Assembly: GCF_036226925.1 (NCBI RefSeq)
Contig: NZ_CP109031.1
Coordinates: 9,176,001-9,240,000 of the forward strand
DNA length: 64,000 nucleotides
From: Streptomyces sp. NBC_00659
Lineage (GTDB): Bacteria > Actinomycetota > Actinomycetes > Streptomycetales > Streptomycetaceae
Direction of reading: 5' to 3'
The notes below the pieces were generated by a model. The model did no database searches and was not told the DNA's origin. It saw nothing but the letters and a program-made list of their open reading frames with translations. Below are positions 1 to 64,000 of this stretch, piece by piece. The translations under genes and the position numbers were made by a program. The number at the start of each line of letters is the position of its first letter. Positions within the stretch are counted from its first letter, which is position 1.

Positions 1-885
1 CTGCTGAAGGTGTGGTCGCTGTGGACCCGGGAGCACTGGATCGATCCGGCCACCGGCCGGCGGGTCCCCGCCCCCGCCGACGGCGAGTTCGGCGAACGGC
101 CCTACGACGCTCCCGTCGAGGGACCCGTCCTCTTCGACCCGGACGACGACCACGGCCTCTACCAGCCCGACGCCTGGGAGGAGCCCGCACCCCTCGGAGA
201 CGACCGCGTCATGTTCTTCGACCCGCGCGGCGTGGTGGTCCTGGAGCGCAATGGCGCGGCGGCCGACGGGCCGACGGGTTCCGAGGCGGTTTCCCGGGGC
301 CAGGGCGATCCCTGGTTCGCGGGGCCGGCGGCAGCCGAAGCCCCGCTGGATGCCGCCCGCTTGGAGGAGGCGTTCGGTCCGGACGGGTTGGCGCTGCTGA
401 CGCGGGACCAACTGCCCGCCGCGCTGAAGCACGCGCCCACACGGGAGTTGGCCGCCACGGCGGGGCTGCCGACGTGGTTCGTCGCGGGAGTTGCCACATT
501 CACCCTGGCCTGGAACGACGGGAAGGCGCATGGGCTGGAGCCCGACGAGAACGGCCTGCTGCACCTGGGCACATTCGAGCTGGCGTACGCCGACACCGGC
601 CGGGTGCTCGTCCACCCCGAGACGGGCGCGGTATCCATGGTGCGCAACGGCCAGGGCCCGTTCCCCTTCGCCCGGGACACCGAGACCTTCGTACGACTGC
701 TGGAGGCGGTGTACCGCTTCATGGGCGCCTGCTGGAACCCCTACCCAGGCGAGTGCGGCGAGCGGGACTTTCTGGCCGAGGTCGCCGCTCTCGAACCGCT
801 CACGGTGAACGAGGAAGCGCCCGCTCAGAACGTCTGGGAGCACCTGTTCGCCGCCATCGTCGAACTCAGCGCTTGGGGCTTCTGA
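1..885 (+). CDS. SUKH-4 family immunity-like protein, 5' end cut by window
   Basis: The frame is open from base 1, so the gene probably begins before the window; GTG at position 10 is only the first visible start codon. The C-terminal half reads like SUKH-4 proteins: a segment GLPTWFVAG, then LLHLGTFE, a block DTGRVLVHPETGAV and a final FVRLLEAVYRF helix. SUKH proteins usually protect cells against polymorphic or contact-dependent toxins, but no toxin gene is adjacent here. The first visible residues (REHWIDPATGRRV) look internal rather than N-terminal. The family call is by pattern recognition; the partner toxin is unknown. Confidence 0.6.
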   Translation: MLKVWSLWTREHWIDPATGRRVPAPADGEFGERPYDAPVEGPVLFDPDDDHGLYQPDAWEEPAPLGDDRVMFFDPRGVVVLERNGAAADGPTGSEAVSRGQGDPWFAGPAAAEAPLDAARLEEAFGPDGLALLTRDQLPAALKHAPTRELAATAGLPTWFVAGVATFTLAWNDGKAHGLEPDENGLLHLGTFELAYADTGRVLVHPETGAVSMVRNGQGPFPFARDTETFVRLLEAVYRFMGACWNPYPGECGERDFLAEVAALEPLTVNEEAPAQNVWEHLFAAIVELSAWGF

Positions 886-1001
886 CCGAGTGAAGCCGAC
901 TCCGTCCGGGCGTGAGCGGGGCGGCTCGGTCGTCGTACGGGGAGCGGAATCCGCCGTTGTCGCCGATCCTGTGGGGGAGACTCCGGCCCGATGGGATCGT
1001 C

Positions 1002-1904
1002 ATGTCTGATGCAGCCACGCGCGCGGAGCGGCGGGTCGCGCTGGTCCGGGACGATGTGTCCGGCCGTCTGGCGCTGGCGCAGGAGTTCTACACGCACTCC
1101 TCCGAGCCCCTGCGCCGGTACGGTCACGCCGAGCTGAGCTTTCTGCGCTGGTCCGCGGCGCGCGGGGTGCTCGCGCCGAGGTCCGGTGACCGTCCGGGCA
1201 GCGCATGGTGGCGTTCCGTGAACGAGGGGCTCCTCAGGGACAAGGTGGAGGCGGGCCTCCTGTGTGCCGGTGCCCCGGGGCAGGCGAGCGCCAAGAGCGT
1301 CGAGTACTGGGTGGACTGCGTGCGGGACCCGTCGCCCGCCGCCTGGTACCGCGCCCACAACGCCAGCATCGTCGCCGGTTATCTGCGCCATGAGGACCTG
1401 GCCGTGCCGGAGTCGCAGGTGGAGCGGTTCATGATGAACGTCGCCCTGCTGCGCGTGCTGTTCACCCACGCCATGCTGGTACGGCCGCGGCTCGCGCTCG
1501 GGTGGCTGGGGCCGCTCGGGCCACGGCTGGTGGACCCTCGCTACCGGACCGTGAAGTGGTTTCTCGACCTCGGCCGGTCCTTCCCGGCGGTGTACCCGGT
1601 CACCCTGCCCACCGTGGACACGATCCTCGACGAGCACGCCGTCGCCCGGATGCTCGACTACGGCGTCATCGCCCCCCGGCTGCCGGCGCTGTACGCGTTC
1701 TCGGCCGCCGCACTCGAAGAACCCCGGCTGACGGCCTTCCTGGACGCGGGTGTGCCGGCCTACGTCTGGACCACGGCGGAGCGACCGCTCTGGTACGTCG
1801 GCAACACGGGCGCTCACCTGCGGTTCATCGCCCGGGTGACAGGCGCGCACCTGAGCTGGCCTCCGTCACCGGCCGGCCGTCGCAGGAGTTCACGGCACGG
1901 CTGA
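1002..1904 (+). CDS. Conserved Streptomyces protein of unknown function
   Basis: A protein of 300 residues beginning MSDAATRAERR. The ATG at 1002 is chosen over in-frame starts from 912 because the region before it is unlike a conserved N-terminus. It contains a YGHAELSFLRW segment and a PGSAWWRSVNEG motif that I recognise from conserved Streptomyces proteins of unknown role. There is no signal peptide; one mildly hydrophobic stretch occurs near the middle. The C-terminal tail is basic and serine-rich. It lies on the same strand as the next gene with about 100 bases between them. No function is assigned. Confidence 0.7.
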   Translation: MSDAATRAERRVALVRDDVSGRLALAQEFYTHSSEPLRRYGHAELSFLRWSAARGVLAPRSGDRPGSAWWRSVNEGLLRDKVEAGLLCAGAPGQASAKSVEYWVDCVRDPSPAAWYRAHNASIVAGYLRHEDLAVPESQVERFMMNVALLRVLFTHAMLVRPRLALGWLGPLGPRLVDPRYRTVKWFLDLGRSFPAVYPVTLPTVDTILDEHAVARMLDYGVIAPRLPALYAFSAAALEEPRLTAFLDAGVPAYVWTTAERPLWYVGNTGAHLRFIARVTGAHLSWPPSPAGRRRSSRHG

Positions 1905-2004
1905 AGGAACTCCCGCGGCCGTGCGACGGGCTCCGGAGAGGTGTCGTACACCGCCGCCACGCCCGGGACAGCCGCCCCGAATCGCGGTCTGGCACGCTGG
2001 TGGG

Positions 2005-2796
2005 GTGCAGCCCATCCCCGTCACGCCCGAGGCGCCGGTCGCCGTGCGCAACCCGCTCCTCACCCAGCGATGGCTCGACCTCGCGTTCCTCCACTGGGCC
2101 GTCGATCCCGAGGCCGTCGCGCCGCTGCTGCCGCGCGGACTCGTTCCCGACACGCACGACGGCGTCACCTACGTGGGCCTTGTCGCGTTCCGGATGGACA
2201 AAGTGGGGTGGCTCGGCTTTCCCGGGGTGCCGTATCTCGGCTCCTTCCCCGAGACCAACGTGCGCCTCTACTCGGTCGACGAGCACGGACGCCGAGGAGT
2301 CGTCTTCAGGTCCATGGACGCCTCGCGGCTCGTGCCGGTGGTCATCGGACGCCTCGGTTTCCGGCTCCCGTACCTCTGGTCCCGTATGCGGGTCCGGGCC
2401 GACGGCGACCTGGTCACGTACAAGAGTTCCCGGCACCGGCCCGGCACCTCCCGGGCGTACAGCCGGATCGCCGTGAGAGTCGGCCGGCCCATCGCGGAGC
2501 CCACCGAGCTGGAGCACTTCCTCACGGCCCGATGGGGCATGCACAACGCCTTCTCCGGCGGAACGGGCTACGTCGCCAACGAACACCCGCGCTGGCCGCT
2601 CCACCACGCGGAGCTGGTCTCCTGCGAGGAGAACCTCCTCGCGGCCGCCGGAATCCCGGCACCCGACGAACCACCGGTCAGCGTCCTGTACTCGCCCGGT
2701 GTCCCGGTACGCCTCGGCAGACCCACCGGCCTCACGCCCCGCGGACCGGCCTCCGTCCCGCCCGCCGCACCGGCGAGCCCGCGGACCGCCGGGTGA
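2005..2796 (+). CDS. YqjF family protein (DUF2071)
   Basis: About 263 residues. The N-terminus has the family pattern LLTQRWLDLAFLHWAVDPEAV followed by LLPRGLVPDTHDG and YVGLVAFRM. Further on is SFPETNVRLYS and a C-terminal HHAELVSCEENLL block, both typical of DUF2071/YqjF. The family is usually about 240 residues, so the length fits, apart from a proline-rich tail. The GTG at 2005 is the most plausible start, giving VQPIPVTPEAPV; no strong ribosome site precedes it. The biochemical function of the family is unknown, though the fold resembles acetoacetate decarboxylase. Confidence 0.82.
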   Translation: MQPIPVTPEAPVAVRNPLLTQRWLDLAFLHWAVDPEAVAPLLPRGLVPDTHDGVTYVGLVAFRMDKVGWLGFPGVPYLGSFPETNVRLYSVDEHGRRGVVFRSMDASRLVPVVIGRLGFRLPYLWSRMRVRADGDLVTYKSSRHRPGTSRAYSRIAVRVGRPIAEPTELEHFLTARWGMHNAFSGGTGYVANEHPRWPLHHAELVSCEENLLAAAGIPAPDEPPVSVLYSPGVPVRLGRPTGLTPRGPASVPPAAPASPRTAG

Positions 2797-2891
2797 AGCC
2801 GGGTTCCGTCCCCACGACTGGGCCGGGGCGCGGGCCGCTTCCGATCCGGACGCGGTGAGCGCCGGCTCGCGTCCGGAACGGGTTTCCGCAC

Positions 2892-2919
2892 CCCCGGTCC
2901 GTGCCGTCACGGACCGGGG
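2892..2919. terminator. Bidirectional hairpin terminator
   Basis: A perfect 12-bp inverted repeat (ccccggtccgtg / cacggaccgggg) with a 4-base loop lies between the convergent DUF2071 and TerD genes. A second 9-bp hairpin follows at 2936-2958 (ggccgaaga / tcttcggcc). GC-rich hairpins without a T-run are the usual Streptomyces terminator form. Confidence 0.7.
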
Positions 2920-3030
2920 TTCACTTGCGGGTCATGGCCGAAGACCCGTTCTTCGGCCGGCCTCGGCCGACAGCGCGGACCCTTCGGTGCGGACGCGAGC
3001 GCCCGTACGGCACCGGCCTCGGTGCGCGGC

Positions 3031-3615
3031 CTACTTGCTCAACGCGAAGCGCATCAGGGCGCTTTCGTCACCCTGCTTGATCTTTCCCGTCACGTTGATC
3101 ACTTCGAGCTTCCAGGCACCGTCGACCCGCACGGCCTTGGCCACGGCGCAGGCGTTGTCCTGGGTGAGCAGGCTGGGCCAGACGTCCGCGACCTGCTGGG
3201 TGCTGCCACCGGTCGCGTCGTAGACCTTGAAACTGATGTTGCGTGCCTTCTGGAAGGAGCTTCCCTTCTTGAAGGCGGCGGCGACGAACACGATGGACGT
3301 GATGTGCGCAGGGACGCGTGCGAACTCCACCGAGACGGTTTCGTCGTCGCCGTCGCCGTGCCCGGTCTGGTTGTCGCCGCTGTGTACCAGGGAGCCGTTG
3401 CCCATGGGGTCGAGTGAATCGAGGCCGGCCAGGCGTACCGGGTCCGGGCCGTGCATGGCGACGGCGATCAGATCCAGGTCGGTGCCGCTCTTGCGGCGGA
3501 GCATTCCCACGACTCCTCCGCTGCTGCCTGCCGTGGCGTCCCAGGACACCCCGATGGACAGGCGAGTCACTCCGTCCAGGTCTGCGGGTCCGTCTTCCTT
3601 GGTGAGCGTGATCAT
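3031..3615 (-). CDS. TerD family (tellurium-resistance-like) protein
   Basis: A protein of 194 residues starting MITLTKEDGPADLDG, the standard TerD N-terminus. It has the paired Ca2+-binding blocks of the family: SIGVSWDA and GTDLDLIAVAM early, then SLVHSGDNQTGHGDGDDE in the middle, followed by FVAAAF. TerD-domain proteins act in stress responses and tellurite resistance, often with several paralogues in Streptomyces. A GGAGGA ribosome site lies about eight bases before the ATG at 3615. It stands alone, without terABC or other ter genes nearby, so it is probably one of the dispersed paralogues. Confidence 0.9.
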   Translation of the reverse strand: MITLTKEDGPADLDGVTRLSIGVSWDATAGSSGGVVGMLRRKSGTDLDLIAVAMHGPDPVRLAGLDSLDPMGNGSLVHSGDNQTGHGDGDDETVSVEFARVPAHITSIVFVAAAFKKGSSFQKARNISFKVYDATGGSTQQVADVWPSLLTQDNACAVAKAVRVDGAWKLEVINVTGKIKQGDESALMRFALSK

Positions 3616-3971
3616 GGGTGGGCCATCCTCCGGTGAAAAGGGACTACACCTCGCAGAGTGTGCCTTGTCCTCGATCGGTTCCCCGCTCGGGGGCCCGAGT
3701 TGTGCCGCGCCGGCGTTCCGGGGCCGCCCGAGGGTACCTGCCCCTGTGCCGCTTTCCACCGCCCGGCCGTCTGGTCCACCGATGGGCGACGTGTCGAGCC
3801 CAACGGCTGTGGCCCGGACGCCCGCTGTGTCAGGCAGTGCCCAACAGGCCCCGAACACAGGGCCGTTCAGCCCAACGGCCACAGACCTTCGGCATCCGGC
3901 ACCGCCCGGCGTCCGGGACGAGAGTCAGGGACGTCAGACAACGAACCGACTGCCCCGAAGGGACCATCACC

Positions 3972-4601
3972 ATGGCCGTGCACGAGCAGCCTCGCCGGAG
4001 CTCCGGCCTCCGTCTGCCGTCGTTCCGCGGGAACAGGACCACCGCCGGGTCGCGGTCGGACGTGTCGGCAGGCACCGACACGAGCACCGCGCGGGCCTAC
4101 GCCCTCGCGTCCCTGCGTCTGCTCACCGGGTTCGTCTTCCTGTGGGCCTTCCTCGACAAGACCTTCGGCCTCGGCTACGCCACCCCGTCCGGCAAGGGGT
4201 GGACCGACGGCGGATCGCCGACCAAGGGCTTCCTCGGTTCCGTCGCGGCGGGACCGATGAAGTCCACCTTCCACTCCTGGGCCGGGGACACCTGGGCCGA
4301 CTGGCTGTTCATGCTCGGCCTGCTCGCCATCGGCCTCGCTCTGGTCGCGGGCGTCGCGCTGCGGATCGCCGCCGTCGCGGGCACCGCGATGATGGGGCTG
4401 ATGTGGATCGCCGAATGGCCCCCCGCCAGGCACCTCGCGGACGGCTCGCCGAGCATGTCCACCAACCCGTTCGTCGACTACCACGTCGTCTACGCCATCG
4501 CCCTGATCGTGCTGGCCGCCGTCGCCGCCGGTGACGTACTGGGCCTGGGCAGGCTCTGGGCGAGGCTGCCGATCGTCCGCGACCACGGCTGGCTGCGTTG
4601 A
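3972..4601 (+). CDS. DoxX-like integral membrane protein
   Basis: A protein of 209 residues. A polar N-terminus of about 45 residues precedes four hydrophobic helices, the first reading ASLRLLTGFVFLWAFLDKTFG, as in DoxX-like quinone-oxidoreductase subunits. Other helices occur around LFMLGLLAIGLALVAG, AGTAMMGLMW and VVYAIALIVLAAVAAG. The loop NPFVDYHVVY is also common in the family. Such proteins are thought to take part in membrane redox processes, but the substrate cannot be told from sequence. It is divergent from terD and convergent with sugC, so it is likely a single-gene unit. Confidence 0.8.
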   Translation: MAVHEQPRRSSGLRLPSFRGNRTTAGSRSDVSAGTDTSTARAYALASLRLLTGFVFLWAFLDKTFGLGYATPSGKGWTDGGSPTKGFLGSVAAGPMKSTFHSWAGDTWADWLFMLGLLAIGLALVAGVALRIAAVAGTAMMGLMWIAEWPPARHLADGSPSMSTNPFVDYHVVYAIALIVLAAVAAGDVLGLGRLWARLPIVRDHGWLR

Positions 4602-4609
4602 CCCTCGCG

Positions 4610-4650
4610 GCGCGGTGGGCTTCGGGAGTCCCGTCCGAAGCCCACCGCGC
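4610..4650. terminator. Strong hairpin between convergent genes
   Basis: A perfect 16-bp inverted repeat (gcgcggtgggcttcgg and its complement) with a 9-base loop sits in the 70 bases between the DoxX-like gene and sugC. It can end transcription from both sides. Confidence 0.8.
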
Positions 4651-4671
4651 CCACACGTGTTCCCCGCCGGG

Positions 4672-5868
4672 TCAGCCGGCAGGTTCGTCGGACCGTGTCA
4701 GGCTGGCCCCGGAGGCCGGGTCGAAGACGTGCATGTGGGCGGTGTCCACCCAGAGTTGGGCTCGGTCGCCCTCGCGCACCCGCGTGGCGGCGTTGAGACG
4801 GGCGACGATCTGGTGCCCGCCCGCGCCGGTGTCGGTGATCCCCGAGTCGGCCGCGAGCTCGGCGAGTTCGGAGGTTTCGGTGGGCTGCCCTTCGTCCTCG
4901 GTGAAGTAGGCGTAGACATCGGATCCCAGGGATTCGATCACGTCGATGTCCACGCTGAAGGTCGTACCCGATCCGGCCTTGCCCTGGTCCACCAGGGCGG
5001 CGTCCTCGAAGGCCTCCGGACGCAGCCCCACGATCAGGTCCCTGGGGGCGTCGTGCCGCTCTAGGGCGCGGCGCAGCCGGTCGCCGAGTTCGAGGTCGCC
5101 CACCGAAGTGCGCAGGCGGCCTCCCTCCGCGGTGGCGTGCAGGAAGTTCATCGAGGGCGAACCGATGAACCCCGCGACGAAGAGGTTCCTGGGCTGCTCG
5201 TAGAGGTGTTGCGGGGTACCGATCTGCTGCACCAATCCGCCGCGCAACACCACCACCCGGTCGCCCAGCGTCATGGCTTCGGTCTGGTCGTGGGTGACGT
5301 AGACCGTGGTGCTGCCCAGGCGTTGCTGGAGGCGGGAGATCTGGGTGCGCATCTGGACGCGGAGCTTCGCGTCCAGGTTGGACAGCGGCTCGTCCATCAG
5401 GAACGCCTTCGGGTCGCGCACGATGGCCCGCCCCATCGCCACCCGCTGGCGCTGACCGCCGGAGAGGTTGGCGGGCTTGCGGTCCAGATGTTCCGTCAGG
5501 TCGAGGATGCGGGCGGCCTCTTCGACCTTCTCGCGGATGGTCGCCTTGTCCACCTTGGCCAGCCGGAGCGCGAAACCCATGTTGTCGCGCACGCTCATGT
5601 GCGGGTAGAGGGCGTAGCTCTGGAAGACCATGGCGATGTCGCGGTCCTTCGGGCTCCTGTCGTTGACGACCTGCCCGTCGATCAGGAGGTTGCCCTCGGT
5701 GATGTCCTCCAGCCCGGCGATCATGTTGAGGGTGGTGGACTTACCGCAGCCGGACGGACCGACGAGGATGACGAACTCGCCGTCCCCCACGGTGAGGTTG
5801 ACGTCCTTCACCGCCACCGCACCATCGGGGTAGCGCTTGGTGATGCCTTCGAGAACGATCTCTGCCAC
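4672..5868 (-). CDS. sugC: Sugar ABC importer ATPase, SugC/UgpC type
   Basis: A protein of 398 residues with a GTG start at 5868 (VAEIVLEGITKRYPDG) and AAGGA eight bases upstream. It has Walker A GPSGCGKST, Q-loop MVFQSYALYPHM, signature LSGGQRQR, Walker B AFLMDEPLSNLDA and H-loop VYVTHDQTEAMTL, followed by a C-terminal MalK-like regulatory domain. It closely resembles mycobacterial SugC, the ATPase of the LpqY-SugABC trehalose importer. It is the last gene of the four-gene operon, 38 bases after sugB. Many Streptomyces sugar importers share one ATPase (MsiK); this operon carries its own. A terminator follows. Confidence 0.9.
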   Translation of the reverse strand: MAEIVLEGITKRYPDGAVAVKDVNLTVGDGEFVILVGPSGCGKSTTLNMIAGLEDITEGNLLIDGQVVNDRSPKDRDIAMVFQSYALYPHMSVRDNMGFALRLAKVDKATIREKVEEAARILDLTEHLDRKPANLSGGQRQRVAMGRAIVRDPKAFLMDEPLSNLDAKLRVQMRTQISRLQQRLGSTTVYVTHDQTEAMTLGDRVVVLRGGLVQQIGTPQHLYEQPRNLFVAGFIGSPSMNFLHATAEGGRLRTSVGDLELGDRLRRALERHDAPRDLIVGLRPEAFEDAALVDQGKAGSGTTFSVDIDVIESLGSDVYAYFTEDEGQPTETSELAELAADSGITDTGAGGHQIVARLNAATRVREGDRAQLWVDTAHMHVFDPASGASLTRSDEPAG

Positions 5869-5906
5869 GGTCGGTCCTTCTTGTCCTGACGAACGGCTGC
5901 CGCCGG

Positions 5907-6740
5907 TCAGCCCTTGACGGCTCCGGAGGTGAGCCCGGCCACGATGCGCCGCTGGAAGAGCAGCACGAAGACGATGATGGGGATGGTGATCACCACGGCG
6001 GCGGCGGCGATCGAGCCGGTGGGCTGGGCGAACTGACTGCTCCCGGTGAAGAAGGCGATGGCCGCCGGCACGGTCCGGGCCGCCGAGGTCGAGGTCAGCG
6101 AGATCGCGAAGAGGAAGTCGTTCCAGCAGAAGATGAACACCAGGATCGCGGTGGTGAACACGCCCGGCGCCGCGAGCGGAGCGATCACCAGCCGGAACGC
6201 CTGCGCCGGGGTGGCCCCGTCCACCTTGGCCGCCTTCTCCAAGTCCCAGGGGATCTCCCGGAAGAAGGCCGACAGGGTGTAGATGGCGAGCGGCAGCGAG
6301 AAGGTCATGTACGGGATGATCAGACCGGTCCAGGTGTCGAAGATGCCGATGATCCGCTCGATGTTGAACAGCGGCGAGACCAGTGAGATGGGCGGGAACA
6401 TGGCGATCAGCAGCGACATGCCGATCAGCAGCCTTTTGCCGGGGAAGCGGAGCCGGGCGACGGCATAGGCCGCCATGGTGCCCAGCACCACCGCGATCAC
6501 CGTGGAGATCAGGGCGATGCCGATGGAGTTGATCAGCGCGCGGGTGAACTCGGAGGTCTGGAAGATCCCGCGGTAGTTCTCCCAGGTCCACTTGGTCGGG
6601 ATGAAGCTGCCGTCGGTGAGGGTGCTGGGGTCCTTGAAGGACAGAGAGACGATCCAGCAGACCGGGAACAGGGCATAGACGATCACGATGATGTTGACCA
6701 GGGCCCACCCCGTCATCCTCCGTCGTCCGGCGGCGGACAT
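5907..6740 (-). CDS. sugB: Sugar ABC importer permease, SugB type
   Basis: A protein of 277 residues ([17 protein letters not shown]) with six predicted membrane helices. The permease EAA loop, [18 protein letters not shown], contacts the ATPase. It has the typical extracytoplasmic start of MalG-like subunits ([10 protein letters not shown]). The ATG overlaps the TGA of the upstream permease gene (TGATG), which implies translational coupling. With sugA it should form the membrane channel of the disaccharide importer. Confidence in the permease role is high; trehalose as substrate is inferred from the whole operon. Confidence 0.9.
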
Positions 6741-7681
6741 CAGCGTCCCCCTTCCTGGGAGCCGGGCGCTGCCGCCCCGAACAGTTTGATGAAGGCGAAG
6801 GCGATCAACGCCACGCACAGGAAGATGAGTACGGAGATGGCCGAGCCGATGCCGAGGTTGAGCGCGGTGAAGAGGTTGTCGTAGCCCAGGATGGACACCG
6901 AGCCGGTGTTGTGCGCGCCGGACGTGAGGATGTAGATGTTGTCGAAGATCCGGAAGGCGTCCAGGGTCCGGAAGAGCAGGGCGACCAGGATGGCCGGCTT
7001 CATCAGGGGGACGGTCACCAGGAAGAAGCGCTGCCAGGCTCCGGCGCCGTCCACCTGGGCAGCGCGCAGCGTCTCCTCCGGCACCAGGGCGAGGCCGGCG
7101 AGCAGCAGCAGGGCCATGAACGGGGTGGTCTTCCACACCTCGGCCAGGATGATCAGGCCGATGGCGGGCCACTGTTCGGTGAGGGGAGCGTCACCGGAGG
7201 GCAGGAGATCGGCCAGGTAGCCGGTTTCCGGGGTCCAGGCGTACTGCCAGGAGTAGGCGGCGACCACGGTGACGATGCCGTACGGGATCAGGATGGCGGT
7301 GCGAACCGTCCCGCGGCCGAAGATGGTGCGGTGCATCACCAGCGCCAGGGCGAATCCGAGGACGAGTTCCACGAGCACGGAGACCACGGTGATGAACACC
7401 GTCACCCACAGGGCCTGCCACCAGAACTCCGAGGACAGCACTGCGCCGTAGTTGCTGAGGCCGACGAACTCCGCCTGTTGCGGGAAGCGCAGGTCATAGC
7501 GCTGGAGCGATAGGTAGATCGCGTAGACGATGGGGTAGGCGGTGACGGCGAGCATGACGATCACGGCCGGTGCGCACAGCAGCCAGCCCAACCGGCGCTC
7601 CTGCCGGGCCCCTTCGGACAGGGCACGGCCGTCCTTGGGTCCCGTTGCCTTCCTGGGGGCGGTCGGCGCCGACGGGGTCAC
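6740..7681 (-). CDS. sugA: Sugar ABC importer permease, SugA type
   Basis: A protein of 313 residues with a GTG start at 7681 that overlaps the last four bases of the lipoprotein gene (GTGA). After a polar N-terminus of about 30 residues comes [19 protein letters not shown], the classic MalF/SugA first helix, then five more helices. The EAA loop is present as [18 protein letters not shown]. It pairs with SugB to form the transmembrane channel. The order binding protein, permease, permease, ATPase matches lpqY-sugABC of mycobacteria. Confidence 0.9.
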
Positions 7682-8952
7682 GGGATCAGCCCCTTCGAGT
7701 TGAGGGCGTCCTTGATCTGGCCGCTGATCTTCCGCACGTCCGGTCTCGGCTCGATCCCGTTCGGCGGCGACAGGGTGTGCGAGATCGCGATGGACACGTT
7801 CTGGTAGGCGGGGGTCTTGGGCCGGATGCTGGCGTTCTCCAGGGCCGCCAGAACGGTGGAGGCGAAGGGGTAGTTCTTGACCAGGGCAGGGTCCGAGTAG
7901 AGCGGGCGGAGCGTCGGCGGGAGCCCGCCCTCGAGCGCCGCGGTCAACTGGTTCTGCCGGTTCCGCAGGCACAGCGCCGCCTCGAAGGCGAACGCGGAGT
8001 GGCGGGTGTAGGCGCCGACGGCCAGGTCGATGCCGCCGATGGTGGGCTTGGCCGGCCGGCCCTTTTCGACCCCCGGGTAGGGCGCCCACCGGAACTGCTC
8101 GAAAAGCTTGGGGTTGTTGGCCTTCATCGAGGGATACACGAAGGGATAGTTGATCTCGAAGGCCGCGCTGCCGGACTCCATGGCCAGCCGGTTCTGGTCC
8201 TCCATCTGATTGGACAGGGAGGGGTCGGCTGCCGCCGAGGTGGCCAGGGTCTTCATGATCGAGGCCGCGCGTACGGCGGGTGGGCCCAGCCTGGGAGCCG
8301 TGGCGGTCGCGTTCAGGATGGAGCCGCCGGCGCTCTCCACAAGCGTGTTGAACCAGACCGTGAGTCCTTCGTACTGCGCGCCCTGGATCTCCACGTAGTG
8401 CGGCTTGCCCTGCTTCGCCAGGCGGCCGGCCATCAGGATCATCTCGGCCCAGGTCTCGGGCGGCGTGGGGACCAGATCCTTGCGATACCAGAGCAGTTGG
8501 GTGTTCGTGTTGTACGGGACTGCGTACAGCCGGCCCTTCCACGTAGCCGTCTGCAGCGGGACCTCCAGGGTGTCCCGGGTGGCCGCGGCGCGGTTGCTTC
8601 CGGTCCACGGCAGGATCCACTTGGCTTCCGCGAACTCGGCGGGCCAGGTGACGTCCAGCCCGATGATGTCGACCGTGTCGTCCTTGGCGGCCAGCCGGCG
8701 CACCAGTTGCTGGCGCTGCCCGTCCGCCGTACGGGGCAGCTTGTTGTAACTGATCCGGTAGCGCCCACCGGACTGCTTGGAACAGGCGCTCGCCGCACTG
8801 GCCAGCGCACCGGAATCATCCGGGAAGTTGTACCAGTTGAGGGTCACCGGCCCGCCGCCTCCGCTCCCGCAGCCGGCGAGCAGAGCCGCCGACAGGCACA
8901 GAGCGAGCAGAACCCGCAGGAGGCGGCCACGGATGCCGGACGACAGCGCCAC
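7678..8952 (-). CDS. lpqY: Solute-binding lipoprotein, LpqY-like (trehalose importer)
   Basis: A protein of 424 residues. The GTG at 8952 is chosen because AAGGAG lies seven bases upstream. A lipoprotein signal peptide ends in the lipobox LLAGC, with the lipidated Cys near residue 28. The mature protein begins with a beta strand LNWYNFPDD and contains LPRTADGQRQQLVRRLAAKDDTVD, VTWPAEFAEA and YNTNTQLLWYRKDL, which closely parallel mycobacterial LpqY, the trehalose-binding subunit. It is first in the operon and divergent from patB; the 350-base gap should hold the promoter. No LacI-type operator was recognised. Confidence 0.85.
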   Translation of the reverse strand: MALSSGIRGRLLRVLLALCLSAALLAGCGSGGGGPVTLNWYNFPDDSGALASAASACSKQSGGRYRISYNKLPRTADGQRQQLVRRLAAKDDTVDIIGLDVTWPAEFAEAKWILPWTGSNRAAATRDTLEVPLQTATWKGRLYAVPYNTNTQLLWYRKDLVPTPPETWAEMILMAGRLAKQGKPHYVEIQGAQYEGLTVWFNTLVESAGGSILNATATAPRLGPPAVRAASIMKTLATSAAADPSLSNQMEDQNRLAMESGSAAFEINYPFVYPSMKANNPKLFEQFRWAPYPGVEKGRPAKPTIGGIDLAVGAYTRHSAFAFEAALCLRNRQNQLTAALEGGLPPTLRPLYSDPALVKNYPFASTVLAALENASIRPKTPAYQNVSIAISHTLSPPNGIEPRPDVRKISGQIKDALNSKGLIP

Positions 8953-9303
8953 GCTCACACTCCTTCCGGACCAGTACGAGAAATCCGGACAAGCAGGGGA
9001 AGACCGGACGTGCGACAGGCTAGGCCCGCGACCGGCATCACCCCTCACGCCTCACCGACCCGTCATCCGATCGGCGGCGGAGAAGGCCCTCTCTGGGGCG
9101 GGCCTCACTCGCCGACGCGTCCGGCCCCGCACACCGGCCTCGCGTTGGTGCAACGCCGCACCGACAGGGCCGGCCGCACCTGCCACCGGATCCTGGAGAT
9201 CCATCGCGTCGGCCGGGAGCACCGGTTCGGCGGGTTCCACGAGGAACTCCTCACGCTCTGAAACGTCGTGTGACGAGCTCGTCGCCTTGGTTAGCATCCA
9301 GCC

Positions 9304-10557
9304 ATGGCACCTGACACCAGCCCGTACGGACGTGAGCGAACAGCCCGGAGCACCCCCGCGGCCGGTACAGGATCGGTCTTCGACGTCGTCGTCGACCGCA
9401 GGAACAGCAACTCCATGAAGTGGGCCAGAGCCCACGAATTCCTGACGCCCGAAGAGATCGCGGCCGACCCGCTGCCGATGTGGGTCGCGGACACCGACTT
9501 CAAGGCACCCCAGGCGGTGATCGACGCGCTCCACGAGGCCGTGGACCATGGCGTCTTCGGCTATCCGGGCGGTGCGACCGACAGCTACCTCGACGCCGTG
9601 ACCGGCTGGCAGGCCAAGCGGTTCGGCTGGGAGGTTCCCCGGGAGTGGGTGGTGCAGACCTCCGGAATCATCACCACGCTCAAGACGGTCGTGCAGGCGT
9701 TCTCCGCACCGGGCGACTCGGTCCTCATCCAGCCACCGGTCTACGTACATTTCCACGAGGACGTCCTGCTGAACGGCCGTCACCTCGCGTTCGCGCCGCT
9801 GCGGCGGACCGATGACGGCTACCGGTTCGACGCCCGGGTGTTCGAGGCCGCCATCCGTCCCGACACCAGGCTGTTCATCCTCAGCCATCCGCACAACCCG
9901 ACCGGGAACGTGTGGACCGAGGGCGAACTGCGGACCATGGGCGAGATCTGCGCCCGGCACGACGTCCTGGTCATCTCCGACGAGGTCCACCAGGACCTCG
10001 TCCTCAACCCGGACCTCGGACACATTCCGTTCGCCTCGCTCGGTGAGGAGTTCGCACGCAACAGCATCACCTGCACCTCTCCCGGCAAGACGTTCAACCT
10101 TCCCGGCCTCCAGAGCGCCAACGTCCTCGTGCCGGATCCCAGGCTGCGGGCAGAGCTGGAGCGCCAGTACGACCGCAACGTGTTCCCGCTGGTCAACGTG
10201 CTCGGCATGGTCGCGGCCGAGGCGGCCTACGCGCACGGTGAGCCGTGGCTGGAGGAGTTGCTCACCTACCTGCGCGGCAATCACGCGCACTTCGCCCAGG
10301 CGGTCAACTCCGCGACCTCCAAGGTGCGCGTCCTGCCGGCCGACTCCCTGTATCTGGCGTGGATGGACTGCCGGGGACTGGGGATGGACGCCGAGTCGCT
10401 GGACAGGTTCATGCTCACCAGGGCCCGGCTGTGGCTGGACAAGGGGCAGAAGTTCGGGACCGAGGGCCACGGCTACATGCGGGTGAACCTGGGCTGCCCC
10501 CGCTCCACGGTCGACGAGGCCGTGGACCGCCTGCTCACGGCCGTCGAGAAGCTGTGA
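9304..10557 (+). CDS. patB: PatB/MalY-type PLP aminotransferase (C-S lyase)
   Basis: A protein of 417 residues. It is a fold-type I PLP enzyme of the MalY/PatB group, which cleaves cystathionine and other cysteine conjugates. Visible features are PLPMWVADTDFKAP near the N-terminus, FGYPGG, ISDEVHQDLV (the PLP-binding Asp) and the Schiff-base lysine in SPGKTFNLPGLQ, about residue 262. The C-terminal FMRVNLGCPR-like block (YMRVNLGCPRS) binds the substrate carboxylate. The first 20 residues are low-complexity and variable. It is monocistronic, divergent from lpqY, and followed by a strong hairpin. Confidence 0.88.
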   Translation: MAPDTSPYGRERTARSTPAAGTGSVFDVVVDRRNSNSMKWARAHEFLTPEEIAADPLPMWVADTDFKAPQAVIDALHEAVDHGVFGYPGGATDSYLDAVTGWQAKRFGWEVPREWVVQTSGIITTLKTVVQAFSAPGDSVLIQPPVYVHFHEDVLLNGRHLAFAPLRRTDDGYRFDARVFEAAIRPDTRLFILSHPHNPTGNVWTEGELRTMGEICARHDVLVISDEVHQDLVLNPDLGHIPFASLGEEFARNSITCTSPGKTFNLPGLQSANVLVPDPRLRAELERQYDRNVFPLVNVLGMVAAEAAYAHGEPWLEELLTYLRGNHAHFAQAVNSATSKVRVLPADSLYLAWMDCRGLGMDAESLDRFMLTRARLWLDKGQKFGTEGHGYMRVNLGCPRSTVDEAVDRLLTAVEKL

Positions 10558-10606
10558 GTACGGTGCGCGAGCCGTGGCCCGGGCCTTCCGGGGCGCCGTG
10601 ACCATC

Positions 10607-10641
10607 GCCAAGGACCCCGCACGACGTGCGGGGCCCTTGGC
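10607..10641 (+). terminator. Terminator after patB
   Basis: A 16-bp stem with one mismatch (gccaagga-ccccgcac / gtgcgggg-cccttggc) and a 3-base loop lies 50 bases after the patB stop. Confidence 0.8.
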
Positions 10642-10716
10642 GTGGAGCCGTGGTTGGGCTCAGGGGCAGCCGAGGCGGGTGAAGCCGGTGTCCGTCGTGC
10701 AGGTGTCCGTCTGAGT

Positions 10717-11307
10717 TCAGGAATAGGTCATGGGGCAGCCGCGCCGCACCGAGTGCTGGGCGGCGCGCAGAAACACGGCGACGTAGAAGGCCGCGTCCAA
10801 GTCATCGCTCCAGGGACCCGGCCGGGCGGCGGCCAGTCGCTCCGCCGCTCCTTGCCCGAACCACATGGTCAGATCGAGGTTGTCGCACATGTGAGGTGTC
10901 TCGGCCGGGAGGCCGACGGCCGCCGCCAGCCTTTCGGCTATCGCCAGTACCTGGGGAGCGCCGGCGATCACGGTCGACGCCTCCGTGTAGCCGGAGCCGA
11001 GGGGCAGCCGGATCGTCTCGTCGAGCGAGAACGGCACCAGTACGGTCCAGCCGCAGATGGTCTCCTCGTCCTCTCGGGACAGGTGAGCCCGGCACAGCGC
11101 CACGAACCCGTCCATCGAAGGACTCATCTTCTCCTCGAAGGCCTGCCCCGAACCGCGAACGAAATCCGCCGCCTCGGGTACGGACTCATAGGGCGGCAGC
11201 CCCTGTTGCCGCAGCTCGCCGTTCAGCGCCGTGGCGATGTCCCCCCACCCGTCCTCGCCCTCGGTAAACCAGTCCTCCGCGCAGACACTGACCAGATAGA
11301 CACCCAT
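10717..11307 (-). CDS. Conserved Streptomyces protein of unknown function
   Basis: A protein of 196 residues starting MGVYLVSVCAEDWF. I recognise this as a conserved Streptomyces family of unknown role: an N-terminal VYLVSV strand, a Trp/Asp/Glu-rich segment, QQGLPPYESVP, and a C-terminal MCDNLDLTMWFG block with nearby cysteines. It is soluble, without signal peptide or membrane helix. It lies 53 bases downstream of the acyl-CoA dehydrogenase on the same strand and could be co-transcribed, although a functional link is not evident. Confidence 0.72.
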   Translation of the reverse strand: MGVYLVSVCAEDWFTEGEDGWGDIATALNGELRQQGLPPYESVPEAADFVRGSGQAFEEKMSPSMDGFVALCRAHLSREDEETICGWTVLVPFSLDETIRLPLGSGYTEASTVIAGAPQVLAIAERLAAAVGLPAETPHMCDNLDLTMWFGQGAAERLAAARPGPWSDDLDAAFYVAVFLRAAQHSVRRGCPMTYS

Positions 11308-11360
11308 GGCCGCAACGTACAGCGCGCCACTGACAGGCCGGACGCCGGGCGGATCGTCCG

Positions 11361-12500
11361 TCAGAGTCCGTAGCTCTTGCCGATCACGTCCCGCTGGATC
11401 TCGCTCGTCCCGCCGTAGACGGTGGAGACGACCGCCGCCCGCAGATGGCGTTCCATGTCGTACTCGGTGGCGTAGCCGTAGCCGCCCATCATCTGCATGC
11501 CTTCGAGGGCGGCCCGCTTCGCGGTCTCGGTGGCCTTGAGTTTGGCCATGGACGCCTCGCGGGGGAAGAGCCGGGCCGGTTCGGCGTCGCAGTCCGCGGC
11601 CACCTCCCGGACCAGCAGCCGGGTGCACTCGATCTCCGTGGCGAGGTCGGCGATCCGGTGCCGCAGCGCCTGGAACGAGCCGACGGGACGGCCGAACTGC
11701 TCGCGCTCACGGACATAGGCGACGGCGTCGTCGAAGGCCCGGCGTGCCAGGCCGAGCATGTTGGCGGCGAGGAAGAGCCGCTCGTGGTTCAGCCCGGCCA
11801 TCAGCTGCCGCCAGCCGTTGTCGACCTCGCCGACGACGGCGTCCGCGGGCAGTCGCACGCCGCTGAAGAAGACGTCGTTGACCTCCCGGCCGCCCATGGT
11901 CTCGATGCCTCGGATCTCCACCCCGGGCGTGCCGGCGGGAACGTGGAACATGGTCAGGCCGGCGTGCTTGGCCGCGCCCGTGCGTGCCACGAGCAGGATG
12001 CTGTCGGCCAGATGGGCGTTGGAGATCCAGGTCTTCTGCCCGTCGATCAGCCAGTCGCCGTCCGGTCCTCGTCGCGCCCGGCAGCTCAGCGCGCCCACGT
12101 CGGAGCCCGCCGACGGCTCCGACATGGCGATGGCGAGGACCGCGCCCCGCACGGCACCGGCGAGCACCTCGGCCTTCTGCCGCTCGGTGCCGAACCGCTC
12201 GTATGCCTTGGCGGTGATCACGGTGGTGATGAAACCGCCCGCGGGGACCATTCCATAGGACGTCTCCTCCAGGAAGAGGCAGGCGTCGGCCAGTCCGCCG
12301 CCTGCCCCTCCGTACTCCTCCGGCAGGCAGACCCCGAGCCAGCCGTTGTCGGCGAGCCTGGCGTAGACCTCGGCGTTGTGCGGGTCACGGCCGTGGCCGG
12401 TCAGCGCGTCGCGCTGTTCACGCGTGCCGCATTCGCGCTTGGCGAAGTCGCGGACGGCGGCGACGAAGTCGGCCTGCTCCGGGGTGAGTCGAGTGCCCAT
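11361..12500 (-). CDS. Acyl-CoA dehydrogenase
   Basis: A protein of 379 residues, the standard length of flavin-dependent acyl-CoA dehydrogenases, which introduce the alpha-beta double bond in acyl-CoA. Signatures are LPEEYGGAGGG, IAMSEPSAGSDV, QKTWISNAHLAD, EREQFGRPVGSFQALRH, and C-terminal MQMMGGYGYATEYDMERHLR with VYGGTSEIQRDVIGKSYG. A GGAGGA ribosome site lies six bases before the ATG at 12500. It is divergent from an MpaB-type oxygenase across a 350-base gap. The chain-length preference cannot be told; branched or aromatic acyl groups are possible. Confidence 0.92.
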   Translation of the reverse strand: MGTRLTPEQADFVAAVRDFAKRECGTREQRDALTGHGRDPHNAEVYARLADNGWLGVCLPEEYGGAGGGLADACLFLEETSYGMVPAGGFITTVITAKAYERFGTERQKAEVLAGAVRGAVLAIAMSEPSAGSDVGALSCRARRGPDGDWLIDGQKTWISNAHLADSILLVARTGAAKHAGLTMFHVPAGTPGVEIRGIETMGGREVNDVFFSGVRLPADAVVGEVDNGWRQLMAGLNHERLFLAANMLGLARRAFDDAVAYVREREQFGRPVGSFQALRHRIADLATEIECTRLLVREVAADCDAEPARLFPREASMAKLKATETAKRAALEGMQMMGGYGYATEYDMERHLRAAVVSTVYGGTSEIQRDVIGKSYGL

Positions 12501-12850
12501 GGGGTCCTCCGGGTTCCGGGTGAGTTACCAAGAAATGCGGCGTGTCTCATGGCTTCTTGAGCGTGACCGAATCCGTGTCTCGTCGCCGTCCCGCCTGGAC
12601 GCGAAGGTGCCCGTGGGCCAGGGCGCACGGGACGGATATGACGGCGCCGCGTTTCCCGTGCGCACGACCCGCCCTCTGGGTATGAGTCCGGTATGGATGC
12701 ATCCGTCACTCATGAGGAGTCCCTTTCGCGGGGCTGGGGGCGATGGCTGCGAGCTTTCGGGAGTCGTCGATGAGTCGAAGATACAAAAACTATTGACTTG
12801 TTTCACGGGGCGCGTCAATACTCCGGACACAACGGAGAAACGGAAGCGTC
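12501..12850. promoter_or_regulatory. Divergent promoter region with ATTGAC/GTCAAT inverted repeat
   Basis: This 350-base gap separates the divergent acyl-CoA dehydrogenase and MpaB-like genes. Just upstream of the MpaB gene is an AT-rich patch with ATTGAC at 12792-12797 and its inverted copy GTCAAT at 12814-12819, 16 bases apart, overlapping a possible -35 hexamer TTGACT. It may be an operator for a TetR-like regulator, but none is adjacent. A 26-codon frame at 12693-12773 (MDASVTHEESL...) is present, without support as a gene. Confidence 0.45.
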
Positions 12851-13780
12851 ATGGCTCCTCTGCCGCACCTGCCCACCCAGCCGAACCCCGCACAATCCAA
12901 GGGAGTTGAGACGTCCTCCGCAGTGAGGGCACCGCGTCGGGGCGGAGCGGCCTGGCGATACTTCGGGGACGCCCGCTCCACCCTCATGGCGCCCCAGCTG
13001 CTCCTGCTCCAGGTCGCACACCCCGTTGTCGGCGCCGGTGTCGAGGACCACAGCAACTTCCGTGCCGAACCCTGGCCCCGGCTGATGCGCACCCTGTTCT
13101 CGCTGAGCACCGTGATCTACGGAGGGCAGCGCGCAGCCACCGAAGAGGCGCGGCGCCTGATCAGGGTGCACGCCGGAATGAAGGGGACCGACTCCGCGGG
13201 CCGCCGCTATCGCGCACTCGATCCGGAGGCCTATCACTGGGTGCACGCGACCCTCGTCAAAGGGCCCGTCGACGCGCAGAACCTGTTCGGCAAGGGTATG
13301 ACCGCACAGGAGACGGAGGAGTACTACCGCGAGATGCGGGACGTCGGACGGGTCTGGGGTCTCAAGGACCACCAACTGCCCCCGGACTGGGCGGCGTTCA
13401 GTGCCTACTACGACGACATGGTCGACAACCGGCTGGAGTACAACCAGTCCGTTCGGGACGTCGTCGACGAACTCACGCACCCCGCCAAGCCGTTCCGCCT
13501 GCTCCCGGACCCGCTCTGGCGGCCGTTCGCCCGGATCGCCGCCCATTACGCGCTGCTGGTCACCGTCGGCACCATGCCACCCCGCCTGCGCGACCGGCTC
13601 CACCTCGGCTGGAGCCCGCGGCAGCAACGCGCACTGCGGCGCTTCGCCCGCGTCGTGAGGTTCGTGATGCTGCTCGTCCCGCCCCCGCTGCGTATCAGCG
13701 GCACGCTCGCCATCGCCTACTGGGCCACCCACCGACCGGGCACCGATCCCGCCGCGCGGCGCCCGCTGGGGGCGAGGTGA
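12851..13780 (+). CDS. MpaB-type oxygenase family protein (DUF2236)
   Basis: A protein of 309 residues. It has the DUF2236/Lcp-like pattern: GGAAWRYFGDARSTLMAP, LLLLQVAHPVVGAGVEDHSNF, then WVHATLVKGP, and a helical C-terminus. Members include latex-clearing protein and the fungal MpaB' oxygenase, which bind b-type haem through conserved His and Arg/Lys residues. The His of QVAHP and the WVHA His are candidates for cofactor or substrate sites. The divergent acyl-CoA dehydrogenase may act in the same lipid or terpenoid breakdown path, which is inference from neighbourhood only. Confidence 0.82.
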   Translation: MAPLPHLPTQPNPAQSKGVETSSAVRAPRRGGAAWRYFGDARSTLMAPQLLLLQVAHPVVGAGVEDHSNFRAEPWPRLMRTLFSLSTVIYGGQRAATEEARRLIRVHAGMKGTDSAGRRYRALDPEAYHWVHATLVKGPVDAQNLFGKGMTAQETEEYYREMRDVGRVWGLKDHQLPPDWAAFSAYYDDMVDNRLEYNQSVRDVVDELTHPAKPFRLLPDPLWRPFARIAAHYALLVTVGTMPPRLRDRLHLGWSPRQQRALRRFARVVRFVMLLVPPPLRISGTLAIAYWATHRPGTDPAARRPLGAR

Positions 13781-13781
13781 C

Positions 13782-14297
13782 ATGGGGTCCACCACCGAGC
13801 CCGTCCGGCTCGCCCCCGGGCAGGCCGGCGCCGGTCGGAGGTCACTCGCGTACGCCCGCGAGCTCCACCGCCGGGCGGCGCAGGGAGAGGACGGCCGGAG
13901 CGACCTCCGAGATCACGGCGAGCACCGCGCAGGCCTCCTGGACTCCGGAGACGGATCGGGTGTCGGCTATCTGCTCAAGGACCGTGTCGGCCAGGTCGAG
14001 GAATTCGTGGAAGCGCTGCACAAGGTGGCGGACGGCGGGACGGTGATCGACCCCGAGGTGGTGCGCCAGTTGCTGCGCCCCCGGCGCGATCCGCTGGAGC
14101 AGCTCACCCCGCGCGAACGCGAGGTGCCGGCACTGGTCGCCGAAGGCAGGTCCAATGGCGCGATCGCCAAGGAGCTGGTGGTTTCCGAAGCGGCGATCGG
14201 CAAGCACATCGGCAGCATGCTCACCAAGCTGGACCTGCCTCCGACGGACAAGACCCACCGCAGGGTCCTGGCCGTCCTCACTTACCTGCGGGCCTGA
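13782..14297 (+). pseudogene. NarL/LuxR response regulator relic lacking most of the receiver
   Basis: The last 125 codons match a two-component response regulator: GVGYLLKDRVGQVEEFVEALHKVADGG is the end of a receiver domain, and LTPREREVPALVAEGRSNGAIAKELVVSEAAIGKHI is a LuxR-type helix-turn-helix. The first 45 codons have no receiver character: the phosphoacceptor Asp and the N-terminal acidic pair are missing. A Pro replaces the usual Leu in REREVLALVAEG, which should break the first helix. Full-length relatives have about 215 residues. The frame starts one base after the MpaB gene stop, so it may still be translated, but it is probably dead. Confidence 0.75.
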
Positions 14298-14416
14298 CCC
14301 CGCGCACCACCTGACCGCTACTCGCGCAAACGGCCCCTTCGCGCGAGCACGATCAATCGTGGCCGCCGGCCTCCCGCCCGTCCCGGACGCGTGGCTGTGG
14401 CGGATGGAGGCGGGGC

Positions 14417-15172
14417 CTATTCGTGGTCCGCACTTGGCCGGGAGGTGTCGCCCGGGGTTGTTCCAGGGCCGGTGTGGAGGACTTCGCGGGCCTGTTCGGC
14501 GGCGCGGGTGATGCTTTCGCTGATGAAGTCGAGGAAGCGGGCGACGTTCTCCAGACGGGCGGCGGCGGGGGTGTCGCGGCCGAGGACGGCGACGCCCTGG
14601 CGGGCGGTCTTGACGAGTTCGTCGTTGGCCCGGGCGCTGGCGATCGTCGCCTGGTAGAAGAGCTCGCCGTCGACGACGTAGCGGTCGCGGCGGCCCTCGT
14701 CGCGTTCCCGGCGCACGAGGCTCTGGCTCTCCAGGAACGTGATGGCCTTGGAGATGGACGCCGGGCTGACCTGGAGGCGCTGGGCGAGCTCGGACGCGGT
14801 GAGGCTGCCCGTGTCCGCAGTGAACAGACAGGTCAGCACCCGGGCCGGGATCTTGGGCAGGCCGGAGCCCATGAGGACGGTGGTGAACGTCTCCTCGTAC
14901 TCGGCCACGGCCTCGGCGTCGCGTCCGTGCGGCTGGGGAACCGACTCCGGACCGAGGGAGGTGGCGGTCCTGCGCCGGTGCGCGCGGCGTTCGGTGGCGC
15001 GGTGGGCCAGATTGGCGCGGTAGGCGGTGGGACCGCCGTTGCGCATCACCTCACGTGTGACCGTCGAGGTGGGACGGCCCAGACTCCGGGCGATCTCGGC
15101 GTAGGGGAGGCTGTCGGCCAGTCCCAGCGCGATCTGCTGGCGTTCCTGCTGGGTGAGTCTGCCTCCCGGCAT
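14417..15172 (-). CDS. HTH transcriptional regulator with MarR-like domain
   Basis: A protein of 251 residues. Residues 1-50 (LTQQERQQIALGLADSLPYAEIARSLGRPTSTVTREV) form an IS30-like helix-turn-helix. Residues 90-200 form a MarR/GbsR-like winged helix (ARVLTCLFTADTGSLTASELAQRLQVSPASISKAITFLE, then SLVRRERDEGRRDRY). In Streptomyces this architecture commonly accompanies DUF4097-ABC exporter genes, as here at 17.4-19.9 kb. The gene starts beside one of two homologous promoter arrays (15221-15385), so it probably controls itself and the exporter. ATG at 15172 is the first Met of the conserved domain. Confidence 0.85.
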   Translation of the reverse strand: MPGGRLTQQERQQIALGLADSLPYAEIARSLGRPTSTVTREVMRNGGPTAYRANLAHRATERRAHRRRTATSLGPESVPQPHGRDAEAVAEYEETFTTVLMGSGLPKIPARVLTCLFTADTGSLTASELAQRLQVSPASISKAITFLESQSLVRRERDEGRRDRYVVDGELFYQATIASARANDELVKTARQGVAVLGRDTPAAARLENVARFLDFISESITRAAEQAREVLHTGPGTTPGDTSRPSADHE

Positions 15173-15220
15173 CGCGGTCTCCTCGGTGATTCCTCGCGGC
15201 GGTCCCTGTACCCCTCACTG

Positions 15221-15385
15221 TAGCGTTCACCCTCCTTCATTGCAACAAATGGAGAGAGGGTTGTTGCGTTAAAGGTGAAACCATTGCAACAATTTCATGC
15301 CCTTTACCTGCGAATATAAGGGAGCTTCGCAATTAATGAGTTGCTGCGTCCGTGAACGCAACGTAGCGTTTCCGATGTAGGAAAG
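15221..15385. promoter_or_regulatory. Operator array A, divergent promoter of HTH regulator and gtrA-like gene
   Basis: Six pentamers of GCAAC or GTTGC occur at 15242, 15263 (inverted), 15286, 15329 (degenerate GCAAT), 15340 (inverted) and 15358. The right half contains TACCTGCGAATAT, a possible -10 region, and the array ends in GTGAACGCAACGTAGCGTTTC-like sequence. The same arrangement recurs at 17211-17376 with nearly identical spacing. The array most likely binds the HTH regulator encoded immediately to the left. Confidence 0.75.
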
Positions 15386-15450
15386 CATGATGGGGAGCGG
15401 CGTCGGGGCGGGCCTCGCGGGTCGGGCGGACGGACGAAGGGGTGGGGATC

Positions 15451-16110
15451 ATGGAAACAGCACCGAGCCGGCGGGGGGCCGCCGCTCCCGGCGCCTTCAC
15501 CGCCTTCGCCCGCTTCGTGCTCTGCGGCGGGGGAGTGGGGCTCGCCTCCAGCTTCGCCGTGGCCGCCCTCGCCGCCTGGATTCCCTGGGGCGTGGCCAAC
15601 GCCCTGATCACCGCGGCCTCCACCCTTCTGGCCACCGAACTGCACGCCCGCTTCACCTTCGGTGCGGGCGGGCGCGCGACCTGGCGCCAGCATGTGCAGT
15701 CGGCCGGGTCCGCCGCGGCCACCTACGCGGTGACCTGTGCGGCGATGCTCGTCCTGCATCAACTGCTGGCGGCGCCCGGCGCGGTGCTCGAGCAGGCCGT
15801 CTACCTGTCCGCCTCCGCGCTCGCCGGTGTCGCACGGTTCGTGGCGCTGCGCCTGGTCGTCTTCGCACGCGGCCACGCACAGGACGCGGCCTCCGCCGGC
15901 TGTGACCTCGCGTCGGGAACGGCCTCGGTTCACCGCGACTCCGCGTCGGGCACGGTCTCCGTCCGCCGTGACGCCGCGCCGGACACGGCCTCCGTCCACC
16001 GCGCCCTCGCGCCGGACGCGGCCGCCGTCCACGCCACCCGCCCCGTACCCGCTCCCGCGGCCCGCGTCACGGCACCGGCGGGTCAGGCGGCGCTCTGTCG
16101 CGCCGCCTGA
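15451..16110 (+). CDS. GtrA-like membrane protein with repeat tail
   Basis: A protein of 219 residues. Residues 15-135 have four hydrophobic helices and the GtrA pattern FARFVLCGGGVGLASSFAVAALAA, then ELHARFTF and RFVALRLVVFA. GtrA proteins are thought to move lipid-linked sugars across the membrane. The C-terminal 75 residues are unusual: four 11-residue repeats (see 15898-16029) then a Pro/Ala-rich end. The ATG at 15451 is preferred over GTG at 15442 because GAAGGGG lies 12-18 bases upstream. Its promoter lies in operator array A, so it is probably part of the same regulon. Confidence 0.75.
   Translation: METAPSRRGAAAPGAFTAFARFVLCGGGVGLASSFAVAALAAWIPWGVANALITAASTLLATELHARFTFGAGGRATWRQHVQSAGSAAATYAVTCAAMLVLHQLLAAPGAVLEQAVYLSASALAGVARFVALRLVVFARGHAQDAASAGCDLASGTASVHRDSASGTVSVRRDAAPDTASVHRALAPDAAAVHATRPVPAPAARVTAPAGQAALCRAA
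15898..16029 (+). repeat. Four tandem 33-bp repeats inside the gtrA-like gene
   Basis: Four imperfect 33-bp units encode the 11-mers GCDLASGTASV, HRDSASGTVSV, RRDAAPDTASV and HRALAPDAAAV. The tail is polar and probably disordered in the cytoplasm. Copy number may vary by slippage. Confidence 0.8.
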
Positions 16111-16122
16111 CCCGCCGGTGCC
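16071..16122. terminator. 22-bp hairpin overlapping the end of the gtrA-like gene
   Basis: A perfect 22-bp inverted repeat (arms 16071-16092 and 16101-16122, 8-base loop) spans the stop codon at 16108-16110. It serves as a two-way terminator against the convergent VOC gene and forms the last codons of the gtrA-like gene. Confidence 0.85.
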
Positions 16123-16144
16123 GTGAGGGCTGCCCGCCGGGGTG

Positions 16145-16927
16145 TCACATCCGCGGGTCGGGCTTCAGCAGGGCGAACTCGGCGCCGAACGGGTCCGCGA
16201 GCCAGGCGATGCGGCCGACGTCCGGGACGTCCGCCGCCGGCATCAGGACGGACCCGCCGTTCGCCGTGGCCGCCGTGGCCGTGGCGTCGGCGTCCTCCGC
16301 GTGGAAGTAGGGCACCCAGCGGGGCCGTTCGCCTTCGCCGCCGCCCATCGGTGCGACCCCGCCGAAGGAGGCGTCCTGCTGGTCGCCGTCCTTGGTGCTC
16401 AGCACCCGGTACGTCATGCCGGGCGCCTGCATCTCCTGGCTGCGCCAGCCGAACAGGCCCTCGTAGAAGGCGATGGCGGCGAGCGGGTCGGGAGCGTGCA
16501 GCTCTGCCCAGAGCAGCGTGTTCGGGGCGGAGGCGATATCCAGTCCGGCGGTCTTGCCGGGCTGCCAGAGGGCGAACTCGGCGCCCTGCGGGTCGGTGGC
16601 CTGTGCCAGATGGCCCTCGCCCATGACGTCCATGGGCTCCATCCGGACGGTCCCGCCGCCGGCCGTGACGGCCGAGACGGTGGCCTGGATGTCATCGGCC
16701 TTGAAGTGGATCATCCAGGCGGACTTCGCGCCCTCCTGGGTGAGCGGTCCGAGCGCGGCGACGGTCTTCCCGTCGAGCTGGAAGAACCCGTACCCGCCCG
16801 CTTCCGGTCCTGCGGAGACGAACTGCCATCCGAGGACGGCGCCGTAGAACGCGGCGGCCGCCTCGGTGTCGGGGCTGCCGAGGTCGAGCCAGTTGGGCGA
16901 TCCGATGCTGAAGTCTGTGCCGAGCAT
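16145..16927 (-). CDS. VOC family protein, two glyoxalase-like domains
   Basis: A protein of 260 residues made of two vicinal-oxygen-chelate modules: residues 8-125 (GSPNWLDLGSPDTEAAAAFYGAVLGW ... DPQGAEFALWQPG) and 135-260 (LLWAELHAPDPLAAIAFYEGLFGW ... DPFGAEFALLKP). The duplicated layout is typical of Streptomyces glyoxalase/bleomycin-resistance-like proteins that bind small ligands or detoxify. A GGAGGA site precedes the ATG at 16927. It is transcribed away from operator array B, with about 280 bases between. Confidence 0.88.
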   Translation of the reverse strand: MLGTDFSIGSPNWLDLGSPDTEAAAAFYGAVLGWQFVSAGPEAGGYGFFQLDGKTVAALGPLTQEGAKSAWMIHFKADDIQATVSAVTAGGGTVRMEPMDVMGEGHLAQATDPQGAEFALWQPGKTAGLDIASAPNTLLWAELHAPDPLAAIAFYEGLFGWRSQEMQAPGMTYRVLSTKDGDQQDASFGGVAPMGGGEGERPRWVPYFHAEDADATATAATANGGSVLMPAADVPDVGRIAWLADPFGAEFALLKPDPRM

Positions 16928-17210
16928 GAGGAGTCCTCCGGGGGCGTCGGTCGAGCGGGCGGGGGCAACGATGCCGACCCGGCCCGCGGTGGGCCACCCG
17001 TAACCACCGGCGGCCTGCGGGCTTCACCCGTACGGAGTAACCCGCGGCCCACTCCGGCGCCGAAAGCGCGACCCGCGCCCGATGGTGCTTCCTGGCCCCG
17101 GCGGCCAGGACGGGCGACACGCTCCACCGGTCGCGGCCGGTGGCCGTGCGGTGCGGCCGGGTGCGAGAACTGATCCATGGGCCCGGATCGTGCCGATACC
17201 CCGCTGGTCA

Positions 17211-17376
17211 TAGCGTTCACCTTCATTCATTGCAACGTCTCCTGTGGGAGGGTGTTGCGTTAAGCGTGGGACCGTTGCAACAAATTTTGGGTATCTACCT
17301 GCGAATATTGGCATCTGACGCAACAAGTATGTTGCCGGATCTGTGAATGCAACGTAGCGTTTCTGTCATCGGAAAG
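17211..17376. promoter_or_regulatory. Operator array B, promoter of DUF4097-ABC exporter operon
   Basis: GCAAC or GTTGC pentamers occur at 17232, 17254 (inverted), 17277, 17320, 17331 (inverted) and 17349. Orientation and spacing match array A (22, 23, 43, 11, 18 bases against 21, 23, 43, 11, 18). TAGCGTTCAC, TGTTGCGTTAA, TTGCAACAA, TACCTGCGAATAT and GCAACGTAGCGTTTC are identical in the two regions. It sits 45 bases before the DUF4097 gene and should control the exporter operon. Confidence 0.75.
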
Positions 17377-17420
17377 CAGCGGGCCGACCAAGGCGCGCGA
17401 CGCCGGACAAGGAGAGCATC

Positions 17421-18089
17421 ATGCAGAAGTTCGACACTCCCGCCCCCGTCTCCGCGATCATCGACATCCCCGCGGGACGCATCCAGTTCATCGCCGCCGA
17501 CCGCGCCGACACCACTGTCGAGGTCCTGCCCGCCGACCGTGCCAAGAGCCGCGACGTGAAGGCGGCCGGACAGGTCCGGATCGACTACGCCGACGGTGTC
17601 CTGCGCGTCGAGGCTCCGGAGGCGAAGAACCGGCTGCTCGGCCCGTCCGGGTCCGTCGAGGTGACCGTGCAGCTTCCGGCCGGCTCCCGCGTCGAGGCGA
17701 AGGCGGCCGCCGCCGAGTTCCGCGGCGTGGGACGGCTCGGCGAGGTCACCTTCGAGGGCGGCCACCGCTCGGTCAAGCTCGACGAGGCCGACAGCCTCCG
17801 CCTGACGGGCCTCGACGCCGACATCACCGTCGGCCGCCTGAACGGACCCGCCGAGATCAGCACCCAGAAGGGCGATCTGAACGTCGTCGAGGCCGCCCGC
17901 GGAACGCTCACGCTGAGCACGCAGATGGGGAACATCACCGTCGGCGCAGCCCCCGGCGTCTCCGCGGTCCTGGACGCCGGCACCACCTTCGGCCGGGTCA
18001 GCAACACGCTCAAGAACGCCGACGCGACTCCCGGCCTGACCATCCACGCGACCACCGCCCACGGCGACATCACCGCCCGCAGCCTCTGA
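17421..18089 (+). CDS. DUF4097 family beta-repeat protein
   Basis: A protein of 222 residues with no signal peptide or membrane helix. It shows the repeating beta-helix rungs of DUF4097 adhesin-like proteins: PAGRIQFIAADRADTTVEVLP, GSVEVTVQLPAGSRVEAKAA, ISTQKGDLNVVEA, LSTQMGNITVGAA and a final THGDITARSL-like end (TAHGDITARSL). The molecular role is unknown; in Streptomyces such genes commonly precede ABC-2 exporters. ACAAGGAGAGCATC gives a good ribosome site before the ATG at 17421. It is the first gene of a three-gene operon controlled from array B. Confidence 0.85.
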   Translation: MQKFDTPAPVSAIIDIPAGRIQFIAADRADTTVEVLPADRAKSRDVKAAGQVRIDYADGVLRVEAPEAKNRLLGPSGSVEVTVQLPAGSRVEAKAAAAEFRGVGRLGEVTFEGGHRSVKLDEADSLRLTGLDADITVGRLNGPAEISTQKGDLNVVEAARGTLTLSTQMGNITVGAAPGVSAVLDAGTTFGRVSNTLKNADATPGLTIHATTAHGDITARSL

Positions 18090-18115
18090 CCGCCGCCTCG
18101 ACGAAGGAGCACTCC

Positions 18116-19102
18116 ATGACCGACCCGGCCATCGCCGCACACGGGCTGCGCAAGTCCTACGGCGACAAGACCGTCCTCGACGGCATCGACCTGACCGTCC
18201 CCGAGGCGACTGTCTTCTCCCTGCTGGGCCCGAACGGCGCCGGCAAGACCACCGCCGTCAAGATCCTCTCCACGCTGATCTCCCCCGGCCCCGGCTCCGG
18301 CCCGATTCGCGTCGGGGGCCACGACCTGGCCACCGAGGCACAGGCCGCACGCGCCGCGATCGGGGTCACCGGCCAGTTCTCCGCCGTCGACGGCCTGATC
18401 ACCGGCGAGGAGAACATGCTCCTCATGGCGGACCTGCACCATCTCTCCCGGTCCGAGGGGCGGCGGGTCGCCGCCGCGCTCCTGGAGCGCTTCGACCTCA
18501 CCGAGGCCGCGAAGAAGCCCGCCTCCACCTACTCCGGCGGCATGAAACGCCGCCTGGACATCGCCATGACCCTGGTCGGCAGCCCCCGCATCATCTTCCT
18601 CGACGAACCGACCACCGGCCTGGACCCCCGCTCCCGCCACAACATGTGGCAGATCATCCGCGAGCTCGTCGCAGGCGGCACCACGGTCTTCCTCACCACC
18701 CAGTACCTGGAGGAGGCCGACGAACTCGCCGACCGCATCGCCGTGCTGAACAACGGCGGGATCGCCGCCGAGGGCACCGCGGAGGAACTCAAGCGGCTCG
18801 TCCCCGGCGGACACGTCCGGCTGCGCTTCACCGACCCGGTCGCCTACCGGTCCGCCGCCGCCTCACTGGGAGACGCATCCCATGACGACGAGGCCCTCGC
18901 CCTGCACCTGCCCAGCGACGGCAGCCAGCGCGAACTGCGCGCCGTCCTCGACCGTCTGGACACGGCCGGCGTCGAGGCCGACGAACTGACCGTGCACACA
19001 CCCGACCTCGACGACGTCTTCTTCGCCCTGACCGGCGGCACCGTACCGAGCCAGCCGAACAAGTCGAACCAGTCCGACCAGCCTGAGGAGGCTGTCCGAT
19101 GA
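18116..19102 (+). CDS. ABC exporter ATPase, DrrA type
   Basis: A protein of 328 residues. It has Walker A LGPNGAGKTT, signature YSGGMKRRLDIAMTL, Walker B IIFLDEPTTGLDPRSR and the DrrA-type LTTQYLEEADELADRI. The C-terminal 100 residues match the DUF4162 tail of daunorubicin-resistance ATPases. With the next gene it forms an ABC-2 exporter for a drug, lipid or antibiotic. The ATG follows the DUF4097 stop by 26 bases; the TGA overlaps the permease start (ATGA). The substrate is unknown. Confidence 0.92.
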   Translation: MTDPAIAAHGLRKSYGDKTVLDGIDLTVPEATVFSLLGPNGAGKTTAVKILSTLISPGPGSGPIRVGGHDLATEAQAARAAIGVTGQFSAVDGLITGEENMLLMADLHHLSRSEGRRVAAALLERFDLTEAAKKPASTYSGGMKRRLDIAMTLVGSPRIIFLDEPTTGLDPRSRHNMWQIIRELVAGGTTVFLTTQYLEEADELADRIAVLNNGGIAAEGTAEELKRLVPGGHVRLRFTDPVAYRSAAASLGDASHDDEALALHLPSDGSQRELRAVLDRLDTAGVEADELTVHTPDLDDVFFALTGGTVPSQPNKSNQSDQPEEAVR

Positions 19103-19875
19103 ACTCCTTCTCCCTCGCCGTGCGCGACTCGTCCACGATGCTGCGCCGCAACCTCCTGCACGCCCGCCGCTACCCCTCGCTCACCCTGAACCTGCTGCTC
19201 ACCCCTGTGATGCTCCTGCTGCTGTTCGTCTACATCTTCGGCGACACCATGAGCGGCGGCGCGGGCCGCTCCGCCTACATCGCCTACATCGTCCCCGGCA
19301 TCCTGCTGATGACCATCGGCTCCACCGTCGTCGGCACCGCCGTATCCGTTTCCACCGACATGAACGAGGGCATCATCGCCCGCTTCCGCACGATGGCCAT
19401 CCACAGAGGCTCCATCCTGTTCGGACATGTCGTCGGCAGCGTGCTGCAGGCGGTCGTCAGCGTCGTCCTGGTCGGCGCCGTCGGCGTCGCCATGGGCTTC
19501 CGCTCGACCGACGCCACCGTCGTGGAATGGCTCGCGGCCTTCGGACTGCTCGCCCTGTTCGCCCTGGCCGTCACCTGGATCGCGGTCGGCATGGGCATGG
19601 GCAGCCCCAACGCCGAAGCGGCCAGCAACAACGCCATGCCGCTGATCCTGCTGCCCCTCATCTCCAGCGCCTTCGTCCCCCTGCACTCCATGCCCGGCTG
19701 GTTCCAGCCGATCGCCCAGTACCAGCCCTTCACCCCCGCCATCGAAACCCTGCGCGGACTCCTCCTGGGCACCGAGATCGGCAACAACGGGTGGATCGCC
19801 CTGGCCTGGTGCCTGGGCCTGAGCGTCCTCGGACACCGTTGGTCGAAGGCCCAGTTCGACCGCGACCCCAAGTAG
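19099..19875 (+). CDS. ABC-2 type permease, DrrB type
   Basis: A protein of 258 residues with six predicted helices. It has the DrrB-like pattern LLRRNLLHARRYPSLTLNLLLTPVMLLLLFVYIFG-type N-terminus (MLRRNLLHARRYPSL), a central DMNEGIIARFRTMAIHRGSILFGHVVG block and PGWFQPIAQYQPFTPAIETLRGLL near the end. ATG overlaps the ATPase stop by four bases, so the two subunits are translationally coupled. It completes the exporter; a hairpin follows. Confidence 0.92.
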   Translation: MNSFSLAVRDSSTMLRRNLLHARRYPSLTLNLLLTPVMLLLLFVYIFGDTMSGGAGRSAYIAYIVPGILLMTIGSTVVGTAVSVSTDMNEGIIARFRTMAIHRGSILFGHVVGSVLQAVVSVVLVGAVGVAMGFRSTDATVVEWLAAFGLLALFALAVTWIAVGMGMGSPNAEAASNNAMPLILLPLISSAFVPLHSMPGWFQPIAQYQPFTPAIETLRGLLLGTEIGNNGWIALAWCLGLSVLGHRWSKAQFDRDPK

Positions 19876-19919
19876 CCCCGCCCCACACGGACGTGGCGAC
19901 ACGACCCCGTCCCACCCCA

Positions 19920-19958
19920 GGGCGGCGCACCCCGGCACCCCGCCGGAGTGCGCCGCCC
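19920..19958 (+). terminator. Terminator after ABC exporter operon
   Basis: An 11-bp perfect stem (gggcggcgcac / gtgcgccgccc) with a nested GC-rich loop lies 45 bases after the permease stop. Confidence 0.7.
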
Positions 19959-20008
19959 CGCCGGTTATCCCTTTGCGCCCGCGCCACCACGACACCCACA
20001 CTGTTCCG

Positions 20009-20524
20009 GTGCTGATCCGACGCGAAGCGCCCACCGACATCCCCGCCGTACGCGCCCTCACCTCGGCCGCGTTCGCCAAGCAGGGGACGACGACCCCCGT
20101 CGAGACCACCCTGCTGGACGAACTGCGTGACTGCGACGGCTGGTTGCCACAACTGTCGCTCGTGGCGGTGAACGAGCGGGACGAGGCCGTCGGGCACGTG
20201 ATCTGCACCCGCGCACACGTCGACACCGCCCCGGTCCTCGCACTCGGCCCGCTCAGCGTGCACCCCGACCACCAGCGCCGAGGCGTCGGCCTCGCACTCG
20301 TCCACACGATGCTCGGCGCGGCGGACGCGCTCGGGGAACCACTCGTCGCGCTGCTCGGCAGCCCCGCCTACTACAGCCGCTACGGCTTCCGCATCAGCAC
20401 GCGGTACGGCATCACCCCACCGGACCCCGGCTACGGCGAGCACTTCCAGGTACGCCCTCTCTCGGCGTACGAGCCGGCTCTGCGCGGCGCCTTCACCTAC
20501 GCCGCTCCCTTCAACGATCTCTGA
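20009..20524 (+). CDS. GNAT N-acetyltransferase
   Basis: A protein of 171 residues from the GTG at 20009 (VLIRREAPTDIPAVRALT); an ATG at 19973 is in frame but adds only an unstructured lead. The acetyl-CoA motif A is LGPLSVHPDHQRRGVGLALVHTML, followed by YYSRYGFRISTRYGI, a strong YhbS-like GNAT signature. It probably acetylates a small amine or protein. It stands alone after the exporter terminator. Confidence 0.88.
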   Translation: MLIRREAPTDIPAVRALTSAAFAKQGTTTPVETTLLDELRDCDGWLPQLSLVAVNERDEAVGHVICTRAHVDTAPVLALGPLSVHPDHQRRGVGLALVHTMLGAADALGEPLVALLGSPAYYSRYGFRISTRYGITPPDPGYGEHFQVRPLSAYEPALRGAFTYAAPFNDL

Positions 20525-20625
20525 CCCACCCGCAGGCGCCGCGCGCCCGGGGCCCTGGGCCCGGCAGCGGACCCCGGCCCGAGCCAGAGCGGCGGAGCTG
20601 CTCGCCCGCATGCGGGAGCGGCCAG

Positions 20626-20868
20626 GTGCGGCACTCCGCCGGACAGACCGCCGCCGAGAACCGCGGCGGCATGACACCTGTCATACGAAAGGGCGGGCAT
20701 CGGGCACTGGGGGAACCCCACGCCCCGGTCCGCCCCGACGTCGCCGTGAAGGTGCACGGCATCCGCCTCGGCGGGGTCAGGGACGACGGCCCGGGCGAGC
20801 CGGGCGGCCCGACGGTCCGCGTCGACGCCCGGGGCCTGCTCGACGGAGTCACCGTCACCCGCGGGTGA
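20626..20868 (+). CDS. Small frame, possible C-terminal relic of a LiaF-like/DUF1707 protein
   Basis: Eighty codons without a convincing ribosome site. The last 40 residues (DVAVKVHGIRLGGVRDDG ... VRVDARGLLDGVTVTRG) resemble the paired beta strands at the end of DUF1707 or LiaF-like cell-wall-response proteins. The usual DUF1707 N-terminal helix pair is missing. It is bordered by a decayed AfsA gene, so it may be a relic. Weakly supported. Confidence 0.3.
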   Translation: MRHSAGQTAAENRGGMTPVIRKGGHRALGEPHAPVRPDVAVKVHGIRLGGVRDDGPGEPGGPTVRVDARGLLDGVTVTRG

Positions 20869-20905
20869 GGCCGCCCCCACGTTCAGGCGCCCTGCCGCAG
20901 CGGGG

Positions 20906-21283
20906 TCAGTCGCACAGGGCCGCCACCACCAGGCTGTCGAAGACCAGGGTGCCGTCCTGGGAGGCGGTCACCCGGATCGCCGTGTCCTCGGCCGCGTCCT
21001 GCTGAGGCAGCGGGGTCGCGGCGATGTGACACGCGAGGTCCAGTTCCACGGGGCGGTGGAAGGCGCTGCGCACCTCGATGGGCAGAACACGGTACGGGGC
21101 GCACACGTCCTGGGCGGCCTGGCGGGCGGCCTTGAGGAGCAGCATGGCGGGCACATGGTCCATGGGATGGTCGAAGAGCGCCGGGTGGCTGGGGTCGACC
21201 CGCAACTGCCAGGTGTGACCGCCCCGGCCGGAGCGCGCGGCCGGGACGCCGAGCACCACGTCCCGTACGTCGAGGCGCCCCAC
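20906..21283 (-). pseudogene. C-terminal fragment of an AfsA-type gamma-butyrolactone synthase
   Basis: Reading on the minus strand from about 21283, the frame gives GRLDVRDVVLG, WQLRVDPSHPALFDHPMDHVPAMLL and KAARQAA, then SAFHRPVELDLACHI. This is the second hotdog (AfsA) repeat of AfsA/ScbA proteins, which make A-factor-like signals. Upstream of 21283 the frame stays open but loses all resemblance, and the plus strand there encodes another truncated gene. More than half of the enzyme (normally about 300 residues) is missing, so it is non-functional. Confidence 0.75.
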
Positions 21284-21293
21284 GACGGGCGGC

Positions 21294-21937
21294 GGCAGAC
21301 CTACGGGGGGCAGTTCACCGAGGGCACGCTGGTGGCCCGGGCGGAGGCGCACGGCGGAGTACTGCTGAGCGTCAGCAGGGCGAAGGACCGCACGGACCCC
21401 AACCTCCACACCGCGACGGTGATGCTGGGGCTCGTGCCACCCGCCAGAGGGACCGTCGCCGCGGACGCCTGTCCGGTCCGCTGCTACCGCTTCACGTTCG
21501 GGCTCGGCCCCCACAGCGTGGACCGGTCCGCCATGACCTGCCCGGTTTCGCGGACCGACGGCGAACCCGGCAGCCTGACGGCGCAGTTGGGCGCCCTCCT
21601 CGCCAGGCAGCCCACCGGCCCGTACGCGTACCGGCAGATGACGACTCGGGGTTATGCGCATACGACGCAGGGCGCCCTGGACTTCCTCAGGGACAAGCGG
21701 CTGGCCGCCGCCAAGGACACGGTGACCGCGGTCTCCGGAAGGACCGAGAACGGTGACGTCTACCTCCTGGCCCTGCGCATCAACGGCGTCTGCCACCACC
21801 TGCGAATGGACTCCTCGTCCGCCGCGTCACGCTTGATACCCCTGTGGGCCGTCCCGGCCGACCGGCAGAAGGCGTGTGACGTGAGCGAGCCCGTGGCAGC
21901 CACCTTGTACGGGATCGATCCGGCGAAGGCGGGGTGA
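21294..21937 (+). pseudogene. 5'-truncated putative secreted protein
   Basis: From about 21294 the plus strand reads TYGGQFTEGTLVARAEAHGGVLL, then VPPARGTVAADACPVRCYRF and ends near 21937. The style (CPVRCYRF, two Cys, compact beta strands) fits a Streptomyces secreted or lipoprotein family of unknown role. The frame is open further 5' but there it lies antisense to the AfsA relic, and no signal peptide is visible. The N-terminus was probably lost when the two fragments were joined at about 21285-21294. Confidence 0.55.
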
Positions 21938-21959
21938 CAACGTCGATAGTCTCGTCACC

Positions 21960-22397
21960 ATGATGCGTGTCTGGATCCTGCCGACGCTGCTGGTGCTCTG
22001 CGGCGCAGTCGTCGCGACCGGGCTGATCCTCAAGGGGAACCCCGGTACAGCCGCCGCACTCCTGCCGGCGTTCCTGGCGCTCGCGGCCGTGAACTCGCCC
22101 CTGATCTTCCCGACGTCGATCGGTGCGCGGGAGGCACAACGCCGCAGCGTGGTCGACGGCCGGCCGGTCGTCTTCTGGCGTCCGGGCTGCACGTACTGCA
22201 TACGGCTGCGCATCCGGCTGGGCCGCAGGGCCCGACGGCTGCACTGGGTGAATATCTGGCAGGACCCGGCGGGCGCCGCGGCGGTCCGGGCGGCCAACGA
22301 CGGCAACGAGACCGTGCCGACCGTCGTCGTGGCGGGCCGGCCACACACCAACCCCGATCCCCGATGGGTGCGCGAACAGCTCTTTCCTTCCACGTGA
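21960..22397 (+). CDS. Membrane-anchored glutaredoxin/mycoredoxin-like protein
   Basis: A protein of 145 residues. Two hydrophobic segments (residues 4-24 and 32-50) anchor it. The catalytic domain begins GRPVVFWRPGCTYCIRLRIRL: the CTYC pair is the redox centre, in the WRPGCxYC setting typical of actinobacterial glutaredoxins, which use mycothiol. A cis-Pro motif ETVPTVVVAG follows. It likely reduces disulfides or mycothiol adducts near the membrane. ATG at 21960 is followed by a second ATG at 21963. It begins 22 bases after the truncated gene. Confidence 0.85.
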   Translation: MMRVWILPTLLVLCGAVVATGLILKGNPGTAAALLPAFLALAAVNSPLIFPTSIGAREAQRRSVVDGRPVVFWRPGCTYCIRLRIRLGRRARRLHWVNIWQDPAGAAAVRAANDGNETVPTVVVAGRPHTNPDPRWVREQLFPST

Positions 22398-22634
22398 TCA
22401 GACGCTCGCGATGGTTCCGGCGACACCGCCCGAGAACCTCCCGCACGGCCCGGCCCACCGGGGCCTGCTCATCGATCACGCCTGTTCCGGCCCGGCCCTG
22501 CCCGAAAACCTCATCGCCGAGGCCCGCCGCCTCCGGAACAGCTGACGGGCACTCGGCCCTTTGATCATTCGTGAGCCCCGCCGGGCCGGGCCGACCCCCG
22601 CTCACGCGGGCCCCGGTGCTGTCGTCCGGCGCCA

Positions 22635-23624
22635 TCACCGCAACGTGATCTGCTCGCCGATCGACCGCTCGCGGGCGGACGCGATGACCAGGGCCGTGGC
22701 CGCGGCGTCCTGCACCGCCGTGCCGACCGACTTGTAGAGGGTGATCTGGTCCGGCGACGTGCGCCCCGGTTTGCTGCCGGCGATGAGTTCGCCCAGCTCG
22801 GCGTGTACGTGCTCGGCCGTGATGAGGCCGTCGCGGATCGGCGTGAGCAGGTCGTTGCTGCCCGCGGGGTACGGGGCGAGCACGGCCTGGCGCGATTCGA
22901 CGCACACCAGCGCCTCGGCGACCGTGGCGTCGTCGACCTCGCGGCCGGCCGGGTTGAATCCGACGGAGGTGATGTGCACGCCGGGTGTCAGCCAGGGGCG
23001 GCGGATCACGGGTTCGACGGCGTGCGTCGTCGCCGCGGCGATGTCGGCGCCGTCGAGCGCCTCGGCGTAGCCGGCCACGGCCCGGACCTCGGCCTCCAGC
23101 ACGGCGGAGAGTTCCTCGGCCAGAGCGGCGGCCTTCGCCGGGTCCCGGCCGGCCACGCGGATCTCCCGGATCGGGCGGACCCGGCAGATCGCGCGGGCGT
23201 GGGACCTGGCCTGCACGCCGGTGCCCAGTACGGCCAGCACCGTCGCGTCCTCGCGGGCCAGCAGCCGCGCCGACAGTGCGGAGCAGGCGCCCGTTCGCGC
23301 CGCGGTGATGGCCGTACCGTCCAGCAGTGCGGCAGGCTCGCCGGTGTCCGGATCGAACGCCACGATCAGCGCCTGATGTGTCGGCAGCCGTACCCCGTCG
23401 TTGTGCGGGAAGAGGGACACCAGCTTGGTCATGAGCACCCCGGCCGAGGGCAGGAAGCCCGGCATGGCCGCCAGGAATCCGTCGCGTTCGGGCACCAGGG
23501 CGGCGACGCGGTCGGGTACCGAGGCGCGGCCCGCACTGAAGTCCGCCATCGCCGCAGCCAGGGCATCGATCAGCGTGTCCACGCGGAGCAGTGACTCGAC
23601 CTGCGTGCGGCCCAGAACAAGCAT
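22635..23624 (-). CDS. Ornithine cyclodeaminase/mu-crystallin family protein
   Basis: A protein of 329 residues. CAGGAGGC lies 8-15 bases before the ATG at 23624, which fixes the start (MLVLGRTQVESLL). It carries the family patterns MPGFLPSAGVLMTKLVSLFPHN, LLDGTAITAARTGACSALSA, VLGTGVQARSHARAI (NAD-binding Gly loop), and SVGFNPAGREVDDATVAEA. Members convert ornithine to proline or reduce cyclic imines or keto-acids; the lysine in LMTKLVS is the usual substrate-binding residue. Substrate not determined. It is a single-gene unit. Confidence 0.88.
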   Translation of the reverse strand: MLVLGRTQVESLLRVDTLIDALAAAMADFSAGRASVPDRVAALVPERDGFLAAMPGFLPSAGVLMTKLVSLFPHNDGVRLPTHQALIVAFDPDTGEPAALLDGTAITAARTGACSALSARLLAREDATVLAVLGTGVQARSHARAICRVRPIREIRVAGRDPAKAAALAEELSAVLEAEVRAVAGYAEALDGADIAAATTHAVEPVIRRPWLTPGVHITSVGFNPAGREVDDATVAEALVCVESRQAVLAPYPAGSNDLLTPIRDGLITAEHVHAELGELIAGSKPGRTSPDQITLYKSVGTAVQDAAATALVIASARERSIGEQITLR

Positions 23625-23877
23625 GCGCTTCAGCCTCCTGATGCCGGTCATCCGGCCGACGACCGCACCGCCCAAGCGTCGACCTCAGCCCCGCCGCCGC
23701 CCCGCTACGACACGCGGTCCTTCCTGAGCACGGTCCTCCGGGACACGCGTACACGTCGCCCACCTCGACACCGACCGTGGCACCGGCGGCACTCCGTCGC
23801 GCTCCCTCCCTCCCCGACCGCCACCGGTCTCAGGCCGTCGGTCCGCCTTGACCGCACCAGGCAGTCGGTGGCCCAAG

Positions 23878-24678
23878 TCATGTCCGGACCGAGGCAAGGA
23901 AGTCGCGGACCGCGTCCGCGAAGCCGGCCAGGTCGTTGGCGTACAAGAAGTGGTCCGTGCCCAGTTCGACGAGTCGGGTGCCGGGCCGCCGGGCAGCCAT
24001 CCGTGCTGCCTGCTCGGCCGACAGCACGCCGCCTGCGGTGCCGCGTATCAGCAGCGCCGGGCAGGTGGAGCCGGTCCAGTCCGACCAGTGGTCGCCGTGG
24101 ACCTGGTCCTCGGACTCGTAGATGTCCTCGGGGTGGAAGCGCAGGCCCCAGGTTCCGTCCGGCCGTTCGCGAACGGCGGATGCGAGGAAGGGGGCGAACG
24201 GGCCCAGCCGCGCCACGAACGCCTCCCGGCTGGGGCCTGTGTCCTGCGGAAGGTTCAGCACGAACGCCAGCGGGTTGCTGCCGTCCAGGCCGAGCTCCGC
24301 ACAGCCCTCTCCGTTGACCAGCGCGGTCACGCGCTCGGGATGGCGGGCGGCGAACTGGTAGGCGTTGATCGCGCCGAGCGAGTGGCCGAGGAGGGCCGCG
24401 CGACGCAGCCCCAGATGGTCCATGAGGGCTTCCAGGTCGGCGAGGTAGCCCTCACGGCTGTAGTCGGCCGCCCGGTCGGAGTCGCCGTGTCCGCGCTGGT
24501 CGGGTGCTATGACCCGCCAGTCCGGGGCGAGTCGGGCGGCGAGACCTGCGTACGACATGCCCTCGGACATGTGTCCGTGCAGGGCGAGCAGCGGGCGGCC
24601 CGGTCCGCCGAAGTCCACGTAGGACAGGGTGCGGCCGTCGATGGTGAGCGCGGAACGCTGGGCGTTGTCGGTGTTCAT
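23878..24678 (-). CDS. Alpha/beta hydrolase
   Basis: A protein of 266 residues from the ATG at 24678. The oxyanion segment LLALHGHMSEG, the nucleophile elbow LLGHSLGAINAYQFAARHPERV (Ser near residue 95), GDSDRAADYSREGYLADLEALMDHLGL, and a C-terminal ELGTDHFLYAND with the catalytic His are all visible. It is probably an esterase or epoxide-hydrolase-type enzyme. An inverted repeat TACAAT/ATTGTA lies about 30 bases upstream. An alkyl-sulfatase relic lies divergently on the other side of that repeat. Confidence 0.87.
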   Translation of the reverse strand: MNTDNAQRSALTIDGRTLSYVDFGGPGRPLLALHGHMSEGMSYAGLAARLAPDWRVIAPDQRGHGDSDRAADYSREGYLADLEALMDHLGLRRAALLGHSLGAINAYQFAARHPERVTALVNGEGCAELGLDGSNPLAFVLNLPQDTGPSREAFVARLGPFAPFLASAVRERPDGTWGLRFHPEDIYESEDQVHGDHWSDWTGSTCPALLIRGTAGGVLSAEQAARMAARRPGTRLVELGTDHFLYANDLAGFADAVRDFLASVRT

Positions 24679-24709
24679 GGGTTCACCGTAGACGACATCT
24701 ATACGCCCG

Positions 24710-24737
24710 TACAATACGTTCGTGTAAGACGATTGTA
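24710..24737. promoter_or_regulatory. TACAAT/ATTGTA inverted repeat upstream of hydrolase
   Basis: TACAAT at 24710-24715 and its perfect inverse ATTGTA at 24732-24737 flank 16 bases in an AT-rich patch that stands out from the surrounding GC. The spacing suits a TetR-type operator or a divergent promoter. No regulator gene is adjacent. Confidence 0.45.
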
Positions 24738-24809
24738 TTGAAGCTCGCTGCCGTGCGGTGTTGTGCGCCGAGTGCGCCGAGTGTGCCGCGGCCGGCCTTG
24801 CGTGGGGTT

Positions 24810-25163
24810 GCGCTCTACCGGGAGCACCGTGGGGAGCGGCCCGTGACGGGCGTGCTGTACACCCACAGTCACGGCGGCCACTTCGGCGGCGTGCGGGGTG
24901 TCATCGGCGACGAGGACGTCGCTTCCGGCGTGCCGGTGTTCGCCCCGACGGCTTTCCCGAACGCGCGGTGAGCGAGAAGGTGTTCGCGGGCACGGCGACG
25001 AACCGCCGCGCGGCCTACACGCACAGTGCGGCGCTGCCCATGGGCGAGCGGGGGCAGATCGGGGCGGGGCTCGGGCCTGGCGGCGCGAGACGGCGTCGCG
25101 GTCGTCGGCGACCCGAGCAAGGTGACCGAACTCCTGGGGCACCTCGCGGAGCCCGACCCGGTC
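24810..25163 (+). pseudogene. Alkyl sulfatase (SdsA1/BDS1-like) relic with internal deletion and frameshifts
   Basis: From 24810 the frame gives ALYREHRGERPVTGVLYTHSHGGHFGGVRGV, the metallo-beta-lactamase region of alkyl sulfatases, with THSHGGHFGG where active enzymes have THSHVDHFGG: the metal-binding Asp is lost. A stop follows at 24971; the next frame continues SEKVFAGTATNRRAAY ... LPMGERGQIGAGLG. The third frame then gives GVAVVGDPSKVTELLGHLAEPDP, which belongs to the C-terminal SCP2-like domain. Some 350 residues between are missing. The gene is clearly dead. Confidence 0.75.
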
Positions 25164-25170
25164 CGGTGCC

Positions 25171-25839
25171 TCAGCCCTGCTGTCGGCGCACCATCTCGTT
25201 GATCCAGACGGGCGCGAACGGGGAGGTGCAGCCTGGGGGAGTGGGGTAGTCCTTGAGGACTTCCAGGCGCTCACCGATGTCGATGGCACGGGTGCGCTGC
25301 TCGGTGTGCTCGATCCCGATCTGGGCCAGGCAGTGGTTCATCGCCCACTGCAGGCGGTCGGGGGCGTCCTTCATGTCCGCCTCGATGGTGTCGAGCAACC
25401 CCGGGAGGTCCAGGCCCTCAGGGTTCTTCGCCACGCGTTCGGTGGTCAGCGCCCAGCCGGCACCGGCCACCACCGGATCCGGATCGGCGGACCAGGACAG
25501 CCGCAGCTCCTCGGCGTGCGGGTTCTTCTTCACCACGTAGTTCACGAGCCAGTCGTGCACCTTGGGTGTGCGCGCCTGGCGCAGCATGGTGTCCAGCTCC
25601 GCACGCCCGAAGGCCTTCGGGCGGCAGATGAGGATCGCCAGCAGTCTCGCCGCGCTGTCGTCCGTCTCCCAGAGCCGGCAGGCGAGTTCCTGCTGTGTCT
25701 TCAGCCGCTTCGCGAGTGCGCGCAGCTTGCCGAGGTTCACACCGTGATCGTCACCGTGCTTCTCGTTGACCGCGCGTGCCTTGGGGTCCTCGAGCCCGGC
25801 CAGCTCGGCCATCACCTCGGCCATCGTCGCCTCGGTCAC
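25171..25839 (-). CDS. DNA alkylation repair (AlkD-like) protein
   Basis: A protein of 222 residues starting at GTG 25839, where GGGAGG lies six bases upstream. The N-terminal VMAELAGLEDPKARAVNEKHGDDHGVNLGKLRALAKRL, then LACRLWETDDSAARLLAILI and WLVNYVVKK follow the HEAT-like repeats of AlkD and related DNA glycosylase-fold proteins. The AlkD catalytic Trp/Asp pair cannot be assigned with certainty, so activity on alkylated DNA is inferred. It lies back to back with a YceI gene on the same strand. Confidence 0.8.
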   Translation of the reverse strand: MTEATMAEVMAELAGLEDPKARAVNEKHGDDHGVNLGKLRALAKRLKTQQELACRLWETDDSAARLLAILICRPKAFGRAELDTMLRQARTPKVHDWLVNYVVKKNPHAEELRLSWSADPDPVVAGAGWALTTERVAKNPEGLDLPGLLDTIEADMKDAPDRLQWAMNHCLAQIGIEHTEQRTRAIDIGERLEVLKDYPTPPGCTSPFAPVWINEMVRRQQG

Positions 25840-26051
25840 GCTCGGCCTCCCGTCGATCACCTGAGGGGTCCAGCCGACGAGTACGCCGGCCACCTGGATC
25901 GTACGAGATCAGCTCGGTGTGCCGCCGGAAGGCGCTGGATCGGGGTCGCGGGCTCGTCACCGGCGTGCGGGCCCGTGACGAGCGGCGGCCGGCGGCCCGC
26001 GGAATCGTCGGGCCACCGGCGGTGACGAACTTCCGCCGGGACGGGGACCTG

Positions 26052-26612
26052 TCAGGCGTCCTTGATCGCGGAGATCTCGAACTCCAGCTGGATCTTCTCG
26101 CTCACCAGGACACCGCCGGTCTCCAGCGCGGCGTTCCAGATGACGCCGTAGTCCTTGCGGTTGATGGTGACCGAGCCTTCCAGGCCGACGCGAATGTTGC
26201 CGAACGGGTCGGTGGCGGTGCCCTCGTAGCTGAAGGGGATGGTCACCGGCTTGGTGACGCCCTTGATGGTGAGATCTCCGGTGACGTCGAAAGTGCTGTC
26301 GCCGCTGCGGTGTACGGCCGTGGAGACGAACGTGATCTGCGGGTACTCGTCCATGTTGAGGAAGTCGTTGCTGCGCAGGTGCTTGTCGCGATCGGCGTTG
26401 CGGGTGTCCACGCTGTTGGCCTGGATGGTCACCGTGCCGCTCGACTTCGACGGGTCGGCGCCGTCGAAGGACGCGCTGCCCTCGAACTCACTGAATGCGC
26501 CGCGGACCTTGGTGACCATCGCGTGCCGGGCAACGAAGCCGATCCGGCTGTGCGAGGCGTCGATGGTGTAGTGCCCGGTCAGGGGGGACAGGTCGGTAGG
26601 GAACGCGGTCAT
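26052..26612 (-). CDS. YceI family protein
   Basis: A protein of 186 residues, start at 26612 supported by GAGGAG eight bases before. It has the lipocalin-like YceI signatures: GHYTIDASHSRIGFVARHAMVTKVRGAFSEFEGSA, NADRDKHLRSNDFLNMDEYPQITF, VTGDLTIKGVTKPV and GFEGSVTINRKDYG-like (GLEGSVTINRKDYGVIWN). YceI proteins bind isoprenoid chains such as polyprenyl phosphates or quinones. No signal peptide is present, so it should be cytoplasmic, as usual in actinobacteria. Confidence 0.93.
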   Translation of the reverse strand: MTAFPTDLSPLTGHYTIDASHSRIGFVARHAMVTKVRGAFSEFEGSASFDGADPSKSSGTVTIQANSVDTRNADRDKHLRSNDFLNMDEYPQITFVSTAVHRSGDSTFDVTGDLTIKGVTKPVTIPFSYEGTATDPFGNIRVGLEGSVTINRKDYGVIWNAALETGGVLVSEKIQLEFEISAIKDA

Positions 26613-26789
26613 CGCGGGGCTCCTCGGGTCAGCGCTGTGAAAGAACACACGTGCGATGAAGGAAGATAACGGACATATGCAACCTATCGGTCATGCTGTG
26701 CAAGTGCCCGCCGCCACGGCGTGGCGCGGCCGTCCGGCCGTACACACCAGCGGGGCCGCCGCCCTCCCCTGGCAACTACCCTCACCTGC

Positions 26790-27422
26790 GTGACGACCGA
26801 TTGGACAGCGGAAGCCCGGCGCATTGCTCGAGGGAGGCGCTTCGACGAGTTCAGCAGTCCATCCGCGAGGCAGGCCGCCTCCTCGCTGCTGCCGCCGCCG
26901 CTGTCCGAAGCGGAGATCCGCGAAGCGGAGGCGGAACTGGGCATCGCGTTCCCGGAGCAGTACCGCGAATATCTGCTCCGGCAGAGCGCCGGCGGCGCGG
27001 TCAACCGCCTGTACCGATCCTCGGCAGGATGGGGCTGGCACGGGGACTCGAGCACCAACTACGGCTTGCTCACCACCGACTTCCCTCACCGCGACTCCTA
27101 CCGCCAGGACGAGGACGAGCTGGACGCGCGCGAGCCGTCGGCGCAGGACTTCCCGGACCAGGACGCCTACCAAGCGGCGTGGGAACAGTGGGACGCCGAG
27201 TACGAGGTGTTCCAGGAGCGCAAGACGTCCGGCGCCGTATTCATCCAGGAGAACGGCTGTGGCTTCTCGACCCTGCTCGTCGTCACCGGTCCGCACCGGG
27301 GCTCACTGTGGTTCGACGGCCGGGCCACCTGCGACCTGATCCTTCCCATGAACCTGGACGGCCGGCCCGTCTCGTTCACGGACTGGCTCGCTCGACGGTC
27401 CATGGATCTGGTCTGCTGGTGA
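26790..27422 (+). CDS. SMI1/KNR4 (SUKH) family protein
   Basis: A protein of 210 residues from GTG 26790 (VTTDWTAEARRIARG). The SUKH core is LSEAEIREAEAELGIAFPEQYREYLLRQSAGG, followed by a long insertion rich in Asp, Glu and Gln and a C-terminal CDLILPMNLDGRPVSFTDWLARR. These proteins are mostly immunity factors against secreted nuclease or deaminase toxins. No toxin gene is next to it. Its start is 177 bases from the divergent YceI start. Confidence 0.85.
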   Translation: MTTDWTAEARRIARGRRFDEFSSPSARQAASSLLPPPLSEAEIREAEAELGIAFPEQYREYLLRQSAGGAVNRLYRSSAGWGWHGDSSTNYGLLTTDFPHRDSYRQDEDELDAREPSAQDFPDQDAYQAAWEQWDAEYEVFQERKTSGAVFIQENGCGFSTLLVVTGPHRGSLWFDGRATCDLILPMNLDGRPVSFTDWLARRSMDLVCW

Positions 27423-27748
27423 ACGCGGCCGGGCCGATGTCACGAACGCGACGAACCGGCCGACGTCGCTCAAGGATCGCGGATGGCAGCCGTGTCACCG
27501 GACCCGGCACCACGCGCGCCGCTCACGGCACTCGGGCGAGTTCCCGGCGCCGTCGGCTTCGGTGATCGACCGACCGGATGAAGTTCTCCCCCAAGCTGTC
27601 GGCGCGGCGCCGAGCAGGGGAAACGTGCGCGGTCCGTGTTCCTACGATGCCGCAGGAGCGTCCCGGCGAGCAGGGCCCGGGCGAGTCGGGCCCGTGCGAT
27701 GCGGGTTTCCTCGACTCGGCTCCTTCGACTCCAGAAATGGCGGAACGC
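27423..27748. other. Intergenic region upstream of dacB
   Basis: These 326 bases lie between two plus-strand genes. The plus frame is open from 27578 into dacB, but its composition (Pro, Gly, Arg without pattern) is not protein-like, so it is treated as leader. I see no repeat, hairpin or RNA gene in it. Confidence 0.4.
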
Positions 27749-29344
27749 ATGAGACCGATGATCTGTGGCCGGCTCCGGACCTGGGCCGGTGCCGGAGCGA
27801 CACTCGCGCTTCTGGCGGGGGCGGCCGCCGCCGGCACGCCGGCGGCGGCGCACGACGACGACCTCGGGCCCGCCATCGAGGCGATCATGCACAAGCCCGG
27901 TTACGAGCACGCGCAGTGGGGCGTACTGGAGACGGACCCGGAGACCGGCCGGGTGATCCACTCCCAGTTCCCGAACCAGTTCTTCGTCCCCGGCTCGACG
28001 GTCAAGCTGGTCACCATCTCGACCGCCTGGCACACCCTCGGCCCGAACCACCGTTTCACCACCCCCGTGATGGCGACCGGCACCCGCACCGGGTCGACGC
28101 TGCACGGAAACCTGGCACTGGTCGCCCAGGGCGATCTGACCATGGGCGGGCGCACCAAGCCCGACGGGTCCGTCGACTACACCGACATCGACCACACCGA
28201 GGCCGCGATCCCCGGCGCGACCCTCACCCCGGAGAACCCGCTCGCCGGCATCAACAAGATCGCCCGGCAGATCCGCGACGCGGGCATCACCAGGGTCGAC
28301 GGCAACGTCATCATCGACCCCCGTCTGTTCACTCCTCCCGCGCTGAGCCCGCAGCCCACCCCGCTGATCCTCAACGACAACCTGATCGACCTGCTGACGA
28401 CTCCGACCACGCCGGGGAAGCCGGCAAAGCTGTTCTGGCGCCCGCAGGTCTCGCCGTACCACGTCACCTCCACCGTCCGGACGGTCTCCAGCGGGGGGAC
28501 CACCTCCGTCAACGTGACCGCTTCGCCCGACGGCACCCAGATCCACCTCTCCGGCACCATCGCCGCCGGTTCACAGCCGCTGCTGCGGGTTTCCAACATC
28601 CAGGACCCCAATGCCTTCGGCCGCACCGCGCTGATCGAGGCCCTGGCCCGTGTCGGCGTCACCGTCACCGCGCCGCCCACCGGCCCCAACCCGCAGAAGG
28701 AGCTGCCCGCCTCCTACCGCAACACCCCCCGCGTCGCCGCGTACGTCTCCCCGCCCTACAGCCAGTACGCCAAGCTGATCCTCAAGGTCAGCCACAACCT
28801 CGGCGCCAACCTGGCCCTGTGCAACATGGCCGTCGCACGCGGCAGCAAGAACTGCTTCGACGCGTTCCCGATCGAGCACGACTTCCTCACCAACGTCGCG
28901 CGGATCGACCCGAAACAGTTCCAGCTCGCCGACGGGCGTGGCGGCGTGCCGGCCGAGCGGGTCACCCCGAACGGCCTCGTCGAGCTCCTCACCTACTGGC
29001 TGCACACCCCCGACGCCGAGGCCTTCAGGAGTCTGCTCCCGATCCTCGGCGTCGACGGCTCGAACGGCATCTCCTGCACCACCGACTGCCCGGCCAAGGG
29101 CAAGGTCTTCGCCAAGCCCGGCACGATCATCGGTGACGACTACCTGAACCAGGAGCTCGCGGCCACGGCGCAGAACGAGGCGGGCTATCTGCAGACCGAC
29201 GACGGCCGTCTGCTGACCTTCTTCGTCGGCGTCAACGGCGCCGCCACCCAGGACATCCAGAGTTTCATCAGCATCTTCAACGACGTGAACCAGATCACCG
29301 CCCTCCTCCAGGAGCAGGCCTCGGCGGACGAAGCGCACCACTAG
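27749..29344 (+). CDS. dacB: D-alanyl-D-alanine carboxypeptidase/endopeptidase (PBP4, peptidase S13)
   Basis: A protein of 531 residues from the ATG at 27749; 27737 and 27758 are alternatives. A signal peptide (RLRTWAGAGATLALLAGAAAAGTPAAA) ends near residue 35. The S13 triad is present: SxxK as FVPGSTVK near residue 83, SxN as SHNLG near 348, and KTG as KPGT near 455. The large insertion between the first two motifs gives domains II and III typical of PBP4. The usual SDGSGLS block reads LADGRGGVPAE, an odd change that could lower activity. It trims peptidoglycan stem peptides outside the membrane. Confidence 0.88.
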   Translation: MRPMICGRLRTWAGAGATLALLAGAAAAGTPAAAHDDDLGPAIEAIMHKPGYEHAQWGVLETDPETGRVIHSQFPNQFFVPGSTVKLVTISTAWHTLGPNHRFTTPVMATGTRTGSTLHGNLALVAQGDLTMGGRTKPDGSVDYTDIDHTEAAIPGATLTPENPLAGINKIARQIRDAGITRVDGNVIIDPRLFTPPALSPQPTPLILNDNLIDLLTTPTTPGKPAKLFWRPQVSPYHVTSTVRTVSSGGTTSVNVTASPDGTQIHLSGTIAAGSQPLLRVSNIQDPNAFGRTALIEALARVGVTVTAPPTGPNPQKELPASYRNTPRVAAYVSPPYSQYAKLILKVSHNLGANLALCNMAVARGSKNCFDAFPIEHDFLTNVARIDPKQFQLADGRGGVPAERVTPNGLVELLTYWLHTPDAEAFRSLLPILGVDGSNGISCTTDCPAKGKVFAKPGTIIGDDYLNQELAATAQNEAGYLQTDDGRLLTFFVGVNGAATQDIQSFISIFNDVNQITALLQEQASADEAHH

Positions 29345-29381
29345 CCCACCGCCGAAACCGCCGCACGACCGCCACACAACC

Positions 29382-29433
29382 GCCGAGCGCACAGGGGTCC
29401 GTCCGAAAGGGAGGCGACGCCTGTGCGCTCGGC
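29382..29433 (+). terminator. Terminator after dacB
   Basis: A perfect 14-bp stem (gccgagcgcacagg / cctgtgcgctcggc) with a 24-base loop starts 38 bases after the dacB stop. The following 200 bases before the next gene hold no other clear feature. Confidence 0.7.
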
Positions 29434-29652
29434 ACTCCGGCACCCATCGGGTTGCCGTCAACGACACCATGAACTGCCTTACGGGAAAACCCTGTTGGCG
29501 ACATTGACAGGGATGCGTCAAGCCGGTTCACTGCCTCGAAAGAAGGTACGGACCAGGCTCGACCGCCGCCCGCTCGGCTCGCCACAGCGCCGTCGGTGCC
29601 GACCGCTCCCGCCACCCCGGCATCCTCCATCGTGAAATCGAGGCGAGTTCCG

Positions 29653-31554
29653 GTGTCCTTACGCCCCGCCGACATCGTTGTCGGATCACGGTTCCTCATT
29701 TTCCTGTCGGCGGTCGTTCTCGCGTGTGCGGCCGTCCTCCCGGCCGCGACGCCCGCGGCCGCCGCCACCCAGGTGTGCGTACTGGCCTGCGACACGCTGG
29801 ACCCCTCGCTGGCGCGGCAGGAGAGCTTTCCGGTACCGGCGAAGGCACTCAACGGCCGTCGCCTCGAACTGCACGTCTCCGACGCGGACGACATGGCGTG
29901 GGCCAGCATCGACGGCGGTGTGACGGGTGACTCGGTGTGGCTCGACCGTTCCTGGGACGGCGGTGCCACCTGGGACGGGCTGCTCGGCAAGGCCGCCGTC
30001 CCGGGCACCTGGACCGGCACCAGGACGCTGATGTACAACATCACCGATCCCCGCAACCACCGACGCGGACTGGTCCGGGCCTGCGGCGACGCCGCCGCAG
30101 TCGGCTGCACCGACTGGGCCTACCCCACCGTGTGCGACACACTCTGCGACCGTACCGACGCCGGCCAGGCGTCCGGCGACGACCAGCCGGTACCGTCCGC
30201 CACGCTCTACGGCCGTACGATCCGGCTGCACGTCGACCAGAAGAACTCCATGGCCTGGGCGAGCGTCGAATCCGGTGCCGGCGGTGACGAAATCTGGCTG
30301 GACCGTTCCTGGGACGGCGGCTCGACCTGGCCGGACGGCTCCTCTCTCGGCCGCACGGCCGTCCCCCAGGGAGCCACCGGCACCCGTACGACCATGTACG
30401 CGACCCGCGATCCGCGCGGCCTCCTCTACGGTGGTGCGGTCCGCGCGTGCGGCCGCGAGGCCGGCCACCAGGAGGGCAGCTGCACCGTGTGGGCCAGGCC
30501 CGCGCCGACCCGGACACGCGCCGCGGCGGACGCGCTCATGTCGTCGTACGACCCCTACAACGGCTGGTGGCCCAGCAGTTGGTGGAACTCCGCCGCCACA
30601 CTCACCTCGCTCGTCGACTTCGCCAGGACGACCGGCACGCACGACTACGACTGGGCCGTCGCGCGCACCTACGACCGGAACAAGGGCACCTTCGCCGCCG
30701 GCGTGCGAAGTTCGGACGCGATCGAGGGCCACTTCATCAGCCGGTCCATCGACGACTCGGGCTGGTGGGCGATCGCCTGGATCGACGCGTACGACTACAC
30801 CGGCGACGCCCGATATCTCGACGAGGCCGTCACCATCTCCGGCTATGTCCAGCAGTACTGGGACCCCGGGACCTGTGGAGGCGGGGTGTGGTGGGACCGG
30901 GAGCGGACCTACAAGAACGCCGTCACGAACGGCCAGTACCTCTGGCTGGCCACCGCGCTGCACCAGCGCATCCCGGGCGACACGGTATGGCTCCAGCGGG
31001 CGAGAACCGCCGCCGCCTGGTTCAGGACGAGCGGGATGATCAACTCCTCCGGGCTGGTGAACGACGGACTGACCTCTGCCTGCGCCAACAACGGCGGCAC
31101 CGTGTGGAGTTACAACCAAGGGCTGGCCATCGGCGGTTTCACCGAGCTGTGGAAGTCGACCGGGGACGGTTCCCTGCTGGCCACCGCACGGACCCTGGCC
31201 GACGCCGCCATCAACAGCCCGGCGCTGACCCGCGACGGCGTGCTCACCGAGTCCTGCGACGTCGGCTCGGCGTCCTGCGACGACAACCAGAAGCAGTTCA
31301 AGGGAATCTTCGTGCGGAACCTCGCCGACCTCGCGAAGGCGACCGGCTCCAGCACCTACCAGGGCTATCTCCAGAAGCAGGCGGACACGTTGTGGGCCCG
31401 GGACCGCAGCTCCCTCAACGCCCTCGGTCAACGCTGGGCCGGTACCCTCCCCAACCAGACCGACTGGCGCACTCAGGCCGGCGCCCTCGGAGCGCTCACG
31501 GCGTGCGCGGGACCGGAGGGCGACCGCAACGGAGCGCCGGGTCAGTCAAGTTGA
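29653..31554 (+). CDS. Secreted GH76-like alpha-1,6-mannanase with duplicated N-terminal module
   Basis: A protein of 633 residues from GTG 29653, placed just before a signal peptide (FLIFLSAVVLACAAVLPAATPAAAA). Residues about 38-150 and 156-282 are two copies of a Cys- and Trp-rich module sharing VWLDRSWDGGATW / IWLDRSWDGGSTW and R(A)CG. Residues 289-622 are glycoside hydrolase family 76: YDPYNGWWPSSWWNSAATLTSLVDF, the catalytic Asp pair in SIDDSGWWAIAW near 366-367, and TVWSYNQGLAIGGFTELW. GH76 enzymes cleave alpha-1,6-mannan. The modules may bind glycan; that is inference. Confidence 0.87.
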   Translation: MSLRPADIVVGSRFLIFLSAVVLACAAVLPAATPAAAATQVCVLACDTLDPSLARQESFPVPAKALNGRRLELHVSDADDMAWASIDGGVTGDSVWLDRSWDGGATWDGLLGKAAVPGTWTGTRTLMYNITDPRNHRRGLVRACGDAAAVGCTDWAYPTVCDTLCDRTDAGQASGDDQPVPSATLYGRTIRLHVDQKNSMAWASVESGAGGDEIWLDRSWDGGSTWPDGSSLGRTAVPQGATGTRTTMYATRDPRGLLYGGAVRACGREAGHQEGSCTVWARPAPTRTRAAADALMSSYDPYNGWWPSSWWNSAATLTSLVDFARTTGTHDYDWAVARTYDRNKGTFAAGVRSSDAIEGHFISRSIDDSGWWAIAWIDAYDYTGDARYLDEAVTISGYVQQYWDPGTCGGGVWWDRERTYKNAVTNGQYLWLATALHQRIPGDTVWLQRARTAAAWFRTSGMINSSGLVNDGLTSACANNGGTVWSYNQGLAIGGFTELWKSTGDGSLLATARTLADAAINSPALTRDGVLTESCDVGSASCDDNQKQFKGIFVRNLADLAKATGSSTYQGYLQKQADTLWARDRSSLNALGQRWAGTLPNQTDWRTQAGALGALTACAGPEGDRNGAPGQSS

Positions 31555-31609
31555 GAGCCGCGCGCGGTCCGGCGGTGCCACCGTCGGGCGGAGCTCAAGG
31601 CCGCGTGGG

Positions 31610-32590
31610 TCAGGACCGGTGGACGGGAGCTGCGGCGATCCAGCGGTGATAGGCGTCCACGTCGACGTTGCTCCCGCACACGATGGTGACCACATGCCGG
31701 CCGGCGAACCGGTCACGGTCTTCGAGGATCGCCGCGATGCCGAGCGCGGCCGACGGCTCCACGACGAGGCCGGCGTGGTCGAGGAGCATCCGCATACCGA
31801 CGATGATCGATTCCTCCTGGACCAGAACGGCGTCGTCGGCGACCAGGAGGAGGTCGTCCAGGACGGCCGGGATGGGATACCGGCCGGCGACGCCGTCGGC
31901 GATCGTGCTGGTCGAGTCGGTGGTGACGACGCGCCGCCCGCGCCACGAGTGTGTCATCGCCGGTGCGCCCAGCGGCTGGACGCAGATCACCTCGACCTCG
32001 GGCGCCAGGGCCTTCAGCACATGACCCACACCGGTGGCCAGCGCCCCGCCACCCAGAGCGATCAGGACGGTGTCGAACGACGGCACGGTGTCCACCAGTT
32101 CCAGACCGATGGTCGCCGCACCCTCGCAGGTCTCGATGTCCAGGCTGTCTTCGACCAGCCGGATTCCCTCGCGGCGCGCGATGGCCGCCGCCCGCTCGCG
32201 GGCCGTCTCGTGATCGCCGTCCACCAGCTCCAACCCGGCGCCCAGCGCGCGGATGCGGTCAAGCTTGGCCACCGTCGCAAAGCGTGACGCCACGACCGTC
32301 ACCTCGAGCCCCCGGCCGCGACCGGACCACGCGAGGGCCTGGCCGAGATTTCCCGCGCTGGCACACACCACCTCGCACGAGCCGTCCTCGGCGAGCAGGC
32401 TCGCGACCACCTCGGTGCCGCGGGCCTTGAAGCTGCGTACCGGGTTCGCCGTTTCGAGCTTGATGCTCACGGCGCATCCGAGGCCGGGCTCCAGCGCCTC
32501 GCAGCGGTACAGCGGAGTGTCGAGGAAGACCGGGTCGATGACCCGGCGGGCCGCCCGGATCCGAGCGATGTCGAGGCGCGTCTTCTGCAC
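31610..32590 (-). CDS. Threonine/serine dehydratase-like PLP enzyme
   Basis: A protein of 326 residues, fold-type II PLP family. The PLP lysine is in NPVRSFKARG near residue 55, the phosphate-binding loop is GGGALATGVGH, and the Asn of CASAGNLGQALA caps the ring. EPSAALGIAAIL and TIVCGSNVD are further family marks. Members deaminate threonine, serine or related hydroxy-amino acids; no C-terminal ACT domain is present, so it is the short catabolic form. It is convergent with the GH76 gene and divergent from the next. Confidence 0.85.
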   Translation of the reverse strand: MQKTRLDIARIRAARRVIDPVFLDTPLYRCEALEPGLGCAVSIKLETANPVRSFKARGTEVVASLLAEDGSCEVVCASAGNLGQALAWSGRGRGLEVTVVASRFATVAKLDRIRALGAGLELVDGDHETARERAAAIARREGIRLVEDSLDIETCEGAATIGLELVDTVPSFDTVLIALGGGALATGVGHVLKALAPEVEVICVQPLGAPAMTHSWRGRRVVTTDSTSTIADGVAGRYPIPAVLDDLLLVADDAVLVQEESIIVGMRMLLDHAGLVVEPSAALGIAAILEDRDRFAGRHVVTIVCGSNVDVDAYHRWIAAAPVHRS

Positions 32591-32772
32591 GACGCGGAAG
32601 CGTAGCGCGAGCGACAGTTCATATCCTGCGGTTCGACGGGGCAGTTCAGGCTGCCTGAGCCTTGGGGGGCACTCGACGGAGCCAGGAACAGTCGAGACCT
32701 GTGGATCGGTGTGTCATACGGCTTGGGTGTCACCTCCTGATGTGCGGGTCGTTCGACGCGTATCGTCCGGAC

Positions 32773-33150
32773 ATGGACACCGCTGCTTCGCCTCGCGTCC
32801 TCGTCATCGGGCTGGATCCGTATCGGGTGCCAGGGCCGTGGGATCCCGAGCCGGTGGCCAGGGCCATCGAGGCGGGAATGGCCAAGTTCGCCGAGCATGG
32901 CGTGGGCGTGGAGACCTGCCTCATCGGCCTTGACGGAAGTGACGACGTGGAAACCATCGTCGCGGACGCGCTGCGAGCGCATCCGTGGGAGTGCGTCACC
33001 GTCGGCGGTGGCCTGCGGCACTCGGACGATCAGGTCGAACTCCTTGAGCAAGTGGTCAACCTGGTTCGGCGGCACGCACCCGATGCGGCCATCGCGTTCA
33101 ACAGCGGCCCGGCCACCACCTATGAGGCCGCCGCGCGGTGGATCGAGTGA
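32773..33150 (+). CDS. Conserved small protein of unknown function
   Basis: A protein of 125 residues starting MDTAASPRVLVIGLDPYRVPGPWDP. The alternating LVIGLD, VGVETCLIGLD and WECVTVGGGLRH segments suggest a small Rossmann-like alpha/beta fold, with NSGPATTYEAAARWI at the end. I recognise it as a widespread actinobacterial protein of unknown role. No ligand motif is identifiable. The start ATG at 32773 fits the onset of conserved sequence. Confidence 0.7.
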   Translation: MDTAASPRVLVIGLDPYRVPGPWDPEPVARAIEAGMAKFAEHGVGVETCLIGLDGSDDVETIVADALRAHPWECVTVGGGLRHSDDQVELLEQVVNLVRRHAPDAAIAFNSGPATTYEAAARWIE

Positions 33151-33649
33151 CGCCGACACCTACGCGGCTCGAGCGTCACCTCGTCCTTGCCGGTCCGGGT
33201 GTTTCCCTGACCGACGTACTGGTGGCCCCATGGCAGGCCTCTGGTGTTCAAGGCGGCGTGCGGTCTGCGCCGCGACGTGGGCGGCGTGCGGGCGGCGGTG
33301 CGGTTGTGGCGCCCGGGTTTCCGCCCTTCACCGCATGGTCCCTGAACGGAAACGCTGTGACCCAGGCGATCCAATATCTGTGGCGGCGACGTGAGAAATC
33401 GGCTTCAGGTGCGATGAGAATTTCTTGATCGGCAGGCGGAGTGAAATAGCCGACAGCACGCAATCTATCGTTCCGTGCTACTGTCGAGACCAGTTGCAGT
33501 TGTGGTTCCCAAAAACTTGTGAGCATCCACCCTGTTCTTGCAGGGTGGTGTTCTTCTGTGTATCCGGTCATTTCCGGCGGGTTAATCATCGCGGCGACGC
33601 GGAGTCCGCACAGTGCGGATCCCGAGCACCGTCCCGAAGGAGAATTGAC
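33151..33649 (+). promoter_or_regulatory. Long leader region of cspA
   Basis: These 499 bases hold no convincing gene. From about 33390 the DNA turns AT-rich. A hairpin at 33527-33548 (ccaccctg / cagggtgg, 6-base loop) and a small one at 33603-33617 (tccgca / tgcgga) lie in the presumed 5' leader. GAAGGAG precedes the cspA ATG by eight bases. Cold-shock mRNAs often have long structured leaders; here this is inferred from position. Confidence 0.5.
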
Positions 33650-33853
33650 ATGGCTACTGGCACCGTGAAGTGGTTCAACGCGGAAAAGGGCTTCGGCTTC
33701 ATCGAGCAGGACGGCGGCGGCGCCGACGTCTTCGCCCACTACTCGAACATCGCCAGCTCCGGCTTCCGTGAGCTCCAGGAAGGCCAGAAGGTCTCCTTCG
33801 ACATCGCGCAGGGCCAGAAGGGCCCGACGGCGGAGAACATCGTTTCCGCCTGA
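33650..33853 (+). CDS. cspA: Cold shock protein
   Basis: A protein of 67 residues with the cold-shock RNA/ssDNA-binding domain. RNP1 is KGFGFIEQD and RNP2 is [19 protein letters not shown] is the conserved N-terminal strand. It acts as an RNA chaperone. The next gene downstream, past a terminator, is a DEAD-box helicase, another cold-adaptation RNA remodeller, so the pair may form a cold-response island. Confidence 0.95.
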
Positions 33854-33872
33854 CACCGGCACGCACGGCGAA

Positions 33873-33906
33873 GCTGGGGCCCGCACCTTGGGGTGCGGGC
33901 CCCAGC
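33873..33906 (+). terminator. Terminator after cspA
   Basis: A perfect 15-bp stem (gctggggcccgcacc / ggtgcgggccccagc) with a 4-base loop lies 20 bases after the cspA stop. Confidence 0.85.
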
Positions 33907-34328
33907 TCGCCGCGTTTCCGTCGCACGGTCGCGAGCGTCCCGGCAGTCAGCGGTGAGTTCGCCCCGCCGCCGCGCCTGTGAGGTTCCAGGGTCGCCACTC
34001 GGGCCCTCGCCGACCCCCTGCCGCCGCACTGATCCCGGTCCGCGTCTCACTCGCTGCCGATCCGCGCCCGGCCCGTTCCCACCGCAGGCCCACTTCGGGC
34101 CCGCTGCCGACCTCATTCCAGGTCCGCGTACGAACGCCATTTCGCATCACTCCGTATTTCTTCAGCTTTTCGGGACATCGCTGCCGCTCCGGCAGGATAT
34201 CCCGTGAGAATTCTTCACCGGTCCTACGATTCGGTGCCGAATTTCGGTCGGCTCGTTCTCGCGATTCTCTGCGCCGCTCATCGGCTGCGGGAATTCCTTG
34301 ATACGCGCCAGGTCAAGGAAGGTTCCGC
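33907..34328 (+). promoter_or_regulatory. Leader region of DEAD-box helicase
   Basis: No gene is seen in these 422 bases. The second half, from about 34130, is AT-rich and includes TGAGAATTCTTCACCGG at about 34205, similar to TGAGAATTTCTTGATCGG near 33415 upstream of cspA. CAAGGAAGG lies before the ATG at 34329. It probably contains the helicase promoter and a long 5' leader. Confidence 0.45.
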
Positions 34329-35828
34329 ATGAACCGCACACGTACGAACGATCGTTTCGCCCGCACTCGCACCGAGGGCGGCAGTTCCAGAAGGGGCGGC
34401 AGCCGCTTCGGGGCCACCTCCGCCGGCGGCCGTTCCGGCTCCTCCGGCAGGCCGAAGAGCTACGGACGTCAACCGGCCGCACCCCAGGGCGAGTTCGCGT
34501 TGCCGGAGACGATCACCCCCGCCCTGCCGGCCGTGCAGGAGTTCGCCGATCTCGCCCTGCCGGCGCCGCTGCTCGCGGCGCTCGGCCACGAAGGCGTGTC
34601 CGTCCCCTTCCCGATCCAGGGGGCGACCCTGCCGAACTCCCTCGCGGGCCGTGACGTACTCGGCCGGGGCCGCACAGGTTCCGGAAAGACCCTCGCCTTC
34701 GGCCTCGCGCTGCTGGCCCGTACCGCCGGGCAGCGCGCCGAGCCCCGCCAGCCGCTGGCCCTGGTCCTGGTACCCACCCGCGAACTGGCCCAGCAGGTCA
34801 CCGACGCGCTCACCCCGTACGCCCGCTCCGTGCGGCTGCGGATGGCCACCGTGGTCGGCGGGATGTCGATCGGCCGGCAGGCCGGTGCCTTGCGCGGCGG
34901 GGCGGAAGTCGTCGTCGCGACCCCGGGCAGGCTCAAGGACCTCATCGAGCGGGGCGACTGCCGGCTGAACCAGGTCGCCATCACCGTCCTCGACGAGGCC
35001 GACCAGATGGCCGACATGGGCTTCATGCCGCAGGTCACCGCACTGCTCGACCAGGTGCGTCCGGAGGGGCAGCGGATGCTCTTCTCCGCCACCCTGGACC
35101 GCAACGTCGACCTGCTGGTCCGCCGCTACCTGACCGACCCGGTGGTCCACTCGGTCGACCCGTCCGCGGGCGCGGTCACGACGATGGAGCACCATGTCCT
35201 CCACGTGCACGCGGCGGACAAGAGCCGCACGACCACCGAGATCGCGGCACGCGACGGCCGGGTGATCATGTTCCTGGACACCAAGCACGCGGTGGACCGG
35301 CTGACCGAGCACCTGCTGAACAGCGGTGTCCGCGCCGCTTCCCTGCACGGCGGCAAGTCCCAGCCGCAGCGCACCCGGACCCTGGCCCAGTTCAAGACCG
35401 GGCACGTGACGGTTCTGGTGGCGACCAACGTCGCGGCGCGCGGCATCCACGTCGACCAACTGGACCTCGTGGTCAACGTCGACCCGCCGACCGATCCCAA
35501 GGACTATCTTCACCGCGGCGGCCGTACGGCCCGTGCCGGTGAGTCCGGAAGCGTCGTGACCCTGGTGATGCCGAACCAGCGCCGCGAGATGACCCGGCTG
35601 ATGGCCGCCGCGGGCATCACTCCGCAGACCAGCCAGGTGCGTTCGGGAGAAGCGGAGCTGAGCCGCATCACAGGCGCCCAGGCGCCCTCGGGCGTGCCGG
35701 TCGTCATCCGCGCGCCGGTCACTGAGCGTCCGCGCCGTGCCGCTTCCGCCTCCTCCCGGGGCCGGCGTGGCCGCTCCGGCCAGGGCCGGTCCACCGGTAC
35801 CGCCGCGCGTCGCACCCCCCAGGCCTAG
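34329..35828 (+). CDS. DEAD-box ATP-dependent RNA helicase
   Basis: A protein of 499 residues. After a basic, Gly/Ser/Arg-rich lead of about 50 residues come the helicase motifs: Q motif FPIQGATLP, motif I GRTGSGKT, Ia PTRELAQQ, Ib TPGR, II LDEADQM, III FSATLD, then VLVATNVAARGIHVDQLD (V) and HRGGRTARAG (VI). The C-terminus is Arg/Ser-rich and likely binds RNA. It unwinds structured RNA, probably in the cold or during ribosome assembly. It belongs with cspA and the two small genes that follow. Confidence 0.93.
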   Translation: MNRTRTNDRFARTRTEGGSSRRGGSRFGATSAGGRSGSSGRPKSYGRQPAAPQGEFALPETITPALPAVQEFADLALPAPLLAALGHEGVSVPFPIQGATLPNSLAGRDVLGRGRTGSGKTLAFGLALLARTAGQRAEPRQPLALVLVPTRELAQQVTDALTPYARSVRLRMATVVGGMSIGRQAGALRGGAEVVVATPGRLKDLIERGDCRLNQVAITVLDEADQMADMGFMPQVTALLDQVRPEGQRMLFSATLDRNVDLLVRRYLTDPVVHSVDPSAGAVTTMEHHVLHVHAADKSRTTTEIAARDGRVIMFLDTKHAVDRLTEHLLNSGVRAASLHGGKSQPQRTRTLAQFKTGHVTVLVATNVAARGIHVDQLDLVVNVDPPTDPKDYLHRGGRTARAGESGSVVTLVMPNQRREMTRLMAAAGITPQTSQVRSGEAELSRITGAQAPSGVPVVIRAPVTERPRRAASASSRGRRGRSGQGRSTGTAARRTPQA

Positions 35829-35835
35829 AGCGGAA

Positions 35836-35871
35836 GCCGCGGCGCCCGGACCACCGTCCGGGCGCCGCGGC
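35836..35871 (+). terminator. Terminator after DEAD-box helicase
   Basis: A perfect 16-bp stem (gccgcggcgcccggac / gtccgggcgccgcggc) with a 4-base loop starts eight bases after the stop. Confidence 0.88.
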
Positions 35872-36030
35872 GACCTCCGGCACACCGGTCCCCGGCCGCC
35901 CGTTCAGGGGCGACCGGGACCGACGAACGAAGCCCTGCGCCGACGAATGACGCCGACGGCCCGTTCCTGGGAACGATGCCGTCGGCCGGTCGCCGCATGT
36001 CCCGCCGTACTCACCCAGCAGGAGTCACCT

Positions 36031-36390
36031 TTGCCGCTCGTCCGGATGCAGCTGTGTTCCGAGGGATCCATCCCCGCCGTCATCGTCCCCAGTGGTGTCA
36101 TCCCCGCTGGTGTCGTCCCCGCAGATGTCCTCCCCACCGGCGTCGCGGAACACGCGGACGCCTCCGGACCGCGGGTACGGGCTGACATGACCGTCGAGGT
36201 GGCGCTGTCCGTCATGGCGGGCGCCCGTGTCAGGTATCTCCTCGTCATTGACGCGGACGACCAGTGCACGGACTCGGTCACCGAGGCCCAGCTCGCCGCC
36301 GTCCGCGACGGGGCCGCGTACTCGGACCGGCTCCGCGTACGCGATGTCATCCGACTTCGCCACAACCCGGACGCGCTCGCCCCGGTCTGA
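36031..36390 (+). CDS. Small protein with CBS-like half domain
   Basis: About 119 residues if translation starts at TTG 36031, which has AGGAG six bases upstream; ATG 36046 is the alternative. Residues 11-36 are five tandem pentapeptides of hydrophobic Val/Ile/Pro type. The second half (DMTVEVALSVMAGARVRYLLVIDADDQCTDSVTEAQLAAVRDG ... LRVRDVI) has the beta-alpha pattern of one CBS motif. CBS motifs bind adenosyl nucleotides in pairs; a single one would need to dimerise. It lies between the helicase and the 105-residue protein. Confidence 0.6.
   Translation: MPLVRMQLCSEGSIPAVIVPSGVIPAGVVPADVLPTGVAEHADASGPRVRADMTVEVALSVMAGARVRYLLVIDADDQCTDSVTEAQLAAVRDGAAYSDRLRVRDVIRLRHNPDALAPV
36064..36138 (+). 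repeat. Five tandem 15-bp repeats
   Basis: Units encode GSIPA, VIVPS, GVIPA, GVVPA and DVLPT. Third positions vary, so the repeat is selected or old at the protein level rather than a recent slip. Confidence 0.75.
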
Positions 36391-36483
36391 TTCTCGACCT
36401 GGCCCCTCGAACGTTCCGCCCGTTCCCTGCGCCACTCAAGCTCGACCCCACCCGGCCCGTTCTCCCGCTACCTGTGAGGCACC

Positions 36484-36801
36484 ATGCGCTGCGTCATCGC
36501 CCGCTTCCCGTTCGACCTCTCCAAGAGTGGAGTGCTGGCCTCGATGAAGGGGATCAAGCCCGAGCCGATCACGGGCGAGTCCGTGATCATCGGTCGCTGC
36601 CACTACCCCGTCAAGCAGGTGGGCGAGGTCATCACCCGTCAGGACCGCCGCGATTTCACGAGCGGGGAAGTGACCCGGGCCATGACCCGCCTCGGCTTCA
36701 CCTGCCGCACTCCGCAGGTGGCCGCGCCCCCGATCGCTCTCAGCCCGCTCCAGAACGCCTCCGCGCTGCTCGGCGGCGAGCACCTCCCCGCTCAGGCTTG
36801 A
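36484..36801 (+). CDS. Conserved 105-residue protein found with DEAD-box helicases
   Basis: A protein of 105 residues, MRCVIARFPFDLSKSGVLASMKGIKPEPITG, then VIIGRCHYPVKQVGEVITRQDRRDFTSGEVTRAMTRLGFTC. I recognise this as a conserved Streptomyces family that travels with cspA and a DEAD-box helicase. It is basic and compact and may bind RNA, but no known domain is evident. GTGAGG lies six bases before the ATG. The proposed link to cold response rests on neighbours only. Confidence 0.75.
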   Translation: MRCVIARFPFDLSKSGVLASMKGIKPEPITGESVIIGRCHYPVKQVGEVITRQDRRDFTSGEVTRAMTRLGFTCRTPQVAAPPIALSPLQNASALLGGEHLPAQA

Positions 36802-36951
36802 GAGACCGTCACGAGCCCGGCCCAGGCAAGCAGCCCGGCTGAACCCGCCAACTGGGCGGCTCCAGGCGGGCGTTACCGGGGCTCTTGCGGAAGGCCCTGG
36901 ACACGGCTACCCCCGCCTTCGGGCGGTTCGACCACCTGTTAGCGTGCGCGG

Positions 36952-37491
36952 ATGGACGATCTGGGATTAGTGGCATGGCCGCCCGAGCCGATCACGACCG
37001 AGAGGCTCGTGCTTCGTGAGCCCGAGTTCCGGGACCGTGCGGCGTTCGTCGAGTTGCTCGCCTCGCCGGACGTACACACCTACCTCGGCGGCCCCCGGCC
37101 GCGTGACGAGCTCGAGCGCGAGATGTCCGGGGTGCCCGAACGGTGGCCCGGGAGTTTCGTCGTTGATCTCGACGGGGCGATGATCGGTCAGATCCTGCTC
37201 AGGAGAAATGAGGCGGACCGTCGCCCGGCCGCCGCGGGGAAGGCCGATCTCGGCTACCTGTTCCTGCCGCGGGCGTGGGGATTCGGGTACGCCGCCGAGG
37301 CGTGCGCGGCAGCACTCGGCTGGCTCACCGGCGCGCTTCCCGGCGAGCCGGTGGTACTCACCACCCAGACCGCCAACGTCCGCTCGCTGCGTCTCGCGGC
37401 GAAGCTGGGGTTCATCGAGGTGGAGCGGTTCGAGGCTTGGGGCGCCGAGCAGTGGCTCGGCATGCGGTCCCCGGCCATGCCGTCCGGTTGA
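36952..37491 (+). CDS. GNAT N-acetyltransferase (RimJ/RimL type)
   Basis: A protein of 179 residues. It starts with the RimJ-like EPITTERLVLREPEFRDRAAFVELLASPDVHTYLGGPRP, and motif A is LGYLFLPRAWGFGYAAEACAAALGWLTG. TQTANVRSLRLAAKLGF gives the Asn-rich motif B. It acetylates an amine on a small molecule or on a protein N-terminus. It is a single-gene unit. Confidence 0.9.
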   Translation: MDDLGLVAWPPEPITTERLVLREPEFRDRAAFVELLASPDVHTYLGGPRPRDELEREMSGVPERWPGSFVVDLDGAMIGQILLRRNEADRRPAAAGKADLGYLFLPRAWGFGYAAEACAAALGWLTGALPGEPVVLTTQTANVRSLRLAAKLGFIEVERFEAWGAEQWLGMRSPAMPSG

Positions 37492-37696
37492 GTTCGCGAC
37501 GCAACTGCCGGGGAACAGCCGCCCCTTGATGCGCGAGCGGCCCGCAACCGCGACTTGCCCGCGCGCATGCCGGGCGTCACCTCTGGCTTCGGAGCATGCG
37601 ACGAGCCGGGTGCCCCGATCGGCGTTTCCGACCGGCCGGGACACCCGGCGGGTTGAGCGGCGGAGCGATGCGGCAGCAGAACCGTGGAGCATCCGC

Positions 37697-37740
37697 GGAT
37701 CAGCCCTGGATCAGTCGTGGATCAGCCCTGGATCAACCGC
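37697..37740. repeat. Four tandem 11-bp repeats at the 3' end of the PLC-like gene
   Basis: GGATCA recurs at exactly 37697, 37708, 37719 and 37730. Units one and three are identical (GGATCAGCCCT). The fourth unit contains the TGA stop of the minus-strand PLC-like gene. Slippage here would alter the protein end or the 3' untranslated region. Confidence 0.8.
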
Positions 37741-38836
37741 GTGGCAGGACCAGTGACTGCACGTCCGGCAGGCCCCGCCAGTCGTTCGACGCGACCGTGG
37801 CATGCGCCTTCGCCAGCAGCGCGACGCGTGCCGACGCGTCGGACGCCGACGGGCTGACGTCGTCGAGAGCCGGCGACACGTTCTGCGAGTCCGTCATGAA
37901 CAGCAGGTAGTGGTTGGTGTCGTACCAACTCGTGTCGATGCCGCTGTTGATGTAGCCGGCCGCGTCGCCGTCGAATGCCACGAACCAGGGCCGCAGTGTC
38001 GTGTCGGAGTAACGGCTGCGCGGGTCGCCCGACGCGGAGTTGTGGACCGAGGGGAAGATGTTCGCCTGCGCGGTGGTGCCCGCGGTGTGCAGGTTGCGCA
38101 GGTAGGTCGCGTATTCCTTGTCCGTCCACAGGGTGTCGGTCGGGTTGTTCTCCTCGACCGTGCCGGGGATGATCTCCAGCAGCACCTTGCCCGCCAACTG
38201 CGCCCGGGTGGGCCAGTTTCCGGCCTTGGCCGCGTCGTCCAGGGTGGCGAACTGGCCACCGCCGGGCTTGTTCAGCAGGTCGTTCGGCTTGTAGACGAGG
38301 CCGCCCAGGTGTGCGGTGATCGACTGGTCCAGCTTGGCCGGGCTCATTCCGAGGCCGGCCTGGAAGCCGGCCTTCATCTCCAGCTTGATGATCAGCGGCC
38401 CGTGGCCGGGGTGCGCGCCGAGCCACACCCGGACGTCGTCCAGGCAGCTCTCCAGGTTCTTGTTGGTGCTGCCGGTGTACAGGTCGGCGGCCGAGGAGGC
38501 GTTGACGCAGTTGTTGCCGTTGCTGGTCAGACTGCTGTGACTGACCTTCCATTCCTGGGTGAAGAAGTCGTCCCAGACGTCCAGTTCGATCATCGAGGTG
38601 CCGGTGTCGAGGCCCTGGGCGAGGTAGGTGAACGCGCTGGGGTCGTAGGTGTTGTGGATTCCGGACGCGGTGGTGCCGGACACCTGTAAGGAGTTTGTGT
38701 CCCCGGCGACGGCGACGGCGGTGGCGGTGGCGCCTCCGGCTCCGGCGGCGCCGAACGCCAGGAACAGGCTCAGCACGCCGATCAGCGCAGTACGCGGCGC
38801 GGCGAGCGGGCGCAAGGAAAATCTACGGCGGTTCAT
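37733..38836 (-). CDS. Secreted Ca2+-dependent PI-PLC-like phosphodiesterase
   Basis: About 367 residues from ATG 38836; GTG 38848 is an alternative since AAGGAG sits just before it. A signal peptide (basic RRRFSLRP then LIGVLSLFLAFGAAGAGGA) is clear. The catalytic region shows SGIHNTYDPSAFTYLAQGLDTGTSMIELDVWDDFFTQEWKVSHSS, in which His (IHN), the ELD acidic pair and the later His (SH) match the PLC catalytic and metal site. LIIKLEMKAG follows. It should cleave phosphodiesters of inositol or glycerophospholipids outside the cell. Confidence 0.87.
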   Translation of the reverse strand: MNRRRFSLRPLAAPRTALIGVLSLFLAFGAAGAGGATATAVAVAGDTNSLQVSGTTASGIHNTYDPSAFTYLAQGLDTGTSMIELDVWDDFFTQEWKVSHSSLTSNGNNCVNASSAADLYTGSTNKNLESCLDDVRVWLGAHPGHGPLIIKLEMKAGFQAGLGMSPAKLDQSITAHLGGLVYKPNDLLNKPGGGQFATLDDAAKAGNWPTRAQLAGKVLLEIIPGTVEENNPTDTLWTDKEYATYLRNLHTAGTTAQANIFPSVHNSASGDPRSRYSDTTLRPWFVAFDGDAAGYINSGIDTSWYDTNHYLLFMTDSQNVSPALDDVSPSASDASARVALLAKAHATVASNDWRGLPDVQSLVLPRG

Positions 38837-39140
38837 CGAACCGGTCACGGCTCCTTCTTTGTGGGGGTGACTCTCCGTCCGGACGGTGACGTCTGTGCAT
38901 GAATCGACGGAGACATGACACGTAACGCGATCGAGAATCCTGCTGTCAGCTACGATTCCGGCCGATCTTGCCGAAGCGGAATGTGCCGCAACAGGGCGAC
39001 TGCACATGAGACTTGATGAACAGCGACCTGATGGGTCTTCGTGCGTGGGTGGCATCCGCGCCTGACGGAGATGGTCCGAGCGACTTCGACGCCCCTGCGG
39101 CAAGCGATGGACGAGACACGGGAATGACCCCGGCTTGATG

Positions 39141-39158
39141 TATTCCGATATAGGAATA
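39141..39158. promoter_or_regulatory. TATTCC-GATATA-GGAATA operator of ArsR-type gene
   Basis: An 18-bp near-perfect palindrome with TATTCC and GGAATA arms lies immediately before and over the start region of the ArsR-family gene, in the only AT-rich patch of the 320-base gap. This is the classic position for autorepression. The rest of the gap (38837-39140) shows no gene. Confidence 0.75.
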
Positions 39159-39169
39159 TGATGGTTGCC

Positions 39170-39511
39170 ATGGCACGAGCAGCGACGACGTCGGACACGT
39201 TCAACGCGATCGCCGAGCCGCAGCGCCGGGACATCCTGGCGCTGCTGCGGGCGGGTGAGCGACCGGTGACCGAGTTGGCCCAGGAGCTGGGGATGAGTCA
39301 GCCGGGGGCGTCCAAGCACCTGCGGGTGCTCCGGGAGGTGGGGCTGGTGCGGGTCCGCGGGGTGGGCAAGCAGCGCCTCTACGGCCTGGACGCCCGCGGG
39401 CTGCGGCCGGTCCACGAGTGGGTCGGCGGATTCGAGCGGTTCTGGAACGAGAGTTTCGACCGGCTGGACACCTACGTGCAGGACCTCAAGCAGACACGGC
39501 AGGAGGACTGA
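39170..39511 (+). CDS. ArsR-family transcriptional repressor
   Basis: About 113 residues from ATG 39170; ATG 39161 is also possible with AGGA five bases upstream. The winged helix reads FNAIAEPQRRDILALLRAGERPVTELAQELGMSQPGASKHLRVLREVGLVRVRGVGKQRLYGL. It has no Cys-rich metal site, so it belongs to the SdpR-like group that usually controls an adjacent AHSA1 gene. That gene follows three bases later. Confidence 0.9.
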   Translation: MARAATTSDTFNAIAEPQRRDILALLRAGERPVTELAQELGMSQPGASKHLRVLREVGLVRVRGVGKQRLYGLDARGLRPVHEWVGGFERFWNESFDRLDTYVQDLKQTRQED

Positions 39512-39514
39512 CCG

Positions 39515-40021
39515 ATGGCAGAGGCGAGGCAGGAAACACGGGCGGAGCCGGAGACGGCCGACCGGGAGATCGTGATCTCCCGGGTCATCGACGCCCCGCG
39601 GGAGCTGGTGTTCGAGGCGTTCACCGAGGTCCGGCACCTGTCGCGGTGGTGGGGTCCGGAGGGGTTCACCACCACCACGCGGTCCTTCGAGTTCCGCGAA
39701 GGCGGCGAGTGGAAGTTCGTACTGCACGGACCGGACGGGACCGACTACTCCGAGTGGATCCGCTGGCTGCGGATCGCCCCGCCGGAGCGGATCGCGCTGC
39801 TGCACGGTGAAATCCGTGACGACCCGAACGCCTTCGAGTCGGTCCTTACCTTCGCCCCGGACGGCGCGGCGACCCGGATCGTGATGCGCACGGTGTTCCC
39901 CACCAAGGAACTGCGCGACGAGGCGGTCGAGAAGTACCACGCGATCGAGGGCGGCCGGCAGACCCTGAGCAGCCTGGCGGCCTACGTCACCGAGATCGTT
40001 CGGAAGGGGGCGGAGGGCTGA
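39515..40021 (+). CDS. SRPBCC/AHSA1 domain protein
   Basis: A protein of 168 residues. IVISRVIDAPRELVFEAFTEVRHLSRWWGPEGFTTTTRSFEFREGGEWKFVLHGPDG is the standard START-like AHSA1 pattern. The fold has a deep pocket for hydrophobic ligands. The gene overlaps the next by one base (TGATG) and follows the ArsR gene by three bases, so the three form one operon. The ligand is unknown. Confidence 0.92.
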   Translation: MAEARQETRAEPETADREIVISRVIDAPRELVFEAFTEVRHLSRWWGPEGFTTTTRSFEFREGGEWKFVLHGPDGTDYSEWIRWLRIAPPERIALLHGEIRDDPNAFESVLTFAPDGAATRIVMRTVFPTKELRDEAVEKYHAIEGGRQTLSSLAAYVTEIVRKGAEG

Positions 40022-40689
40022 TGGCCGGGAAGGTGTTCTTCAGCGTGTCGATGTCGCTGGACGGCTTCATCGCCCCCGAGCCCGTGCCCGTCGAGGACGA
40101 GCTCTTCGCGCCCGACAGGCAGAGCGACCCGGACGTGCAGCGCTGGATGGCGCAGTGGATGGAACTGCAGCAATGGATCTTCCCGCTGCGGTTCTTCCGG
40201 GAGAACCTGAAGTTCGGCGAGGGCGGCGAGGAGGGCCGTGACAACGACATCGCGCGGGAGACGTTCGAGCGCACCGGCGCGAGCGTCATGGGCAAGCGCA
40301 TGTTCGACCTCGGCGAGCAGTCATGGCCGGAGGAGGCGCCCTTCCACACCCCGGTCTTCGTCGTGACGCACACCGAGCGTGACCCGTGGGAGCGGCCCGG
40401 AGGCACCACGTTCCACTTCGTCAACGACGGTATCGAGCACGCCGTCGACCAGGCCCGCGAGGCCGCCGGCGACCGCGACGTCCGCATCGCAGGCGGCGGC
40501 GCGACGATCCTGGAGCACCTGAACGCCGGCCTGGTGGACGAGTTCTCGATCGCGCTGTCACCGGTGCTTTTCGGCGCAGGCACCCGTCTGTTCGACGGCG
40601 TGGACGCGTCCAGGGTCGCGTTGGAGCCGGTCCGCTCGGAGCCGTCGTCGCGGGTGACGCACCTGACCTACGCCGTGCATCCGCGGTAG
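40021..40689 (+). CDS. Dihydrofolate reductase/RibD C-terminal domain protein
   Basis: A protein of 222 residues. VFFSVSMSLDGFIAPEP is the usual N-terminus, RTGASVMGKRMFDLGE and VFVVTHTERDPWERPGG follow, and DVRIAGGGATILEHLNAGLVDEFSIALSPVLFGAGTRLF matches the NADPH-binding half. Such proteins are reductases of pterin- or pyrimidine-like compounds. Coupled to the ArsR-AHSA1 genes, perhaps all induced by the same ligand. Confidence 0.9.
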   Translation: MAGKVFFSVSMSLDGFIAPEPVPVEDELFAPDRQSDPDVQRWMAQWMELQQWIFPLRFFRENLKFGEGGEEGRDNDIARETFERTGASVMGKRMFDLGEQSWPEEAPFHTPVFVVTHTERDPWERPGGTTFHFVNDGIEHAVDQAREAAGDRDVRIAGGGATILEHLNAGLVDEFSIALSPVLFGAGTRLFDGVDASRVALEPVRSEPSSRVTHLTYAVHPR

Positions 40690-40892
40690 CCGCGCCACCA
40701 GTCACCCTGGCGACCCGAGCACCCACGGCGCACACGCTTGAATCAGCCGGCCACGGCCACTGCGTACAGCCGCATCCTTCGGCTGGGCGGACTTCAGGCC
40801 GGTGAGCGGACCGATCCGGGAGTAGCCGAACGAGGCGATGGCCTTGGCCGCCACTCAGTGGCGATGTCAGTGGTGCGGCATACGATCCGGGG

Positions 40893-41300
40893 ATGCGAGC
40901 TTCAGGAACGTTCACAGTTGTCGACTTCACCCCGGCACCGGTACCGAGCCCCGCAATCGAGACGGCGCTCCCCGTCGGTGTCGCCACGATGGAGAAGCAT
41001 TACGAAGGCGAGGTCGCCGGGCGCTCCGCCACGTTGTTCACCGCCGCTTTCGATCAGTCCAACGGGGTGGGGACGTATGTCGCCATGGAGTCCTTCGAGG
41101 GGACGCTCCATGGGCAGGCGGGCGCCTTCAACTTCGCGCACTCCGCGACGACCCTGGGCGACGGGAGGGAGAGCGAGTTCTTCGTCGTCGTGCCGACCAG
41201 CGGAACGGGTGCGCTGGCCGGGATCACTGGGACCGGCGGCGTCGCTGTCGACACGGACGGCACCCACCGCATCTGGTTCGACTACGAACTCGGCCACTAG
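40893..41300 (+). CDS. DUF3224 protein
   Basis: A protein of 135 residues. It begins MRASGTFTVVDFTP, the standard DUF3224 start (the first residues are almost always 'FxVxxF'), then VATMEKHYEGEVAGRSATLFTAAFD, AMESFEGTLHGQAGAFNFAHS, GTGALAGITGTGG and HRIWFDYEL. The fold resembles the allene-oxide cyclase barrel. No enzymatic role is known. It is followed by a different unit 43 bases on. Confidence 0.92.
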   Translation: MRASGTFTVVDFTPAPVPSPAIETALPVGVATMEKHYEGEVAGRSATLFTAAFDQSNGVGTYVAMESFEGTLHGQAGAFNFAHSATTLGDGRESEFFVVVPTSGTGALAGITGTGGVAVDTDGTHRIWFDYELGH

Positions 41301-41342
41301 GCCGTTTCGTTCGGATCTTGCGAGGCTTGCCATACTTCCCGA

Positions 41343-42095
41343 GTGGAGATGCAAGCCGAGGAAGCAGCGCGGCGTTGGCTGGCTGATCAGGGCGTCAGCC
41401 AGGTGCGCGACGGGTGGGTGAGCGACGAGAAGCCGGACGCGTTGCTCACCGCCAACCAGGTAGCGCACTCCTGGACCGGTGATGTGTTCGCCGAAGACCT
41501 GGATGCAGCCGACCAGGTGCGGTTGGCTTTCGGGCTGCTGGACCTCCTCGACGAGTACTGGGTCACGTGCGAGATCCGGTTCGCGAACGAGGGTGCGGAG
41601 GGTCCCCTGCCGGCCGACGTGCTGTGGGACGGCTACCGTCAGCGGCTGGAGGCGGACCGGGACGCCGAGGCCGTCACCTACTCGCTGTGGGCGGACTGGT
41701 TCGAGGACCACGCCACTTCCGCGACGGCCTTCGCCGAAGTTCTCGGTAACGACATCGAACGGGTGGTGGCCGAGCGATCGGAAGCCCTGCTCCGCCGAGC
41801 CCGTCGGGTTCTGGAGTGTTCGGGCCCGGTGCGCTGGACGGTGAAGGAGCTGACGTACCGCACCGCCATGCGGCTTCCTGCCCTGCACTCGGCCGTCTTC
41901 CGCAGCCTCCTGGCGAGCTTCCACGACGCCTGCGGCGACCTGGAGCCGGCTGCCGCACTGACCTTCCTCGGCCGGCTGGATCTCCCCACGAACACCCAGC
42001 ACCTTGCCGAACTGCGCCATGTACTTGCCGCGGGGCACGAGAACCACTACCGCAGCCCTGGTGCCTGGGACGATGCGGTTCGCTCCTGCTCCTGA
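41343..42095 (+). CDS. Uncharacterised protein, 3' end replaced by an IS5-type element
   Basis: A frame of 250 residues starting MEMQAEEAARRWLADQG. It is helical and acidic, with no motif I recognise. Near the end (SPGAWDDAVRSCS) the sequence runs into the IS5-type copy and stops within it, so the original C-terminus is probably missing. I found no continuation on the far side of the element at 42985. It may still be expressed. Confidence 0.6.
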   Translation: MEMQAEEAARRWLADQGVSQVRDGWVSDEKPDALLTANQVAHSWTGDVFAEDLDAADQVRLAFGLLDLLDEYWVTCEIRFANEGAEGPLPADVLWDGYRQRLEADRDAEAVTYSLWADWFEDHATSATAFAEVLGNDIERVVAERSEALLRRARRVLECSGPVRWTVKELTYRTAMRLPALHSAVFRSLLASFHDACGDLEPAAALTFLGRLDLPTNTQHLAELRHVLAAGHENHYRSPGAWDDAVRSCS

Positions 42096-42945
42096 GTCGT
42101 TGGCCTGGCAGACCAAAGAAAGATGCCGGCGACGTAGAGTCCGGCCAGGTAGATGGTCGCGGTCTTCTCGTAGCGGGTGGCGATGCTCCGCCACTGCTTC
42201 AGGCGGTTGATGCAGCATTCGACGGTATTGCGCTGCTTGTATGCCTCGCGGTCGAAGGCGGGTGGCCTGCCGCCTCGGCTACCGCGCCGCAGCCGGTGGC
42301 CGCGTTGATCGGCCGGAACGGGGATGACCGCCCGGATCCCGCGCTTGCGCAGGTGCTCGCGGATCACGCGGGAGGAGTACGTCTTGTCGGCCAGGACCAC
42401 GTCCGGCCTGGTACGGGGGACGTCCTCGCTGCCGAGGGATGCGGAGACGGGCCATGACGTGAGCGAAGGCGGGCGCGTCACCGGCCTGTCCGGCGGTGAG
42501 CACGAAAGCGAGAGGTCGGCAGTGGTCGTCCGCCGTCAAGTGGACCTTGGTGGTCAGCTCGCCACGGGACCGGCCGAGGGCATGGTCTTCTGGCTCGCCG
42601 GCCAGAGCCCCTTTTTACGGGCGCCGGTAGCGTGCTGATGAGCGCGGACGATGGTTGAGTCGACTGCGACGACCCAACCGAGATCCCCCTCAGCGTCCGC
42701 TTGGGCGAGCAGAGCGGTGAACACCCGCGCCCAAGTGCCGTCGAGCGCCCACTTTCGCAAGCGGGTGTAGACGCCCTTCCACGAACCGAACTCGGAAGGC
42801 ATGTCCCCCAGGGCGAGCCCGTCCGGTACTTCCACGCGATCGCCTCGATCACCTGGCGGTGATCACGCCACCGACCGCCCCGCTTCGGCGTCCGATCCGG
42901 CAACACCGACTCTATGCGCGCCCACTGGACGTCAGTCAACGGCAC
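42047..42945 (-). pseudogene. IS5-type (IS427 group) transposase, copy 1, multiple frameshifts
   Basis: On the minus strand a GTG at 42945 starts PLTDVQWARIESVLPDRTPKRGGRWRDHRQVIEAIAWKYRTGSPW. A shift near 42800 moves to FGSWKGVYTRLRKWALDGTWARVF ... VAVDSTIVRAHQHATGARKKG. The A5G2 run near 42605 is the likely programmed -1 slip to LAFVLTAGQAGDAPAF; another shift near 42430 gives RPDVVLADKTYSSRVIREHLRKRGIRAV ... QRNTVECCINRLKQWRSIATRYEKTATIYL. Because of the two extra shifts it cannot make active enzyme. The element spans about 42085-42984; terminal repeats were not clear. Confidence 0.8.
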
Positions 42946-43016
42946 GACCGGACCAACGATCCGATGATCGGAAAGTGGCGGTCATCAGGCCGGGGTGATT
43001 CGGCCACACTGGTGCG

Positions 43017-43727
43017 ATGAACTTCGGGGCGGGGCTTGGCGAGGGTGGCTGGGACGATGACGGAGCCCTCCGGGCTGCGCTAGGGCGTACGGCTGAAGGG
43101 CTCGGGCTTGCCCTGCCCGAGTCGGACGGGAAGTGGAGTCGCCTCGCAGAGTACGTCGACGCGAGGAGCGGTCGGCGCGTGATGGTGTATCCGCCCGGCG
43201 AGAGGCGTCGGACTTTCCAGGTGATTCTCAAGGACAACGGCACACCCTTGGCCTGTGGGTGGACCGTAGACCTGGCCGAAGTGGTCAGGGCGACGGCTGC
43301 GTGGACGGGCGGCGTGGGCCTCGAGGAGACCAAAGCGCGCGCCCCGTTCGTCCGGTTCAGGCCCTGGGCCCTCGTCCACGAGCGGGAGCCGTTCGGTGTG
43401 GTCGAGTTGACGTGGTGCGCCATGCTCGACCGCATCCACATGCCGCCGTACGACCGGCACCCGCGCCCCCACGCGGTGCTGGCGGCGGCGTACGCCCAGC
43501 CGGTGCTCCGCCAGTTGATGCCGGTCAACAGTCACTTCAACCTCTGGTTCTCCCCCAGGGTCGAGGAGTTCTGGAAGACGCGGGTCGGATACATCATCTG
43601 CCCGTACGACGAGGGGCTGTATGGGGTGCGGAACAAAGGCAGGCTGGTCGCGCGCACCGAGACGCCGGAGGAAGCCGTCGCTTTCGTGGTGGCCGCCCTC
43701 CCGAAGGGGCTCGGGCCGGCGAGCTGA
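43017..43727 (+). CDS. DUF6193 family protein (natural-product-associated)
   Basis: A protein of 236 residues. It includes ALRAALGRTAEGLGLALPESDGKWSRLAEYVDARSGRRVMVYPPGERRRTF and the C-terminal SHFNLWFSPRVEEFWKTRVGYIICPYDEGLYGVR with ETPEEAVAFVVAALP. I recognise this as DUF6193, common in Streptomyces natural-product regions though with no known reaction. The start at 43017 lies only 33 bases beyond the IS copy; if the IS removed upstream sequence, the promoter may be gone or supplied by the IS. Confidence 0.75.
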   Translation: MNFGAGLGEGGWDDDGALRAALGRTAEGLGLALPESDGKWSRLAEYVDARSGRRVMVYPPGERRRTFQVILKDNGTPLACGWTVDLAEVVRATAAWTGGVGLEETKARAPFVRFRPWALVHEREPFGVVELTWCAMLDRIHMPPYDRHPRPHAVLAAAYAQPVLRQLMPVNSHFNLWFSPRVEEFWKTRVGYIICPYDEGLYGVRNKGRLVARTETPEEAVAFVVAALPKGLGPAS

Positions 43728-43934
43728 GGCTAAAGGACCGCGGGCAGCGCGCGGGGGCTTTTGCAGCACGGGAAGTCGGGACCACCGCCCTGACATGCTG
43801 AGGGCAAGATCCTTAAGACACGCCCTAACCGCTGCAGACTCCGGGCACACGGCCTGCCAGCTCCCGACCAGGCGACGGACCGTCGGCCCGAGGCACTCCA
43901 GTAGGCTGCGTCGGCCATGGATACGCATTCCTCG

Positions 43935-44214
43935 ATGCCTGGTGGACACACACCTTGCGGACGGACCAACCCTCACGACCGCCTGCGAGATCTTCGAGGC
44001 CTGTGCGACGGCGACTGCTTCGGTGGCGCCGTAGCTCGCCCGCTGGGACACGGAGGCGGCGGCGGGTGAGACGGCCCGCCGGCACCTGGTCACCTGCGCG
44101 CAGCAATGGTGCGAGGAGCTGGAGACCGGCGATCCGCCGTTCTGGTGGTGGGACGGGGAGGAGGCCGCGGCGGCCTGGCGCGAGGTGACCGCCTGGCTCG
44201 GTGGGCGCAGTTGA
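43935..44214 (+). pseudogene. Gene remnant interrupted by a TAG stop
   Basis: One frame gives DTHLADGPTLTTACEIFEACATATASVAP, a TAG at 44032-44034, then LARWDTEAAAGETARRHLVTCAQQWCEELETGDPPFWWWDGEEAAAAWREVTAWLGGRS and TGA. Both parts look like one helical protein (Trp-rich end), so the stop is probably a mutation and the 5' end is lost. The family is not identified. The rest of the 510-base gap 43728-44237 shows nothing else. Confidence 0.45.
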
Positions 44215-44237
44215 CCACGAAGGCCGCCGCGCACCGG

Positions 44238-44837
44238 TCAGTCGCCGTCGTAGCCCGAGTCCGTGTCGGCGCTGTAGCCGGAGTCGCTCCAGTCGGTTCC
44301 ACCGGTCGTGCCGGGGGGACCGGCGGCGGACCCGGACTCCGCGGGGCTGGACAGGAAGACACCGGAGATCAGTCCGGCGACGCAGGCCAGCGTGAGGGCA
44401 ACGGCCGGGAGGAGTACGGCGGAGTACAGCGAGCCGTCCGGGTTCACGTCGAGAAACATGAGCAGCGCCAGGCCCGGGCAGAGGAAGAAGATCGACGGAA
44501 CGCAGACGATGGTCAGCGCCAGGCTCTCGTGGAGAGCGGAGAAGCCGGAGGCGTCCTCCGGCGAGGCCGTCCGGCCGGGCAGCCCGACCGGGAACAGAGC
44601 GACCGCCTGGCATGCCAGGCACGCGAGCTGGACCGTCAGGTAGTCCGCGAAGGTGAACGGACGTGTCCAGTGGTAGACCGTCGAGGCGATCGCGCAGGCC
44701 AGGGTGGACAGGTTCCCCAGGATCACCCACTTCGCACGGGACCGTACGAGATGTGAGACCGCGTCGAGCATGTCGTCCCAGTAGTACCACTCGGTGATCC
44801 GCAGCACTCTGGGGTTGTTCCTGGCCCTGTCGAACAT
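44238..44837 (-). CDS. Membrane protein of unknown function
   Basis: A protein of 199 residues from ATG 44837. A basic N-terminus (MFDRARNNPRVLRITEWYYWDDML) is followed by four hydrophobic helices, starting WVILGNLSTLACAIASTVY, and an acidic, Ser/Gly-rich tail ending SADTDSGYDGD. It resembles small actinobacterial membrane proteins without assigned function. The frame is continuous upstream with the EamA relic, but the Met and change in character mark a separate gene. Confidence 0.6.
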   Translation of the reverse strand: MFDRARNNPRVLRITEWYYWDDMLDAVSHLVRSRAKWVILGNLSTLACAIASTVYHWTRPFTFADYLTVQLACLACQAVALFPVGLPGRTASPEDASGFSALHESLALTIVCVPSIFFLCPGLALLMFLDVNPDGSLYSAVLLPAVALTLACVAGLISGVFLSSPAESGSAAGPPGTTGGTDWSDSGYSADTDSGYDGD

Positions 44838-44929
44838 GCGAAGTCCCCCTGTAAGCCGGTACCGCCCCTGATGTGCATCATGCCCACGACAGGACGTCCG
44901 TAAAGGAGAAGAGACGGGCGGCGGACCGT

Positions 44930-45311
44930 GGAGGAGAAGGATGCGCGGCGGAGAGGTGTCCCGTCTTCCCGGCCCGATTAGCACACTCGCCACCGCCGCC
45001 CCGCAGAGGCCCACCGTGCGGGCGTGGCCGAGGCGTTCGTGGAGCAGGAGGAGGCAGAGGAGGACGGGGATGGCCGGGTAGAGGGAGACGAGGACGACCG
45101 CCACGGTGAGGAGTTGTTCGCGGGTGGCGAGGAGGTAGCAGATCAGGTCGAGTGCGGCGCCCGCGCCGGAGAGGGTCGCGCCGGCGAGGAGGCGGGGCGG
45201 CATCCGGTGGACCGGGGGACTGGACACGGCGAGCGGGAGGACGGTCAGGAGCGCGGCGGCCCGGCCCGCCGCCACCGCCCAGAGGCCGCTCGACGCGCCG
45301 GCCTGGGCTAG
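44930..45311 (-). pseudogene. C-terminal half of an EamA/DMT transporter, cut by IS copy 2
   Basis: On the minus strand from about 45311 the frame reads SSGLWAVAAGRAAALLTVLPLAVSSPP, ATLSGAGAALDLICYLLATREQLLTVAVVLVSLYPAIPVLLCLLLLHERLG and VGLCGAAVASVLIG, which are helices 6-10 of an EamA-type drug/metabolite transporter. The IS5-type copy 2 begins directly upstream and no N-terminal half is found beyond it at 46.2 kb. The usual stop is also lost, so the frame runs on to the next gene. Non-functional. Confidence 0.75.
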
Positions 45312-45326
45312 GCCGCTTCTTCTGGA

Positions 45327-46168
45327 TCACCCTGCTGACCAGATGAAGATGGCTGCGACGTGGAGTGCGGCGAGGTAGATGGTGGCGGTTTTGTCGTAGC
45401 GGGTAGCCAGGCCGCGCCATTGCTTGATCTTGTTGATGCATCGCTCGACGGTGTTTCGCTGCTTGTAGGAGGCGCGGTCGAAGGCCGGAGGCCGTCCGCC
45501 GCGGTTGCCGAGCCGCTTGTGGTTCGCGGCTTGGTCGGCTGGCTGCGGGATCACCGCCCGGATCCCGCGGCGACGCAGATGGGTGCGGATCGCGCGGGAC
45601 GAGTACGCCTTGTCGGCCAGGATCACGTCCGGTGTCGTTCGTGGTCTGCCGAGTGGTCTGGGCACCCGGATGCCAGCCATGACGTGCTCAAACGCGGGTG
45701 CGTCACCGGACTGGCCCGGGGTGAGGACGAAAGCCAAGGGCCGGCAGCGGCTGTCGGCGGCGAGGTGGATCTTGGTGGTCAGGCCGCCGCGCGAGCGTCC
45801 GAGGGCATGGTGGTCAGGCTCGCCGGCCGGGGCCCCTTTTGGCGGGCCCAGGCCGCGTGCTGGTGGGCGCGGACGACGGTGGAGTCGACGGCGACGACCC
45901 AGTCGAGGTCGCCGTCAGTGTCGGCCTGGGCGAGCAGGGTGGTGAACACCTTCTCCCAGGTTCCGTCGGCGGCCCACTTCCGCAGCCGGTTGTAGACGCC
46001 CTTCCACGAACCGAAGCGTTTGGGAAGGTCTATCCACGGGCTCCCGGTGCGGTACTTGAATGCGATCGCGTCGATCACCTGCCGGTGATCACGACACCGC
46101 CCACCCCCCGAGGTGTCCGGTCCGGTAGCAACGGCTCGATGCGTGCCCACTGGGCGTCAGTCAACGAC
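45327..46168 (-). pseudogene. IS5-type (IS427 group) transposase, copy 2, frameshifted
   Basis: From GTG 46168 the frame reads SLTDAQWARIEPLLPDRTPRG, then shifts near 46110 to CRDHRQVIDAIAFKYRTGSPWIDLPKRFGSWKGVYNRLRKWAADGTWEKVF, VAVDSTVVRAHQHAAWARQKG, and slips near 45840 to LAFVLTPGQSGDAPAFEHV and DVILADKAYSSRAIRTHLRRRGIRAV ... AALHVAAIFIWSAG. The second change is the probable programmed site; the first looks like a lost base. The DDE residues (VDST, ADKAYS, ERCINK) are present in separate frames. Element about 45312-46199. Confidence 0.8.
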
Positions 46169-46207
46169 ACACCCGGACCAACGATCAGACGATCGGAAGG
46201 CTACTGC

Positions 46208-46456
46208 TCAACTGCCTTGGCGCTGTTCACGCTCTCGAAGCCGTCGCACATGCCTGGCGTACTGCCCGGCCCGCGACCTCTGAGCGCGATCGATCGAAAG
46301 CACTTGGGGATCCGCCGCGCGCTCGTACAACTCGACTTCGAAGGGGTCCGCGTCCACCTCGACAAGCCGTGCCAGCGCGTCCCGATCCTGCTCAGCCGTC
46401 GGACGCACGCGAACCTCGTCCCTCCGCACCTGACCGCTCGCTTCGGCTTCGTCCAC
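46208..46456 (-). CDS. Small basic/acidic protein of unknown function
   Basis: 82 codons starting GTG GAC GAA, rich in Arg, Glu and Asp, with EVDADPFEVELYERAADPQVLSIDRAQRSRAGQYARHVRRLRERE. Coding-like codon use, but no known domain and only GCGAGG near the start. It ends ten bases before the IS copy 2 end and could be truncated. From 46457 to 46805 I see no gene; that stretch appears empty. Confidence 0.35.
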   Translation of the reverse strand: MDEAEASGQVRRDEVRVRPTAEQDRDALARLVEVDADPFEVELYERAADPQVLSIDRAQRSRAGQYARHVRRLREREQRQGS

Positions 46457-46805
46457 CTCGCCAATATATGTGCGGGCAGGCGGCGAACGGGCTCCTCCGA
46501 ACCAAGATCCGAAAGAGACGGCCTAGTCGAAGCCGGCGGGTCGCCGCCCTTGCTGCCGCGAGCGATTCGGTCGGCCGACTCGTTCTTCGGCTCCGCCTCT
46601 GGTCCGTCACCACGGAGGCGACGGACCAGACGGCGGAGCCCACGACGACATAAGTCGCGTGGAGCCGACGTGACTTCGGTGTGACGCCACCGGTGCACTG
46701 CAGTCCCTCGGCACTACGATCTCTGGCGGTCGCAGCGACCTTCCTGCTGCTGATATGCCGACCTCGGCATACGGACGGTGGGGGCCCGGCCGCCGGGCGG
46801 TGACA

Positions 46806-47558
46806 TCAAGAACCGATCGTGTCCGGGTCCTCGGTGGTGTCCGCAAGCAGTCGGGCCATCAAGGCTTGGCCTTCCTGCCTCACCAGATCATCGGGGCCGT
46901 AGGAGCGCTTCGGCCAGTACGCCCGCCCGTCAATCCACGGGACGCCCATCGGCAATCCGTCCGTTCGGCCACGGAGTTCGAGCTCGCCGACGGGCTCCAC
47001 AGGCAGGTCGGCCGGGAGCTTGCCCGCCCCCAGGAACCGACGCCAGGTTTGAGGCAGGGGCCTGAGTTCCAGCACCCCATCGGGTCGGACGTCGTCGCCC
47101 CCGGCGGCCGGAAACAGCACCAGCAGGGCGACCCCGCCCCAGGGCGGGTCGTACAGCAGGGCATACCGCTTGGGCACGGGGCCGGGCGCGCAGGCGGCAT
47201 GGGCCAAGGTCCTGGCCGTCGCCCCACCGGATCCACGGAGTTGGTAGGCCCCGAAAAGCGCCATGCCGACCGATACCACGAGCGGGAACCAGGCATCGGG
47301 CAGTATCGACGGGCCGCCCAGCCAGCAGATCGCCAGCAGAAGGAGCGTGAAGACCAGCGCCGTGGCCAGGGTGGACACACCTGAGATGATCCGCAGCGTC
47401 CGCACCCGCCACCACCGCACCCTGCGAATGTCCGCCTTGCGATGGCTGCGTGCCGTGGGCCTGGTCAGCGCCGCCTGGCGCCGCGCCTCGGCCATCAGCA
47501 TCGCGTACGTGGGTGCGCCGGATCTCGGCGTCGTGCTTGCTCCATCGTCGTGCGACAT
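46806..47558 (-). CDS. Membrane-bound protein of unknown function
   Basis: A protein of 250 residues with start at 47558, preceded by GGAGGAGAGG. A basic N-terminal 65 residues lead to two membrane helices (ISGVSTLATALVFTLLLLAICWLGG and PDAWFPLVVSVGMALFGAYQL) and a long cytoplasmic C-terminal domain (PKRYALLYDPPWGGVALLVLFPAAGGDD ...). I recognise the general layout from Streptomyces but not the function. Transcribed away from the next gene. Confidence 0.65.
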   Translation of the reverse strand: MSHDDGASTTPRSGAPTYAMLMAEARRQAALTRPTARSHRKADIRRVRWWRVRTLRIISGVSTLATALVFTLLLLAICWLGGPSILPDAWFPLVVSVGMALFGAYQLRGSGGATARTLAHAACAPGPVPKRYALLYDPPWGGVALLVLFPAAGGDDVRPDGVLELRPLPQTWRRFLGAGKLPADLPVEPVGELELRGRTDGLPMGVPWIDGRAYWPKRSYGPDDLVRQEGQALMARLLADTTEDPDTIGS

Positions 47559-47757
47559 CGGGCCCCTCTCCTCCGCGGGCATCCCCCGCGCCCCAAATGG
47601 CTGTAACGGGCACCGACTTTAGGCCCTCAAAGGTTTCGCAGGCGCACCGGGCCCGGCTCGGAGGACGAGCACCTCACGCTCCGCGGCGGGCAGTTCGCCA
47701 AGTGCGTGATGTCAGCGCCGAAATCGCTGAACTCGCCCGCGACGTAGGCTTTGGACC

Positions 47758-48195
47758 ATGTGGAGAGAGACGGCGGCGCAGAGCTTTCCCGGTGTGGGCC
47801 TGCGGGAGGCGGTTCAGGAGTCCGCTCTCGCCGAGGCGCAGGAGCGGCTCGGGCGGACACTGCCGGCCGAACTGCGGGCGCTGCTCCTCGAAAGCGACGG
47901 GGTGACCGGACACACCGACACGGACGCTGTCTGGCCGCTGGACCGGATCGTCGAGCAGAACCTTCTCTTCTGGTCGGATGAAACGTTCGCCCAGCTGTAC
48001 ATGCCCTTCGACGCTCTGCTCTTCTTCGGGGACAACGGGGGCGGCGACCAGTTCGCCTTCGTGCAAAGGCCCGACCGTCCCGACATCTTCGTCTGGGAGC
48101 ACGAGAGCGACAGCCGCCGCTGGGTCGCCGGCGGCCTGCGGGACTACCTCGGCCGCGCGCTGAGCACCGGCGGAGACGACTGGTATCGGTCCTGA
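47758..48195 (+). CDS. SMI1/KNR4 (SUKH) family protein
   Basis: A protein of 145 residues. ESALAEAQERLGRTLPAELRALLLESDGVTG is the SUKH start, with MPFDALLFFGDNGGGDQFAFVQ and IFVWEHESDSRRWVAGGLRDYL following, the SMI1/KNR4 beta pattern. It is the third SUKH protein in this window and again lacks an adjacent toxin. It may be an orphan immunity protein. Confidence 0.87.
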   Translation: MWRETAAQSFPGVGLREAVQESALAEAQERLGRTLPAELRALLLESDGVTGHTDTDAVWPLDRIVEQNLLFWSDETFAQLYMPFDALLFFGDNGGGDQFAFVQRPDRPDIFVWEHESDSRRWVAGGLRDYLGRALSTGGDDWYRS

Positions 48196-48368
48196 CATCC
48201 GCCACTTCCTCAGAAGGCCCCATAGCCATCGAGGTGGCCTATCGTGCGTGCCTGTTTCGCGAGAGGGTGTCGGGCCCGAGCGGGAACAGAGAACCAGCGC
48301 CTGCGGTGCTCGGGTTGGGCTGACAGGGAGGAAGACCGATGGGGGACTTGTTCAGCGGCGGAATCGCC

Positions 48369-48734
48369 CTAATCGGTCGCCTTGTAGCCAGGGAGTGAGG
48401 GCCACCGGACGGTCAGAACCACGGACTCTTCCTCCGCGAACCAGGAGTGGTCAACGCCCCGGCCCCACACGACGTAGTCCCCCTGCTGGGCCAAGAGAAC
48501 GCTGCGTCCGGGCAGTTCCACCCGGAAGCGCCCGCTGATGAGGACCAGCAGGGCGGTGCGCCCTTCGCCCGTCACCCACTGAGCCCGCTCATCGCCCTGC
48601 GGGTGGACGCCCCATTTGATCTCCACCGCCTCGCTGTGCCGAGGATCGGAGACGTCCTTGAAGTGCCCCAGCAGCCACCCCCGGTCCAGTGCCGCATCCC
48701 TGCCGGCATTGCCCACATACACGCTGTCGTTCAT
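48369..48734 (-). CDS. Cupin-like protein
   Basis: A protein of 121 residues. GRTALLVLISGRFRVELPGRSVLLAQQGDYVVWGRGVDHSWFAEEESVVLTVRWP shows the two beta-barrel cupin motifs with the G(X)5...P...G-like spacing (GRSVLLAQQGDYVVW then DHSW). Only one His (GVDHSW) is evident as a metal ligand, so it may be a non-catalytic binder. N-terminal FKDVSDPRHSEAVEIKWG is unlike the rest. Confidence 0.7.
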   Translation of the reverse strand: MNDSVYVGNAGRDAALDRGWLLGHFKDVSDPRHSEAVEIKWGVHPQGDERAQWVTGEGRTALLVLISGRFRVELPGRSVLLAQQGDYVVWGRGVDHSWFAEEESVVLTVRWPSLPGYKATD

Positions 48735-48779
48735 GGCTCGGAAGGTAGCAGCCGACCACGTCGGCCCTCACAGGAGCAA

Positions 48780-49223
48780 CTACAGCCACTTTCGCATCAA
48801 TCCTGGCGCCCTGCCCGCTGCGCCTACGGGAGGGTCGCTGGACTGGGGCTGGTGTCCGGTCGAGGGTGGCAAGAGTTCGCGGTTCTGTTGCCCGGTGTAG
48901 CCGATCACGGCTGCGCCATAGTTGCGGTGCGGTTCGGCGGGGTGGTCGAGCTTGATCCACAATGCGTTCCTGCCCGTGACCGGATCGACCTGGACCAGCG
49001 GGCACTGTGCAGCATCCGCACCCCGGGGCGGGTGCGCGCAGAGAGTTCCGCATCGCGCGCAGGTATGGGCAAGTCCTCGTGGGAGGGCATGCAGCCGTTG
49101 GCCATGGCCGGCCTGCCGTGTATGCCGGTTCAGTTCCTGAAGGGTGTCGTCGTTGCGCTGCTCAGGACATTTGTGGGGCTCCTTGTGTGACACCTGTACT
49201 GCGGTATTTGTGCCTCTTGACAC
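48780..49223 (-). CDS. Doubtful ORF with Cys-rich segment
   Basis: A minus-strand frame of 147 codons with HTCARCGTLCAHPPRG and a following CPLVQVDPVTGRNALWIKLDHPAEPHRNYGAAV. The middle looks protein-like, with CxxC suggesting a zinc ribbon, but both ends are unconvincing and no ribosome site supports the start. It may be a fragment or a spurious frame. The whole gap 48735-49258 has nothing firmer. Confidence 0.25.
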   Translation of the reverse strand: MSRGTNTAVQVSHKEPHKCPEQRNDDTLQELNRHTRQAGHGQRLHALPRGLAHTCARCGTLCAHPPRGADAAQCPLVQVDPVTGRNALWIKLDHPAEPHRNYGAAVIGYTGQQNRELLPPSTGHQPQSSDPPVGAAGRAPGLMRKWL

Positions 49224-49258
49224 TGCACCACGCCTGTCGACCTCCGTAGGCTTACGGC

Positions 49259-49483
49259 ATGTTCACATCTCACCGACCAGGACCGGACGACGCTTGGGAA
49301 GGCATCGTTGAGGACAAGTCGCGGGGCATGCTCGACGGCGCGAACATGTACCACTTCGTCAAGGTGAGGCGTGTGGACGGCCAGTTCATGAAGGTGCGCA
49401 TCGACCGTCGGCTGTGGAAGTCGATCGGGGTCGGCGATCGCATCGTGAAGGAGCCGGGAAGCGGCCCGGTCAAGGTCGCTTAA
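49259..49483 (+). CDS. DUF7489 small protein
   Basis: A protein of 74 residues, DAWEGIVEDKSRGMLDGANMYHFVKVRRVDGQFMKVRIDRRLWKSIGVGDRIVKEPGSGPVKV. A small beta barrel with a charged surface is likely; I recall this pattern as DUF7489, common in Streptomyces and of unknown role. From 49484 to 49710 no gene is seen; that stretch includes a small stem (gccgg / ccggc) and seven T at about 49560-49566, a possible terminator. Confidence 0.65.
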   Translation: MFTSHRPGPDDAWEGIVEDKSRGMLDGANMYHFVKVRRVDGQFMKVRIDRRLWKSIGVGDRIVKEPGSGPVKVA

Positions 49484-49710
49484 CCCCGCGAGGCCGGCAG
49501 CGAGTACGAACTTGCCCCTGAAGGAGGTGACTTCGGGCGCCGGATCGCCGGCACCGACGTTTTTTTGAGGATGCCTGCGAGGGTGACGATCGCCGATTGC
49601 TTGCTCTCGGCTGACGTGTCGCGTCGCGTCCCCAGAAGAGGGCGATGGTGTGGCGGATCCGGGTAGTGATGTTCGGGGCGCTGTCACTGAGGGCGCGGTG
49701 CGCAAGCGCG

Positions 49711-50123
49711 CCACCTGATAGTCGACCTGCACGGAACCCCGCTCGCCGTCACCCTCACCGGCGGCAACCGCCACGACGTCACCCAGCTCCTGCCGTTGCT
49801 CGACGCGGTCCCGCCGATCCGGGGGGCTGCGAGGACGGCCTCGCCGCAAGCCGCGGCATCTGTATGCCGACCGGGGCTACGACTTCGACAAGTACCGTCG
49901 CCTGCTGTGGAAGCGCGGCATCAAACCGATGATCGCCCGACGTGGCGTGGCCCACGGCTCGGGGCTCGGCAAGGTCCGTTGGGTGGTGGAGCGGGCCTTC
50001 GCTTGGCTGCACCAGTTCAAACGGCTCCGGATCCGCTACGAACGACGCGCCGACCTCCATCAGGGCCTGCTCGAACTGGCCTGCAGCCTCATCTGCCTCC
50101 GTCGCCTGCGCACCGTACGGTGA
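49711..50123 (+). pseudogene. IS5-type transposase C-terminal remnant
   Basis: From 49711 HLIVDLHGTPLAVTLTGGNRHDVTQLLPLLDAVPPIRG is the middle of an IS5-type DDE transposase. An extra G near 49822 shifts to RPRRKPRHLYADRGYDFDKYRRLLWKRGIKPMIARRGVAHGSGLGKVRWVVERAFAWLHQFKRLRIRYERR. The first third of the enzyme is missing. The Asp of ADRGYD and Glu of VERAF of the DDE site survive. It ends convergent with the CehA-like gene. Confidence 0.8.
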
Positions 50124-50132
50124 AACGAGCGG

Positions 50133-51122
50133 TCAGGTGAGGACGATCGGATTGGTGAGTGCGGCGACGTGCCCGTTGGGATGGCGGACCTCGATGCGGA
50201 CGAACGCTGAGTCCTCCGCCGTCGTGTCCCACTGCACCACACCTGCCCCGTCGCCGGGGAGAGACGCCCGGTGAACCTTCCCTCGATCGGTGTGGAAGCT
50301 GACGGTCCCCACCGGCACACCTCGTACTGCCGCCTGCACTTCGACCTGCCCACCATGAGTTGTGAGCTGTTCTCCCACCCCGGCAGCGCGACCATCGGCA
50401 TTGGCGGTGAACGACACGTCCACGTCCGCCGACTCGGCGATCCAGCTGCGGCCAGCACGGATTCCGGCCAGGACCGCCTCGGTGCTCAGCTCCTCGGCGA
50501 AGACCACGGTGTGAGGGATGCCGATCTGCCCCTCCAAGTGGGTGTCGCTGTTGCCCATCGCCGGCCGCCACGAGCCCGTGTGGATGTCCGCTGCGAGGCT
50601 CCGCCCCCACTCCGCCAGGGCGGTCTCGTTGTCAGCGTTCCAGGGTCGGTCCGAAGTCCACAGCCCGTTCCAGACCTCCACCACGTCGAAGCCCCGGAAG
50701 GGGAACATGAAGTCGCCCGACGGATAGGGCGCATGCGGGTGTGCGGCCACGCACAGGCCCCCCACTCGATGGACCTGATCCAGGCACTGATCGATCAGCC
50801 CGTCCCTGACCTGGTGGTTCCAGTCGACGACCTCGCCGGGGTTGATGCCGAGCGCGAGCCAGTGCCCGGTCTTCGTGGTCACTTCCTCACCGAGAACGAT
50901 CAAGAAGTCATCGGCAGCCAGATGCCCCCATGCACCGGGTTCCGCAGCTGAGTTGTGCTCCGTTGTCGCCATGAAGTCGAGCCCGGCAGCGCGCGCCCGA
51001 ACGGCCAACTCTTCAGGAGTGAGTTCCCCGTCCGAGTCGACGGAGTGGACATGGCAATCCCCGCGGTACCAGGCCGCCCCACGTCCGACCGCCCGCGCCG
51101 GCGGGAAACTCAAAATCGACAA
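50133..51122 (-). CDS. CehA/McbA-type metallohydrolase (PHP domain)
   Basis: A protein of 329 residues from TTG 51122, where GGGAGGGGAG lies four bases upstream; a longer TTG start at 51161 is open too. The PHP metal site is WYRGDCHVHSVDSDG, later TTEHNSA, GEEVTTKTGHWLALG, AAHPHAPYP and MGNSDTHLEG. CehA and McbA hydrolyse carbamates and esters; typical members are longer with an N-terminal domain and signal peptide, both lacking here. It may be a cytoplasmic short form or N-terminally clipped. Confidence 0.82.
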   Translation of the reverse strand: MSILSFPPARAVGRGAAWYRGDCHVHSVDSDGELTPEELAVRARAAGLDFMATTEHNSAAEPGAWGHLAADDFLIVLGEEVTTKTGHWLALGINPGEVVDWNHQVRDGLIDQCLDQVHRVGGLCVAAHPHAPYPSGDFMFPFRGFDVVEVWNGLWTSDRPWNADNETALAEWGRSLAADIHTGSWRPAMGNSDTHLEGQIGIPHTVVFAEELSTEAVLAGIRAGRSWIAESADVDVSFTANADGRAAGVGEQLTTHGGQVEVQAAVRGVPVGTVSFHTDRGKVHRASLPGDGAGVVQWDTTAEDSAFVRIEVRHPNGHVAALTNPIVLT

Positions 51123-51239
51123 GGTTCTCCCCTCCCAAAGTACTGTCGAGCCAACGCGCAAGCAGAGCTACCGGTTCCGTCGCGTGACTGAGCGCCGTCT
51201 CAGCCGAGAGGTCAGATCAAGATCTCATTCTGAAACGAT

Positions 51240-51572
51240 CAGTTAGTGATCAAGTGGTTTGGCAATGTCAGTGAGAACTGACAACGCTCAGGGCCTGACG
51301 GTTCCGCAGCACTGTGGGTGTTCTGAGGTGACCTTGGTGGCGTGAGGTGTCCTACCTTCTAGGCGGGTTGATCGGGCCATTCGTAGGGTCCTGTCGCCTG
51401 GGGGTTCTGGGAGGGGCTACTGAGGTGTCGCCGCTCGTGGCTGAACAGACTTGGCCGCCTGGGACCCCACCGACGACCGGGCCGCTCATTGAGAGTTGCG
51501 AGTAGATCGCTGAGTAGGACAACGCCGGTGAGGTCGTCTGTAGAGAATCAGTACGACTGACTCGGGATGAAG
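51240..51572 (+). other. Noncoding left end of IS110-type remnant (bridge-RNA candidate)
   Basis: Some 330 bases without a gene precede the IS110-type transposase start. In IS110 group elements the region between the left end and the transposase encodes a structured bridge RNA. Here it is GC-rich with repeated G-runs (ggggttctgggaggggctact) that could pair. The exact left end is not located. This is inference from family structure. Confidence 0.35.
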
Positions 51573-52149
51573 ATGAATCGCATCTGGGCCGGCATCGACG
51601 CTGGCAAGGGCCACCACCACTGCTTCGTCATCGACGGGGAGGGCACCAAGCTGTTATCGAGGCGGGTGGCCAATGACGAGCCTGACCTCTTGCTGCTGAT
51701 CACCGATGTTCTCGCCCTGGGCGACGAGGTGATCTGGGCCATCGACCTTGCCGATGGCGGGGCCGCTCTCGTCATCGCTCTCCTGCTCAACCACGACCAG
51801 GAGGTGCTCTACATCCCCGGCCGGACCGTGAACCGGGCCACGGCCGGCTACCGCGGCGAAGGCAAGACCGATGGCACCGGCTCCCAGGGACTCAGGCAAG
51901 GTCAGCGGTAACCGACACCGGCCGAAGCGATATCGCCGACGTCTGCAACGGGCCCTGTTCCTTGCCGCCATGAGCAGCATCACTTGCTGCTCGGAATCAC
52001 GCTGGTACTACGACCGCAAACGGGCCGAGGGCAAGAGGCACTCGCAAGCAGTCCTGGCGCTGGCCTGGCGACGAGTTAACGTCCTGTGGCCACTTCTCCG
52101 AGACCAGCGGCCCTACGAACTCATGCCACCGGCAGCAACCGCCCAATAG
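51573..52149 (+). pseudogene. IS110-family transposase, internally deleted
   Basis: From 51573 MNRIWAGIDAGKGHHHCFVIDGEG and ALGDEVIWAIDLADGGAALVIALLL are the DEDD N-terminus of IS110 transposases. After GYRGEGKTDGTGSQ the frame ends at 51911. At about 51871 another frame begins APAPRDSGKVSGNRHRPKRYRRRLQRALFLAAMSS, then SRWYYDRKRAEGKRHSQAVLALAWRRVNVLWPLLRD, which is the C-terminal helix region. Most of the middle, including the serine domain, is missing. A sequence gcttgacaacggcattgaga like a typical IS110 right end lies at 52685-52704. Confidence 0.75.
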
Positions 52150-52240
52150 GGCTACTCGCCGATCGCAAACCTGATCGACCAAAGCAGACTTCTCAGGGAG
52201 GATCCCATCAGCATTGACCCATGGCGCTGAGGAGATCCCT

Positions 52241-52660
52241 GTGATCACACAAGGAGTACAGGTCACAGGCCGGTGCAGTGCCTGCGGAGGTACGACGACC
52301 TGCGATGTCGGCCAGTTCTTCGACCGCGGCATGCTCTGTTGGGGCACCGAAGGGCGATGCGTGGACTGCCCGAATGGGTGGTGCGAGGAAGACAGCGGCC
52401 CCGTCACGCCCGAGAACATTCGACAGCCTCTGCTGCAAGTGCACGGGCCAGCGCGGCTTCTCCTGTCTGGAGACGTACCGAGCCTTGTTCCCGTGCTGCA
52501 GGCCCTCCGGAGTGCACGGGAACTGTCCCTGGGCGAAGCACGAGCGCAGGCAACGGAGCTCGCCGAAGCCGGTCTTATCGGCACGCTCGTCGAGATGGAG
52601 GTCCTGGCGGTTCACCTTCGGAGACGAGCTATCGCGGTGAGCGTTGAACCAGCGGCGTAG
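52241..52660 (+). CDS. Cys-rich uncharacterised protein
   Basis: A protein of 139 residues from GTG 52241, six bases after GAGGAG. The first 60 residues carry CSACGGTTTC, CWGTEGRCVDCPNGWC, two or three metal-binding or disulfide pairs, and the rest is helical (LLQVHGPARLLLSGDVPSLVPVLQALRSARELSLGEARAQATELAEAGL). I know similar Streptomyces proteins only as hypothetical. It lies between the IS110 relic and an IS110-end-like string, so it may have been captured by the element. Confidence 0.6.
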   Translation: MITQGVQVTGRCSACGGTTTCDVGQFFDRGMLCWGTEGRCVDCPNGWCEEDSGPVTPENIRQPLLQVHGPARLLLSGDVPSLVPVLQALRSARELSLGEARAQATELAEAGLIGTLVEMEVLAVHLRRRAIAVSVEPAA

Positions 52661-52727
52661 CCCCGTCTGGACAGCACCCGCGCGGCTTGACAACGGCATT
52701 GAGAAGTCTGTGGGCGCTGGGTTCCGT

Positions 52728-53486
52728 TCAGCTGTGGGTGGTGGCTGATCGCACGACGGTCAGGCCGCACAGGTATGGCTCGTCGAGTTCGCCTTCGGGG
52801 AAGGTCCGAGCCAGTGCGGTGCGGTTCATGTCGAGGAGTTCGGCCCGCTCGATGGGGTCCATGACCGTGAAGTGCGAGTGGGTGGCGAGGTATCTGGTGT
52901 GCTCCTCGACGGTGATCTGGCGCGACCACGGGATCTCGCGGGTAGCCACGTGGACCGGGAACGAGGCGAGCAGCTCGGCCACGGTTGCCGGGTAGTTGCG
53001 GGTGAAGGGTGCGAGTCGGGCATCCTCCGCTGCGACCCACGGGACGCGGACGTCGGCCTGGTTCCACCACAGGGCCAGCACGCCGTGCGGGCGTAACACA
53101 CGCAGCGCTTCGGGGACGGAGCGGGCCGGGTCGGTCCAGTGCCAGGCTTGGGCGTAGGTGATCACGTCGAAGCTGCCTGCGGCGAATGGCAGGCAGTTCC
53201 CCTCGCCCCGCACCAGCGGGATCTCCGGCTCGGCCGCGCGTAGCTCGGCCGCCATACCGGCGCCCGGCTCCAGGGCGACGACGTGGGCGCCTCGTTCGCG
53301 CATCAGCCGAGTGGCGATGCCGGTGCCGGCTCCGCAGTCCAGTACGTCGGCGCAGGCCAGCGGTCGGCCGGCGAGTTCCTCAACGGCGTCGAAGAGGGCC
53401 GACGGATAGTCCGGCCGGGTGGCAGCGTACTGAGTGGCAACAGTGTCGAAGGACAGGGCGCGGGCATGGTTCGCGTGAGATGCCAT
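52728..53486 (-). CDS. Class I SAM-dependent methyltransferase
   Basis: A protein of 252 residues. Motif I is VLDCGAGTGIATRLMRERGAHVVALEPGAGMAAELR, post-I and II are FDVITYAQAWHWTDPA and ALRVLRPHGVLALWWNQADVR. This is the Methyltransf_11/ubiE-like group with the WHW loop found in Streptomyces resistance and small-molecule methyltransferases. Substrate unknown. It is divergent from the kinase gene with 257 bases between. Confidence 0.9.
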   Translation of the reverse strand: MASHANHARALSFDTVATQYAATRPDYPSALFDAVEELAGRPLACADVLDCGAGTGIATRLMRERGAHVVALEPGAGMAAELRAAEPEIPLVRGEGNCLPFAAGSFDVITYAQAWHWTDPARSVPEALRVLRPHGVLALWWNQADVRVPWVAAEDARLAPFTRNYPATVAELLASFPVHVATREIPWSRQITVEEHTRYLATHSHFTVMDPIERAELLDMNRTALARTFPEGELDEPYLCGLTVVRSATTHS

Positions 53487-53743
53487 GCCCGTGATCTTTC
53501 CGGGTGTTGCCAGAACTCAGCAACACTGCCCTCCGGGAAAACCGGGCGTTCCCCGCTCTGAGCGACAAGTGGTGTCAGCTCCCACGTACAAAACCAAGCC
53601 TCAACGGCATCCCGAGGCCCCCAGTCACGCCACATCTCACCGGCTCCGACATGGGAGGGTGACTCTGGCCCCGTCCCGGTGTCTGCTCAAGCCGTTGAAC
53701 AAGAGGCGGGGCACGGTTGAAGGAGTTAGTGAAGGGCCCTGAC

Positions 53744-54799
53744 ATGTCCCGCGGTGCTCGTCTGGCCGCCCATGGCACCGTTTCTACATCGCTGGCGCTG
53801 CGCAGTGACCGCAGTCTGCGCGAGTTCGTGGAAGCCGGCGCACCGCTGGGGTCGGGCATCGGCGGGAAAACAGTCCTGCTGGAGGTCGAAGGAACCCGGG
53901 TCTTCGTCAAGCAGGTACGGCTGACCGATCTGGAACGACGGCCGGAGCACGTTCACTCCACCGCGAATCTGTTCGGACTCCCGGACTTTTGCCACTACGG
54001 CATCGGCACCATCGGTGGCCCGGGGTTCGGGGCCTGGCGGGAGCTGACCGCGCACGCCATGACGACGAACTGGGTGGTCGCGGGAGACTACGAGGGCTTT
54101 CCCCTGATGTACCACTGGCGAGTAATACAAGACTCTGGCCAGCCGCTGCCCGAGGAACTGGCCGATGTGGACCGAGCTGTCGCCTACTGGGGAGGCGGAT
54201 CAGCGGTACGCCGGCGGATCGAAGCTCTCCAGCAGTCCACGGCAAGCCTCGTGCTGTTCCTGGAGTACATCCCGCAGAACCTGCACAACTGGCTGGGCGT
54301 CCAGATCGGGGTCGGCGACGAGGCAGCCGGGCGGGCCTGCGCCATGGTCGACGACGAGCTGAAAGCCGGCATCTCGTTCATGAACGCCCGCGGACTTCTG
54401 CACTTCGACGCCCACTTCGAGAACATCCTCACCGACGGTCGACAGCTCTTCTTCACCGACTACGGCCTCGCGATCTCCTCACGCTTCGACCTCACACAGG
54501 ACGAGGCCTACTTCTTCGACCAGCACCGCACCTACGACCGCTGCTACACCGTCACACACCTGGTGAGCTGGCTAGCCGTCGCTCTCTACGGACACAAACC
54601 GGAAGAACGCAAAGCGTTCGTGCATGCGTGCGCCCAGGGGGTGCCACCGGAGGGGGTTCCAGCGTCGATCGCGGCGCTCCTTGTCCGTCACGCGCCGGTT
54701 GCCGCAGTGATGGGAAACTTCTATCGCGAATTTCAGCAGGAGAGTCGAACAACTCCCCATCCACTGGCAACGATCTGTCGTATAGGGCGAAGTACGTGA
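53744..54799 (+). CDS. Atypical protein-kinase-like protein
   Basis: A protein of 351 residues from ATG 53744. VFVKQVRLT supplies a beta-3 lysine after KTVLLEVEG; the catalytic loop reads GLLHFDAHFENILTDG, so HxD with the Asn five residues on, and the metal motif is FFTDYGLAIS (DYG in place of DFG). LVLFLEYIPQNLHNW marks the hinge. There is no HRD Arg, no clear activation segment and no membrane anchor. It may phosphorylate proteins or small molecules; alternatively it is a pseudokinase. Confidence 0.75.
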   Translation: MSRGARLAAHGTVSTSLALRSDRSLREFVEAGAPLGSGIGGKTVLLEVEGTRVFVKQVRLTDLERRPEHVHSTANLFGLPDFCHYGIGTIGGPGFGAWRELTAHAMTTNWVVAGDYEGFPLMYHWRVIQDSGQPLPEELADVDRAVAYWGGGSAVRRRIEALQQSTASLVLFLEYIPQNLHNWLGVQIGVGDEAAGRACAMVDDELKAGISFMNARGLLHFDAHFENILTDGRQLFFTDYGLAISSRFDLTQDEAYFFDQHRTYDRCYTVTHLVSWLAVALYGHKPEERKAFVHACAQGVPPEGVPASIAALLVRHAPVAAVMGNFYREFQQESRTTPHPLATICRIGRST

Positions 54800-54813
54800 T
54801 CAGCGGCGGCCGG

Positions 54814-55266
54814 TCACAGGCGGGTGGTGAACCGCCCGTTGGGTAGCCTCCGTAACCAGCTGCGGTCGACGAGTCTGGCCAGCTTCCCGCGCAGCGGTTC
54901 CAGCCTGGCCCGCACATTGACGTCCACTCCCAACATCTCGCCGATCTGCCGGGCCATGACCGGTCCAGCGGCCTGCTGCACGCCGGCGAGAATGCGCTGG
55001 TAATCCAGCGGAAGTACGCTCTCCTCCACATCCGTTGTGCGGTGTGGGATCAGCATGACCGCCCGTCCACCCACCTGCGCGGGCACCGGCGAGGCCGAGA
55101 CGCGCTCGTCAGCAATTTGTTCGCTCACCTGCTCAAGGACCCGTTCGGCGACAGCAAGTTCGTCTCGCTCGGCCCTCACCTCCGCCAGCTGCTTGGCCAG
55201 CTGTTCTTCGAGTTCGTCCAGTTCCGCGTGCCGCGCGGTGATCCGTTCCAACAGCTCGGGATCCAT
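54814..55266 (-). CDS. Coiled-coil and winged-helix-like small protein
   Basis: A protein of 150 residues. Residues 1-55 (ARHAELDELEEQLAKQLAEVRAERDELAVAERVLEQVSEQI) are a heptad coiled coil; the last 70 residues (LPLDYQRILAGVQQAAGPVMARQIGEMLGV ... VRARLEPLRGKLARLVDRSWLRRLPNGRF) look like a winged helix. Such proteins occur in many copies in actinobacteria, often near mobile elements; the function is unknown. It ends near the kinase stop and starts 26 bases from the IS701-like left end. Confidence 0.6.
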   Translation of the reverse strand: MDPELLERITARHAELDELEEQLAKQLAEVRAERDELAVAERVLEQVSEQIADERVSASPVPAQVGGRAVMLIPHRTTDVEESVLPLDYQRILAGVQQAAGPVMARQIGEMLGVDVNVRARLEPLRGKLARLVDRSWLRRLPNGRFTTRL

Positions 55267-55410
55267 GCACCGGATCGTAAATGGCTGCCTAAGTAGTCCA
55301 GCCGTAGATCGTGATCTTCATGGTGAGGGGAGCCGAGGCGGCAGGTGGCCAGCGTCGATCATCTCGCCCGAGATCGTCCACGCCGTCGCGGGCGTAGGCT
55401 CCTTCTTCGT

Positions 55411-55815
55411 CTACCCGAGTTCACCGAGACGGAGGGCGTCCCTTATCTCGCTGAGCTTCGCGGTCGATGCGGGGGTCCGCTCCCGCGCTTGTTCAGCGAG
55501 TCGGAGGGCGTCGTCAATCTCGCTGAGCTTCGCGGAGGACAGGGCGGCCTCCCGCTCTATCAGGTCGTCCCGGGACACAGTGGTCAGCCACGTGCACGGG
55601 GTGAAGCCTGGACGCGGGAACGCGAGCCGCAGCACGCCATCGAACGGCAGTCCTTCACCGGCGCCCACCATCACTTCGATGCCCAGACCGCTGATGTCGA
55701 CGCCCGCTGGAGCGACGACCTGCATCACCCGGATCCCGGACGTTTCCTCTCCCGACAGCAGTACGACCAACCTCCGCTCGTCGAACTGAACCCACCAGAC
55801 TTCGCCACGTTGCAC
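55411..55815 (-). CDS. PemK/MazF-like endoribonuclease toxin inside IS701-type element
   Basis: A protein of 134 residues from GTG 55815 with GGAGG five bases upstream. VQRGEVWWVQFDERRLVVLLSGEETSGIRVMQVVAP and FDGVLRLAFPRPGFTPCTWLTTVSRDDLIERE follow the PemK/MazF fold. The conserved Arg and Thr/Ser of the RNA-cleaving site are plausible at RPGF and LTTV but not proven. The last 40 residues repeat: SSAKLSEIDDALRLAEQ then STAKLSEIRDALRLGE. No antitoxin gene is recognisable inside the element. Confidence 0.7.
   Translation of the reverse strand: MQRGEVWWVQFDERRLVVLLSGEETSGIRVMQVVAPAGVDISGLGIEVMVGAGEGLPFDGVLRLAFPRPGFTPCTWLTTVSRDDLIEREAALSSAKLSEIDDALRLAEQARERTPASTAKLSEIRDALRLGELG
55426..55535 (-). 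repeat. 72-bp tandem duplication at the 3' end of the MazF-like gene
   Basis: The 38-bp blocks 55426-55463 and 55498-55535 are nearly identical, offset 72 bases, and encode AKLSEIRDALRL and AKLSEIDDALRL. The 24-codon unit has been duplicated once within the coding sequence. Confidence 0.8.
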
Positions 55816-55877
55816 AAGTCCTCCAGATACAGGACGCAGGCAGACGCTGCGCGACCCTGACGCGCTGTGGAGACGGG

Positions 55878-55932
55878 TGCGGCCACCGTTGATCATCGAC
55901 GCGTGAAGACAAACGATCATGCGGTGGCCGCA
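55878..55932. promoter_or_regulatory. 11-bp inverted repeat between mazF-like gene and transposase
   Basis: TGCGGCCACCG at 55878-55888 and its inverse CGGTGGCCGCA at 55922-55932 flank 33 bases that themselves hold GATCAT twice. The repeat lies over the start of the transposase and just upstream of the divergent MazF-like gene, so it is a candidate shared operator or an inner element end. Confidence 0.5.
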
Positions 55933-57220
55933 GGTCACAGCGTAGACCCTGGCCGCTGGCAGGAAGCGTTCGAGGGCCTGATGAGCCGGATAGCGGGACG
56001 GTTCACGCGGGTGGAATCCCGGCGCCGGGCCCGGAAGTTGGTACTCGGCCTGCTGTCGGACCTGCCGCGCAAGAACTGCTGGACCATCGCCGAGTGGGCC
56101 GGGGACAGAACCCCGGGACGGCATGCAGCACCTGCTCGGGCGGGCCAAGTGGGACGCCGACCAGGTCCCCGACGACGTGCGCGCCTACGTGGTCGAGCAT
56201 TTGGACGACGACGAGGCAGTCCTGGTCGTCGACGAGACCGGCGACGTGAAGAAGGGCACCGACACTGTCGGTGCCCAGCGGCAGTACACCGGCACCGCGG
56301 GCAGGATCGAGAACGCCCAGGTCGCCGTCTATGTGGTCTACGCCGGCCGCCGCGGGCACGCCGCGGTGGACCGGGAACTGTACGTTCCGCGTTCCTGGAC
56401 CTCCGACCCCGACCGCTGCCGGGCAGCCGGCCTTGGTGACAAGACGGAGTTCGCGACCAAGCCGGAGCTGGCCGCTCGCATGGTCACCCGATTCCTGGAC
56501 GCCGGCCACCGGGCCGCCTGGGTCGCGGGAGACGAGGTCTACGGCGGCAACCCGAGGCTGCGCGCCGCGCTGGAGGAACGTGGCACCGGCTACGTCCTCG
56601 CGGTGGCCTGCTCGCACGAAGTCACCACAGGCTCCGGGAAGTTTCGCGCCGACATGCTGGCCAGGAAGGTGCCCAAGAGGGCCTGGCAGAAGCTGTCCGC
56701 AGGGGCCGGAGCCAAAGGCCACCGCTTCTACGACTGGGCCGTCATCGACCTGACCGGTCCCCGGCCCGGCAGCCGCCAATTGCTGATCCGGCGTAACCGC
56801 ACTACCGGCGAACTCGCCTACTACCGCTGCTATTCGACCGCACCGGTACCGCTTGCCGAGCTGGTGCGAGTCGCTGGATCAAGATGGCGGGTGGAGGAGT
56901 TCTTCCAGTCCGGAAAGGGCCTGGCCGCCCTGGACGAGCACCAGGTCCGCCGCTACCCGTCCTGGTCGCGCTGGGTCACCCTTGCCATGCTCGCCCACGC
57001 CTTCCTAGCCGTCGTCCGCGCGGACGAACACGCCCGCCACCTCGCACCCGGCACCCTCATACCGCTCACCTGCAACGAGATCCAGCGCCTGTTCATCACC
57101 CTCGTCGTCCGGCTGCCCGCACTCGACGCCGCCCACCGGCTCCGCTGGTCCCACTGGCGACGCCGCCACCAAGCACGATCACAGACCAGCCACTATCGGC
57201 GACAAGCCGCTCAAGCATGA
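55903..57220 (+). pseudogene. IS701-type transposase, frameshifted
   Basis: From GTG 55903 the frame reads VDPGRWQEAFEGLMSRIAGRFTRVESRRRARKLVLGLLSDLPRKNCWTIAEWAGDRTP; an extra G near 56116 shifts to DGMQHLLGRAKWDADQVPDDVRAYVVEHL. The DDE features of IS701 are present: VLVVDETGDVKKG, WVAGDEVYGGNPRLRAAL and a later WRVEEFFQSGKGLAALDEHQVRRYPSWSRWVTLAMLAHAFLAVV. The stop lies inside the right repeat. A single-base shift suggests recent inactivation or a slippage site. Confidence 0.85.
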
Positions 57221-57246
57221 AGATCACGATCTACGGCTGGAGTACT

Positions 57247-57700
57247 AGCCCCAGCGAGCAGGAACCAGCGAACTGTCCGGCTCTGTCAGACGATCTACTC
57301 CGCAGACAGCCGCCCACGACCAGCGTGAGCACTTCGAGAGCCGGTCACACCAGACCTCTGACCTGCTTCTTCAGGTTGGCGGAGGCTCACTGTGCGGGTA
57401 GCTCGGGACAGGGGCGGTACCTGCCGATCGGGCAGGTACCGCCCGATGAAATCCCCTTCATCGCCCTTCAGTTGCACCCGCGTCGTGCAGGATGCGCTAC
57501 CGGATCCGCTCCATGGCGCGGAACGGTCCGCCGGATCGATCACGACTCGATACCCGCCCTGGATGGGCGGGCGGGGTGGCGCATCCCCTTTGAGAGCTAC
57601 AGGGATTGTCCATGTGGGGGTGACTCGCGGACGTCGGCGCGTCCCTAGCGTGGTTGTCAGGTCGCCACCGGTGCGACCACCACCACAAGGGGAGGCCACG
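57247..57700 (+). promoter_or_regulatory. Leader of CPBP operon with tandem hairpins
   Basis: No gene is seen here. At 57412-57444 a perfect 14-bp stem (gggcggtacctgcc / ggcaggtaccgccc) with a 5-base loop is followed at once by a smaller one at 57445-57462 (gatgaa / ttcatc). They could end transcription from the IS or act as a leader structure of the following operon. AAGGGGAGG precedes the CPBP start. Confidence 0.55.
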
Positions 57701-58579
57701 ATGGGTACGACGTCCACCGCACCGCACGACACAGGCTCCGGCCCGGACGAAGACGGCGACGGCTGGGGCGGCCGTTTCGGCCGGATCGTTCGATCTCCAC
57801 TCGGCTGGATGCTGACAGGCATGGTCGGTGTCGGTCTCGTCTCGGGCCTGACCGCGACGGGCCCCGGTCCGGTGCCGGCGCTGGGAGCGGCTGCCGCGGT
57901 GGCGGTGTACTGGGCGGTCATGCGCTTCGTCGCACGACGCCCCACGCCGGAGATCGCCCGGCGTGGGGCCGGCCGGGAGGTGTTGCTCGGCGGCGGGATC
58001 GGTCTGGGCTTCATCCTCGTGTCCGCACTCCTGATCACGGCTCTCGGGGGCTACTCGTTCTCCTGGGCGGGCAACGGCTTCGTGTCGGTCGTGTGGTCCG
58101 CGGTCATGGTGCAGATTGGCGCCGCGGTCACCGAGGAGCTGCTGTTCCGCGGTCTCGCCCTGCAGGCTCTGGAGCAGTTGTGGGGCAGCCGGGCCGCCGT
58201 CGCGATCACCGCGTTGTTCTTCGGCGTCGCCCACCTGGGGGCTCCGGGTGCCAGTGGGCGGAGCCTGGTGGCGATCGCTCTCGAGGCGGGCGTCATGCTC
58301 GGTGCCGCGTTCCTGTGGCGGCGTAGCATCTGGTTCGTCGTGGGTCTGCACTTCGCCTGGAACACTGTCGAGCAGCTGCTCGGCGTCCCGGTCTCCGGAC
58401 ACACCCCCGAGGCTCTGTACACCGTCGACGTCCATGGTTCCACCCTGTTGACCGGCGACGGCTTCGGCCTGGAGACGTCGATCGTGCCCATCGTCCTCGG
58501 TGTACTGATCACCGTCCCGATGGCCGTCCTCGCCCACCGGAACGGCCGACTGCTGCCCCGGCGGCGGGCCCGGCACTGA
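57701..58579 (+). CDS. CPBP intramembrane metalloprotease
   Basis: A protein of 292 residues with about seven membrane helices. The CPBP (CAAX-like, Rce1-type) motifs are EELLFRGLALQAL near residue 145 with the catalytic Glu pair, FFGVAHLG with the ligand His, and GLHFAWNTVEQLL near 217. A polar N-terminus rich in Asp and Gly precedes the first helix. It is followed by a histidine kinase 26 bases on, so the protease may take part in the same signalling event by cleaving a membrane target. Confidence 0.88.
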   Translation: MGTTSTAPHDTGSGPDEDGDGWGGRFGRIVRSPLGWMLTGMVGVGLVSGLTATGPGPVPALGAAAAVAVYWAVMRFVARRPTPEIARRGAGREVLLGGGIGLGFILVSALLITALGGYSFSWAGNGFVSVVWSAVMVQIGAAVTEELLFRGLALQALEQLWGSRAAVAITALFFGVAHLGAPGASGRSLVAIALEAGVMLGAAFLWRRSIWFVVGLHFAWNTVEQLLGVPVSGHTPEALYTVDVHGSTLLTGDGFGLETSIVPIVLGVLITVPMAVLAHRNGRLLPRRRARH

Positions 58580-58607
58580 GACAGGCCGACTGGAGGAAAC
58601 GGAAGTG

Positions 58608-59837
58608 ATGTCCCGTCAGGCGCTCTGGAGTCCCCCGCCCCTCCGGGCATTACGTGACTGGTGGAGCGAGCGGGATGCCTCCGTCAAGGACGGCGTCCTC
58701 GCTCTGGTGCTCACCCTGCTGGCCTTCGTGCCGACCCTGTCGAACATCGGGGGGCAGATCGGCGACCTGCCCGAGCGGCCGGCGAACGCGCTGGGCATCG
58801 GGCTGATCCTGGCCCAGACCCTGCCGGCGGCGGTCCGCCGCCGGTGGCCCGCGGCCTGTCTGGCCGTCACCGCGGGCGCGTTCGCCGTGCACCAGGCGCT
58901 GGGTTTCGCGACGACGTTCGGGAGTCTGGGACTGTATCTCGCCCTGTACTCCGCCGGGGCCCATCAGGTCGGCCTCCGCCGCGCCGTGACCGTCGTGGCG
59001 AGTGCGGCGTACGCCGTACTGGCCGTCGTCCTGCACCACCTCGGCTCACCACAGGAAATCCCGGACTATCTCGCGTTCTATCTGACTCTGGCCGCGATCT
59101 GGCTGGTGGGGAGTGTCGTGCGCATGCGGCGAGGGGAAGAGGTGGAGCGGCGGCGGCTGGCCGCCGAGGTGGCCACGGCCGCCGAGCGGGCACGGATCGC
59201 GCGCGAACTGCACGACGTGGTCACCCACCACGTGACGGCCATGGTGGTCCAGTCCGACGCGGCGCAGTTCCTGCTCACGTCGGCGCCGGAACGGGCCGGG
59301 GAGGGACTGGCGGCCGTCAGCGACACCGGCCGTCGGGCTCTGACGGAGCTGCGGTACCTGCTCGGTGTGCTGGAGGCGACCGGTGAGTCCGCGGTCGCCG
59401 ACCCGGCGCGTGCGGACCGGGCCCCGACCCTGGGACGGGTGGTGGACCTGGTCGAACAGGCCCGCAGGTCGGGTCAGTCGGTCGAGTTCAGCGAGCAGGG
59501 CGAGCGGCGGGCGCAGTCCGTGGACGTGGAGCTGGCCGCGTACCGGGTGGTGCAGGAGGCGCTCACCAACGCGATGAAGCACGCGGCAGGGCAGACGGCA
59601 CACGTCATGGTCGGGCACCGCGAGGAGCACGTCGAGATCAAGGTGACGACCGAGGCACCCGCCGCCTCCCCGGCGACCGTACCGGTCCCGCGGAAGCCTG
59701 GCCCAGCGGGCGGACGAGGTCTGGCCGGGCTGCGTGCACGGGTGGGGATGCTCGATGGTGAACTGGAGGCCGGACCCCGGCCCGAGGGCGGGTTCGAGGT
59801 CCGCGCAACGATTCCGTCCAAGCCCGTTCAGGAGTGA
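58608..59837 (+). CDS. Sensor histidine kinase (HisKA_3)
   Basis: A protein of 409 residues, ATG at 58608 (GTG 58605 also possible), with GGAGG upstream. Four or five membrane helices occupy residues 30-160. The phosphoacceptor is in ARIARELHDVVTHHVTAMVVQSDAAQ, His near residue 201, and the ATP domain has YRVVQEALTNAMKHA and a G-box GGRGLAGLRARV. This is the NarL-linked, DesK-like type. The response regulator begins five bases after the stop. Confidence 0.92.
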   Translation: MSRQALWSPPPLRALRDWWSERDASVKDGVLALVLTLLAFVPTLSNIGGQIGDLPERPANALGIGLILAQTLPAAVRRRWPAACLAVTAGAFAVHQALGFATTFGSLGLYLALYSAGAHQVGLRRAVTVVASAAYAVLAVVLHHLGSPQEIPDYLAFYLTLAAIWLVGSVVRMRRGEEVERRRLAAEVATAAERARIARELHDVVTHHVTAMVVQSDAAQFLLTSAPERAGEGLAAVSDTGRRALTELRYLLGVLEATGESAVADPARADRAPTLGRVVDLVEQARRSGQSVEFSEQGERRAQSVDVELAAYRVVQEALTNAMKHAAGQTAHVMVGHREEHVEIKVTTEAPAASPATVPVPRKPGPAGGRGLAGLRARVGMLDGELEAGPRPEGGFEVRATIPSKPVQE

Positions 59838-59841
59838 CCCC

Positions 59842-60534
59842 GTGAGCGATGCGCCGCAAACCGTCCGTGTACTCGTCTGCGACGACCAGGCGCTGGTGCG
59901 GACCGGCTACGTCACCATCTTCTCCGCGCAGCCCGATCTCGAGGTCGTCGGGGAGGCCGAGAACGGGCACGCGGCAGTGGAAGCCGCACGGCGACTGCGG
60001 CCCGACGTGGTGGTGATGGACATCCGGATGCCTCTGCTCGACGGCATCCAGGCGACCCGGCAACTGGCCGGTCCCGATGCCCAGTTCCCGCCGAAGGTGC
60101 TGGTCGTCACCACGTTCAACGTCGATGCCTACGTCTACGACGCGCTGCGGGCCGGAGCCAGCGGCTTCCTCCTCAAGGACGCGCCTCCCGCGGAGCTGGT
60201 GAACGGGATTCGGACGGTCGCCCGGGGCGAGGCCCTGCTGGCGCCCGCCGTCACCCGCCACCTCATAGGTCACTTCGCCGAGCACCTGCGGCCGGCCGAC
60301 ACCTCCCGGCAGGCCAGGGAAGACCTCGTACGCGCGCTGACCCCCCGCGAGCTCGACGTGCTCCGGCAGATCGCCGAGGGGCTGTCCAACGCGGAGATTG
60401 CCACGGCGCTGTTCATCACCCCCGAGACGGTCAAGACCTACGTTTCGCGGATCCTGGCCAAACTCGGCCTGCGCGACCGGGTCCAGGCGGTCGTCCTCGC
60501 CTACCGGGTCGGGCTGACCCCAGCGGCCGACTGA
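59842..60534 (+). CDS. NarL/LuxR-family response regulator
   Basis: A protein of 230 residues from GTG 59842, with AGGAG seven bases upstream. The receiver has VLVCDDQALVRTGY and the phosphoacceptor Asp near residue 60 in DVVVMDIRMPLLDG, then FLLKDAPPAELVNGI. The output domain reads LTPRELDVLRQIAEGLSNAEIATALFITPETVKTYVSRILAKLGLRDRVQAVVLAY. It is the partner of the kinase just upstream and likely activates genes of the same unit. Confidence 0.94.
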   Translation: MSDAPQTVRVLVCDDQALVRTGYVTIFSAQPDLEVVGEAENGHAAVEAARRLRPDVVVMDIRMPLLDGIQATRQLAGPDAQFPPKVLVVTTFNVDAYVYDALRAGASGFLLKDAPPAELVNGIRTVARGEALLAPAVTRHLIGHFAEHLRPADTSRQAREDLVRALTPRELDVLRQIAEGLSNAEIATALFITPETVKTYVSRILAKLGLRDRVQAVVLAYRVGLTPAAD

Positions 60535-60552
60535 CTGCGGGCAGCCCCTGTG

Positions 60553-60660
60553 GCGCCTGCCGTACCGGTCGCTGCAACTCGGCCTCTCCGGTGAGGCCGT
60601 ACGACGCTACGCGGACGAGTGGACGCTAGCCGGCCGCGACGTCGCCCCGCTCGCCATCTG
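60553..60660 (+). pseudogene. C-terminal fragment of a DUF4291 gene
   Basis: The plus strand reads LPYRSLQLGLSGEAVRRYADEWTLAGRDVAPLA, almost the same as the end of the inverted DUF4291 copy at 61159-61617, then diverges. It starts 18 bases after the response regulator stop. The beginning of the gene is absent. Confidence 0.65.
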
Positions 60661-60724
60661 CCGCAGCATCTTTTGCATATGCCGGTTACTCACCGATCGC
60701 CTCCTCACACACGATCAGACAGGT

Positions 60725-60757
60725 CTCCACATCGGCATGATCATGCCGATCGTGGAG
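60725..60757. repeat. Near-perfect palindrome
   Basis: A 20-base perfect palindrome (ATCGGCATGATCATGCCGAT) at 60731-60750 is flanked by ctccac and gtggag with one bulge, forming a 33-base hairpin. It ends a fragment of decayed sequence; it may be a terminator or protein-binding site. Confidence 0.65.
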
Positions 60758-61158
60758 TGAACCGCGGTGAAACGGCGAGAGCGGCACGAATGGGGGACGG
60801 ACTCCCAGGAATTGGCTTCGCGTCGTATCCCGACAGCGGCCACGACCTGGTGATGGTCGTCTCGTACGAGGGTCACGGCCTCATCGCGAGCGGCGCTTCC
60901 GGAGCAGGTCGGTCCGAGTCCGGCCCAGCTCGAAAACGGTCTGTGGGCGATCCTTGGCATGGATCGTCAAGCAGCGTTCGCAGACCTCATCCACGCTGGT
61001 GGCGGCGTGACTGTGACGGCTGCCGGTGCGTTGCCCGCCTCGCGGGTGGGACGGACAGCGGCCCTGCGGTGGGAGGTCATCCAGATTGACGTCCGCCCGG
61101 CGATCATGTGCTTCCGTGTGGCCCTGGGAGATGCCGGCCTCCCTGTCCGGACCTGCGG
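60758..61158 (+). other. Decayed region with a possible truncated ORF
   Basis: A frame at 60959-61158 gives MDRQAAFADLIHAGGGVTVTAAGALPASRVGRTAALRWEVIQIDVRPAIM, which looks protein-like but runs into the inverted DUF4291 copy. Upstream the same strand reads PEQVGPSPAQLENGLWAILG in frame, so the gene may begin earlier and be broken. No family is recognised. The TCAAGCAGCGTTCGCAGACCT tract at 60967-60987 recurs twice further right. Confidence 0.35.
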
Positions 61159-61617
61159 TCAGGGGCGCAGATGGGCCAGTAGTTCGTCACCGGCGGCGTA
61201 CGGCTTTTCCTGGGGGAGGAGTTGGGCGGCCAAGTCAGGATCGCCACGGCTGACGAGCGCGCGTATCTCGCGGGCGAGCGGGGTCACGTCGCTGATGGAC
61301 ACGGTCCACTCGTCCGCGTAGCGTGACGATGTCGTGCCCGAGAGCCCCAGTTGCAGCGAGCGGTACGGCAAGGGACGCAGGTTCAGGTCGCGTTCGGGAT
61401 CCCACTGGACGCGGGACGGTGCGTGCTTGAGGTCACGCTGCCAGGTACTGCGATCGGGATGCAGCCCGCGAACGTAGCTCGACAGGCAGGCGTGCCGCAA
61501 CGCCCAGTCGAAGCCGTCGCGATCGATCTCGACGGCAAGAACGGTCTCCTGCCCGGTGCTCGTACCCCAGTTGGAGCGGTACATCATCCACAGGAAGCTG
61601 GGTTTGATCCATGTCAA
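61159..61617 (-). pseudogene. 5'-truncated DUF4291 gene, inverted copy
   Basis: From about 61617 the minus strand reads TWIKPSFLWMMYRSNWGTSTGQETVLAVEIDRDGFDWALRHACLSSYVRGLHPD, matching the DUF4291 family, and continues to a normal C-terminus RALVSRGDPDLAAQLLPQEKPY. The first 45 residues are missing: compare the copy at 63602, which has RIRALHTASTITVYQAYRPEIGG. TTG at 61617 may serve as an accidental start. Function of the family is unknown. Confidence 0.75.
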
Positions 61618-61637
61618 GCCGTGTTCGCAGACCTTTC
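61606..61637. repeat. 32-bp tract shared with 62595-62626
   Basis: The sequence at 61606-61637 matches 62595-62626 at 30 of 32 positions, and 60967-60987 has a partial copy (19 of 21). At 61606 the tract is exactly where the DUF4291 copy is cut off, so it marks a recombination border. Confidence 0.65.
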
Positions 61638-61716
61638 CCTGGCACGCGTCCGAGAACTTGCCTACTGCTCCAGACCGTTGAGTCCTTGGCGCTTTGCCCC
61701 TGGCAGGATGGCCGAC

Positions 61717-62169
61717 ATGGAGATCATTCCGGGGCTCGGCGTCAACACGGTCAGTATCGGTGACCGGCGTTCGCAGGTCGAAGAGCGCCTCGGGCCGCCG
61801 TATCACGGCCCCGGCGGACAGCGGGCCGTCTACACCACCACTCCTATGCTGGTGATCACCTACGCCGCTGACGAGACGGTCGAACTCGTAGAGATCCACT
61901 ACAGCGGTGAAGGCGGCCCTGCCGAAGTGCACTACGACGGGGTTCAATTGACCCATCGTTTTCTCGATGACGTCGTCGCGGACCTCCACGCCCTGGGGTA
62001 CACGAGTACGCCTTCAGACATCGGCCACGACTTCCATGCCGGATTCTCCGTGTGGTCCATGCACTCACTGTGGGCCCGTGACCTCGATCCCGAAGCCGAC
62101 GAGGACGACGAACGCGCCGTCTCGGAGGCAGTCTCGGTGGCGCCGTACGCCTACTTCGTCGAGGGGTGA
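61717..62169 (+). CDS. Small protein of unknown function
   Basis: A protein of 150 residues from ATG 61717 (AGGATGG eight bases before); ATG 61708 is in frame. It reads MEIIPGLGVNTVSIGDRRSQVEERLGPPYHGPGGQRAVYTTTPMLVITY, then YSGEGGPAEVHYDGVQLTHRFLDDVVADLHALGY and an acidic end. The fold looks alpha/beta. I do not recognise the family. Confidence 0.6.
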   Translation: MEIIPGLGVNTVSIGDRRSQVEERLGPPYHGPGGQRAVYTTTPMLVITYAADETVELVEIHYSGEGGPAEVHYDGVQLTHRFLDDVVADLHALGYTSTPSDIGHDFHAGFSVWSMHSLWARDLDPEADEDDERAVSEAVSVAPYAYFVEG

Positions 62170-62236
62170 GAAGACCGGAGACCTACGCCGGGTCGATCGC
62201 GTACCTTGGCCGTCATCGAGGAAGGAGACTGACCTC

Positions 62237-62542
62237 ATGGAGTTTGTCTTCTCCGGTCGAGTGACCGAATGGCGCGGACCGTCGCCGTACTACTTCGTGC
62301 GTGTGCCGGACGAGGAGTCCGCCGACATCCGCGAGGTGGCCGCACTGGCCACCTACGGCTGGGGTGTGATCCCGGTCGAGGCTCGGATCGGCGAGGTCGC
62401 CTTCCAGACGTCGCTCTTCCCCAAGGACAGCAGCTACCTCCTGCCGCTCAAGATCGCTGTGCGTAAGCCGAGCGGCCTTTCGGCAGGAGACGACGTGACG
62501 GTGAGGATGACCATCCGTCTCCACGAACCCCAACCCCGCTAA
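62237..62542 (+). CDS. DUF1905 protein
   Basis: A protein of 101 residues. FVFSGRVTEWRGPSPYYFVRVPDEESADIREVAALATYGWGVIPVEARIGEVAFQTSLFPKDSSYLLPLKIAVRK is a full DUF1905 domain (small beta barrel). AGGAG lies nine bases before the ATG. DUF1905 occurs alone or fused to YdeI-like domains; function unknown. Confidence 0.88.
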   Translation: MEFVFSGRVTEWRGPSPYYFVRVPDEESADIREVAALATYGWGVIPVEARIGEVAFQTSLFPKDSSYLLPLKIAVRKPSGLSAGDDVTVRMTIRLHEPQPR

Positions 62543-62704
62543 GGTCCACGGTCACGACGCCAGCGGCCGGTGGGGTCTGTGAACGCGGCTTGGTGATCCA
62601 TGTCAAGCCGTGCTCACAGACCTTTCGTGAGTCGGCACCACGCATCCCTGGCCGCGCACGAAGCCCGATGCCAGATCTTGAGCGTCCGTCGTAGCCTTTG
62701 CCTC

Positions 62705-63478
62705 GTGACCAGCGAGAATCAGCAGACTGACAATCTGACGCCCGATGAACTGCCTGATCATCAGTCGTTGTTGGACGGCACGGCTTGGGCCTCACTCGGC
62801 ACCGCGAGAGGGAACGGCGGATTTTTGTCGGCCACGCTGCCTCGCCTCCTCGACGCCGACCCGACGATTCAGATCAGGGCCATCAGCGAACTGGAGCCGG
62901 TATGCCATCAGAACAGCTTCTACGAAGCCACGCTCCCCGTAGCGCTGTATGTGGCCGCGATCCTCGCCCACCCCGCAACGGCGACCGTCGGGCCTGGCCG
63001 TCGGGCTGACTCGGAAAGAGACTGTCCGGTGAGGGCGGCTCTGCTGGACTGGCTTGGATCACTCGCCTACGACGCCGACGACGAGCGCCTTGCCGTCGTC
63101 GAGCGTCACTTCAACAGTGACGACCTCGACGATTATCCAGAAATGCGCGTCTTCCTGGACCACCGCCCCACGTTCTACCGTGCCGTTTCAGCTTTCCTGG
63201 GCCACGAAAACACTGCTGTTCGTGAGGCCGCGGTCGTTGCCGCCATCCCCTTGATCGAGCATCCCGCCCTCATTTGTCACAGAGACGAACTCGGACGCCG
63301 CGTCCATCGCCTCCTCGCCACCAGTACCAATCGCTACAACCGCAACCGCTGTCTGGACGCACTCAAGAACTGGGGCTACGACATCGCTGCCCTGGAGAGC
63401 CCAGCCGACGTTGCAGCACGCGCTCGATATATCCGTGATGTCCGGACCGGCGGCTGCACGGAGGAACCTCCGTCCTGA
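62705..63478 (+). CDS. Helical-repeat protein of unknown function
   Basis: About 257 residues from GTG 62705. It is mostly helical with repeating segments (GFLSATLPRLLDADPTIQIRAISELEPVC, RAALLDWLGSLAYDADDERLAVVERHF, RAVSAFLGHENTAVREAAVVAAIPLIEHP) suggestive of HEAT-like repeats. No enzyme motif is visible. No strong ribosome site precedes the start. Its function is unknown. Confidence 0.6.
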   Translation: MTSENQQTDNLTPDELPDHQSLLDGTAWASLGTARGNGGFLSATLPRLLDADPTIQIRAISELEPVCHQNSFYEATLPVALYVAAILAHPATATVGPGRRADSERDCPVRAALLDWLGSLAYDADDERLAVVERHFNSDDLDDYPEMRVFLDHRPTFYRAVSAFLGHENTAVREAAVVAAIPLIEHPALICHRDELGRRVHRLLATSTNRYNRNRCLDALKNWGYDIAALESPADVAARARYIRDVRTGGCTEEPPS

Positions 63479-63601
63479 CTCCGGACGCTACTTGGCCCGC
63501 ACGGGCGACTGCCTGCCGCCCGCGGCCGGCGTGCTCCGTCGCGTTGCGCAACGGTCGAAAATCGGTGGTCAACAGAGTCGGCCGAGCCCACGCTGTACGC
63601 C

Positions 63602-64000
63602 ATGGAAGAACCGCACCGCAGGATCCGCGCGCTCCACACGGCGTCCACGATCACCGTCTACCAGGCGTACCGCCCGGAGATCGGCGGACCCGCCGCCCGC
63701 AAGGGTCGTTTCCCCGCCGCGTGGAAGCCTGGCCGCATGACGTGGATCAAACCCAGTTTCATGTGGATGATGTACCGCTCCGGCTGGGGCACGAAGGAGG
63801 GTCAGGAGACCGTCCTTGCCGTCGAGATCACTCGCGACGGCTTCGACTGGGCGCTGCGCCATGCCTGCCTGTCGAGTTACGTTCGCGGACTGCATCCCGA
63901 TCGCGGCACCTGGCAGCGTGTCCTCAAGCGCGCACCGGCCCGTGTCCAGTGGGATCCCGAACGCGACCTGAACCTGCGTCCCTTGCCGTACCGCTCGCTG
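63602..64000 (+). CDS. DUF4291 protein, 3' end cut by window
   Basis: From ATG 63602 the frame reads EEPHRRIRALHTASTITVYQAYRPEIGGPAARKGRFPAAWKPGRMTWIKPSFMWMMYRSGWG and continues to the window end without a stop. It is the intact version of the family of which two damaged copies lie at 60.6 and 61.2-61.6 kb. The N-terminal 45 residues seen here are those missing from the inverted copy. Function unknown. Confidence 0.82.
   Translation, partial: MEEPHRRIRALHTASTITVYQAYRPEIGGPAARKGRFPAAWKPGRMTWIKPSFMWMMYRSGWGTKEGQETVLAVEITRDGFDWALRHACLSSYVRGLHPDRGTWQRVLKRAPARVQWDPERDLNLRPLPYRSL

Follow-up and report, generated by a model that had tools for sequence, protein, structure and literature searches.

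We examined a 64,000-nucleotide window of the Streptomyces sp. NBC_00659 genome and found two homologous arrays of short repeats. We consider it probable that each array is a rigid, promoter-spanning operator of approximately 165 bp that is read by a linked, two-headed regulator, REG, for control of genes in cis and in trans. Array 1 (15221..15385, + strand) lies between REG and a gtrA-like gene, and array 2 (17211..17376, + strand) lies before a set of DUF4097-ABC genes; both are putative operators on the basis of their sites and their match to a sequence model, R1. Most likely, REG represses its own gene and a small regulon through an operator that has a rigid layout and spans the promoters. 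At the sequence level, we observed the arrays, their fixed geometry, their conservation, their co-occurrence with REG, their copies in trans, a residue-base covariation and the decay of a leftward promoter, and the comparative evidence supports a REG-array regulon, short of proof.

The sites of array 1 start at 15242 (GCAAC), 15263 (GTTGC), 15286 (GCAAC), 15329 (GCAAT), 15340 (GTTGC) and 15358 (GCAAC), giving start-to-start spacings of 21, 23, 43, 11 and 18. Those of array 2 start at 17232 (GCAAC), 17254 (GTTGC), 17277 (GCAAC), 17320 (GCAAC), 17331 (GTTGC) and 17349 (GCAAC), with spacings of 22, 23, 43, 11 and 18 and an extra, overlapping GTTGC at 17274. Thus, the spacings and orientations described in the first-pass annotation hold, but its count of six GCAAC/GTTGC sites per array needs correction at site four of array 1, which is GCAAT. 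Array 1 also carries TAGCGTTC at 15221 and TACCTGCGAATAT at 15305-15317, and the sequence bears out the earlier claim that the arrays share both blocks letter for letter. The likeness spans the whole element, including the stretches that begin with TAGCGTTC and ACCTGC and the GGAAA motif, and 123 of 168 aligned columns are identical in a global alignment. The local alignment score of the two arrays is 104, while 1000 dinucleotide shuffles gave a mean of 16.1 (sd 2.3, maximum 28) and 400-bp pieces from the remaining window scored 23 or less against array 1. At least five GCAAC/GTTGC sites per 165 bp were found at 168 of 63,834 overlapping starts, and among those listed (the first five and the last five) all fall at arrays 1 and 2. 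Model R1, made from 56 sequences hand-picked out of 78 cores in 74 sources with the window included, matches arrays 1 and 2 with E-values of 2.3e-29 and 4.3e-30, respectively, both arrays being in its own training set. Exact copies of TACCTGCGAATAT in the genome are limited to the window's two, and 14 places match it with at most two mismatches, as compared with 5 for a reversed control. One of the candidates, a one-mismatch match upstream of a transporter-like gene (L003), was rejected since no array was seen there by eye.

REG (14417..15172, - strand) combines an N-terminal HTH_38 domain of the IS30 type (56.6 bits; Pfam cut-off, 27) with a MarR winged helix (39.3 bits; cut-off, 24.6) and C-terminal helices. 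It falls below the NCBIfam cut-off for an IS30 transposase (13.3 bits against 80) and is therefore not classed as one. On the whole, the N-terminal domain is the best-kept part of REG across subfamilies. Comparison of a REG model with the PDB returned no two-domain chain among the matches listed, and since their coverage is mainly of residues 83-225, the N-terminal fold was hardly probed. Relatives of REG occur in 76 of 72,556 plasmid records at an E-value of 1e-20 and in none of 50,697 phage records at 1e-10. A distant paralogue (G000:C1:5193513, 33%) was set aside, as it matches residues 31-229 only and has no array match. The genes flanking both arrays are, by Pfam, as earlier described, with the gtrA-like product (15451..16110, + strand; start codon chosen by eye in an open reading frame that opens at 15442) barely above the cut-off for GtrA_DPMS_TM (26.7 bits against 26.1). 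It is a putative target; a Glyoxalase/Ble-like gene between the arrays (16145..16927, - strand) is not counted as one.

The first-pass annotation had named orthologous loci without sites as evidence against the regulon. Instead, the strict core pattern is found between REG and DUF4097 in 66 of 80 named relatives, and several of the seven in which that pattern failed (L024, L027, L041, L052, L054, L060 and L085) still have sites. In 71 of the 80, DUF4097 is divergent from REG at a distance of 219-274 bp. Usually, and probably ancestrally, the divergent REG and DUF4097 genes are separated by one array, and the two arrays of the window are a derived split. Across 150 genomes of the genus, 100 have both array and REG, 3 have REG only, none has an array only and 47 have neither; as most arrays lie next to REG, some of this co-occurrence is expected by construction. 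The 47 genomes without a REG match gave no array at an E-value of 0.001 when the top-ranking candidates of each genome were scored; searches over 40 genomes likewise scored best candidates only, so weak arrays may have been missed. More distant REGs (39-50%) keep a profile-detectable array at 13 of 17 loci, the others being L180, L188, L191 and L193, and the divergent gene at distant-REG loci is replaced by a P450, an ABC exporter or a beta-lactamase-like gene. REG is thus the constant neighbour of the array, and the divergent gene varies. The module is uncommon in the phylum, where a sample of 296 genomes contained a REG match in 13 and arrays in 9.

We also found arrays away from REG. At least 134 full arrays, weaker and partial matches and rows beyond the listing not being counted, are present in 95 genomes; 95 of them adjoin REG, with DUF4097 downstream in 85, and 39 do not. 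All 39 unlinked arrays sit in REG-bearing genomes, 28 of them before DUF4097 and 7 of the other 11 before gtrA. Three DUF4097 rows (G004:C1, G114:C297 and G095:C29) are not directly 3' of an array. Streptomyces sp. NBC_00659 itself has a third array, before an orphan DUF4097 gene, which was detected by a genome profile search and missed by an exact-block search. The idea of a regulon is supported in other genomes by REG-unlinked arrays, which stand before stand-alone gtrA or before DUF4097, whether or not the ABC pair follows. A regulator-exporter regulon, as first proposed, stands with respect to the array shared in trans, but its content is wider than the exporter. If this reading is correct, one regulator would serve a multi-target circuit common to several actinobacterial genera, the operator would be searchable in any genome, and uncharacterised DUF4097 and GtrA proteins would be tied to export.

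The geometry of the array is nearly fixed. The distance from site 3 to site 6 is 72 bp in 176 of 181 measured arrays (of 195), and the site 1-2 spacing is 19-22 bp in 147 of 167 arrays and 9-16 bp in the remaining 20; a separate count found spacings of 31-32 in 5 of 187. This survey covered set search ranges, and its filters removed one gtrA array (L201). A clean 10.5-bp helical step in the site 1-2 spacing is suggestive only, because spacings of 12-16 bp occur.

That REG binds the arrays through its IS30-like HTH had been inferred earlier, and a covariation between REG and the sites now lends it support. Among 180 genes, of which 13 lacked a scorable site 1 and 15 a scorable site 6, base 5 of site 1 is a pyrimidine in 155 of 156 scored cases in which REG has Thr35, the first residue of its IS30-type recognition helix, and a purine in 9 of 9 with Leu, Ile or Val at that position. 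By mutual information with this base, residue 35 ranks first of 251, with columns 29, 232 and 146 also high. Leu/Ile/Val35 has two separate origins on the tree, and since 8 of the 9 genes share one clade, the covariation rests on those two origins. Genes with Ala35 or Pro35, which were kept apart, retain C at site 1, and one Thr35 gene has A. At site 6, residue 35 is only eighth in rank, and V35 retains C there. Because residue 35 covaries with base 5, these data point to REG as the array binder, and the pairing suggests a rule, open to test, for how IS30-type HTH domains recognise their sites. A bolder reading, which we put forward tentatively and hold somewhat less likely to be right than wrong, is that the array acts as one nucleoprotein switch, an ordered multimer of MarR-type sensors fused to a transposase-type HTH on six phased half-sites, in which cis and trans promoters would be controlled as a unit and a natural change of specificity through the first residue of the recognition helix would be matched at several sites.

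Promoter-like boxes coincide with part of the array. The inferred REG promoter (15217..15245, - strand) has a -35 box TTGCAA (15245-15240), a 17-nt spacer and a -10 box TACAGT (15222-15217). On the + strand, the inferred gtrA-side promoter (15341..15369) has TTGCTG (15341-15346) and TAGCGT (15364-15369), and the inferred DUF4097-ABC promoter (17332..17360) has TTGCCG (17332-17337) and TAGCGT (17355-17360), again with 17-nt spacers. The leftward, REG-side -10 pattern is present in 163 of 180 family upstream regions, with TTGCAA 17-18 nt away in 125 of the 163, and the rightward pattern is present in 158 of 180, with a 17-nt spacer in 152. Promoter patterns with 17-18 nt spacers thus flank the array both ways, and the putative operator, judged by sequence alone, overlaps both. 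The inferred -35 boxes of the two divergent promoters share bases with sites 1 and 5b, site 6 likewise lies within the inferred -35/-10 overlap, and sites 2-4 lie outside the boxes; the GCAAC/GTTGC pattern may therefore be partly promoter as well as operator. A generic scan for sigma-70 promoters and terminators gave zero matches, so these promoters rest on comparative evidence.

The mechanism that we infer takes in binding, cooperativity, repression rather than activation, a ligand and a transported substrate. The N-terminal IS30-type HTH of REG would read the repeated half-sites YGCAAC(G), while the C-terminal MarR/MmpR5-like part would probably dimerise and sense a ligand. Several REG dimers would bind together along the array and cover the -35 and -10 boxes of the leftward (REG) and rightward (DUF4097-exporter or gtrA) promoters, leading to autoregulation of REG and co-regulation of linked and unlinked targets, the third array included. 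Binding of the ligand, for which an amphipathic toxic compound is the simplest candidate, would free the array and induce the export and envelope proteins. It is possible, though unlikely, that REG is instead an activator whose dimers recruit polymerase at both promoters under modulation by a ligand or by DUF4097. The non-canonical -35 box TTGCCG, the empty generic promoter scan and the retention of upstream sites where the rightward promoter alone remains are consistent with activation, but the sites overlap the -35 and -10 boxes. Such overlap usually fits repression by MarR-type proteins.

We also considered that the arrays simply serve as promoters in both directions, recognised at their motifs by a sigma factor or global regulator, with REG a mere neighbour. 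The canonical spacers and the overlap of sites 1, 5b and 6 with the inferred boxes are what this would predict, but sites 2-4 lie outside those boxes, residue 35 of REG covaries with a site base, and the 47 REG-less genomes yielded no array at the threshold given above. Promoter decay also argues against it and, like the covariation, points to REG as the binder. Of the REG-linked arrays, 146 of 147 retain the last base of the leftward -10 box, as against only 4 of 24 without an adjacent REG; array 2 itself lacks the last T (G at 17207). Nevertheless, arrays without an adjacent REG retain most operator sites despite this decay, a retention that is partly built in because the arrays came from a profile of sites. 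Only 4 independent pairs in the comparison fall on well-supported branches, a number too small for statistical significance. It was drawn from 171 distinct arrays that passed filters excluding those without a TAGC anchor, or without 500 bp upstream if no REG was seen, and these filters dropped the third array of Streptomyces sp. NBC_00659. On balance, we find this explanation improbable. Arrays that have lost the leftward promoter and kept most sites may help to separate promoter from operator bases.

Still less probable is that the likeness of the arrays reflects only a duplicated promoter and gene without shared regulation. Most relatives have one array, the order in the window is derived and arrays travel with DUF4097, as such a duplication would have it, but matching sites recur in the arrays of many species and in those before the unrelated gtrA, while the spacers between them diverge. 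Although the conserved intergenic element is long enough to suggest an RNA leader or attenuator, this is very improbable, as Rfam gave no match up to an E-value of 1, the greater part of the element precedes the inferred rightward start, and its sites, short repeats that face either way at set distances, covary with a helix that belongs to a DNA-binding domain.

A search of the open-licence PMC literature listed no paper on the regulator-array pair, and a subscription account is possible. Compared with Rv0678/MmpR5 (PDB 4nb5), a mycobacterial MarR-type repressor of an efflux operon, REG adds the N-terminal IS30-type HTH and the putative six-site, 165-bp operator, and it adjoins DUF4097-ABC/gtrA genes rather than MmpL. 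SCO3205 and other streptomycete MarR regulators share with REG the winged helix and the regulator-operator logic, but the excerpted text of that account mentions neither an IS30-type HTH nor a long fixed array (PMC3737563).

The set of genes downstream of array 2 begins with a DUF4097/Toastrack-like gene (17421..18089, + strand; assigned by Pfam and predicted fold), whose product scores 22.6 bits, slightly below the Pfam DUF4097 cut-off of 22.9. Its AF2 model (mean pLDDT, 93.5) is almost all beta with a single helix at 43-50, and Foldseek matched it to 4qrk best (E = 2.8e-8) and to 4opw (E = 8.5e-5) with a probability of 1.00 and TM-scores of only about 0.4-0.5. Excerpts of PMC11237479 name both 4QRK and 4OPW as Toastrack folds, and the model predicts the same fold for this protein. 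The excerpts describe Toastrack (DUF4097/DUF2154/DUF2807) genes that adjoin ABC genes and regulators of the GntR or RHH type; unlike the window locus, an HTH_38-MarR regulator and an array go unmentioned in them (PMC11237479). A DrrA-like ABC ATPase (18116..19102, + strand; ABC_tran, 95.7 bits) follows, called DrrA-like only as it scores 303.6 against a cut-off of 312.45 for TIGR01188 drrA, and then an ABC-2 membrane protein, the exporter permease (19099..19875, + strand; ABC2_membrane, 90.6 bits). The KbpA model (NCBIfam NF053614) scored 131.9, short of its cut-off of 250, and a PADLOC defence scan returned general HTH/ATPase matches only, with none to gtrA or DUF4097. By description, the DUF4097-DrrA-DrrB set resembles one in the cluster of the peptide antibiotic lunaemycin, in the excerpted account of which REG and the array go unmentioned (PMC9866976). 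Table 1 there lists Lun25 (permease) and Lun26 (DrrA-family ATPase), a pair labelled drug resistance, and the DUF4097 protein Lun27, labelled unknown; Lun2, likewise a DUF4097 protein, and Lun5, which is a GtrA protein, also belong to the cluster (PMC9866976).

In the window, whose source genome is a single 9.66-Mb contig, the gene for the HTH_38-MarR regulator REG (14417-15172, minus strand) is separated from a gtrA gene (15451-16110, plus strand) by a promoter-spanning putative operator, array 1 (15221-15385). A glyoxalase-like gene (16145-16927, minus strand) lies between gtrA and array 2 (17211-17376), which is followed by genes for a DUF4097 protein, an ABC ATPase and an ABC-2 permease, in that order (17421-19875, plus strand). 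The first-pass annotation had described six GCAAC/GTTGC sites common to both arrays; their orientation and spacings are as it stated, except that the fourth site of array 1 (15329-15333) reads GCAAT. The arrays are identical in 123 of 168 aligned columns, with a local alignment score of 104 versus at most 28 among 1000 shuffles. Where gtrA and the glyoxalase-like gene converge there is a perfect inverted repeat with 27-bp arms 6 nt apart (16067-16126), at which a terminator scan requiring a T run gave no match. The glyoxalase-type protein is related to the AfsK-binding protein KbpA, scoring well under the KbpA model's cut-off.

When the genome was searched for the spaced motif, as had been proposed, a profile made from sequence only returned exactly three arrays (E <=1): the two in the window and a third at 2572448-2572614, lying upstream of an orphan DUF4097 gene that shares 87-88% identity with its counterpart in the window. 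Among 150 genomes of the genus, an array occurs in 100 and REG (E <=1e-30) in 103; every array-bearing genome also has REG, three have REG without an array (G096, G102, G137) and 47 have neither, a co-occurrence for which the Fisher test was computed ignoring relatedness. The matches listed, with weaker and partial ones left out, include 134 full arrays in 95 genomes. REG and DUF4097 stand on either side of 85 of these, REG is adjacent with no DUF4097 downstream in 10, DUF4097 alone is adjacent in 28, and neither is adjacent in 11. Behind seven of these 11 lies gtrA (G024, G108, G103, G110, G013, G016, G123); the others reach contig ends (G018, G076) or precede other genes (G114, G004). Again among the matches listed, every genome with a DUF4097 row of this type (to about E 1e-41), 92 in all, also has an array, and DUF4097 matches in REG-less genomes are weaker (best E 2.2e-39). 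Site 5a, under which 15329-15333 of array 1 is counted, differs from GCAAC in 7 of 9 gtrA arrays (the window, L127, L009, L024, L208, L209, L173, L216, L223) versus 29 of 160 DUF4097 arrays (Fisher p 3e-4, ignoring relatedness). The gtrA arrays may be regulated differently.

Orthologous intergenic regions, whose alignment had also been suggested, keep the sites: DUF4097 is divergent from REG at 219-274 bp in 71 of 80 named REG relatives, and the strict core pattern lies between the two genes in 66 of these 71 pairs. Most of the named records nearest to the window by regulator are from Streptomyces. We collected 78 array cores of 163-166 bp from 74 sources, the window included, among them Streptomyces, Micromonospora, Actinomadura, Microtetraspora, Promicromonospora and Catellatospora; a 56-row alignment has 41 invariant columns. 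The placement of gtrA and the glyoxalase gene between two arrays is common to the window and L009, and L024 has the window's gene order with a second array that matches the profile only partially. At L127, one cluster (L127:5163-13044) has three co-directional arrays, the first with REG and DUF4097, the second with gtrA and the third with DUF4097-ABC, an order that may be close to the one from which the window's arose. Across the phylum sample the module is present in a minority of genomes: REG matches (E <=1e-20) occur in 13 of 296 genomes, eight of them in the window's genus, and arrays in nine. At class level a related query had matches in 59 of 325 genomes, and at family level in 142 of 200. 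REG relatives also occur on 76 plasmid records, including NZ_CP109028.1 (L287), where DUF4097-REG lies near primase, ScbR-type regulator and P450 genes. L139:4149-5404 carries two half-arrays (model positions 2 to ~80-84) adjoining REG and an oppositely oriented partial REG copy, and at L194:6128-8850 the DUF4097 and ABC genes match piecewise, partly in different frames, and look broken.

The constant partner of the array is REG. The profile detects an array at 13 of 17 loci whose regulators are 39-50% identical and finds no match at the other four (L180, L188, L191, L193); at L191 sites are visible by eye only. The other neighbour at distant loci can be a P450 (Pfam-checked at L181, the remainder by eye), a gene that looks beta-lactamase-like by eye (L179, L191) or, directly, the ABC pair (L177, L178). 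Among 39 aligned proteins, the eleven most distant are best conserved in residues 1-66 (identity to REG 0.58-0.71), followed by the MarR domain (0.48-0.65), the C-terminal part (0.27-0.39) and the linker (0.12-0.29). Inspection by eye shows beta-lactamase-like or ABC genes behind the REG-adjacent arrays of L218, L219, L221 and L222, and remnants of DUF4097 at some of these loci.

Among 195 distinct arrays, sites 2 and 3 are 23-24 bp apart and sites 3 and 6 are 72 bp apart, each in 176 of 181 measured, and sites 1 and 2 are 19-22 bp apart in 180 of 187; of 167 family upstream regions, 20 have sites 1 and 2 closer together (9-16), and most of these belong to other subfamilies. REG dimers would most likely bind half-sites through the IS30-type domain and, because the spacing is fixed, would do so cooperatively along the array. 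Bound REG would block the leftward (REG-side) and rightward promoters, and the MarR part would release it once ligand is bound. Since the sites overlap the predicted -35/-10 elements, a repressor role is favoured, not proven.

The leftward -10 pattern is present in 163 of 180 family upstream regions, with TTGCAA 17-18 nt away in 125 of the 163, and the rightward TTGNNN/TAGCKT pattern in 158 of 180, with a 17-nt spacer in 152 of the 158. Of 147 REG-linked arrays, 146 retain the final T of the leftward -10, versus 4 of the 24 unlinked arrays (p 3.7e-21), a difference not built in by selection. Sites 1, 2, 3, 4, 5b and 6 are retained alike in both groups (p >=0.08) and site 5a is retained somewhat less often in the unlinked group (18 of 24 versus 135 of 147, p 0.024), a retention that is partly built in because the profile found the arrays and a TAGC anchor was a filter. 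In the window's genome, array 1 retains the base (A at 15217); it is G in array 2 (17207) and C in the third array, which also has G in place of the T of TA. On the 141-row DUF4097 tree linkage changes 14 times and the base 12 times; supported branches hold four independent pairs, of which on average 3.8 agree and none is opposite, too few for a sign test to reach 0.05. Given that most unlinked arrays lack this base and keep most sites, the leftward promoter apparently degenerates once it is no longer needed, and the whole array appears to serve the rightward gene.

The individual parts are of known kinds; we found no description of the REG-array combination or of the natural specificity change in the literature searched (open-licence PMC listings). 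That change is suggested by residue 35, the first residue of the recognition helix in a structure model (residues 35-44). In 180 distinct family genes, site 1 base 5 is C in 101, T in 54 and A in one of the Thr35 genes (13 unscored), G in four with Leu35, G in three and A in one with Ile35, G in one with Val35, and C in one each with Ala35 and Pro35. Base 5 of site 6 is C in 154 and T in two Thr35 genes (13 unscored), G in four with Leu35, T in three and G in one with Ile35, and C in one with Val35 (Ala35 and Pro35 unscored). Among 251 columns, position 35 ranks first by mutual information for site 1 (0.84), ahead of position 29 (0.79), and eighth for site 6. On the FastTree tree an aliphatic residue 35 arises twice, in a clade of eight and in L231, so the Fisher values for residue 35 and base 5 are weakened by relatedness. 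The sister of L231, L264, retains Thr35 and C. In the four Leu35 genes, CTTGC is also seen, by eye, at site 2.
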